Positions 1-31,220 of a stretch of DNA of 31,220 nucleotides are shown here, in pieces. The DNA comes from a virus. How positions within the stretch are numbered: position 1 is the stretch's first letter; every line of letters starts with the position of its first letter. The position numbers were made by a program, and so were the translations under genes. The notes under the pieces are model-generated. The model was given only the letters and a program-made list of their open reading frames with translations. It made no database searches and was not told the DNA's origin. Where the stretch lies: positions 1-31,220 of IMG/VR virus record IMGVR_UViG_3300012922_000310, one strand, 5' to 3'.

Positions 1-198
1 ATGGCAAAGCAGATGAATTTCGAGTTGGCGGCCACGGTTCGGATCGACGACAAGCTCCGTGAGCGCGCGGCGGCGAAGGCCAAGGCGAGCGGCGCGACGC
101 AGGTCGGGTTCACGCGGCGCGGCGTGGTCCTTGAGCAGTGGGACATCGAGACCAAGCTTGGCGCCGTCGCGTACTTCGAGGGGCGGGACGGGCGATGA
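1..198 (+). CDS. Small hypothetical protein
   Basis: A 65-residue protein beginning at the first base of the window, so the true start could lie upstream. It is rich in Lys, Arg and Ala near residues 15-35 and has no membrane segment or cysteine pair. The next gene starts inside its stop codon (ATGA), which suggests co-translation. I do not recognise the family. The normal amino-acid composition and the coupled neighbour argue that it is real. Confidence 0.55.
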   Translation: MAKQMNFELAATVRIDDKLRERAAAKAKASGATQVGFTRRGVVLEQWDIETKLGAVAYFEGRDGR

Positions 199-470
199 CC
201 GCTCGTCTCGACGCTGCGGTCGCGCGCATGGACGCTCTCATCGACACCGTGCGCGCCGACATCAAGCGCGAACGCGAGTCGGGCGTGTTTCTCATTCAGC
301 GGCACACGATCAAAACGTGCGCATGTGGTCGGTCGTACACCGAGGCGTCGTGGGCCGAGCTCCCGCGCGTCGGCCTCATGAGCGACGGTGAGGGCGGCGT
401 GATCACGATGCGAAATTGCACGTGCGGGTCGACGCTGGCGATCGAACTCTTGATGCAGGTGACCGCGTGA
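195..470 (+). CDS. Small protein with paired CxC zinc-binding motifs
   Basis: 91 residues. The ATG at 195 overlaps the preceding stop as ATGA, which decides the start over an earlier in-frame ATG at 138. The N-terminal 35 residues look helical and charged. Two short cysteine knuckles follow, CACG at residues 42-45 and CTCG at 75-78, about 30 residues apart, as in zinc ribbons. Zinc binding is an inference from the spacing. No enzymatic motif is seen and the function is unknown; such small zinc proteins are common in phage early regions. Confidence 0.65.
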   Translation: MTARLDAAVARMDALIDTVRADIKRERESGVFLIQRHTIKTCACGRSYTEASWAELPRVGLMSDGEGGVITMRNCTCGSTLAIELLMQVTA

Positions 471-649
471 GCGTTCAGTACACCGAGCGCGTCGACGCGG
501 TGATCTACGGGTCGCCTGCGTGTTACTTCACGCCAAGGGACTGGCTCCAACTCGCCCTGGCAGCGTTGGACCAGGTGGGCAGTTCGCGCGATATTGACCA
601 GGCGATCAAGCGAATTCAAGACGAACTCAATTCTTTGGAGGCAACGTGA
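467..649 (+). CDS. Small hypothetical protein
   Basis: 60 residues from a GTG at 467 that overlaps the previous stop (GTGA). An in-frame ATG at 416 lies inside the upstream gene and would give an implausible N-terminus. The sequence is mixed alpha/beta with an acidic, probably helical C-terminus. It carries the ribosome-binding site of the next gene (TTTGGAGG at 634-641). Family not recognised. Confidence 0.6.
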   Translation: MSVQYTERVDAVIYGSPACYFTPRDWLQLALAALDQVGSSRDIDQAIKRIQDELNSLEAT

Positions 650-1308
650 AACTCCCCCTCGTGTATGGTGCGTTCCGGGCTCGCGCCGCGCGTCGCTCCT
701 CCCCCCTTCGATACCGCGACGTGAGCCTGCTTTTCGTTGCGCTCTTTGCTGCGCTCCTCGTCGGCTGCGGCAGTCCAGTCGCCGGGCCGAGCACGCCGAC
801 GACGTACCAGGTCGACCGCTGCGGCACGTTCACTGGCGCAACGGGCGACATGAGTACGGCGTGCAAGGGTAACGACGTCGCGACGTCAACGACCTGCGAT
901 GTCGTCGGCGGCGTCGGGACGTCGAAGGGCGCAGGCTCATGCAGCGCGAAGTGGACTGACACGGTCACCGGCGGTTCGATCTGCGTCCACATCGCGTGTG
1001 CCCCGTCGTCGGCTCCTGCGGCGCTCGTCGTCGACTGCCACGCGCACTCGTTCCTCTCGGTCGGCACGTATGAGGGACAGTGGGCCGACTGGCACCTCAC
1101 GGTAGACGTGTCGGGCGTCTCGCGCGCGGAGCTCGCCGTGGTCGAGGGGCCGTCGGGTTCGAGCGTCGGCACCGACCCTGCGCTGACGGTTCGCCTGCCC
1201 GGCGATGCCGTGGCGTTCGATATCTGGGCGGCGAACGGGCGCGGGCACTTCGTACAGCCGTACCCGGGCCTCGAGCATGGGTACGATGTCGCCGTCGACT
1301 GCGAGTGA
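646..1308 (+). CDS. Putative secreted lipoprotein
   Basis: 220 residues from a GTG at 646, preceded by GGAGG at 637-641 and overlapping the previous stop. An Arg-rich n-region (residues 11-24) is followed by a hydrophobic stretch (27-39) and a lipobox L-V-G-C with the lipidated Cys at 41. This predicts processing by signal peptidase II and anchoring in a membrane. The mature part has many cysteines and is Thr/Gly/Ser-rich, suggesting a beta-rich extracytoplasmic domain. It could be a superinfection-exclusion or moron lipoprotein; it is much larger than typical Rz1 spanins. It converges on the leftward gene at 1310 with one base between the stops. Confidence 0.7.
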   Translation: MKLPLVYGAFRARAARRSSPLRYRDVSLLFVALFAALLVGCGSPVAGPSTPTTYQVDRCGTFTGATGDMSTACKGNDVATSTTCDVVGGVGTSKGAGSCSAKWTDTVTGGSICVHIACAPSSAPAALVVDCHAHSFLSVGTYEGQWADWHLTVDVSGVSRAELAVVEGPSGSSVGTDPALTVRLPGDAVAFDIWAANGRGHFVQPYPGLEHGYDVAVDCE

Positions 1309-1309
1309 T

Positions 1310-1756
1310 TTAGTCGAGCGCGAGTCGCGCTTGGAACGAGATGGGGTTGAGCACCATGGCGTTCCCGGCCCCGACCACGCGTCGACCGACCAGCGACACG
1401 ATCGCGGTGAGTGATCCCGTCGCTCCAGCATGAGCGATCGTGTACGAGCCGAGCATGCTCGCGAGGATGAGATTCCCCGCAGTCGTGTTCTGCACCTCAG
1501 TCTCGTTCAGGTCGACGATGGTACCCGCGTCGTTCACTCGGAGATTTACGGCAGCAACTGACGACGCGTCAGATTGAATCCACGCGGTGCATGCGAGATA
1601 TAGTTTCATTCCGTCTCGCACGTTGCTGAACGTAAAAGTAATCGAACCGACCGTCGCACGCGTCGCGCTCGCGACGGTGAGGATCGTGGTCCCGTAGGTC
1701 GCTGCGTCCGTGACGACCGCGAGGCCCTTGGTAAAGCTGGCAGCGTGGATGTCCAT
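1310..1756 (-). CDS. Leftward virion-like protein of unknown function
   Basis: 148 residues, the only convincing leftward gene. Its composition is rich in Ala, Thr, Val, Ser and Ile with few charges, which resembles phage beta-structured decoration, fibre or tail-tip domains and is unlike the Arg-rich antisense shadows elsewhere. It has an alternating hydrophobic pattern throughout. There is no clear Shine-Dalgarno before the ATG. It faces the gene at 1771 with only 14 bp between start codons. Its stop TAA is next to the lipoprotein stop. Function unknown; a structural or surface role is inferred from composition only. Confidence 0.6.
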   Translation of the reverse strand: MDIHAASFTKGLAVVTDAATYGTTILTVASATRATVGSITFTFSNVRDGMKLYLACTAWIQSDASSVAAVNLRVNDAGTIVDLNETEVQNTTAGNLILASMLGSYTIAHAGATGSLTAIVSLVGRRVVGAGNAMVLNPISFQARLALD

Positions 1757-1770
1757 AGGGGGAGCCTAAC

Positions 1771-1968
1771 ATGTCGACCGAGGCGAGGGCGCTCGACGAC
1801 GTAATCGATGATGGGTGGGAAGAGGTCACGAAACCGTATTCGGTGCCCGCGCTCGTCGCGGCACTTCTGGAGGATCATGAAGCGTCAGAGGTTCCTGAAA
1901 GTCGGCGTCAACTTTCGGCGTGTGAACGTCCGCGGGCCGATGCTCGGATTGTCGGCGTACAGCGATAG
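1771..1968 (+). CDS. Small acidic hypothetical protein
   Basis: 65 residues starting at an ATG with a purine-rich site GGGGGAG seven bases upstream (1757-1763). Residues 1-40 are acidic and protein-like, with a Val/Ala/Leu-rich stretch near 28-34. The last 25 residues are Arg-rich and overlap another small frame (1877-2002), so the true C-terminus or the frame may differ. The family is unknown. Either the two genes truly overlap by about 90 bases or a frame change has occurred here. Confidence 0.45.
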   Translation: MSTEARALDDVIDDGWEEVTKPYSVPALVAALLEDHEASEVPESRRQLSACERPRADARIVGVQR

Positions 1969-2002
1969 AGGTCTCGCGTGGCTGCTCTCGCGGTTCGCAT
2001 GA
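1877..2002 (+). CDS. Possible 41-residue basic protein
   Basis: A very short frame with an ATG at 1877 preceded by TGGAGG (1868-1873), though the three-base spacing is tight. It encodes a basic, non-repetitive peptide with a hydrophobic C-terminal half. Its stop overlaps the next start as ATGA at 1999, the same coupling used by nearly all neighbours, which supports it. It overlaps the C-terminal part of the gene at 1771. No family recognised. Confidence 0.4.
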   Translation: MKRQRFLKVGVNFRRVNVRGPMLGLSAYSDRGLAWLLSRFA

Positions 2003-2232
2003 TGCGTGTGACCGCGAAGACGCTTCGCAAGGCGCTCGAAGGCATTACAGATGACGCACTAATCGATGTGCACATCCCGACGATCCACCAAGCGCGCGGC
2101 TTCCAAGCGAGCATCGCCATCGGTAACGCGCGCATCGCGTTCGCGCGGTTTGAGCGACGGTGTTTCTGGTGCAGTGAGCGCATTCCGGAGCGAACCGCGG
2201 ACGAATCGACCAGGCACGTCTGTCATGACTAG
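1999..2232 (+). CDS. Small protein with C-terminal CxxC...HxCH zinc knuckle
   Basis: 77 residues. The ATG at 1999 overlaps the preceding stop (ATGA); an upstream in-frame GTG at 1978 is less likely. The N-terminal half is alpha/beta. The end carries C55-x-x-C58 and H73, C75, H76, a plausible zinc site. Small phage proteins with this kind of CxxC plus terminal His/Cys pattern are common and uncharacterised. About 50 bases separate it from the next gene, which has its own ribosome-binding site. Confidence 0.6.
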   Translation: MMRVTAKTLRKALEGITDDALIDVHIPTIHQARGFQASIAIGNARIAFARFERRCFWCSERIPERTADESTRHVCHD

Positions 2233-2283
2233 ACACGTCTGTCCCATTGCAGTAACCACGCGACTTGGGAACGGGAGGAACGA

Positions 2284-2493
2284 ATGAGTGTCGATGCTGA
2301 CGAATTCGAGGCGGACGCGAGGCGCGAGATCGTGACGGTGCGGGTCGCCGCGAAGGCACTGCTCGACGCGCTCGACTTGCCGCCCACGATCGCAGGCACG
2401 CGAGCGCGTCTGCTCGTGATCGCGGACAGGAGTCTCGACACGGACGCGGTGCTCGACGCGGCCGAGGCGCTTCGCAAGGCTCTCGAGATATGA
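2284..2493 (+). CDS. Small helical hypothetical protein
   Basis: 69 residues, ATG at 2284 preceded by GGGAGG (2273-2278). The protein is acidic at its N-terminus and strongly helical in composition (Ala, Leu, Asp, Arg), without cysteines or membrane segments. The start of the following pentapeptide-repeat gene overlaps its stop (ATGA). No family recognised. Confidence 0.65.
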   Translation: MSVDADEFEADARREIVTVRVAAKALLDALDLPPTIAGTRARLLVIADRSLDTDAVLDAAEALRKALEI

Positions 2494-3098
2494 TCCTCGT
2501 CACCATCTACCGCAGTGACCTCGAACGTGCCGTGGCCTGCCATGGCGGGCTCGAACTCTATGACGCTATCGCTGCCATGCAGCCCGACACCGACCGGTTG
2601 CGCGAACGCCGCATCAAGGTGCGCTGGTCACGCTTGCACCGCGTTTGGTTAGCGACGCAGTATCCAGGTTTCTACTCGTGGCTATATGAGCAAGGGTTCG
2701 CGCCCGAAGTCTCCCTCCGCGGCGCGGACCTCGCCGGCGCGGACCTCCGCGGCGCGAACCTCGGCCGCGTGGACCTCGACGGCGCGTACCTCGGCGGCGC
2801 GTACCTCGACGGCGCGAACCTCCGCGGCGCGGACCTCGGCGGCGCGGACCTCGGCGGCGCGGACCTCGGCGGCGCGTACCTCGACGGCGCGAACCTCGGC
2901 GGCGCGAACCTCCGCGGCGCGGACCTCCGCCGCGCGGACCTCCGCCGCGCGAACCTCCGCGGCGCGGACCTCGCCGGCGCGGACCTCGGCCGCGCGGACC
3001 TCGGCCGCGCGGACCTCGGCGGCGCGTACCTCGACGGCGCGAACCTCGGCGAGTGGGAGCGTGGTGAGGATGGCTATGCGCGAAAGAGGCAACGCTGA
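2490..3098 (+). CDS. Pentapeptide-repeat protein
   Basis: 202 residues. An N-terminal domain of about 75 residues (mixed alpha/beta, Trp and Tyr near 60-68) precedes 22 tandem pentapeptides of the form L-x-G/R-A-D/N/Y at residues 76-185 and a short charged tail. The family folds into a right-handed quadrilateral beta-helix; some members mimic DNA and bind gyrase (MfpA, Qnr), while most have unknown targets. The central residue is invariably Leu and the i-2 residue is nearly always Ala, as the fold requires. The repeats are unusually uniform, also at DNA level, suggesting recent expansion. A role in protecting or modulating host topoisomerase would be speculation. Confidence 0.9.
   Translation: MILVTIYRSDLERAVACHGGLELYDAIAAMQPDTDRLRERRIKVRWSRLHRVWLATQYPGFYSWLYEQGFAPEVSLRGADLAGADLRGANLGRVDLDGAYLGGAYLDGANLRGADLGGADLGGADLGGAYLDGANLGGANLRGADLRRADLRRANLRGADLAGADLGRADLGRADLGGAYLDGANLGEWERGEDGYARKRQR
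2715..3050 (+). repeat. 15-bp tandem repeat array encoding pentapeptides
   Basis: About 22 imperfect copies of a 15-base unit of the type GGCGCGGACCTCGGC, each encoding one pentapeptide. Because 15 is a multiple of three, several other frames on both strands stay open here and give low-complexity Arg- or Ala-rich products. Variation between units is confined to a few bases. Confidence 0.9.
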
Positions 3099-3349
3099 TG
3101 CCCGCCATCGGACCTCGCCACGGCGCGCACCGCGTCCCAATCTCGTTCACCGACGACGAGCTCGTCGCGCTGGGCGGTTACCGTCGCGCGCTGCGTGACC
3201 TCACGGAGGCCTCACGCGACGAGCGCCGCGTGGTGAACGAGAACCGCTCGAGCGTCGCGTTGAACCAGGCATACCGGCGCACCGCTGCGGCAGTCGACCG
3301 TCACCGTGAGGCGCTCGAAACGCTGAACGCCACGCTGCGTGAGGAATGA
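3098..3349 (+). CDS. Small helical hypothetical protein
   Basis: 83 residues, start overlapping the preceding stop as TGATG. After about 25 residues the protein is highly charged and Ala/Arg/Glu-rich with heptad-like spacing, consistent with a helical hairpin or short coiled coil. No cysteines or membrane segments. The next gene begins inside its stop codon. Function unknown. Confidence 0.65.
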   Translation: MPAIGPRHGAHRVPISFTDDELVALGGYRRALRDLTEASRDERRVVNENRSSVALNQAYRRTAAAVDRHREALETLNATLREE

Positions 3350-3558
3350 TGGCACGAGAGACAGTCATCCGTGGGCCTCTTCGCCCGCTCGTCGACGCGC
3401 TTGGCGGCGTGGGAGAGGCGAGTCGCGTGCTCGGCATCGACCGACGCACGGTGCGCCGGTGGGGCACGGGTGAGACGTTGCCTAGTGCTCTCGAGCAGTG
3501 GGCGCTGAATCGATGGGCGGAAAAGATGTGTGTCAAACGACCGTACAGGGAGGCTTGA
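3346..3558 (+). CDS. Small helix-turn-helix DNA-binding protein
   Basis: 70 residues; the start is ATG at 3346 (ATGA overlap) or the adjacent ATG at 3349. Residues about 18-40 show a helix-turn-helix: a Gly/Ala-containing first helix, the turn V-L-G-I-D and a recognition helix R-R-T-V-R-R-W. This resembles phage Cro/Cox-like and MerR-like small regulators. It may regulate the early operon or act as an excisionase-like or terminase-small-like DNA binder; the sequence alone does not choose between these. Confidence 0.65.
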   Translation: MMARETVIRGPLRPLVDALGGVGEASRVLGIDRRTVRRWGTGETLPSALEQWALNRWAEKMCVKRPYREA

Positions 3559-3559
3559 G

Positions 3560-3904
3560 ATGAATGATCTGAAAGCGCTCGCGCAGGTGTTCGTTGGAGC
3601 CGCAGCGACACTGCCGAGGGACGCAGCGGTCGACGTCGTTCACGACGCGCTCGTGTCGTTCGAGCGTGAACTGGTCGCGATGGTCGGTGCAGAGGCCAAG
3701 ACGGTCGCTGACGGACTGCATGCGCTTTCCGCAGCGCTGAGTGGCGTCGTCCGAACGAAGGGGCCGCTCATCCCGATCATGATGGAGCTGGTCGCGCTCG
3801 AAGATGAAGTGCGCTCGTCCGAACTCGTCGGATTCCGGCGCGCGCTGAAAAAACTCGACGCCGCACGGGAGCTCCCGCGTGAGCACGCCGCCGAAGTTCG
3901 GTGA
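3560..3904 (+). CDS. Helical hypothetical protein
   Basis: 114 residues. The ATG at 3560 is chosen over one at 3530 because GGGAGG lies at 3548-3553. The protein is almost entirely helical in composition (Ala, Leu, Val, Glu, Asp, Lys), without Cys or membrane helices. It overlaps the next gene, whose GTG start lies 23 bases before this stop. No family recognised; it could be a small oligomeric regulator or chaperone-like protein, but nothing specific supports that. Confidence 0.6.
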   Translation: MNDLKALAQVFVGAAATLPRDAAVDVVHDALVSFERELVAMVGAEAKTVADGLHALSAALSGVVRTKGPLIPIMMELVALEDEVRSSELVGFRRALKKLDAARELPREHAAEVR

Positions 3905-4112
3905 GCCGGGATTCGTCCCGCGCTACTCGTCGGCCGACCTCAATCCGATCCGCGTGCGAATCGCGGAACGACGCGCGGCGGCGGTAGGTCACTCGCAGCG
4001 TGAGGTGCTCGAGGGCGACACGGACATCATGGAGACGCTCGTGAAAGAGGTCTCGTCATTGCGTATCGCAAACCAGGTACTCAAAGAATGGAAGGGCGTG
4101 AAGGATGAGTAA
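3879..4112 (+). CDS. Small protein with C-terminal coiled coil
   Basis: 77 residues from GTG at 3879. The N-terminal 25 residues are Pro/Arg-rich; residues about 48-72 form an amphipathic helix with hydrophobic heptad spacing, probably a short coiled coil. The next start (4105) lies within this gene's last codons. Function unknown. Confidence 0.55.
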   Translation: MSTPPKFGEPGFVPRYSSADLNPIRVRIAERRAAAVGHSQREVLEGDTDIMETLVKEVSSLRIANQVLKEWKGVKDE

Positions 4113-4368
4113 TAAGGGGTTCGCGTCGATGGATCCGAAGCGCCAGCGCGAGATCGCCAGCATGGGCGGACACGCCTCGCAGGCCAGCGGTAGGGCGCAT
4201 CAATTCACGACCGAGGAGGCGCGCGCGGCGGGGCGTAAAGGGGGCCTGGCGATCGGCGCGAACCGAGAGCATATGGCGGAGATCGGGCGCAAGGGCGGCA
4301 AGGCTAGGCACGCTGGGTCGGTGGCGTACGTGCCGACCTCGAAGGGGTGGGGTGACGGCGATGTTTGA
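4105..4368 (+). CDS. KGG-repeat (YciG/con-10-like) protein
   Basis: 87 residues with three copies of the KGG/GG motif: S-M-G-G-H-A near residue 19, G-R-K-G-G-L near 43-48 and G-R-K-G-G-K near 61-66. It opens with N-K-G-F-A-S-M-D, close to the start of YciG and fungal con-10 type small hydrophilic stress proteins. These proteins are short, basic and Gly/Ala-rich, with unclear biochemistry. A related KGG protein in a phage could be a nucleoid- or DNA-binding factor, which is inference. ATG at 4105 overlaps the gene before. Confidence 0.75.
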   Translation: MSNKGFASMDPKRQREIASMGGHASQASGRAHQFTTEEARAAGRKGGLAIGANREHMAEIGRKGGKARHAGSVAYVPTSKGWGDGDV

Positions 4369-4591
4369 GTGGATAGTGGAGCGCTGGGTCGAGATAATAA
4401 TTCTGGGAGCAGTTGCTGTCCTCTTCATGTTGCTGTTCGCAGGTGCAGTCAGCGACGCTCATACACCGTCGGCACCGAAAACGGACAACGGGACGTACAT
4501 CGAGACCGCGGAGCTCACCGACGGCGTGACCTGCTATGTCGCGCGCTGCTCGGGTGGAGTCGCGATGGCGTGCCTTCGGAGGCCGCAATGA
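4361..4591 (+). CDS. Small single-pass membrane protein
   Basis: 76 residues. The ATG at 4361 overlaps the upstream stop region and is preceded by AGGGGTGGGG. Residues about 10-31 form one strongly hydrophobic transmembrane segment; the rest is polar with Cys at about 57, 62 and 70. The positive charge balance does not firmly predict orientation. A holin role is possible from size but there is no endolysin nearby, so I leave it unassigned. It carries the GGAGG (4577-4581) of the ERF gene. Confidence 0.6.
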   Translation: MFEWIVERWVEIIILGAVAVLFMLLFAGAVSDAHTPSAPKTDNGTYIETAELTDGVTCYVARCSGGVAMACLRRPQ

Positions 4592-5322
4592 CCGACTCCA
4601 AAGCTCTCGCCCGCACCGACAACGAAACAGCCGTCGTGCTCGAGGGCATCACGCGCGCCGCGCTCGATCCCGCCGTCGACGTGGCGAAACTGGAGCGTCT
4701 CCTCGACATCCAAGAGCGCCTGCTCGCCGACCAGCGCCGCACGACGTTTCGCGCGGCGTTGGCTCGTCTCCAAGAGCGCCTCCCTCAGATCACGAAGCAG
4801 GGCACTATTCTCGATGGTGCGGGCCGTGCGCGAAACAAGTTCGCCAAGCTCGAGGACATCGACGCCGTGATCCGCCCGCTCCTTGCCGAGGAGGGGTTCT
4901 CGTTCTCGTTCGATTCCAAGACGGCGCCGAACGGCATGATCGAATTCACATGCACGCTGCACCATCGCGACGGGCATGCGGAGACGAAAACAATCGCGCT
5001 TCCAGTGGACAACGGCGCGGGGCGCAACGCAGTTCAGAGCGTGGGATCGTCAACCTCGTACGCGCGGCGGTACCTGATCAGCATGCACCTGAATCTCGTA
5101 ACTCGCGACGAGGACGACGACGGGGCAGGCGGCGGGCACGAGCCGATCACCTCGGCGCAGGTGGCGGAACTGCGCCGCCTGCTCGACGAGGCAGGCGGCG
5201 ACCCAGCGCGGTTCTGCAGGTGGCTCGGCGTCGAGCGCGTCGAGGACGTGCGGCTCGCGCAGTACGGGCGGGCGATCAAGTTCATCGAAGAGAAGAAGCG
5301 GCAGAGGGGAGGGGCGAAGTGA
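4588..5322 (+). CDS. erf: ERF-family single-strand annealing protein
   Basis: 244 residues, ATG at 4588 with GGAGG seven to eleven bases upstream and ATGA overlap. ERF proteins (as in phage P22) form rings that anneal complementary single strands during phage recombination and circularisation. Signature features are K-x-A-K-L-E-D-I near residues 84-91, and Q-S-V-G-S-S-T-S-Y-A-R-R-Y-L around 150-163 followed by the acidic D-E-D-D-D at 174-178. A helical C-terminal segment (185-240) resembles the accessory domain seen after many ERF cores. It partners with the exonuclease gene 0.8 kb downstream. Confidence 0.9.
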   Translation: MTDSKALARTDNETAVVLEGITRAALDPAVDVAKLERLLDIQERLLADQRRTTFRAALARLQERLPQITKQGTILDGAGRARNKFAKLEDIDAVIRPLLAEEGFSFSFDSKTAPNGMIEFTCTLHHRDGHAETKTIALPVDNGAGRNAVQSVGSSTSYARRYLISMHLNLVTRDEDDDGAGGGHEPITSAQVAELRRLLDEAGGDPARFCRWLGVERVEDVRLAQYGRAIKFIEEKKRQRGGAK

Positions 5323-5576
5323 TATCGCACGTAGAACCGCCGTGCATCGGGTGCGTATGCGCCGAGGCCGAGGCTGGCGACCCTGAGCTGCTGCGCGAGG
5401 CGCGAGAGGACGCCCCTCGAGCGTTACGCCACGTGGCGCAGCGCGCCGGGCTCGCCGTTCTGAGTCTCATCTACTCCGGTGACGCCACGCTGACGGACCT
5501 GTTCGAGGGGCTATGCCCGACGTGCAAGCCTGCGCTCGCGTACGCCAAACGTTTGCGAGCGGAGCGTAAGCAATGA
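5319..5576 (+). CDS. Small cysteine-rich (zinc-finger-like) protein
   Basis: 85 residues from GTG at 5319, overlapping the ERF stop (GTGA) and preceded by GGGGAGGGG. Cysteines C9, C12 and C14 near the N-terminus and a C-P-T-C pair near residues 69-72 could form one zinc site bridging both ends of a helical middle. It lies between the annealing protein and the exonuclease, so a role in DNA metabolism is plausible by context only. Confidence 0.6.
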   Translation: MISHVEPPCIGCVCAEAEAGDPELLREAREDAPRALRHVAQRAGLAVLSLIYSGDATLTDLFEGLCPTCKPALAYAKRLRAERKQ

Positions 5577-5857
5577 GCCGGTACTACATCCTGGACTCGC
5601 GACAGGTCGTCGGTAATTGCGTCATGTGGTGGAGACCAGATGGCGCAGGCTACACGTGCGATCTGGCCGACGCGGGACTCTACGAGGAGGGCGATACACG
5701 CGGCTCGCGCGAGACCGACGTGCGCGTGCCTGAGGAGGTAGCCAAGGCGTGCTCGTACACTCACGTACGAATCGAGCGCCTGCGCGATGCACTGGACGCA
5801 CTCGGCGTCCAGATACCTGCGCCAACGAGTGGCGCGCACTCGAAGAGGCGCCGATGA
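5573..5857 (+). CDS. Conserved small phage protein, unknown function
   Basis: 94 residues, ATGA overlap with the preceding stop. It opens with a Tyr/Trp-rich segment (R-Y-Y-I-L-D-S-R, then V-M-W-W-R-P near 17-22, and Y-T-C-D-L-A-D-A-G), a pattern I associate with a recurring uncharacterised phage protein from recombination and early regions. The C-terminal half contains E-V-A-K-A-C and an amphipathic helix. The biochemical role is not known. Confidence 0.65.
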   Translation: MSRYYILDSRQVVGNCVMWWRPDGAGYTCDLADAGLYEEGDTRGSRETDVRVPEEVAKACSYTHVRIERLRDALDALGVQIPAPTSGAHSKRRR

Positions 5858-6162
5858 TCCTCCACGGCGAGTGGGACAAGGAAGACGTCTACGACTCGGA
5901 GATAGCGCCTCTCATGGCGAAGATCATCGAGATATGCAAACGCGAGTCGATCCCGATGGCCGCGACGTTTCAGTACTGCGACCAGGGAGAGAACGGCCCT
6001 GGTTACTGTACGACGACGATGCCGAATGGGCGCGCGTCAGAGCGCTTGCTTCGGGTCATCGGCGCGATGCAGCCCGAACACGCTCACGTGACGCTGGCCG
6101 AAACGCAGGTGACGGACCCCGTGACAGGCCGGACGACGCTCACCATCCGGAGGGTAACTTGA
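5854..6162 (+). CDS. Hypothetical protein in recombination operon
   Basis: 102 residues. ATG at 5854 overlaps the preceding stop; an in-frame ATG at 5749 would fall inside the upstream gene. The sequence is mixed alpha/beta with two Cys in the middle and a beta-rich, Thr-rich C-terminus. Its stop overlaps the TTG start of the exonuclease gene and its 3' end supplies the CCGGAGGG site. No family recognised. Confidence 0.6.
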   Translation: MILHGEWDKEDVYDSEIAPLMAKIIEICKRESIPMAATFQYCDQGENGPGYCTTTMPNGRASERLLRVIGAMQPEHAHVTLAETQVTDPVTGRTTLTIRRVT

Positions 6163-6788
6163 TCCTCCACGACGTAATCCAGGGCACGACGGAGTGGCTC
6201 GCGGTGAGGGCCGGCATCCCGACGGCGAGCGCATTCGATCGCATCGTGACGCCGAAGGGCCGACCGAGCACGCAGGCCGAGAAGTACATGCACCAGCTCC
6301 TCGCAGAGAGGATGATGGGCCATCCGGTGCTGCAGGTGCAGACGCATTGGATGGGGCGCGGGCAGGAGCTCGAGGGCGAAGCCATTCTCTACTACGAGGG
6401 CGTGCGCGAGCTCGACACGACGGTCATTGGGTTCGTGACGAACGACGAGCGCACGATCGGCGCGTCGCCGGATCGATTCGTCGGCGACGATGGGCTGCTC
6501 GAGATCAAGTGCCCCGCGGAGCACACGCACGTTGGGTATCTGCTCACGCGCGCGGTCGACGCGGAGTATTACCCGCAGGTCCAGGGGCAGCTTTGGATCA
6601 CGGACCGGAAGTGGCTGGACATCCTGAGCTACCACCCTGAGATGCCGCCCGCGATCGTGCGCGTCGAGCGCGACGATGAGTATATCGCGACGCTGGCTGC
6701 GGCCGTCATCGGGTTTTCGGCGTCGCTGGAGTGGAAAGCCGTCGAGTTGAGGGAGAAGGGGTGGATCAAGCCCGGGGGGTTCGAATGA
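6159..6788 (+). CDS. YqaJ-type (lambda Exo-like) recombination exonuclease
   Basis: 209 residues. The TTG start at 6159 overlaps the previous stop (TTGA) and follows CCGGAGGG (6148-6155). YqaJ/lambda Exo enzymes are PD-(D/E)xK nucleases that degrade one strand of a duplex end to expose single strands for the partner annealase. The catalytic signature is seen as G-A-S-P-D105 followed by L-E115-I-K117-C-P, and a Gln-rich motif Q-V-Q-G-Q-L after it. The N-terminal W-L-x-x-R-x-G-x-x-T-A-S is also typical. With ERF it forms a two-component double-strand-break annealing system. Confidence 0.9.
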   Translation: MILHDVIQGTTEWLAVRAGIPTASAFDRIVTPKGRPSTQAEKYMHQLLAERMMGHPVLQVQTHWMGRGQELEGEAILYYEGVRELDTTVIGFVTNDERTIGASPDRFVGDDGLLEIKCPAEHTHVGYLLTRAVDAEYYPQVQGQLWITDRKWLDILSYHPEMPPAIVRVERDDEYIATLAAAVIGFSASLEWKAVELREKGWIKPGGFE

Positions 6789-7585
6789 TCGATATCGTCC
6801 TGTACGATCTCGACGGGGCCGTGTGCCCGCCGAACCTCTCCGAGCCGGTCGGCGGCTCGGAAGTGGAGTTGTATCAGCTGCACGAGGCGTTCAATCTGGC
6901 GGGGCTCTTTTGCAAGCTCGTGCTCAAACGACCGAGCGACGCGAACGTCAAAATGAAGTGCCGCCGTCTCGTCTACTGGCGCCAGGTCGAGGAGGCGCCG
7001 TGGTGCCGCCCCGAAGCCGAGCCGGTAATCCGTGCGACGGACGCGAAACCCAACGACTTCGAGGCGCCGCACGTCACGATATGCGTCTCTCAGTGGCAAG
7101 CCCGCGCGTTCGCGTCGCCGACGATCGTCGTGCCGCCGATGCTTGGGCGACACGTGGAGGAGGCCGCGGCGCTGAGTCCGCGACCGCGATACGGCTGGAT
7201 ATACGCGAGCGCAGCGAACAAGGGGCTTCGAGAGACTCTCGCGGCGTGGCGCGCTGACGCGTCTAAATCCGCGCCCTTGTACGTTACGACGACTGGCTAT
7301 GACGACCCTGACCGGGAATCTCTTGAGTGGCTCGGACGCCGTTGGCTCGGACGTCTGAGCCCACGCGAGATGGTGAGTATCATGTCCGGATGCCGCGGCA
7401 TGTACTACCGCAACGTCGCACCCGAGACCTTCGGAGTAACGACCGCAATCGCGGTGAAACTTGGCCTCGAACTCGACATCGAGTGCATAGGCCACGAGGC
7501 TTGCGGGCTCGCGGAGTCTCGGGTGGTGCAGGACCTATCAGAAGAGGCGACGGTGAAGCGATGGGTGGAGGCCCTACGACTATGA
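6785..7585 (+). CDS. GT4-like glycosyltransferase
   Basis: 266 residues from ATG at 6785 (ATGA overlap). The features fit a compact GT-B fold, family-4-like glycosyltransferase: an early V-G-G-S-E motif (residues about 20-24), a central A-N-K-G-L-R-E-T-L segment like the K-G-L of GT4 donors, and A-P-E-T-F-G-V with a following A-V-K-L-G, corresponding to the E-x(7)-E nucleotide-sugar region. It is shorter than typical GT4 enzymes (about 350-400), with a reduced N-terminal domain. The acceptor may be virion protein, host envelope or modified DNA; nothing here decides. Confidence 0.7.
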   Translation: MIDIVLYDLDGAVCPPNLSEPVGGSEVELYQLHEAFNLAGLFCKLVLKRPSDANVKMKCRRLVYWRQVEEAPWCRPEAEPVIRATDAKPNDFEAPHVTICVSQWQARAFASPTIVVPPMLGRHVEEAAALSPRPRYGWIYASAANKGLRETLAAWRADASKSAPLYVTTTGYDDPDRESLEWLGRRWLGRLSPREMVSIMSGCRGMYYRNVAPETFGVTTAIAVKLGLELDIECIGHEACGLAESRVVQDLSEEATVKRWVEALRL

Positions 7586-7875
7586 GTTACACGATATGGC
7601 CCGACGGGCCGACCGGTGACGTGCTGCAACAGGTGAATGCTGAGCGGTATCGGCAAGAGGAATTGCGAGCGCAAGGCAAGTTCCCCGCGTCGTGCGCGAC
7701 GCCGAACGGCCTCACGAATGCCGAGAAGTTTTCGGTGCTCGGCGAAGAGGTCGGTGAGGTCGCGCGGCACGTCACTGAGGAGCGAATTGACCCGGCGCGG
7801 CTCGACAGGGCGAAGCTGCGAAAAGAACTGATCGAGGTCGCGGCGGTCTGCGTCGCATGGGCGGAGTCACTATGA
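7582..7875 (+). CDS. MazG-like nucleotide pyrophosphohydrolase
   Basis: 97 residues, ATGA overlap on both sides. The pattern matches all-alpha NTP pyrophosphohydrolases: an N-terminal helix V-N-A-E-R-Y-R-Q-E, then L-G-E-E-V-G-E-V (residues 53-60) and K-E-L-I-E-V-A-A-V (81-89), the two acidic helices that bind Mg and hydrolyse nucleoside triphosphates to monophosphates. The last acidic position is Glu rather than the usual Asp. In phages such proteins may tune nucleotide pools or (p)ppGpp; here it sits between a glycosyltransferase and a methyltransferase. Confidence 0.75.
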   Translation: MSYTIWPDGPTGDVLQQVNAERYRQEELRAQGKFPASCATPNGLTNAEKFSVLGEEVGEVARHVTEERIDPARLDRAKLRKELIEVAAVCVAWAESL

Positions 7876-8489
7876 GCATCGACAAGCCGCAGAAGACGTT
7901 CCCGGACATCGGGAGCCTCGCCGACTACATGAATGCCGCTCGCGAGCGTGGCGACGAGGAGCTTCGCGCGCAGTACAATCCGATGTACGAGCGCTCGCAG
8001 TTTCACGGGTACGGGTGGGGCACGCACATCCCGCTCCTCGCATCGGTGATCGCAACGGCGCGCCCGGGCCCAGTGCTCGAGATTGGTGTGGGCCGGTGCT
8101 CGTCGCCTATGCTCGTCGAGATGTGTCGGGCGATGGGGCGGTCGCTCGTCGGCCTCGACTCGTCGAAGGAGTGGGCCGCGGAGATCGAGGAGATCGGGTA
8201 CCCGACCATGGCGGCACTCGCGGACTGGGCGCTCGTCGATGCGTGGGTACGCCGCGATGAATGGTCGGTGATATTCATCGACCACGGCCCGGCCGAGGCG
8301 CGCCTACCCGTCCTCAAAGCGTGCCGAGGTTACGCCGAATTCATCGTCTGCCACGACGCGCACAATCCGGGGTATCTCATTGGGTTCGACGACTATCTGG
8401 ACACCTTTCGGTTCAGGTCGGATTACACGCTCATGGCCGCGCAGACGTCGGTGGTCAGCGACGTGCGGGCGTATGCGGGGGCGCGGTGA
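7872..8489 (+). CDS. Class I SAM-dependent methyltransferase-like protein
   Basis: 205 residues, ATG at 7872 with ATGA overlap. The Rossmann motif I is V-L-E-I-G-V-G-R at residues 68-75, with an acidic residue at the end of strand two (G-L-D96) and a post-motif strand V-I-F-I-D-H-G. No N-P-P-Y or cysteine catalytic motif of DNA methylases is seen, so a small-molecule, sugar or protein target is more likely. Its place among glycosyltransferases suggests a part in making or decorating a glycan, which is inference. Confidence 0.7.
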   Translation: MSIDKPQKTFPDIGSLADYMNAARERGDEELRAQYNPMYERSQFHGYGWGTHIPLLASVIATARPGPVLEIGVGRCSSPMLVEMCRAMGRSLVGLDSSKEWAAEIEEIGYPTMAALADWALVDAWVRRDEWSVIFIDHGPAEARLPVLKACRGYAEFIVCHDAHNPGYLIGFDDYLDTFRFRSDYTLMAAQTSVVSDVRAYAGAR

Positions 8490-8722
8490 GGCTGAAACTA
8501 TCCGACGCGCTGGAGTGGCTCGCACGCACCGAAGGCCTGTACCTGTATGGGCAGCCTGGCGAGGTAGTCGATACCGTAACTTGGGCCGTCGGCAGCAACA
8601 GCGCGTCCGGTGAGGTTGAGGAGGTGTACGCGCAGGGCGAGACGGTGCTGAAAGCCATCATCGCCGCGCGCAAGAGGATGTGCGTGACGTTCCTCGACAC
8701 GAAGAAGGGCGGCCTCGTATGA
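8486..8722 (+). CDS. Small hypothetical protein
   Basis: 78 residues from GTG at 8486 (GTGA overlap with the methyltransferase stop). It begins with a predicted helix (L-S-D-A-L-E-W-L-A), followed by beta-rich segments and a terminal helix with basic residues. No motif recognised. The next start at 8719 overlaps its stop. Confidence 0.6.
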   Translation: MRLKLSDALEWLARTEGLYLYGQPGEVVDTVTWAVGSNSASGEVEEVYAQGETVLKAIIAARKRMCVTFLDTKKGGLV

Positions 8723-9552
8723 CCATCTCGATTGCCCTCGCGGTACCGCATACAGACTGGATACCCGAGCGCGTCGAGTCGTGCGCGCGTCTCACGTCCG
8801 CACTCGGACTGAACGCGTACGGCGCGCCGGTGACCGACATTCCGGTCACCGAGTCGCGGCTGTTCTCCGATCGCGAATCCAACCGAGTTTGGTCGCAAAA
8901 ACTCTTCCGCTGGGCGCTAGACACCGGCGCGTCGCATTTATTGCAGATCCAAGACGACGCCATCGTCGCGCCCCGCTTCTGGCCCATCCTGCGCGCCATG
9001 ATCGAGGCTCAGCCTGACCGCATCATCGGTCTCGAAGCGACGCACCCGCTCATTCCGGTGCAGCACCGTGCGGGGCGTCGGTGGTATCGGGACCAATGGC
9101 TCATCGGGGTTGGGTACGTGTTCCCATGCGCTCAACTAGACCATTACGTCGATTGGTGCGCGATCAATCCCGAGCGCGTCGATAAAACAAACGAGGACTC
9201 CCTCATCTCAGAGTGGTCGCACGAGACGGGCCGGTATATCTGGCACCCGATCCCCACGATCATCGATCACGACATCGGCGTCCCATCGACGTACGGCAAC
9301 GACGCGCACCACGAATTCTCGATGTACCGTCGCCCGCTCGTCACGTGGCGCGACGTCGACACTCCCGCGCTGGAGGACCCCGCATACTGGCGCGTGACGC
9401 AAGAGGGCGCCCCTCTCCTGCCCGGGCCCGGCTCGCAACTCTGCTGGTATTGCAGCGTCGGCGACGCGAAACTGACGAGCGCGAAGACGGGTGCGCGACT
9501 CTGCAAACAGTGCCTAGCTGAGATGCTCGGCCACATGCTCGGGAGGCTCTGA
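8719..9552 (+). CDS. Putative glycosyltransferase with C-terminal zinc ribbon
   Basis: 277 residues, ATGA overlap at 8719. It resembles GT-A fold transferases: L-L-Q-I-Q-D-D-A-I-V (near residues 74-83) would supply the metal/nucleotide-sugar aspartates, and a conserved-looking H-P-I-P...D-H-D-I-G-V-P-S block follows near 187-203, as in several phage and capsule transferases. The last 40 residues add C-W-Y-C and C-K-Q-C pairs, a zinc ribbon not normal for this fold, so it appears to be a fusion. Acceptor unknown. Confidence 0.65.
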   Translation: MTISIALAVPHTDWIPERVESCARLTSALGLNAYGAPVTDIPVTESRLFSDRESNRVWSQKLFRWALDTGASHLLQIQDDAIVAPRFWPILRAMIEAQPDRIIGLEATHPLIPVQHRAGRRWYRDQWLIGVGYVFPCAQLDHYVDWCAINPERVDKTNEDSLISEWSHETGRYIWHPIPTIIDHDIGVPSTYGNDAHHEFSMYRRPLVTWRDVDTPALEDPAYWRVTQEGAPLLPGPGSQLCWYCSVGDAKLTSAKTGARLCKQCLAEMLGHMLGRL

Positions 9553-9812
9553 TGGGACCAGTTCAGAATGTTGTGCCTGCTGAAAAGATCCGACGTCTCG
9601 CGTCGGATCTCCTATTGCTGGCCGCTGACCACTTTGCGAACCACGGGTGCAACGACTTCGCTCGACCGGAGTACTTTACCGACCAGGAGTGGGAGCAGTT
9701 GTCCGTCGATTACGAACGCTGGAACAGCAACGGCAGAGACCCGGCATCGCCTCTGGGCGATTGGGTCGCGATGAACTGGTGCGCCATGCTCCTCGAAGCG
9801 GGGCTCATATGA
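9552..9812 (+). CDS. Conserved small phage protein, unknown function
   Basis: 86 residues; ATG at 9552 overlaps the previous stop (TGATG). The central segment L-L-L-A-A-D-H-F-A-N-H-G-C-N-D-F, followed by an acidic helix, an E-R-W-N region and a C-terminal helix with W-V-A-M, recalls a family of small acidic phage proteins seen near nucleotide or DNA metabolism genes. No catalytic role is known to me. Confidence 0.6.
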   Translation: MGPVQNVVPAEKIRRLASDLLLLAADHFANHGCNDFARPEYFTDQEWEQLSVDYERWNSNGRDPASPLGDWVAMNWCAMLLEAGLI

Positions 9813-9970
9813 GCGCAGAACGCGGCGCAATCGAAGAGTACCCGCCCGGCCCGGGCCACCCGAACACGCTGGACGGGTGGCGAGACTGGTGCGCATGGCG
9901 GAACGACCGGGATTCGGAGCGGCGAGCGCGCCGGCTCGCGGCTGAGCGGGCCGCGCAGAGGGGCAAGTGA
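9809..9970 (+). CDS. Very small charged protein
   Basis: 53 residues from ATG at 9809 (ATGA overlap). A Pro/Gly-rich start and a W-R-D-W-C-A-W segment are followed by a strongly basic, Arg/Ala-rich helical tail. The stop overlaps the next start. No family known; the coupled position supports it as a gene. Confidence 0.5.
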   Translation: MSAERGAIEEYPPGPGHPNTLDGWRDWCAWRNDRDSERRARRLAAERAAQRGK

Positions 9971-10179
9971 TGCGAATCGTGCTGAAGGGGTGGCTGGTCT
10001 CTGTCGAAACGCGACGTGTGGATCACCGAGCGCCGTCGCAACGGATTGCAGTGATTCAGGCGACACCGAACGGCAATAACGTCGAGCCGACGCGGGTGGA
10101 GGTGGAGGTCCCGGACACGTTTGAGTGGTGCGAATTCCAGGATCGACGCCTGCGCGTGGTCATCGAGGCCGACGAGTGA
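9970..10179 (+). CDS. Small beta-rich hypothetical protein
   Basis: 69 residues from ATG at 9970; GTG at 9967 is an alternative and would add one residue. The protein alternates polar and hydrophobic residues, predicting a small beta sheet, and ends in an acidic tail. The next gene starts on GTG within its stop region. Function unknown. Confidence 0.55.
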   Translation: MRIVLKGWLVSVETRRVDHRAPSQRIAVIQATPNGNNVEPTRVEVEVPDTFEWCEFQDRRLRVVIEADE

Positions 10180-10925
10180 ACGCCTCCCGCATCCTCGTCG
10201 CGTCGCCCGTCGACGGCAGTCCCGAGACCGCATCCGTCTCGCTCGGCTACTCGTCTGGCATTCGCGCCCTCGAGCGGGCGAACGCGAACGTCCTGCCCTA
10301 CTCGCTCTGTTTCAGCGACGACCTCGCGCGCGCCCGCTCACGATGCGCGTCGATCGCCCTCGAGCGGCCCGGGTGGGACTGGCTTCTTTGGTGGGACGAC
10401 GACGTCGTGTGCAAAGACGTCTCGATCGTACAGCGCATGGTCGACGCGGCGGGCCGTCACGGGCTCGAGATGATCGGGGCGCCGTACCCGCGGAAACGCA
10501 TTCAGGCGTCGTTCCCATACAAGCCGTTGCGGACGCAACTCGAAGCGGGGCGCATTGAGTGGCGCGACGAGGTGCAACTCGTCGAGTGCATCGGGTTCGG
10601 GTTCGTCCTGACGTCGCGTTCGTGTCTCTCGCTCATGACGCAGAGATGGAACAAAGAGTGGTTCACCGACGTGCGCGAGGGGCAGCCACCACGCGAAACG
10701 ATTGCCCTGTTCAAGCAGATTCACACCGACGAATCTTCGGTCCTCGGTCCAAACGGGCTGCCGATGCGGTTTCGCGACCTACTGAGCGAGGACTATTCGT
10801 TCTGTTGGCGATGGCGCGAGATGGGCGGCTCGATCGGGATGTACGTGGGCGAAGGCTCGCCACTGATGCACGTCGGTGCGCACGGGTACACGGGGCAGGT
10901 TACGAATCAGGAGGGGACGTTCTAA
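10176..10925 (+). CDS. Putative GT-A (family 2-like) glycosyltransferase
   Basis: 249 residues from GTG at 10176. Residues 70-78 read L-L-W-W-D-D-D-V-V, the D-x-D site that binds metal and nucleotide sugar. The I-G-A-P-Y-P-R-K-R segment and, near the C-terminus, L-S-E-D-Y-S-F-C-W-R-W-R-E followed by G-x-I and a final H-x-G fit GT2-like enzymes often found in phages. It is the third putative transferase in 4 kb. The GroES-like gene starts on its stop codon (TAATG). Confidence 0.75.
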   Translation: MNASRILVASPVDGSPETASVSLGYSSGIRALERANANVLPYSLCFSDDLARARSRCASIALERPGWDWLLWWDDDVVCKDVSIVQRMVDAAGRHGLEMIGAPYPRKRIQASFPYKPLRTQLEAGRIEWRDEVQLVECIGFGFVLTSRSCLSLMTQRWNKEWFTDVREGQPPRETIALFKQIHTDESSVLGPNGLPMRFRDLLSEDYSFCWRWREMGGSIGMYVGEGSPLMHVGAHGYTGQVTNQEGTF

Positions 10926-11350
10926 TGGGTACCGACGACACGCTCGAATACCGCACGGACCTCTGGACATCGGGGAGCGGCGCGCAGTTCGTAGCCGCTC
11001 GTCTAGGCTTCCGTCCGATGCGAGGCCAGGTCGTCGTCCGCGAGATCAAAGACGAGTACGCAACGATCCGCGGCGTGTACCGACTCGGTGGCAACCCGCG
11101 CGAGGTGAAGATTCACCGAGGCACCGTGCTCGCCATAGGAGCGCCGATGCTCACGGCGAAGGGCGCCGAAGTGCCGCACGGGTTCTCGGGCGGCGACGTC
11201 GTGCTATACTCGTTCCAGCATAACGAGAGGGCGTTTACGTATCCGTGGTCGGACGACAAGCCCGCGACGTGGATACCGCAATGGGCGGTGAGCGCGGTGC
11301 TCGAGGAGGTCGGTGGTTCGAATCCACCCGGCGGCAAAAGGCTGCCGTAG
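10925..11350 (+). CDS. GroES-like co-chaperonin
   Basis: 141 residues from ATG at 10925. The middle fits the Cpn10 beta-barrel: R-G-Q-V-V-V-R-E-I near 37-45, H-R-G-T-V-L-A-I-G-A-P (about 67-77) and S-G-G-D-V-V-L-Y-S (about 91-99), then W-I-P-Q-x-A-V-S-A-V-L-E. The mobile loop is short. Phage co-chaperonins (T4 gp31 is the model) help GroEL fold capsid protein, and its place just before terminase and head genes fits. The last 13 codons, after E-E-V, coincide with the tRNA-like T arm and acceptor hairpin and look added to the usual C-terminus. Confidence 0.7.
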   Translation: MGTDDTLEYRTDLWTSGSGAQFVAARLGFRPMRGQVVVREIKDEYATIRGVYRLGGNPREVKIHRGTVLAIGAPMLTAKGAEVPHGFSGGDVVLYSFQHNERAFTYPWSDDKPATWIPQWAVSAVLEEVGGSNPPGGKRLP

Positions 11351-11365
11351 CTCAGTGGCAGAGCT
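11307..11365 (+). ncRNA. Candidate circularly permuted tRNA (3' half before 5' half)
   Basis: Read in order: variable-loop-like AGGTC (11307-11311); T stem GGTGG, loop TTCGAAT, stem CCACC (11312-11328); acceptor 3' strand CGGCGGC (11329-11335); discriminator-like A (11336); linker AAAG (11337-11340); acceptor 5' strand GCTGCCG (11341-11347); TA at positions 8-9; D arm GCTC-AGTGGCA-GAGC (11350-11364). The acceptor strands pair 7 of 7 with one G-T. All invariant D- and T-loop bases are present. No standard 5-bp, 7-base anticodon arm follows or precedes, so amino-acid identity is unknown and the RNA may need splicing or be a relic. It overlaps the 3' end of the GroES-like gene. Confidence 0.5.
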
Positions 11366-11562
11366 AGGTAGGCGACTGCCGAATAAGAAGCGCTGACAGC
11401 CCGGAAAGACGGGCACTGCGCCAACGCCCTCTCGAGGATGCGGCGACCACGCGCCGTGATACGGACTGACCGACGGCAGCGGCACCGTGAGCGGGTGACT
11501 TCGACCACTCGCCGAATCCTCACCCGTCGGGCCTTCGGGCCGCTCGTGCTACCGTCTGGCGA
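11366..11562 (+). other. Structured non-coding stretch before terminase
   Basis: No credible gene. Several hairpins can be drawn: GGTAG-GCGA-CTGCC with a GNRA loop (11367-11380), GCCCG-GAAAGA-CGGGC (11399-11414), GCGGGTG/CACTCGC (11491-11512) and GGCC-TTCG-GGCC with a UUCG loop (11530-11541). CTACC at 11549-11553 could pair with GGTAG at 11367-11371, closing the whole stretch. This could be the rest of the tRNA-like transcript, an intron, an untranslated leader of the terminase gene, or a packaging site. No group I core could be fitted by eye. Confidence 0.4.
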
Positions 11563-12915
11563 GTGAACTTCGCAGCGCTCTCCCTTCTCGCGCTCGTTCC
11601 TGCGCTCTCCGCGGAGCTTCGCGAACCGTTTCACCTGGCGGATTGGTGCGCGCTAATCGAGCGCGCGGACACGGAGCCCGTCCGCGGGCTCTGCGACATT
11701 CCGATTCGACACTACAAAACGGAGACGACGCTTCACGGGATCGTGTGGCTACTCCTCCGCGACCCGACCCGTCGAATTATCTTCATGACGCACTCTCTCG
11801 AAGCCGCGCAGGCTCGAGGGAAACGACTTCGTAAGCTCGCGACCGAGGCAGGCGTAGGCCCCGCGCGCGGGTTCGACACGATCACGAATTGGCAGAACGA
11901 CCGCGGCGGTGGCGTCGTCGTGATGTCCGCCGACCAGTCGAAACTCGGCTACGACTGCCACGCGCTCGTCTGCGACGATCCGATCGACGAGCACGGCAGC
12001 GACGACGCGCGGGTGCGCGAGGCCGTCGACCAGGCGATCGCGCACTACACGGCGCGCTGTTTCCGTCGCGGCAAGCCGGGGCCCGTGCTCTTACTCATGT
12101 CGCGCTGGCACCCAGACGACCCCATCGGGCGCCGCCTGCTTCGCACGGCGCGTGAGTGGATACACATCCACCATCCGGCGATCATCGACGAGGGGCTGCC
12201 GAGCGAGAAGGCGTTCGCGCCGAATGTGTGGGACCTGCCCGAACTCCGCGCGATGCGAGCGGAGCTCAAAGAGGCCGACCCGAGCGAGCGCAAATGGTGG
12301 GCGCAACTCATGGGCGAGCCGACGCCGATGGGTTCCGACCTGTTCGGCCCCGCGACGTACTACCGCACGTTCCCCGACTGGGGCGGGTACCGTCGCGCAC
12401 GCGGCATCGACATGGCCTACGCAGTCGGCGACGGGAACGACTGGTTCGCGCGCGTCGAGGGGCGAATCTACGGGAGGAAGCTCTATCTCGTCGACGTGGT
12501 GCGGCACAAACTCGACGCGTATCAGATCGAGTCGACGCTGCGGCAGGACGACGAGACGTACGGGCGCGCGCCGGCGTACTCGTACATGAGCGGGCCCGAG
12601 ATCGGAACGGCGCGACTGCTCCGCTCGCGCGGCCTGCAGATCGTTCCGATGCACGCGCGCTACAACAAACTCGTACGCGCGCAGCGCACAATCCGGCGGT
12701 GGAATGACCATGACATCCTCGTGCCTGAGGAGACGATGGCGCCGTGGGTGAAGCCGTTCCTACACCGGCTCGGGATGTTCCGCGGCCACGAAAAAGACCC
12801 GGATGACGAGGGCGATGCGCTCGTCTCGCTCGCGGACGGGTCGATGGGCGGCACCGCCGCGGGGTCGGCGCCGTCCTCGAAGGGGCGCGCGTACCCGGGG
12901 ATGAACGTCGTCTAA
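11563..12915 (+). CDS. terL: Terminase large subunit
   Basis: 450 residues from GTG at 11563. It is the ATP-driven DNA-packaging motor and nuclease. Walker A is a deviant P-I-R-H-Y-K-T-E-T (47-55), Walker B is A-L-V-C-D-D (134-139), and the coupling region reads L-L-L-M-S-R-W-H-P-D-D-P-I-G near 175-190. The C-terminal RNase H-like nuclease begins at G-I-D283-M-A-Y and includes a late D-D-E-G-D418 acidic site. Length and motifs fit the Terminase_6 type used by many Mu-like and other phages. No terminase small subunit is recognised next to it. Confidence 0.92.
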   Translation: MNFAALSLLALVPALSAELREPFHLADWCALIERADTEPVRGLCDIPIRHYKTETTLHGIVWLLLRDPTRRIIFMTHSLEAAQARGKRLRKLATEAGVGPARGFDTITNWQNDRGGGVVVMSADQSKLGYDCHALVCDDPIDEHGSDDARVREAVDQAIAHYTARCFRRGKPGPVLLLMSRWHPDDPIGRRLLRTAREWIHIHHPAIIDEGLPSEKAFAPNVWDLPELRAMRAELKEADPSERKWWAQLMGEPTPMGSDLFGPATYYRTFPDWGGYRRARGIDMAYAVGDGNDWFARVEGRIYGRKLYLVDVVRHKLDAYQIESTLRQDDETYGRAPAYSYMSGPEIGTARLLRSRGLQIVPMHARYNKLVRAQRTIRRWNDHDILVPEETMAPWVKPFLHRLGMFRGHEKDPDDEGDALVSLADGSMGGTAAGSAPSSKGRAYPGMNVV

Positions 12916-13088
12916 ACTCGATGCTGCCGACCAGGACACCCTGACGCCGTCGAGAGCGGCCAGGGGACTTAGCAGACCCGCGACCATTGTCGCACGGCGT
13001 TCACCTCTAGGCAATTGACATCACGCGTGTGTCAAGGCCAAAGTGCGTGTGTCAGAGCGTGCCGATTCGGCGCGCACGGAGGCACATC
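12916..13088 (+). promoter_or_regulatory. Intergenic region with inverted and direct repeats
   Basis: The 173 bases after the terminase gene hold a hairpin CGAC-CATT-GTCG (12980-12991), an inverted repeat TTGACA/TGTCAA (13015-13020 and 13030-13035) and a direct repeat GCGTGTGTCA at 13025-13034 and 13045-13054, twenty bases apart, so on the same face of the helix. A 7-bp hairpin CGTGCCG-ATT-CGGCGCG (13058-13074) sits just before GGAGG (13078-13082). Repeats with this phasing suggest an operator for the head genes. TTGACA could be a -35 box but no good -10 follows. Confidence 0.4.
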
Positions 13089-13697
13089 ATGGCCAAAGAC
13101 ATCAAGACCGGCGACATTCTCACGACCAGCGACGTCGCCGAAGCGTTTCTCCAAGCGAAGGCGGAGCCGTCGACTTACGACGCGATCCGCACACTCGCCG
13201 AGGCGATCGCGAAAAACGCCCAGCCGTCCGCGCTCGACATGGCGGGCATCTCGAAAGAGAAGCAGGACGCCCTGATGGGCAAGGCGGCCAAGCCCGTCCG
13301 CCACCGCTACGTGCCTGGCAAGTCCGAGGAGACCGACGCGACATTCACCATGGTCGTCGTCGAGTCGCGGCGCTTCCCCAATGGACGCATCGTGCGACTC
13401 GAGAATTACCGCGAGCCCGAGGGCTGTTTCAAGCCGATGTCGCAAGGCGGTCGTGCGCCGGACGGCGCCACGATCTGGGCGAACGCGCAGCACTACCAGC
13501 CCGTGAAAGGCGAGCGTCCGCCGAAAAACGTCATCCACCCGTACTATCGCCAATACCTGTACGAAACGTACTGGAAGGCCGACCTCGGGCGGCTCGTCGG
13601 CAAGTCGTTCCGCGAGCGCGAGTGCCTCACGCCCGAGGGGTTCAAAACGCCTTGGGAAGAGGGCGCGATGTTCGCCGTCGACGAGGACGCGGCGTGA
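13089..13697 (+). CDS. Conserved phage head-region protein, unknown function
   Basis: 202 residues. ATG at 13089 is preceded by GGAGG with six bases of spacing, favouring it over the ATG at 13029. The N-terminal 70 residues are helical (T-S-D-V-A-E-A-F, then A-G-I-S-K-E-K-Q), and the rest is mixed with several aromatic residues (Y-Y-R-Q-Y-L-Y-E-T-Y-W). It lies between terminase and portal, where packaging or head accessory proteins occur. It does not look like a standard terminase small subunit, but that role is not excluded. Confidence 0.65.
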   Translation: MAKDIKTGDILTTSDVAEAFLQAKAEPSTYDAIRTLAEAIAKNAQPSALDMAGISKEKQDALMGKAAKPVRHRYVPGKSEETDATFTMVVVESRRFPNGRIVRLENYREPEGCFKPMSQGGRAPDGATIWANAQHYQPVKGERPPKNVIHPYYRQYLYETYWKADLGRLVGKSFRERECLTPEGFKTPWEEGAMFAVDEDAA

Positions 13698-13834
13698 TGG
13701 CCGCGAAGAAAAAGCCCGTCGCGACGCCGCCCCCTCCGCCGCCGGACCCCGCAACGCAGATCGTCCGTCGACCTCCGCCGAAGACCGGCATCCACCGCGG
13801 CGACACTCCACCCACCGTAAAGCGCGAGGCCTGA
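13697..13834 (+). CDS. Small proline-rich basic protein
   Basis: 45 residues, start overlapping the previous stop (TGATG). It begins A-A-K-K-K-P, has six consecutive prolines near residues 11-16 and is rich in Arg and Thr, so it is probably disordered. Followed directly by the portal gene. The coupling to both neighbours is the main support. Function unknown. Confidence 0.5.
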   Translation: MAAKKKPVATPPPPPPDPATQIVRRPPPKTGIHRGDTPPTVKREA

Positions 13835-13835
13835 C

Positions 13836-15470
13836 GTGGAAGGCGCGCCCGCTATCGGACTTCCCGCGCCAGGTGCGGGCGTGCCGTTCGACGTTCTCGC
13901 CGCCGCGAACAAGGCCGCTGCACCGTACAACGCGGTGCTCAACGATCCGGCGTTTCAGCAACCGGTCGACGCGACGAGGGGCCTCACCGCCGCGACGGCG
14001 AAGCTCATCTATCGCGACATCCCGCTCGTCACGATCCAGAACACGTGGTCTGTCGAGCAAGCCCGCGGCGCGCTGTACGCGCACATGATCGGGATGTTCG
14101 ATGCGAGCGCGCAGCTCTGCGATTCGATCCTAGGCGACGACCGCGTGACAGCGTGCTTGAACGCGAAAGCGACGGCGCTCTTCGGTCGCGAACCGCGGTT
14201 CAAGGCCGCGAACGACTCCGCGGCTGCGAAGGAGTGCCTACGCGCGTGGCAAGCATGGTGGCCGCGCATGACGGTCGACTCTGCGATCCGCGAGCTCGGA
14301 GACTACGCGACCCTCATGGGATTCGCCCACGCGCAGCTCCTTTGGGATACGACGCAAAAGGGCATCGCGTTCGCGCCGCTCATTCGCCCGTGGCACTCGC
14401 GGTTCGAGTACTACGACTGGACGATTCGCCGCTACATGGCGATGACTCAAGACGCGGTCGTTCCGATCATCCCCGGCAACGGCAAGTGGCTCGAGCACGC
14501 GCCGTACGGGAGCTACCGCGGATGGATCCGCGGCGCGATCCGACCCGTGACCGAACCGTGGATGCTGCGGCACTTCGGGTTCCGCGACATGGCGCGCTTT
14601 GGCGAGGTGCACGGCAACCCGACCCGCAAAGGGTGGGTGCCTGCCGTCGGCGATCCGTTCGAGCGCAAGGCGTTCGAGGACGCACTAACGAACCTCGGCG
14701 CTGACACGGCGCTCATCGTCCCGCGTGGCGTCGACGGGCAGAACGGCGACGGATACGACTACGAACTCGTCGAAGCGCGGTCGACCGCATGGGAAGTCCA
14801 CCCAGCGCAGATCGATCGGTGCGACGTCGCGATCGTGCTCGCGATCCTCATGGTGAACCTCACGACCGAGGTGAAGAGCCAGGGCTCGTACGCCGCGACC
14901 GACTCGCAGATGGACAAGGAGCGCGGCGGAACGCAGTTCGATAATCAGGCGTGGATGAACACGTTCTACACGCAGCTCGCGCGACCGTTCGCGTACCTGA
15001 ATTACGGCGACGCCGATCTCGCGCCGTGGACCTGGTACGACGTCGTCGGCCGCGACGAGTACGCGCAGAACGCGAAACAGCTCCAGGCGTTCAGCACGGC
15101 GGTCGAGGTCCTTCGGCGTGGCGGCGTGCAATTCGAGAATCCCGACGACGTGCGGCAGTGGGCGTCCGAGCGCTTCGGTCTCGAAGGAATGCCGCGCATC
15201 AAGTTCGTCGAGCCCGTGTCGAGCGGTCTCGGTGGAGGCGCAGCGAAGAGCAAGCTCCCGTTCAGTGAGGTTGACCCGGCTGCCGTGGTCAAGGTGAATG
15301 AAGCCAGAGAACTAAACGGCCTCGGCCCGATGGATGGGGGCGAGGTTACGATTCAAGAATTTCACGCTGACAAGGCTGCCGACCGCGAGAAGGATGTCGA
15401 CGCTGCCGATGCGGAGAACGAGGCTGCGGCGTCGGATGAACCGGACGCGCAGGACGAGGCCGCAGAATGA
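13836..15470 (+). CDS. Portal protein (Mu gp29 / DUF935-like)
   Basis: 544 residues from GTG at 13836, just after the preceding stop. The portal forms the dodecameric ring at the packaging vertex. Mu gp29-type features are the W-S-V-E-Q-A-R-G-A-L segment, D-S-I-L-G-D-D-R-V-x-A-C-L-N-A-K near residues 96-111, W-x-x-R-F-E-Y-Y, V-P-R-G near 294 and the A-I-V-L-A-I-L-M-V-N-L-T-T helix leading to a Gly/Ser-rich Q-G-S-Y-A region. The last 40 residues are strongly acidic. Length is close to the usual 500-520. Confidence 0.88.
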   Translation: MEGAPAIGLPAPGAGVPFDVLAAANKAAAPYNAVLNDPAFQQPVDATRGLTAATAKLIYRDIPLVTIQNTWSVEQARGALYAHMIGMFDASAQLCDSILGDDRVTACLNAKATALFGREPRFKAANDSAAAKECLRAWQAWWPRMTVDSAIRELGDYATLMGFAHAQLLWDTTQKGIAFAPLIRPWHSRFEYYDWTIRRYMAMTQDAVVPIIPGNGKWLEHAPYGSYRGWIRGAIRPVTEPWMLRHFGFRDMARFGEVHGNPTRKGWVPAVGDPFERKAFEDALTNLGADTALIVPRGVDGQNGDGYDYELVEARSTAWEVHPAQIDRCDVAIVLAILMVNLTTEVKSQGSYAATDSQMDKERGGTQFDNQAWMNTFYTQLARPFAYLNYGDADLAPWTWYDVVGRDEYAQNAKQLQAFSTAVEVLRRGGVQFENPDDVRQWASERFGLEGMPRIKFVEPVSSGLGGGAAKSKLPFSEVDPAAVVKVNEARELNGLGPMDGGEVTIQEFHADKAADREKDVDAADAENEAAASDEPDAQDEAAE

Positions 15471-15796
15471 ATCACCTCGGACGTACATTGAAGGAGCGCT
15501 TCGAGGAAAAGGTGCGCCCAGAACTGGCTACGGGGTGCCTACTCTGGACAGCCGTGGACAACGGAGAGAACGGGTACGGCCAGATTTGGGTAAACGGGCG
15601 CATGCGTTATGCACATCGGACGGCGTGGTCGATGACACACGGCGAGATCCCGCCCGGAATGAAGGTGCTCCACTCGTGTGATACGCCGGCATGCGTGAAC
15701 GTGGCGCACCTGTTTCTTGGAACGCAGGCGGACAACCTGGCCGATATGCGCCGCAAAGGGCGCGCGAGGAACCAATGGCCGCGACGCGAAGGGTGA
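15467..15796 (+). CDS. HNH (homing-type) endonuclease
   Basis: 109 residues, ATGA overlap with the portal stop. A beta segment G-Y-G-Q-I-W-V-N and H50-R-T-A-W lead to the HNH core: L-H69-S-C71, P-A-C76-V-N78, H81-L and G-T-Q-x-D-N90, the pattern of free-standing phage HNH homing nucleases. It splits the normally adjacent portal and protease genes and its 3' end overlaps the protease start by 22 bases. It could be a selfish insertion or act in packaging, as some HNH proteins next to terminases do. Confidence 0.85.
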   Translation: MNHLGRTLKERFEEKVRPELATGCLLWTAVDNGENGYGQIWVNGRMRYAHRTAWSMTHGEIPPGMKVLHSCDTPACVNVAHLFLGTQADNLADMRRKGRARNQWPRREG

Positions 15797-17631
15797 TTCG
15801 CCAGGGAGAGCTTCTCTCGATCAAACTGGACGCGATTCAGTCCGGTGTCGTCGATGGCCAGCGCGCCGCTTGGTGGGATAGTTGGACGACCATCCCGCCG
15901 AACGAGCGCGTCGGCGACGGTTCGATCGCGGTCGTTCACGTCCGAGGTGCGCTCGATCACCATTCCGAATACGGCGGCGATTCGTACGACTCGATCCGTA
16001 ATCGCGTGCGCGAGGCGCTGTTCGGAACGGATGCGCATCGAGCCGCGAAGCGCGCCGCGCAAGAGGCCAAGTACCGCGCGCGGTGGGCAAAGGAGGACGG
16101 CGAAGAGCCTCCCGAGGTACCCGATGTTCCGGACGCACCCGAACCGCCCGCGTGCGTAGTCCTTCGATTCGACTCGCCCGGCGGGGTCGTCTCAGGCCTG
16201 AACGAGACTGTCTACGCGCTACGCGACATGTTCGCTACGGCGGGCATTCCGAGCATTGCCTACGTCGACGAGCTCTGCGCCTCGGCAGCGTTCGCGCTCG
16301 CATGCTCTTGCGACGAGATCATAATGCCCCCGGCGGCAATCGCCGGGTCGGTGGGCGTCATCTCGTGCATGTACGACCAGGTCGAGGCCGATAAAAAGGC
16401 CGGCATCAATGTCGTCACAATCACGAGCGGGAAGCGGAAGGCCGACGGCCACCCGCACGTTCCCGTATCCACGGACGCAATCGCCGCCGAGCGAGACCGC
16501 GTCGACCGCTCCGCGCGTGCGTTCTACCGCCTCGTGAGCGAGGCCCGCGGCCTCGCGCCGAAGGCCATCAAAGCGCTCGAAGCGGGCATCTTTCAGGGCC
16601 CCGTCGCCGTGGGAAAAGGCCTCGCAGACGACGTCATGTCGTGGGACGCGCTGGTCGCCTACCTGTCCGATCCGAACGGTGTCAACGAAAAAGGGTTTGC
16701 CAATGGTGGCCAATCTGCGCCAATGTTGACCGGTACAACGGGCACCGCGAGTGCCACGAGGATCCCAATGCGTGTGACGATCCAACATCGAGTCAAAAGC
16801 ACCAAAGCCGCACTCGCAAAGGCCACCGACCCAAAGCAGCGCAAGTCGCTAGCCGCGGCCCTCGCGCAGCATGAGGCCGCGCTCGCGGCCCTAGGCGCGT
16901 CGCAAGAGGCCGCGAAGAAAACCAAGATCAAGTTCGAGAAAACCGAGGAGGAATCCGAAGAGGAGTCCGAGTCGGAGGAGTCGGAGGAGTCGGAGGCGGA
17001 GGAAGAGTCGGAGGGCTCCGAGGAGGAGGAATCCGGCAACGAGACCGATCGCAAGGAAGAGGGCGACGCGCCCGCCGACGACGACGATGCGGGTGACGAT
17101 GACGACGACGAGGCCGAGGAGGAAGAGGAATCGAAGGGCGCAAAGAAGGCCAAGGCTGCCCTCGCGCTCCTCGAGCGGCAGACCGGCAAGCGCGGATCGG
17201 CGGCGATCGGCGCCGCCGCTGCGATGTTCGCCGTCGTCCAGCAGTCCGCGAAAGACGTCGCGGAGCTCAAAGCGCAGGCGCGCACAAAAGAAAAGTCTGA
17301 CCTCCTCGCGTCGGCGAAGCGCTACGTGCCGACGTCGCAACTGACGTGGCTCAAAACGCAGCCGCTCGCGGTCGTGCGCGGGTTCGTCACGCAGGCCCGC
17401 AAGGGAGCGCCGATCGTGCACACCGAAGAGGGCGAACTCTTGGTCCCGAAGGCCGCCGCGCCGGGCACCGAGGCGTCGCTCTCGAAGGACATCATCGCGA
17501 CGATCGATGCCGCGATGGTCGCGTGCCCGCCGGGCATGAAACAGGAAGACTTCCGCGCGCGTCTCGTGGAGGCGCATCTCGCCGATCACAAAAAGCGCTT
17601 GGCATCGGCCAACGGCGCGGGAAGGGTTTGA
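15775..17631 (+). CDS. S49-family prohead protease fused to scaffold-like domain
   Basis: 618 residues; ATG at 15775 with GAGGA just upstream. The protease half (1-310) is SppA/S49-like: D-S134-P-G-G, a nucleophile candidate Ser170 in C-A-S-A-A-F, G-S-V-G-V and a base candidate Lys222 after T-S-G-K-R. The family matures phage proheads by cutting scaffold and itself. From about 331 the protein becomes helical and basic, then extremely acidic (about 389-455, mostly Glu, Ser, Asp), then helical again, as in scaffold proteins. The arrangement matches lambda C with Nu3. An internal start at 16768 may give free scaffold. Confidence 0.85.
   Translation: MAATRRVIRQGELLSIKLDAIQSGVVDGQRAAWWDSWTTIPPNERVGDGSIAVVHVRGALDHHSEYGGDSYDSIRNRVREALFGTDAHRAAKRAAQEAKYRARWAKEDGEEPPEVPDVPDAPEPPACVVLRFDSPGGVVSGLNETVYALRDMFATAGIPSIAYVDELCASAAFALACSCDEIIMPPAAIAGSVGVISCMYDQVEADKKAGINVVTITSGKRKADGHPHVPVSTDAIAAERDRVDRSARAFYRLVSEARGLAPKAIKALEAGIFQGPVAVGKGLADDVMSWDALVAYLSDPNGVNEKGFANGGQSAPMLTGTTGTASATRIPMRVTIQHRVKSTKAALAKATDPKQRKSLAAALAQHEAALAALGASQEAAKKTKIKFEKTEEESEEESESEESEESEAEEESEGSEEEESGNETDRKEEGDAPADDDDAGDDDDDEAEEEEESKGAKKAKAALALLERQTGKRGSAAIGAAAAMFAVVQQSAKDVAELKAQARTKEKSDLLASAKRYVPTSQLTWLKTQPLAVVRGFVTQARKGAPIVHTEEGELLVPKAAAPGTEASLSKDIIATIDAAMVACPPGMKQEDFRARLVEAHLADHKKRLASANGAGRV
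16768..17631 (+). CDS. Possible nested scaffold protein from internal start
   Basis: In-frame ATG at codon 332 of the protease gene, preceded by GAGGA at 16758-16762 with five bases of spacing. It would yield 287 residues comprising the basic helix, the acidic stretch and the C-terminal helical region, all typical of scaffolding proteins. Lambda Nu3 and other phages use exactly this nested design. Evidence is limited to the ribosome-binding site, the domain boundary and the precedent. Confidence 0.45.
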   Translation: MRVTIQHRVKSTKAALAKATDPKQRKSLAAALAQHEAALAALGASQEAAKKTKIKFEKTEEESEEESESEESEESEAEEESEGSEEEESGNETDRKEEGDAPADDDDAGDDDDDEAEEEEESKGAKKAKAALALLERQTGKRGSAAIGAAAAMFAVVQQSAKDVAELKAQARTKEKSDLLASAKRYVPTSQLTWLKTQPLAVVRGFVTQARKGAPIVHTEEGELLVPKAAAPGTEASLSKDIIATIDAAMVACPPGMKQEDFRARLVEAHLADHKKRLASANGAGRV

Positions 17632-17634
17632 CCG

Positions 17635-18141
17635 ATGGCGCTCACGAAGGACTGCCACACCATTCAGTTCGGGGTGCCCGAGGTAAATAACCTCGTCGCG
17701 TACCCCGTGAAGGCTGCCGCGCAGCTCTACTCCGGCGCCGTCGCGCTCCTTCGCGCGGGCTACCTGATCAACGGCGCATCGCCGCTCTCGACGGACCTCG
17801 TCGTGGGCATCATCGGCGATCCGGCGGGCGGCACCGCGGTGCAGACCGGCGCGGGCATCCTCGGCGGCGCAACCGACGGCGCGGTCTGGGTGAACGTCCG
17901 CACGGGCTCGTTCCTCCTCCAGTCCGGATCCGGCGCAGACGCGCTCGTCGAAACGGGTGTCGGAGCGACCGTGTACTACCACGGTGAGAATAACAGCGGC
18001 CCCGTCATCGACGCGACGAGCGGGTCGAGCACGCGGGCACCAGCGGGCATTCTTCTGCCGCAAGATCCGGGCATCCTCGGCGGCGTCACTCCTGGTTCGG
18101 CTTACTGGCCGATCAAGCTCAACACCGTCGGAGGCGCGTAA
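17635..18141 (+). CDS. Head decoration-like protein
   Basis: 168 residues, ATG at 17635, three bases after the protease stop, with GGGAAGGG upstream. Gly/Ala/Val-rich and beta-structured, with few charges. The segment from about 20 to 110 (A-V-A-L-L-R-A-G-Y, then beta strands around V-Y-Y-H-G-E) resembles small capsid cement proteins of the DUF2190/gpD-like kind that lie immediately before the major capsid gene. Assigned mainly from position and composition. Confidence 0.6.
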   Translation: MALTKDCHTIQFGVPEVNNLVAYPVKAAAQLYSGAVALLRAGYLINGASPLSTDLVVGIIGDPAGGTAVQTGAGILGGATDGAVWVNVRTGSFLLQSGSGADALVETGVGATVYYHGENNSGPVIDATSGSSTRAPAGILLPQDPGILGGVTPGSAYWPIKLNTVGGA

Positions 18142-18144
18142 TCC

Positions 18145-19179
18145 ATGGCTCTCACCGCCGCGCAGTACACCGCATTCATCACGACGGTCGACACGACCAT
18201 GGGTGCGGTCTGGGGGTCGATGGACGTCGACGAGACGGCCGACAAGTGGGCGACGACGCATCCGATGCCCGGCGGCTCGCAGATCACGTTCGGGTGGACG
18301 GGCCTCATGCCGAAACCCCGTCCGTGGTTCGGCCCGCGCGTCGTGCACGAGCCCTCTCCGCAGACGTACACCGTGACGCCGATCCCGTACGAGCTCACGT
18401 ACGGCATCGACCGCTTCGTGCTCGAGGACTCCGACGTCAATACGCAGTCGATTTTCTGGCGGATGCTCCCGGACATGGCGCGGCAGTGGCGCCGCCAAAA
18501 GGAGTACGAGCTCCGCGACCTCCTCGAAAACAGCGGCATTCAGACCGGTGCGCGTCAACTCGGTCTCGACGGGCTCTCGTTCTTCAACACGGCGCACCCG
18601 ATCGACCTCTACAACCCTGGGTTCAATCCCGGCGGTCTGTTCACCGGGGGAACGTACTGCAACGACTTCTCGGCCGGTGGCGTCTCGATCGGCGGCGTGA
18701 CCATCGGCGGCGCGCTCTCGACGACCAGCTTCGCTTCGCTTCTGCAGTACGCGGGCATGATTCCGGGTGAGGATGGCGAAGTTCTCGGCGTCAGCGTCGA
18801 TTCGATGATGATCCCGCAGACGCTTCAGGTCGAGGCGCAGTTCATTCTCAAAGCGACGATGCTCGCGAGCCCGACGTGGGGCGCGTTCTCGCCGCTGACG
18901 GGACAGGTCGGCGCCGCGGACAACATGCTGATGCGGTTCGGCGTCGAACCCGTCGTGAACAAGTTCCTGAAGAACACCAAGAATTGGTACCTCTTCGACA
19001 CGAAGCGCGCGTTCAAGCCGACGCTTTGGATCGTCCGCGAAGCACCGCGCACGGTCCCGCGCGTGAGCGAGAACGATCCGATCGTGTTCGACTCGCACCG
19101 CTATACGTGGGGCGGGTGGGATCGTGTCATGCCCGCATGGGGTCCGAGCTTCCTCGGGTTCCGTTCCGGCCCGGCGTAA
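18145..19179 (+). CDS. Major capsid protein (Mu gpT-like)
   Basis: 344 residues, ATG at 18145 with GGAGG at 18130-18134. HK97-fold major capsid protein of the Mu gpT type: an N-terminal A-A-Q-Y-T-A-F helix, W-x-x-x-H-P-M-P-G-G-S, a central R-Q-W-R-R-Q-K-E-Y-E-L spine-like helix with L-L-E-N, and the F-F-N-T-A-H-P-I-D-L substrate loop found in gpT relatives. The C-terminus has F-D-T-K-R-A-F-K-P-T-L, close to the gpT ending. About 40 residues longer than Mu gpT. Confidence 0.88.
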   Translation: MALTAAQYTAFITTVDTTMGAVWGSMDVDETADKWATTHPMPGGSQITFGWTGLMPKPRPWFGPRVVHEPSPQTYTVTPIPYELTYGIDRFVLEDSDVNTQSIFWRMLPDMARQWRRQKEYELRDLLENSGIQTGARQLGLDGLSFFNTAHPIDLYNPGFNPGGLFTGGTYCNDFSAGGVSIGGVTIGGALSTTSFASLLQYAGMIPGEDGEVLGVSVDSMMIPQTLQVEAQFILKATMLASPTWGAFSPLTGQVGAADNMLMRFGVEPVVNKFLKNTKNWYLFDTKRAFKPTLWIVREAPRTVPRVSENDPIVFDSHRYTWGGWDRVMPAWGPSFLGFRSGPA

Positions 19180-19191
19180 CCGAGGCTCGTC

Positions 19192-19659
19192 ATGAGCCAG
19201 TATTGCGACCCCACCGACCTGCCCAAGTATTTGCCGCAGACCGCGCTCGACACGACGACCGCGCCGCAGCAATTGCAGGCGTGCATCGACGCGAGCGAGA
19301 TCGCGGACTCGTACATGCGCGGTCGGTACACGCTGCCGCTCCTCGCGTGGGGGGCGGATGTCCGGATGTACACGGCCTTCGTGGCCTGTTACCTCCTGAT
19401 GGCAGGTCGCGGATTCAACTCCGCGGCGGGGTCCGATCGGCTCATCTCGGAGCGGTACTACCAGGCGATCGGCAACCCGAGCGTTCCGGGCACCGGATGG
19501 TTCCCAGGCATTCAGCGTCAGGCGATCCACCCTGACGTCACGCCGTCGCTAGCGGTCGGGCAGGATCCTGGTCACGACATTCCGAGCGTGACGTCCAATC
19601 AGCCCCGCGGGTGGGCGCAATTCAATCGGCGCGGTCGTCCCGTCGTGGGAGGGTTCTGA
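19192..19659 (+). CDS. Head-tail connector (Mu gp36 / DUF1320-like)
   Basis: 155 residues, ATG at 19192. The helical N-terminus (Y-C-D-P-T-D-L, then L-Q-A-C-I-D-A-S-E-I-A-D-S-Y-M-R-G-R-Y-T-L-P-L) is characteristic of gp36-type connectors that dock on the portal. A second helix A-F-V-A-C-Y-L-L-M and a Gly/Pro-rich C-terminus follow. Order after the major capsid gene agrees with Mu. Confidence 0.82.
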   Translation: MSQYCDPTDLPKYLPQTALDTTTAPQQLQACIDASEIADSYMRGRYTLPLLAWGADVRMYTAFVACYLLMAGRGFNSAAGSDRLISERYYQAIGNPSVPGTGWFPGIQRQAIHPDVTPSLAVGQDPGHDIPSVTSNQPRGWAQFNRRGRPVVGGF

Positions 19660-19660
19660 C

Positions 19661-19933
19661 GTGAGCACCATCCTCGCGCGCATCTACGACGACGTGAAGG
19701 ACGTCACGAAGAGCGACACGGTGAACGATCCGCAAGGGCCGTTTGCGTCGCTCCTCGTGACCGTCGCGGGCACGCTGAAGTTCACGACGCGCCAAGACAC
19801 CACGATCGCGCTGGCCGCGGTCGTGGTCGGACAGGTGATCGAGGTGCCTGTCAAACGCGTCTGGTCGACGGGCTCGGGCGCGACGGTCGTAGGCTACGTC
19901 GCCGCCGCGGGCGGCATGCCGGGGTTCGCGTGA
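19661..19933 (+). CDS. Small beta-rich phage protein
   Basis: 90 residues from GTG at 19661. After 25 polar residues it has the pattern L-L-V-T-V-A-G-T-L-K-F-T-T, a Thr-rich turn and E-V-P-V-K-R-V-W-S-T-G-S-G-A-T-V-V-G-Y, typical of small beta-sandwich virion proteins with a conserved R-V-W-x-T-G motif. Such proteins occur in many phage head regions with unknown role. Overlaps the next gene by four bases (GTGA). Confidence 0.6.
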   Translation: MSTILARIYDDVKDVTKSDTVNDPQGPFASLLVTVAGTLKFTTRQDTTIALAAVVVGQVIEVPVKRVWSTGSGATVVGYVAAAGGMPGFA

Positions 19934-20367
19934 GCAGCAAACGGTTCGCCGATCTCGCGGCGTCGCTCCGCAAACTCTCGTCGCTTCCTTCCCAGGTTGC
20001 CGCGGGCGCCGCAGAGCGCATCGAGGCGCAGATTCAGGACGACTTCGACAATGGCGTCGACCCGTACGGCTCGACGTGGGCTCCGCTCATGCCGCGGACG
20101 CTCGCGAAGGGACGTTCGGCGCCGCCGCTCACCGAGACGGGCGCGATGCGCGGATCGGTGAGCGTGCAACCGATGCAAGGCGCTGGCATCGCGATCACGA
20201 TCGACGATCCGGCGACCCATCATCAGTACGGCACCGTCGACATGGAGGCGCGGCCCATTTTCCCGAACCAGCGCGAGCTACCAGACACGTGGCAACGCGC
20301 GATCTCCGATGCCGCAGACGAGGCGTTCGCGCGCACTCGCGAGGCGATGGGGGCCTTCGGTGGATGA
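19930..20367 (+). CDS. Virion morphogenesis protein (gpG / HK97 gp10-like)
   Basis: 145 residues from GTG at 19930. Contains D-P-Y-G-S-T-W-A-P-L in the first half and H-H-Q-Y-G-T...E-A-R-P-I-F-P-N in the second, the signature of Mu gpG-like tail completion proteins that help join head to tail. An amphipathic helix rich in Ala precedes and follows. Position after gp36 matches. Confidence 0.82.
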   Translation: MSSKRFADLAASLRKLSSLPSQVAAGAAERIEAQIQDDFDNGVDPYGSTWAPLMPRTLAKGRSAPPLTETGAMRGSVSVQPMQGAGIAITIDDPATHHQYGTVDMEARPIFPNQRELPDTWQRAISDAADEAFARTREAMGAFGG

Positions 20368-20987
20368 GCTGGTCGCAACTCGTCGTCGAGATATCGCACG
20401 ACGTCGTCGCCCGGATGGCGGTGGCGAACTTGCCCCCGTTGTGGACCGGGTTCATCGAACTTGGGCCGCAGCACCGGCCCGCGTTCGAGCACGGCTCGCC
20501 TCCACGCATCGTGTTCATTCCGACGGGCTGCACGTGGAAGGTCGTCAGTCCCGCGGATCGCAACGTCGCGCTCTCGAGCAACGCGGAGCATCGGCGCATG
20601 CTCGCGTCGCGCGTGATCTGGCAGGAGACGAAGCTCTTCACGGTGCACGTGTGGGGCGTCACGTTTCTCAACGGCGTACCGAAGCCGAACAGCAACACGG
20701 ACTGGGACTACGCCGAGGCGATGTACCAGATCGTGATCCAGTCGCTCTTCGTCCTCGCGCCCGGGCGTCATCGCGTGGGCTCGGGTCGGTGGGTGGACTC
20801 GCTTCCGAGCAACGCGACCGTCGGCACGATCGGACGCGAACTCACGTTTCAGGTCGAGATCGACACGCCCGTGCTCGACGCAACGCTGGGGTTCTCTCCG
20901 CCGGGCTCGACGTACGGAACGTTGGCTGTAGCGTTCGCGGGTTCGTCCGCGGGGGACGTCATCTTGATCGACACGCCGAAAGTCTAG
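20364..20987 (+). CDS. Probable tail terminator-region protein
   Basis: 207 residues from ATG at 20364 (ATGA overlap). The sequence is mixed alpha/beta with R-I-V-F-I-P-T-G, many aromatic residues and a hydrophobic beta-rich C-terminus (D-V-I-L-I-D). It lies between the gpG-like and sheath genes, where contractile-tail phages keep the tail terminator (Mu gp37 region). I have no sequence signature beyond this context. Its 3' end carries a strong AGGAGGT for the sheath gene. Confidence 0.5.
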   Translation: MSWSQLVVEISHDVVARMAVANLPPLWTGFIELGPQHRPAFEHGSPPRIVFIPTGCTWKVVSPADRNVALSSNAEHRRMLASRVIWQETKLFTVHVWGVTFLNGVPKPNSNTDWDYAEAMYQIVIQSLFVLAPGRHRVGSGRWVDSLPSNATVGTIGRELTFQVEIDTPVLDATLGFSPPGSTYGTLAVAFAGSSAGDVILIDTPKV

Positions 20988-20996
20988 GAGGTAGCC

Positions 20997-22532
20997 GTGG
21001 CAAGTGACGTCACCATTACGATCCAGGACGGCGGCGCGAACACCGCGATCAACGTTCCCGCGTCGAACATCCGCGTCAAGATCGGGTGCTTGCTGACGGG
21101 CATCGGCCAGACCGCGGTCGTCAATCAGATCATCTCCACGCGGAGCGCGAACACGCTCGCGTCCGCATTTGTCGGCGGCCAACTCGCCGAGGCCGCGGCG
21201 CTCGTGTGTCTCGCAGGCGGCACCGTCCTCGCGATCGGCGTTCCCGTCGTCACGCCGGGCACCGCAACGGCGGTCACGGCCACCGTTCCCGGCTCGTCGA
21301 CGAGCGCGGTCACCGTCACGCTCGATGGGACGAACGGCGCTTGGGACACATATTTCGTCCGCGTAAAGGCCACCGCGGGCGGCACGCGCGGGACGGCGGG
21401 CATCAAGTTCCAAGTCTCGCTCGACGCGGGGCGCAACTACGCGCCGGACGTCAATCTCGGAACGGCCGTTACGTACACGATCCCGAACACGGGAATCACG
21501 ATCAACTTCGGCGCGGGCACCATCGTCCTCGGCGATTATTGGTCATTCTCGACTGTCGCGCCGATGTGGAACGCCGCGGGTGTGCAGGCGGCGATCACCG
21601 CGCTCCAGAATTCGTCTTACGCCCTCAATGGGTGGGGCGGCATGCACGTCGTCGGCGTGACGACCGGCTCAATCGCCACCCTGTATCAGAGCTACCTCGG
21701 CGGCTCGCCAGACGGAACGGGCGGGCTCGCCGCGGGCGACATCTACACGCGCCTCATCGCCGACGCGCGTGACGCCCTTGCGCCCGTTGCGTGGGGCGGC
21801 TCGGGTGAAACGGAAGCGACGTGGATGGGCGCGATCCAGACGGACGTCTCGACGGTGAACGCGAAACGTGCATGCCTGAGCACCGGTTTCTACAACATGC
21901 CCTCGGCGTTCCCGATCCTCGGGACAACCTACTTCTATCGGCGTCCTCTCGGATGGGCGCTCGACGTTCGCGAGAGCGCGATCCCTCCGCAGCGACACGC
22001 GGGCCGCGTCCTGGACGGGAGCCTCGGGAACATCATCATCAACGCGACGTCAGACCCCACCGACGGGTTCATTTATCACGACGAGCGGATCAATCCAGGC
22101 CTCACGGGCGCGCGGCTATGCGCCGCAAAGACGCGCATCGGCAAGCAGGGATTTTTCATCGACCAGCCGAACCTCCTCGCGCCGACCGGATCGACGTTCA
22201 CGCTCCTTCCCTACGGGAACGTGCTCGACATCGCGTGCGATATCGCGTTTCAAGAGGCCGAGGAGCTTATCGACTCCGACCTCCGCGTGAACCCGAACGG
22301 GACGCTGTACGTCAACGACGCGCTCGCGATCCAGAACACGATCCTCGCCGCGCTGAACACGAACATGACCGCGGTGGGCATGATCTCTGGCGCGAGCGTC
22401 ATCGTGAACCAGACGAACAATGTGCTCGTCACCGGCAACGTCGAGATCACGATCTCGATCCTCCGCAACGGGTACGTGCTGAGCGTGACGATCCAGATCG
22501 GATTCGCAAGCCCGACCGGGCCGGGAGCCTAA
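20997..22532 (+). CDS. Tail sheath protein
   Basis: 511 residues from GTG at 20997, with AGGAGGT at 20987-20993. It begins with beta-rich T-I-T-I-Q-D-G-G. A central beta domain with Thr/Val/Ala-rich strands (about 95-185) is probably the exposed protrusion. The C-terminal core (about 310-510), with R-R-P-L-G-W-A-L-D-V-R, L-L-P-Y-G-N-V-L-D-I-A, A-E-E-L-I-D-S-D-L-R-V-N and the final beta hairpin, fits contractile sheath subunits. It is the proof of a myovirus-type tail together with the tube gene behind it. Confidence 0.8.
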   Translation: MASDVTITIQDGGANTAINVPASNIRVKIGCLLTGIGQTAVVNQIISTRSANTLASAFVGGQLAEAAALVCLAGGTVLAIGVPVVTPGTATAVTATVPGSSTSAVTVTLDGTNGAWDTYFVRVKATAGGTRGTAGIKFQVSLDAGRNYAPDVNLGTAVTYTIPNTGITINFGAGTIVLGDYWSFSTVAPMWNAAGVQAAITALQNSSYALNGWGGMHVVGVTTGSIATLYQSYLGGSPDGTGGLAAGDIYTRLIADARDALAPVAWGGSGETEATWMGAIQTDVSTVNAKRACLSTGFYNMPSAFPILGTTYFYRRPLGWALDVRESAIPPQRHAGRVLDGSLGNIIINATSDPTDGFIYHDERINPGLTGARLCAAKTRIGKQGFFIDQPNLLAPTGSTFTLLPYGNVLDIACDIAFQEAEELIDSDLRVNPNGTLYVNDALAIQNTILAALNTNMTAVGMISGASVIVNQTNNVLVTGNVEITISILRNGYVLSVTIQIGFASPTGPGA

Positions 22533-22535
22533 GCC

Positions 22536-23012
22536 ATGACCGTCGCGACCACGCCCCTCCAATTTCCGCTGATCAACGGCGCAGGGCTCTCGTATCCGTC
22601 GATCGAGTTGAAGATCAACGGGCTGATCTTCCGCGGGTTCAAGAGCATCAATTACGACTACAGCCGCGAGCGCGTGAAGACCTACGGCAACTCACCCGAT
22701 CCTCTGTTCAAGACGATCGGAAAAGCCGACTACACGGCCGACGCGGAGATTTATCTAGCCGAGTGGAACGTGTTCCTAGCGCAACTCGGCAAGGGATTCG
22801 GCGACGTGTTTTTCCCCGTGCTCGTGACGTACACGCAGCCGGGGTTCGACACGGTTCAGGACTCGATTCTCGGGTGCACGATCGACAAGATGACCGCATC
22901 GCAGTCGGAAGGGCCCGACCCGCTCGTGCGGAAGGTCGAGTTCAACCCGCTCAAGATCCTATACAACGGCAATGATCCGCTCGCGATCCCGCTTGCTCCT
23001 CCTCCGCAGTGA
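22536..23012 (+). CDS. Tail tube protein
   Basis: 158 residues, ATG three bases after the sheath stop. The fold pattern is that of small contractile-tail tube proteins: P-S-I-E-L-K-I-N-G-L-I-F-R-G-F-K-S-I-N-Y near the N-terminus, then G-K-A-D-Y-T-A-D-A-E-I-Y-L-A-E-W, a central T-Y-T-Q-P-G-F and V-E-F-N-P-L-K-I-L-Y. Synteny right after the sheath makes the call strong. Confidence 0.82.
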   Translation: MTVATTPLQFPLINGAGLSYPSIELKINGLIFRGFKSINYDYSRERVKTYGNSPDPLFKTIGKADYTADAEIYLAEWNVFLAQLGKGFGDVFFPVLVTYTQPGFDTVQDSILGCTIDKMTASQSEGPDPLVRKVEFNPLKILYNGNDPLAIPLAPPPQ

Positions 23013-23103
23013 GGTAGCCTCACATCACGCTTGACGCGTGGCTGCGCGCGTTTGGGGCCGGTCGCGGCGGTCCCTTTCCTAACCCGGAAAGGTGACCTCA
23101 ATC
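23013..23103 (+). promoter_or_regulatory. Leader hairpin before tail-assembly chaperone
   Basis: The 91-base gap contains a perfect 7-bp hairpin CCTTTCC-TAACCC-GGAAAGG (23073-23092). Its 3' arm overlaps the likely Shine-Dalgarno AGGTGA (23090-23095), eight bases before the ATG at 23104. Folding would partly mask the ribosome site and may lower or regulate translation of the chaperone relative to the tube protein. A purely structural role, or transcript end processing, is also possible. Confidence 0.45.
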
Positions 23104-23475
23104 ATGCCGCCCATTACCGAAGAGCAACTCGCCGCGCTGCAGCGCGATTACCGACGTGTAAAAGTCATCCGCATCGGCGAGCTCGAATTCGCGATCCGCG
23201 CGCCGAAGAGCCACGAGTACAAGACGTTCCGCCGAAAGGCATTCGGTGACCAGCGGGCGGACGCGATGGAGGACATGCTCCGTCTGCTCGTCGTTTCGCC
23301 ATCGCGCGCCGAGTTCGATCTCGTCCTCGACGAGTACCCCGGGCTCGCCGAGTCAAAGGACGTTGGTCGCGCCATCGAATCGTTCGTCGGTATGGTGGCC
23401 GATGAATCGGGAAAAGGCTCGCCGCCGTCGTCGAGTACCAGCGCAGCCGGCCCGCCGCGCTCGCCGACGGCCTGA
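23104..23475 (+). CDS. Tail assembly chaperone, short form
   Basis: 123 residues, ATG at 23104; an in-frame GTG at 23092 lies inside the ribosome site. The order (after tube, before tape measure) and composition (helical, charged; R-A-P-K-S-H-E-Y, then D-A-M-E-D-M-L-R-L-L) fit tail assembly chaperones such as lambda gpG or Mu gp41, which coat the tape measure during tail assembly. Near its end, codons G-GGA-AAA form a slippery heptamer and the last 20 residues become low-complexity Ser/Pro/Ala, a typical zero-frame ending. Confidence 0.75.
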   Translation: MPPITEEQLAALQRDYRRVKVIRIGELEFAIRAPKSHEYKTFRRKAFGDQRADAMEDMLRLLVVSPSRAEFDLVLDEYPGLAESKDVGRAIESFVGMVADESGKGSPPSSSTSAAGPPRSPTA

Positions 23476-23591
23476 CGCTTTGGCTCGACGGCGATCGTGA
23501 CCTCGACGCGGAGGGCGCGTCGAGGGTCGTAGCGGAGCTCATCGTGCGCGGTCTCGCGTGGCTCGTGGCCCAACAGAAATCGAAGAGGTGA
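23104..23591 (+). CDS. Tail assembly chaperone, -1 frameshifted long form
   Basis: Slippage by -1 at GGGAAAA (23409-23415) joins residues 1-104 to 58 residues encoded up to 23591, giving 162. The -1 frame has no stop downstream of the heptamer and reads as normal protein (L-A-A-V-V-E-Y-Q, then L-T-L-W-L-D-G and V-A-E-L-I-V-R-G-L-A-W), unlike the other frames. A 7-bp stem, GCCGTCG (23424-23430) with CGACGGC (23465-23471), lies eight bases downstream, a good distance for stimulating slippage. This mirrors lambda G-T. Confidence 0.75.
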
Positions 23592-23597
23592 CGGCGC

Positions 23598-25217
23598 GTG
23601 TTCGAAGAGACGCTCACGTTGATCGACCAGGTGTCCGGGCCCGCGGCCAAGATGTCGGGCACCGTCGAGGATCTCAGCGGCGTCGTCGGCCAGCTTGCGA
23701 AGGGCGACCTCTCGAGCGCGTCGAGTGCGCTAGGCGACATGGCGAAGGGGCTCGACTCCGTGATTCCCGGTCTCGGAACGCTGACGAGCATCGCGCTCGG
23801 TGCGGCGGGTGCCCTTGCGGGGCTCGTCGCTGCGGGCGCGATGTTCGCCATGCAGGCCGCCGAGGAGAAACGTCAGCTCATCTCGACGTATGACGCGCTC
23901 CTCGGGTTCGCGGGCGCGGGCGAGCAAGCGGACGACATGCTCTCGAACCTCTCGCGCACGCTGCCGCAGACGAAGGACCAACTTGCCTCGTGGGGTAAGC
24001 AGTTCGCCGCGATGGGCGTCACGGACCTCGGCGCGCTCCAAGGTCAACTCACCGCTACCGCATCGGCGCAAGCGCTCATGGGTGACAAGGGCGCGGCGGC
24101 GTACACGAGCCTCAGCAAAAAAATTCAAGAGTCGATCGTCGCCCATCAGGGACTCAAGGTCAGCGACAAGCAACTTCAGTCGCTCGCGACGACGGGCACA
24201 AACGTCGCCGACGTCGCGGCCCAGATGGGCATGACGACGAACGCGCTTCGCGAGGGCCTCAATAAGGGCACCATCAGTGCCGATAAGTTCGGTAATGCAC
24301 TCCAGCAAGCGCTCATCGCGAAGGGTAAGAAGCCTCTCGAAACGATGGCGATGGGAATGGGCGCGCAGATCGCGCACCTCAAGCAAAACATCGGCGACAT
24401 CTTCGAGGACTCCAACCCGGGGCCGTTCCTCGGCGGCATGAAAGACCTGCTCTCGATCTTCGATCAGAACACCGCGAGCGGGCGCGCCATGAAGGCGGCT
24501 GTCGTCGGGTTCTTCAACGGCGTCTTTTCGATCGCCGGCAAGGTGCTGCCTTACCTCAAAAAGTTCTTCCTCGACCTCGTGATCGCGGGGCTGAAGATTT
24601 ATATCGCGCTGAAGCCGTCGATCACCGCGTTCAAGCAGCTGTTCGCCGGCAAGAGCTCGGGCGACGTCTTTGCCGGCATGCTCAAAACCGTCGTGATCGA
24701 GATCGAGGCCATCGGCTACATGGTGACGACCGCGATCGCGATGTTCACCAAGATGGTCACGATCGGGGAAGCCGTCGCTTCCGGTCTGAGCGACGCATTC
24801 TCGGCGGTGACGGACATCGTATCCGGGTTCATCGACGGTATCGTGAACGGGCTGACGGGCGGCGTTAGCCGGGTCGTCGACGCCGCGAAGGGCCTTGCGA
24901 CCGGCGCGATGGACGCCGTCAAGGGCGTCCTCGGCATCTCGTCGCCATCGCGCGTTATGATGCAGCTCGGCGGGCACACCGCGGCGGGCTTCGCGGGCGG
25001 TCTCAACGACGGCGTCGGCATGGTGAAACAGTCCGCGTACGGCATGGGTGACGCCGCGACGTCGGGCGCGAGTTCGGGCGGCGGGTCGACGGGCGGCGGT
25101 GATGCAAACATCAACGTCAGCGTCGTGATCGACGGAGCCGGCAAAAGCGCGCTCGAGATTACAGAGGAGATGGTCGCAACGGTGTTCGAGCGTCTCGCGC
25201 TGGAGACGGGCCTATGA
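23598..25217 (+). CDS. Tape measure protein
   Basis: 539 residues from GTG at 23598. It sets tail length by spanning the tube. Long Ala/Gly-rich helical regions, a hydrophobic segment at about 61-86, more hydrophobic patches at 320-400, and the C-terminal L-G-I-S-S-P-S-R-V-M-M-Q-L-G-G-H-T-A-A-G-F (about 445-465), a hallmark of tape measure proteins. A Gly/Ser-rich linker and a short beta/helical tail follow. At 539 residues it predicts a short tail, by the usual 0.15 nm per residue about 80 nm. Confidence 0.88.
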   Translation: MFEETLTLIDQVSGPAAKMSGTVEDLSGVVGQLAKGDLSSASSALGDMAKGLDSVIPGLGTLTSIALGAAGALAGLVAAGAMFAMQAAEEKRQLISTYDALLGFAGAGEQADDMLSNLSRTLPQTKDQLASWGKQFAAMGVTDLGALQGQLTATASAQALMGDKGAAAYTSLSKKIQESIVAHQGLKVSDKQLQSLATTGTNVADVAAQMGMTTNALREGLNKGTISADKFGNALQQALIAKGKKPLETMAMGMGAQIAHLKQNIGDIFEDSNPGPFLGGMKDLLSIFDQNTASGRAMKAAVVGFFNGVFSIAGKVLPYLKKFFLDLVIAGLKIYIALKPSITAFKQLFAGKSSGDVFAGMLKTVVIEIEAIGYMVTTAIAMFTKMVTIGEAVASGLSDAFSAVTDIVSGFIDGIVNGLTGGVSRVVDAAKGLATGAMDAVKGVLGISSPSRVMMQLGGHTAAGFAGGLNDGVGMVKQSAYGMGDAATSGASSGGGSTGGGDANINVSVVIDGAGKSALEITEEMVATVFERLALETGL

Positions 25218-25783
25218 CGACCGGCCAACTGAACCCCTTTGACAATCCAGAGGCGTACGACGTCGTCGTCCTCGGCGGCGTCACGAGCCCTGGCGTCGTC
25301 AAGCCCGGCGCGATTACTGGATTCAAGCGCGCACACGAGTGGGATATCAAAAAGGGCAAGGGAGCAAAGGGCGCCACGCTCACGTACGTCCAGCGTCCGC
25401 CCGCGCAGGGCACGATCACGTTCACGTTAGGCACGCGTGAACACTTCACGGCGTGGGAGAGCTTTCGACCACAATTCAAGTACGACCCGACCAAAAAGAA
25501 TCCTCAGGCGCTCGACATCTTCCACCCCGTGCTCGCCGATCTCGATATTCACTCGGTGGTGTGTGAGTCGCTCTCGCAACTCGAGAATGACGGCTATGGC
25601 GAGTGGACCTGCGTCGTCGAACTCTGCGAGTACTTCCCCCCGCCGAAGGCGCCCGCGGTCGGCACGCCCACGACGAGCCAGACGAACACGAATCCCAAGA
25701 CCGCAGCGAATCAGCAGCCCGCCGTCCAGGATGCGCAGCAGGCCGAGATTCAGCGCTTGCTCGATCAGGCGAGTCAACCATGA
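25214..25783 (+). CDS. Tail protein downstream of tape measure
   Basis: 189 residues, ATGA overlap at 25214. Residues about 10-130 are beta-rich with V-V-L-G-G-V, I-T-F-T-L-G-T-R-E-H-F-T-A-W and D-L-D-I-H-S-V-V-C-E-S-L; the last 50 are Pro/Thr/Gln/Asn-rich and probably disordered, ending in a helix. It takes the place of Mu gp43 (N) between tape measure and hub, but is much shorter. A baseplate-distal tube or hub adaptor role is inferred from position. Confidence 0.55.
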   Translation: MTTGQLNPFDNPEAYDVVVLGGVTSPGVVKPGAITGFKRAHEWDIKKGKGAKGATLTYVQRPPAQGTITFTLGTREHFTAWESFRPQFKYDPTKKNPQALDIFHPVLADLDIHSVVCESLSQLENDGYGEWTCVVELCEYFPPPKAPAVGTPTTSQTNTNPKTAANQQPAVQDAQQAEIQRLLDQASQP

Positions 25784-26466
25784 CGCAGTACGCAGACCTC
25801 AATGGCAATCGCATCGTGAGCGGGTCGATAACCGTCCCGTACTACGGCGCGTGGGCGGCGGACCTCTCGCTCTCGTCTTCAGAGCCGCTCGCGTCGGGGC
25901 CCATGGCGTGCCGCCTGACTCTGGGCGCTCTCGTCCTCATCGGCACCGCCTACCGCACGGCACCGTTCACGGCGTCGCGCGCGGCACGACTCGTCGGCGG
26001 CGCGGGCGGGTGGCGCAAGACGATCCCGAAGCGCGCCTATTTCGCCGCGGGCGGGCTCCCGTTGAGCCTCGTACTCGGCGATGCCGCGATGGACTCCGGC
26101 GAGACGCTATCGCTCGCCGCTGACGCCCTCATCGGCGACCATCTCACGCGACCCGAGGGGCCGGCGCAGCGGATGCTCCGCAAACTCGTCTCGCTTTGGT
26201 GGATCGACCCGGCGACGGGCGCGACGCGCGTAGCCGATTCGCGCCCCTCCGCGAGCATCAAGACGGACTTTCAGATCGTCTCGTGGCGCGCGGACCTCGG
26301 CCAGTTCCGAATCGCGACAGAGGCGCTCCAGGACTGGCTGCCGGGCAACACGTTCACCGCGCCGACGGTGCCCTTCGAGCAGACGATCGCATCGTCGACG
26401 TTCCACGTAGACGACAAGGGCACGCTGCGCGTGGAGGTGCTCACCGCGGGAGCAATTGCCGCATGA
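25780..26466 (+). CDS. Possible baseplate hub-region protein
   Basis: 228 residues from ATG at 25780 (ATGA overlap). Beta-rich, with V-P-Y-Y-G-A-W-A-A-D-L near the start (a pattern seen in hub and tail-lysozyme-like domains), G-G-A-G-G-W-R-K-T, a helical middle and a beta C-terminus with V-P-F-E-Q-T-I-A-S-S-T-F. It sits where Mu encodes its hub protein gp44 but is shorter. Function assigned from order only. Confidence 0.5.
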   Translation: MTQYADLNGNRIVSGSITVPYYGAWAADLSLSSSEPLASGPMACRLTLGALVLIGTAYRTAPFTASRAARLVGGAGGWRKTIPKRAYFAAGGLPLSLVLGDAAMDSGETLSLAADALIGDHLTRPEGPAQRMLRKLVSLWWIDPATGATRVADSRPSASIKTDFQIVSWRADLGQFRIATEALQDWLPGNTFTAPTVPFEQTIASSTFHVDDKGTLRVEVLTAGAIAA

Positions 26467-26930
26467 GCATCACCGACCGCGACCGACTCCTCGAGAACAT
26501 CCGACGCATCGTCGAGGATGAGATCCGCGCCGTGGCTGGCTACCCCGCGACGTACGAATACGTCATCGTGAGCGGGTCGACGGACAGCCTCAGCGCGGAG
26601 CCCGCACCGAGCGATCCGCCGCTCGACCTGCCCGGCCTGAACCAGGTGCCCATGCGCCCGTCGTCGATCGGCCATGTGACACCGCTTCCGGGCAAGCGGT
26701 GTCACATCGTTTTTCTCAACGGCGACCTGAGGAAGCCATCGTGCACGTGGGTCGAGCCCGACACCGGGCAGCCCATCGCGCGCACGGGCGACTCGGTGCA
26801 AGTCACCATCACACCGGCCGATGTCGCAACGATGGTCCTCGCGAACAGCGGTGGTCCCGTCACCGCGGGTGCCCCCGTCACCATTACCGGTCAGGTCACC
26901 GGCGGTTCGTCGCGGGTGACCAGTGAGTAA
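26463..26930 (+). CDS. Baseplate spike / assembly protein V-like (Mu gp45-like)
   Basis: 155 residues from ATG at 26463. After a helical start (D-R-L-L-E-N-I-R-R-I-V-E-D-E-I) the protein has an OB-like segment, G-H-V-T-P-L-P-G-K-R-C-H-I-V-F-L-N-G-D near 70-88, matching the G-x-V-x-x-P-x-G pattern of gpV proteins, then beta repeats of Thr/Val/Gly that suggest a trimeric spike shaft. It lacks an obvious HxH iron tip. A 14-bp perfect inverted repeat lies in its coding sequence (26674-26707). Confidence 0.65.
   Translation: MSITDRDRLLENIRRIVEDEIRAVAGYPATYEYVIVSGSTDSLSAEPAPSDPPLDLPGLNQVPMRPSSIGHVTPLPGKRCHIVFLNGDLRKPSCTWVEPDTGQPIARTGDSVQVTITPADVATMVLANSGGPVTAGAPVTITGQVTGGSSRVTSE
26674..26714 (+). 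terminator. Candidate intragenic hairpin-T-run terminator
   Basis: Perfect 14-bp inverted repeat, ATGTGACACCGCTT (26674-26687) and AAGCGGTGTCACAT (26694-26707), with loop CCGGGC, followed two bases later by TTTTT (26710-26714). In geometry this is a rho-independent terminator, but it lies inside the spike gene. It could attenuate transcription into the distal baseplate genes or act as an RNA-processing or recombination element. The coding frame is uninterrupted. Confidence 0.4.
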
Positions 26931-27345
26931 CGTCGCCTCACTACGCCCGCGTCCCGACTTCGGCTCGTCGTGGTCGTGCGTCGAGGATCTCACGATGCCG
27001 TCGGTGCTAGTGAAGGGCAATCGAGTCGTCGGCGAAGCAATCGCGCGACGCCTCACCTCGCCACGAGGGCAACTCGTCGACGATCCAAATTACGGATTCG
27101 CGCTCTCGGAATTCGTGAACGCAGACCTCACGCCCACGGACCTCGTCCGAATCCAGGCGAGCGTGCAAGCCGAGTGCGTGAAGGACGAACGCGTGTTCTC
27201 TGCCGTCGCCACGGTCACGCTCGCGACGACCGCAGCGGGCGCGGTGCTCATCGCGACGATCGTCGTCACGACGGCGACGGGTCCGTTCCTGCTCGTCCTA
27301 TCGGTGAATGATATCTCGGCCGAGATCCTCCAGGTGACCCCATGA
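26923..27345 (+). CDS. Baseplate wedge protein W (gp25 / Mu gp46-like)
   Basis: 140 residues from GTG at 26923, overlapping the spike gene's stop by eight bases. The core I-A-R-R-L-T-S-P-R-G-Q-L-V-D-D-P-N-Y-G-F is the classic gp25/gp46 signature, where the Arg-Leu-x-Thr/Ser-Pro-x-Gly motif is conserved among contractile injection systems. The N-terminal 20 residues are variable. It forms the inner baseplate wedge that interfaces with sheath. Confidence 0.85.
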   Translation: MSNVASLRPRPDFGSSWSCVEDLTMPSVLVKGNRVVGEAIARRLTSPRGQLVDDPNYGFALSEFVNADLTPTDLVRIQASVQAECVKDERVFSAVATVTLATTAAGAVLIATIVVTTATGPFLLVLSVNDISAEILQVTP

Positions 27346-29117
27346 CGCTGACGATCGACGAGCTCTTCCAGCCGCGCCTATCCGGCGTCGGCCCGAACGT
27401 ACCGCCGGGCGGCTCGTGGCTGTCCGTGCTCATCACCGACGCGCAGACGCTTGGGCTTCCCACAACGTCGTGGCAGCCGGGGCAACCCGAGCGGACGATC
27501 CTCTCGATCGATGCGGTCGAATTCTCCCAGATGGACGCGCTCATCTCGCAGATCGCGCAGGGAGGCTTCCTTGACTTCGCAGCATCGGGCACCGTGACCT
27601 ACGTGGCTCTGAACGGCCAGACGGTCACGTTTCCCGTCACGCCCGATCCGTCGATCCCTTCGCAAAACCCGACGGGACGGCCCGGATGGCTCGACGAGCT
27701 CGGAACTAGCTCCTACGACGAGGAGCGTATCCCCGCGACGTACGCGAGCGGGCCGCTCTCGTTCGTCAATCGATCCGCATCGACGCTCGGACCGTTTCTC
27801 GCGGGCACCTATCACGCCGCGAACTACCTCACCAAAAAAACGTATTCGAACCTCGCCTCGCTCTCGATCCCGCCGTCGGCGATCGCAGGCACCGGCGGCA
27901 TCATCACGGCGGTCTCCGTCGGCCTCCCAACGACCATCACGACGCAGTCCGCGCACGGGCTCGCGCTCGGCGCGGTCGTGTTCATCGACGACACGAGGGG
28001 CGTTTCCGGGCTAAACGGCGTGTTCGCGCAGGTGGCCGCGGCCACGGCAACGACGATCCAGATCGCCGTGACCACCGCCGGAACGTGGACAGGCGGCGGC
28101 TCGGTGTTCGCGTGCACGACTGCCACGATGCGAGCGGACCTCATCGGCCCGGACAGCGATGCCGCGCCGGGCTCGGTCATCGCACCGATCACGCAGCTCA
28201 CGAGCGTTTCGATTTTCAACGTGACGTCGTGGGCCGGCGCGCAGTGGGAGAGCAATCTCGCGTACGCCGCACGGTGCCGCCTAAAACTCGCCGCGATCTC
28301 CCCGAATGGCGCCTCGGCGGCGTTCGAGTACGTCGCCCTCACCGCGGTCCGTTTGCTCGGCGAGGAGGACCCGCCGATCACGCTGACGAACGGGCCCATC
28401 ATCTCGGCGATCACGTCGGCGAACCCCGTCACCGGCGAGCTCACGACGACGATCGCAAGCTCCAGCCCCGCGTCCTCGGTCCTCGGCGCCGCCGTTACCC
28501 CTGGCTGCGCCCAGCTCGCCGTGACGAGCGTCTCGGGCACACCGTGCACGGTGACCACGGCCTCACCTCACGGCCTCACATCGGGCAACGTGGCGACCGT
28601 GGCGAACGTGGTCGGCGTTCCTGAGGCGAACACCACCACGACGGTAACGGTCGTTACGAGCACATCGTTTGAACTCGACGGAACGACGCCATCAGGATCG
28701 TACATCGGTGGGGGCACCGTCGAGGGCGGCGACCTCGGCCAGGTCGACCGGCTCCTCCAAAACACGTGCGTAAACGACACGACGATCGCGTTCACCGCGT
28801 CCGCGCTTGCTCTTCCCATCGCAGTCTCCGCGATCGTGTCGGTGCCGCAAGCGTTCGTCGCGACCTATCAGGCGGCGGTCGGGAACGCGCTCGTGCGCTA
28901 CTTCGCGTCGCTTCCGATCGGCGGGAACGTGGGCGTGGTCCCTATCAGCGCGGTCGACGGGATCTTGTTCAACTCGGGTGTCGTGCCCGGCGCGCTTCCG
29001 TTCGTCCAGTCGATCTCCGCACTGACGATCAACGGCGTCGCCGCGGATGTCACGTACCCGACAAACCAGTACCAGGCACTCTCGGGCGTCAACACCATCA
29101 GCGTGGTCGGCGTCTGA
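27342..29117 (+). CDS. Baseplate protein J-like (Mu gp47) with inserted beta domains
   Basis: 591 residues, ATGA overlap. The N- and C-terminal parts (E-R-T-I-L-S-I-D-A-V near 50-60; the C-terminal V-R-Y-F-A-S-L-P-I-G-G-N-V and A-L-P-F-V-Q-S-I-S-A-L-T-I-N-G) match gpJ wedge proteins. Two insertions with the same pattern, residues about 186-258 and 392-462, each run T-x-x-x-H-G-L...V-x-G-x-x-x-G-x-x-x-V-x-x-x-T-x-T, ending G-G-G-S/T-V, resembling the FCCH-type beta domain seen in tail proteins. They make the protein longer than usual (about 350-400). Confidence 0.8.
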   Translation: MTLTIDELFQPRLSGVGPNVPPGGSWLSVLITDAQTLGLPTTSWQPGQPERTILSIDAVEFSQMDALISQIAQGGFLDFAASGTVTYVALNGQTVTFPVTPDPSIPSQNPTGRPGWLDELGTSSYDEERIPATYASGPLSFVNRSASTLGPFLAGTYHAANYLTKKTYSNLASLSIPPSAIAGTGGIITAVSVGLPTTITTQSAHGLALGAVVFIDDTRGVSGLNGVFAQVAAATATTIQIAVTTAGTWTGGGSVFACTTATMRADLIGPDSDAAPGSVIAPITQLTSVSIFNVTSWAGAQWESNLAYAARCRLKLAAISPNGASAAFEYVALTAVRLLGEEDPPITLTNGPIISAITSANPVTGELTTTIASSSPASSVLGAAVTPGCAQLAVTSVSGTPCTVTTASPHGLTSGNVATVANVVGVPEANTTTTVTVVTSTSFELDGTTPSGSYIGGGTVEGGDLGQVDRLLQNTCVNDTTIAFTASALALPIAVSAIVSVPQAFVATYQAAVGNALVRYFASLPIGGNVGVVPISAVDGILFNSGVVPGALPFVQSISALTINGVAADVTYPTNQYQALSGVNTISVVGV

Positions 29118-30298
29118 TGCCTCGTCATCGCGAATCCGTCGCGCTGCTCTCACCGCCGTTCCTCCTCGGCCCGAACGGCTCGCGCTACATGACGGTGTTC
29201 GCCAACGGGTGCAACTACCTAGAGGACAAGATCCGAGACGCGTCGAAGGCGCATATGCCAGGCCAGTCCGACCCGAGCGCGATCCCATTCCAAGCCGCAG
29301 ACCGGCTCCTGATCCAGGGACCTAGCGAGACGTCGGCCCAGTTTACCGCGCGCCTCTCGGGATCTCTCGACGCATGGGCCCGCGCAGGTTCGAGGTACGC
29401 CGTCCTATCGCAGGTGCAGGCCTACCTGACGAACATCTTTCCTGGCGTCGCCGCGAACCTCCCGGAGATTGGAATCGTCGGCGGCAACGCCACGTACACG
29501 ACATGGGACCAGTATCTCATCGGCTCGGCGCTCGGTGCAGAGCCGAACCATGTGCGCGTCACGCCTCAAAACTGGAACTGGGACGGCGCGTTTCACCCGT
29601 GGCGCAACTGGTTCATCGTCTATCTGTCGACGGCGCCCGTCGGCATCACGGGAACCGCCGCGACGTTCGCGAGCGCGGGCGGCAGCGGCGTCACCGGCGT
29701 GACATCGGGCTTCGTGACGGTCACGGGCATGTCCGGACTCACGGCCGACCAGGTGCAGCAATACATCGAGGTCGGGTTCTATACCGGCACCGCGATATTC
29801 AGCGTCAACGCGGGATCGTACCAGATCGTGTCGGTGCTCTCGGCGACGTCGTGCATCATCGCGGCGCCGACGGCGACCGTGCCTGACCCCGGCGGCACCG
29901 TCGAGTGGTCGATTCGCAAGTACCCGTATATGAAACCCGCACCCGTCTGCGGTGCACCCGACGCGGTGTGCGGATCCGGCTCGGTCGGCGTCGTCATGGC
30001 GGATGGTATGTCTGCAGCCGATCCCGTCTCGTCGATACGTTCGCTCATCGTGCGATGGAAGAGCGGCTCGACCTATTACCAGAACATCATTTTCTCGTTC
30101 GGCGCTACCGCGTTCGCGGGTGAATTCTCGCCCGCCTCGAGCGCTGGCGCTGGTAACCCGCCGGGTACCTGGACGACGTACGGGCACAACGTCGGCGGCG
30201 TATGGGTCGCACTTCGCGTGCCGCCCGTGAGCCCATTCACGTGTTTCGCGATCGGCACGGGTCGATGTGTACAGTGCAGCCAAGAGAACGTGACCTGA
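29117..30298 (+). CDS. Tail protein I-like baseplate protein with beta insertion
   Basis: 393 residues from ATG at 29117 (TGATG overlap). The N-terminal P-P-F-L-L-G-P-N-G, then D-A-W-A-R-A-G-S-R, follows the pattern of Mu gp48/gpI wedge proteins that connect J to the fibre. A region at about 192-264, rich in Val, Thr, Gly and ending in G-G-T-V-E-W, resembles the beta domain inserted in the J protein. The C-terminus is beta-rich with several cysteines. Assigned from order plus the N-terminus. Confidence 0.6.
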   Translation: MPRHRESVALLSPPFLLGPNGSRYMTVFANGCNYLEDKIRDASKAHMPGQSDPSAIPFQAADRLLIQGPSETSAQFTARLSGSLDAWARAGSRYAVLSQVQAYLTNIFPGVAANLPEIGIVGGNATYTTWDQYLIGSALGAEPNHVRVTPQNWNWDGAFHPWRNWFIVYLSTAPVGITGTAATFASAGGSGVTGVTSGFVTVTGMSGLTADQVQQYIEVGFYTGTAIFSVNAGSYQIVSVLSATSCIIAAPTATVPDPGGTVEWSIRKYPYMKPAPVCGAPDAVCGSGSVGVVMADGMSAADPVSSIRSLIVRWKSGSTYYQNIIFSFGATAFAGEFSPASSAGAGNPPGTWTTYGHNVGGVWVALRVPPVSPFTCFAIGTGRCVQCSQENVT

Positions 30299-30305
30299 GG
30301 ACCTC

Positions 30306-31220
30306 ATGCCGAATAAAATAAGCGGGAACGCAAACAACGTCACGACGCCGCTCACGCGCACAATCACGGGCGCCGTGACGTCGGCCGGGCTTATCAAGAT
30401 CACCACGTCGGTCGCCCATCTATTCTCGACGAGTAACGTGGTGACCGTTCAGAACGTTGGCGGCGTGCCCGCGGCGAATGGGACGTGGGTTATCACCGTC
30501 GTCGACGCGACGCACTTCACGCTCGACTTTAGCGTGTTTTCTGGCGTCTACACGAGCGGCGGATCCGTCACGGACTACTCGCTGACGCCTGCATTCGATA
30601 CCATCGCCGATGGCGAGACTTTCACGTCCGACGCCTTCGCCGTGTCGCTGCAAGCGCTCGCCGATCGCACGCAATTCTTAGCGACGATGGGACGCCGCAG
30701 CGCCACTACAATCACCGTTGCGCCGACTCCGTTCAATCTGTCGTACGCCGTCGACTGGTTTGTGGGCGACGACGGCACGATCGGAGCCACTGGTCAATTC
30801 CTCGTCAAGGCCGCACCAAACGACAACGCCGTCATCGTCGAACTCACGCCGTACCTAGTCGACCACGCCGGACGCACGCTTACGCAGTGCAAGCCGGTGT
30901 TCGCCGTCGGCGAGTCGCACGCGAGCATCCCCCTGGTCCTCCCATCGATGCGCATCCAGAGGACGCAGAGTCTCGGCACGACGAGCGTCGCGCCGACTGC
31001 GCCAACGAGTCTGATCGCGGCGGGCTCGGTGCCCTTCCCGACGCCAGGGTCAGGTGCCGCCTACTATTCGAGCGGGCAACTCCAAACGTGGACCGTCGCG
31101 ACCGACCAAAATAATGTGATCGACTCCACGCGCCGATACTTCGCGATCCTCATCGACGAGTCTTCGACGAATTCGCTGCCCGGTAACAAGTACCTCGGCT
31201 TCCAGTTGATCATTACGTGA
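30306..31220 (+). CDS. Tail fibre-like protein with repeated beta domain
   Basis: 304 residues, ATG at 30306, ending at the last base of the window. Residues about 22-89 repeat the pattern of the J-protein insertions: I-T-T-S-V-A-H-L-F...V-x-x-V-G-G-V-P-A-A-N-G-T-W-x-I-T-V-V-D-A-T-H-F-T-L-D, ending S-G-G-S-V. The rest is Thr/Ser/Ala-rich beta structure, ending K-Y-L-G-F-Q-L-I-I-T. It lies where fibre or fibre-attachment proteins are encoded, and probably forms the baseplate-proximal fibre. The receptor-binding tip may lie outside the window. Confidence 0.6.
   Translation: MPNKISGNANNVTTPLTRTITGAVTSAGLIKITTSVAHLFSTSNVVTVQNVGGVPAANGTWVITVVDATHFTLDFSVFSGVYTSGGSVTDYSLTPAFDTIADGETFTSDAFAVSLQALADRTQFLATMGRRSATTITVAPTPFNLSYAVDWFVGDDGTIGATGQFLVKAAPNDNAVIVELTPYLVDHAGRTLTQCKPVFAVGESHASIPLVLPSMRIQRTQSLGTTSVAPTAPTSLIAAGSVPFPTPGSGAAYYSSGQLQTWTVATDQNNVIDSTRRYFAILIDESSTNSLPGNKYLGFQLIIT

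What the first reader, a model, noticed from the sequence alone, without database searches (positions are those of the whole stretch)
11307..11365. Candidate circularly permuted phage tRNA at the GroES-like / terminase junction
The sequence contains the 3' half of a tRNA (AGGTC variable loop, consensus T arm, acceptor strand) directly followed, after AAAAG, by the 5' half (acceptor strand, TA at 8-9, consensus D arm). The two acceptor strands pair over all 7 positions, so they belong to one molecule rather than to two unrelated tRNAs. Permuted tRNAs are established in some algae and archaea; I do not know of an established one in a phage. The anticodon arm is not found in standard form, so it may be interrupted, remodelled or lost.
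Basis: partly seen in the sequence, partly recalled or inferred. Interest (0 to 1): 0.85.

Follow-up and report, generated by a model that had tools for sequence, protein, structure and literature searches.

The report
Phage Y-RNA-type permuted tRNA mimic

Summary
Window 11307-11365 (+) holds T arm, 3' acceptor strand, 5-nt loop, 5' acceptor strand and D arm, with all 16 base pairs formed. Rfam's best match covers exactly these coordinates: YrlA (RF02553), a bacterial Y RNA whose tRNA-like module has this permuted order. The score (31.1 bits) is below the gathering score (69), because only the module matches. A decayed pair of tandem tRNAs is unlikely: 1 of 871 real tandem pairs gives 7/7 acceptor pairing. 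Such modules are common in phages: I collected about 110. Of 44 phage records carrying the best-defined subtype, 40 encode Ro60/Rsr (TROVE), against 2 of 47 control phage contigs. That subtype keeps a full anticodon arm inside a covarying Y stem, which Rfam misses at its gathering score. The window's copy is an outlier: no anticodon arm, no Rsr-type Y-stem motif, no TROVE gene in this 31-kb fragment. It overlaps the 3' end of a GroES-like gene whose relatives lack it, and is bracketed by a candidate 12-bp stem and a GNRA hairpin. Best reading: a Y-RNA-type tRNA mimic, not a gene for a decoding tRNA. Whether it still works is open.

The parts
11307..11365 (+). Permuted tRNA-like module (variable-loop remnant, T arm, acceptor stem closed by a 5-nt loop, D arm)
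   Evidence: Sequence; Rfam RF02553 match at these coordinates; model R1 match 11301-11364, 48.4 bits
11312..11328 (+). T arm, 5 bp, loop TTCGAAT
   Evidence: alignment
11329..11347 (+). Acceptor-like stem CGGCGGC/GCTGCCG (7/7 pairs) closed by AAAAG 11336-11340
   Evidence: 1 of 871 tandem-tRNA control pairs reaches 7/7
11348..11364 (+). U8-A9 and D arm (GCTC-AGTGGCA-GAGC)
   Evidence: alignment
11367..11380 (+). 5-bp hairpin with GCGA (GNRA) tetraloop just after the D arm, in the place of an anticodon arm; no other collected module shows this layout
   Evidence: folding; comparison with 109 other modules
11292..11303 (+). Candidate Y-type stem, 5' strand (GCGCGGTGCTCG); lies inside the conserved 3' end of the GroES-like coding sequence
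   Evidence: flank shuffles reach 12 bp in 9/1000 (wide) or 3/1000 (narrow)
11410..11421 (+). Candidate Y-type stem, 3' strand (CGGGCACTGCGC)
11283..11287 (+). Possible outer helix GGGCG, pairing with 11425-11429 CGCCC across a small internal loop
   Evidence: pairing depends on the stretch folded, weak evidence
11425..11429 (+). 3' strand of the possible outer helix
10925..11350 (+). GroES-like (Cpn10) ORF; its last residues are read from the RNA module and its TAG stop is U8-A9-G10 of the module
   Evidence: Pfam PF00166 4.3e-6; PHROG 3188; homology to relatives ends at residue 125-128
11563..12915 (+). Terminase large subunit, downstream neighbour
   Evidence: PHROG 38, 6.9e-40

Best explanation
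The element is a tRNA-mimicking RNA module of the bacterial Y RNA (YrlA) kind, carried by a phage in the 3' end of the GroES-like gene just ahead of the terminase gene. It works as a tRNA look-alike: T arm stacked on a closed acceptor stem, with the D loop docking on the T loop, so that tRNA-handling proteins recognise it although it has no free CCA end and no anticodon. In known YrlA RNAs this head is modified by tRNA enzymes and binds PNPase, while a long basal stem holds the Ro60-like ring protein Rsr. By analogy the 12-bp stem 11292-11303/11410-11421 would be the basal stem here. Shown: sequence, pairing, family match, linkage of related phage modules to Rsr genes. Inferred: homology by descent for this copy, expression, protein binding. 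Not shown: an Rsr-binding stem or any Rsr gene for this phage; this copy may be a remodelled or 5'-truncated Y RNA.
For: Best family match of the window is YrlA at exactly the claimed span. All pairs and tertiary-contact letters are kept. Related permuted modules are widespread in phages and covary: 93.2% of cells paired, covariation score 0.663 against 0.190 in shuffles, slid versions 34-51% paired. TROVE/Rsr occurs in 40 of 44 phage records with the anticodon-armed subtype, in 11 of 19 records of a first mixed set, in 10 of 10 cellular genomes with a strict motif, but in 2 of 47 control phage contigs. What YrlA does: PMC8394870, PMC7790460. Flanking 12-bp stem reached by 3-9 of 1000 shuffles.
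Against: The score stays below Rfam's gathering score, and neither Rfam YrlA nor model R1 extends into a Y stem. No TROVE or DUF2828 gene in the window record, nor TROVE in three capsid relatives, though all may be fragments. None of the 28 terminase relatives has the module near its terminase. The 5' strand of the proposed stem is GroES coding sequence; relatives without the module conserve that part of the protein. No promoter or terminator match nearby. The T arm does not pair in some predicted ensembles.
Confidence: 0.7

Rival explanations
1. Relic: a Y-RNA module that moved into the GroES-terminase gap, lost its 5' half (Y-stem strand and anticodon arm) and is no longer a working RNA; its flanking stem is chance.
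For: GroES homology runs up to about 11308, where the module begins; no Rsr gene; flanks match neither YrlA nor R1; relatives lack it; another perfect 12-nt complement (11224-11235/11423-11434) exists nearby, so such stems can arise by chance here.
Against: All 16 module pairs and both loops are at consensus; an old neutral relic should have lost some. The 12-bp stem is rarer than in shuffles.
Confidence: 0.3
2. Gene for a true permuted tRNA: transcript cut in the AAAAG loop by RNase P and RNase Z, new ends joined, giving a decoding tRNA.
For: Complete acceptor, T and D arms in permuted order. In many related phage modules a full anticodon arm with U33 is present, and rotation makes 51/51 of them ARAGORN tRNAs against 2/51 unrotated (they were selected for having that arm, and mismatched halves also pass in 25/51).
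Against: No anticodon arm here. Related modules sit in a Y stem and travel with Rsr, while the RtcB ligase is present in only 5 of 37 of those records.
Confidence: 0.04
3. Remnant of two ordinary tandem tRNA genes.
For: YrlA-type models also ring on tandem tRNAs in ordinary genomes.
Against: 7/7 acceptor complementarity occurs in 1 of 871 tandem pairs; no outer tRNA halves on either side.
Confidence: 0.03
4. 3'-end structural element of the GroES mRNA (RNA stability or processing signal) that uses a tRNA-like fold but no Rsr.
For: The module overlaps the GroES stop codon; GNRA hairpin and stem are unlike the other modules.
Against: No direct evidence; not present in relatives.
Confidence: 0.15

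Closest known systems
YrlA, bacterial Y RNA (Rfam RF02553); effector module of the Rsr-Y RNA-PNPase complex (RYPER)
   Same: Same permuted order T arm - closed acceptor stem - D arm; match at the exact coordinates; length of the bracketed region (147 nt) within the 90-150 nt quoted in PMC8394870
   Different: Score under gathering; no recognisable Rsr-binding stem; GNRA hairpin after the D arm; no Rsr gene in the fragment
Phage Rsr-linked Y RNAs with anticodon arm
   Same: Same permuted module; phage-borne
   Different: They carry GTTACTTCG plus a 5-bp/7-nt anticodon arm and a covarying inner helix next to a GYGNAG-type internal loop; the window has none of these
Mycobacterium phage MrMagoo permuted module (NC_053515.1 57865-57927)
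   Same: Among the best phage BLAST matches (81%), permuted module, no TROVE in the record
   Different: A short stem sits directly in the anticodon-stem position; flanked by a tRNA gene and a tmRNA
Circularly permuted tRNA genes of algae and archaea
   Same: Order of halves
   Different: From general knowledge, those contain the anticodon arm and yield ligated mature tRNAs; neither is shown here
Permuted tmRNA (RF04321)
   Same: 3' tRNA half precedes 5' half
   Different: No Rfam match at this locus up to E 10; a full tRNA-like D stem is present here

Membership tests
YrlA (RF02553) | Permuted tRNA-like module with consensus T and D arms and closed acceptor stem | tested here: met
YrlA (RF02553) | Score at or above the curated gathering score | tested here: not met
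   31.1 of 69 bits; known Rsr-linked phage elements also fall below it
YrlA (RF02553) | Basal Y stem formed by the 5' and 3' ends | tested here: inconclusive
   12-bp stem, 3-9 of 1000 shuffles, but not aligned to YrlA or R1 flanks and its 5' strand is GroES coding sequence
YrlA (RF02553) | Rsr/Ro60 (TROVE) partner gene | tested here: inconclusive
   absent from the 31-kb record, which may be a fragment; host unknown
YrlA (RF02553) | Binding to Rsr and PNPase, modification by TruB/DusA | not testable with these tools
   needs biochemistry
Phage anticodon-armed Y RNA (model R1) | Module match | tested here: met
   48.4 bits, positions 35-109
Phage anticodon-armed Y RNA (model R1) | Anticodon arm and conserved inner helix and flanks | tested here: not met
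   match ends at the module; no TTACTTCG, no arm
Circularly permuted tRNA | Complete anticodon arm | tested here: not met
Circularly permuted tRNA | Processed, CCA-bearing or circular RNA product | not testable with these tools
   no transcriptome available
Ordinary tRNA | ARAGORN or Rfam tRNA hit | tested here: not met

The most novel reading that the evidence does not exclude
A stand-alone phage tRNA decoy: a Y-RNA head that has dropped its Rsr-binding stem and swapped the anticodon arm for a GNRA-capped hairpin, so that it occupies tRNA-handling enzymes (or host tRNA-cleaving defences) while being immune to anticodon nucleases. In the wider set, anticodon-armed phage Y RNAs would be nuclease baits or sensors of tRNA damage rather than plain PNPase tethers.
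Probability: 0.1. Interest if true: 0.8.

Novelty: new variant of a known kind. Interest (0 to 1): 0.5.

Why it matters
It shows that a 'permuted tRNA' spotted by eye in a phage can be the signature of a Y RNA, and that tRNA finders and Rfam's current YrlA model at its gathering score both miss the phage members tested or call them tRNAs. The tight link of permuted modules to Ro60/Rsr genes in phages, many with intact and varied anticodon loops, makes a testable question of what phage Ro60 particles do with tRNA-like heads: direct RNA decay, bait anticodon nucleases, or sense damaged tRNA.

Tried and rejected
Tandem tRNA relic (disfavoured by the acceptor-pairing control). Permuted tmRNA (no match). 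Permuted group I intron around a tRNA: considered, no Rfam group I match up to E 10. Rotation plus ARAGORN on the window gives many inconsistent anticodons, so uninformative. Pattern scans for close copies of the window module found none in viral contigs; a single-protein terminase search found none; a terminase-alignment scan found 28 viral relatives and none in genome contigs. Searching for D arm + GNRA found 11 contigs but none with the window's layout. Listeria phage P100 was examined because a P100-like phage has an Rsr-like virion protein and abundant unannotated RNAs near its tRNAs that its authors suggest may be Y RNAs (PMC12282133); model R1 found no clear element there and the candidate protein is DUF2828/DUF7788, not PF05731. 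Chen et al. 2014, the main YrlA survey, and the 2020 review could not be read here, so the novelty of the anticodon-armed subtype is not settled.

Full report
The observation. AGGTC is followed by a perfect T arm, the acceptor strand CGGCGGC, AAAAG, the acceptor strand GCTGCCG, TA and a perfect D arm; all 7 acceptor pairs form, one of them G-U. ARAGORN sees no tRNA. Rfam finds nothing at gathering thresholds, but in E-value mode the top match is YrlA, RF02553, at exactly 11307-11365. YrlA is a bacterial Y RNA made of a long stem and a head resembling the D, T and acceptor arms of tRNA. That head is modified by DusA and TruB and binds PNPase, while the stem binds the Ro60-like ring Rsr (PMC8394870; PMC7790460). 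The order T arm, closed acceptor, D arm is thus the normal layout of this RNA.

More than chance. YrlA models also respond to tandem tRNAs, so the weak score alone proves little. I therefore measured the acceptor argument: among 871 neighbouring same-strand tRNA pairs in about 300 phage loci, one shows 7/7 complementarity between the 3' strand of the first and the 5' strand of the second.

Related sequences. BLAST in phages led to unannotated permuted modules in Caulobacter phage CcrColossus, beside a TROVE gene, and in other phages. Pattern scans of IMG/VR and a structural filter gave about 110 permuted modules. The best-defined subtype reads, 5' to 3': outer helix, GYGNAG-type internal loop, inner helix, TTAC, a 5-bp/7-nt anticodon arm with U33, AGGTC, T arm, acceptor, loop, acceptor, TA, D arm, then the other halves of the helices. 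In 42 aligned members 93.2% of cells pair and the covariation score is 0.663 against 0.190 in shuffles; all eight inner-helix pairs and all seven acceptor pairs show double-sided changes. The acceptor and anticodon arm were selection criteria, so their pairing is partly built in; the inner helix was not selected for. 40 of 44 phage records with this subtype encode TROVE, against 2 of 47 control tRNA-bearing phage contigs. A strict motif finds 10 cellular genomes, all with TROVE. RtcB is present in only 5 of 37 phage records, so circularisation by a phage RtcB is not general. Rfam does not call the tested members YrlA at gathering level and calls some of them tRNA.

The window copy compared. 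Model R1, built from the 42, scores the window 48.4 bits over the module and nothing beyond. There is no anticodon arm and no conserved flank. Instead a 12-bp stem brackets the region (11292-11303/11410-11421; shuffles reach it in 3-9 of 1000), and a GGTAG-GCGA-CTGCC hairpin follows the D arm, unlike the other modules. The 5' strand of the stem lies in the GroES-like gene, whose homology to relatives ends around residue 128 (about 11308), where the module starts; the ORF then reads through the module and stops at its U8-A9-G10. None of 28 terminase relatives has the module near its terminase. No TROVE or DUF2828 gene is in the record, which may be a fragment.

Mechanism. Shown: the fold is encoded, is unlikely to be chance, and belongs to the Y-RNA head type. 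Inferred from YrlA: it presents a tRNA elbow and closed acceptor to tRNA enzymes or PNPase. Open: whether it is expressed, whether its stem binds an Rsr from phage or host, or whether it is a recent, 5'-truncated insertion on its way to decay. I put about 0.7 on the Y-RNA-type tRNA mimic as identity, with about 0.3 that it is no longer functional; these two overlap in origin.

Novelty. The kind is known and has been reported in mycobacteriophages (PMC12282133 citing Chen et al. 2014). New here as far as the readable literature shows: the unusual layout of this copy, and the broad Rsr-linked phage class with complete anticodon arms. The key survey could not be read, so that second claim needs checking.

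Noticed in passing
L190-L299, L132, L137, L141, L142 and others (alignment A2); CcrColossus L127:2991-3970: Large class of phage, and some bacterial, Y-RNA-like elements that contain a complete permuted tRNA with anticodon arm (anticodons GTT and TGT commonest, 22 kinds in 51 elements), tightly linked to TROVE/Rsr genes; annotated as tRNA or not at all.
   Followed up: yes
window 11465-11507 (minus strand): A degenerate inverted match to the module (GCTGCCGT.G.TCAGT and T-arm-like letters in register); shuffles reach the score in 7-9 of 500, so only suggestive of an old inverted second copy.
   Followed up: partly
window 10925-11350: The GroES-like protein carries about 13 extra residues read from the tRNA-like module, and uses its U8-A9-G10 as stop codon.
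   Followed up: yes
L002:70-413 and 1013-1263 (Mycobacterium phage MrMagoo): tmRNA, a permuted tRNA-like module and a GOLLD-like RNA within 1.3 kb, mostly unannotated (GOLLD match is cut off by the end of the locus and below gathering).
   Followed up: no
L066:5026-5101: Permuted module with a CAT anticodon arm but no TROVE gene in its 58-kb record; a candidate true permuted tRNA or Rsr-free decoy.
   Followed up: no
window 2490-3098: Pentapeptide-repeat protein (PF00805, 1.7e-42) in a phage.
   Followed up: no
window 8680-9552 and 10125-10925: A glucosyltransferase-like ORF (PHROG 854, 5.2e-8) and an ORF of PHROG 1574, unknown function (7.6e-8), next to the packaging genes.
   Followed up: no
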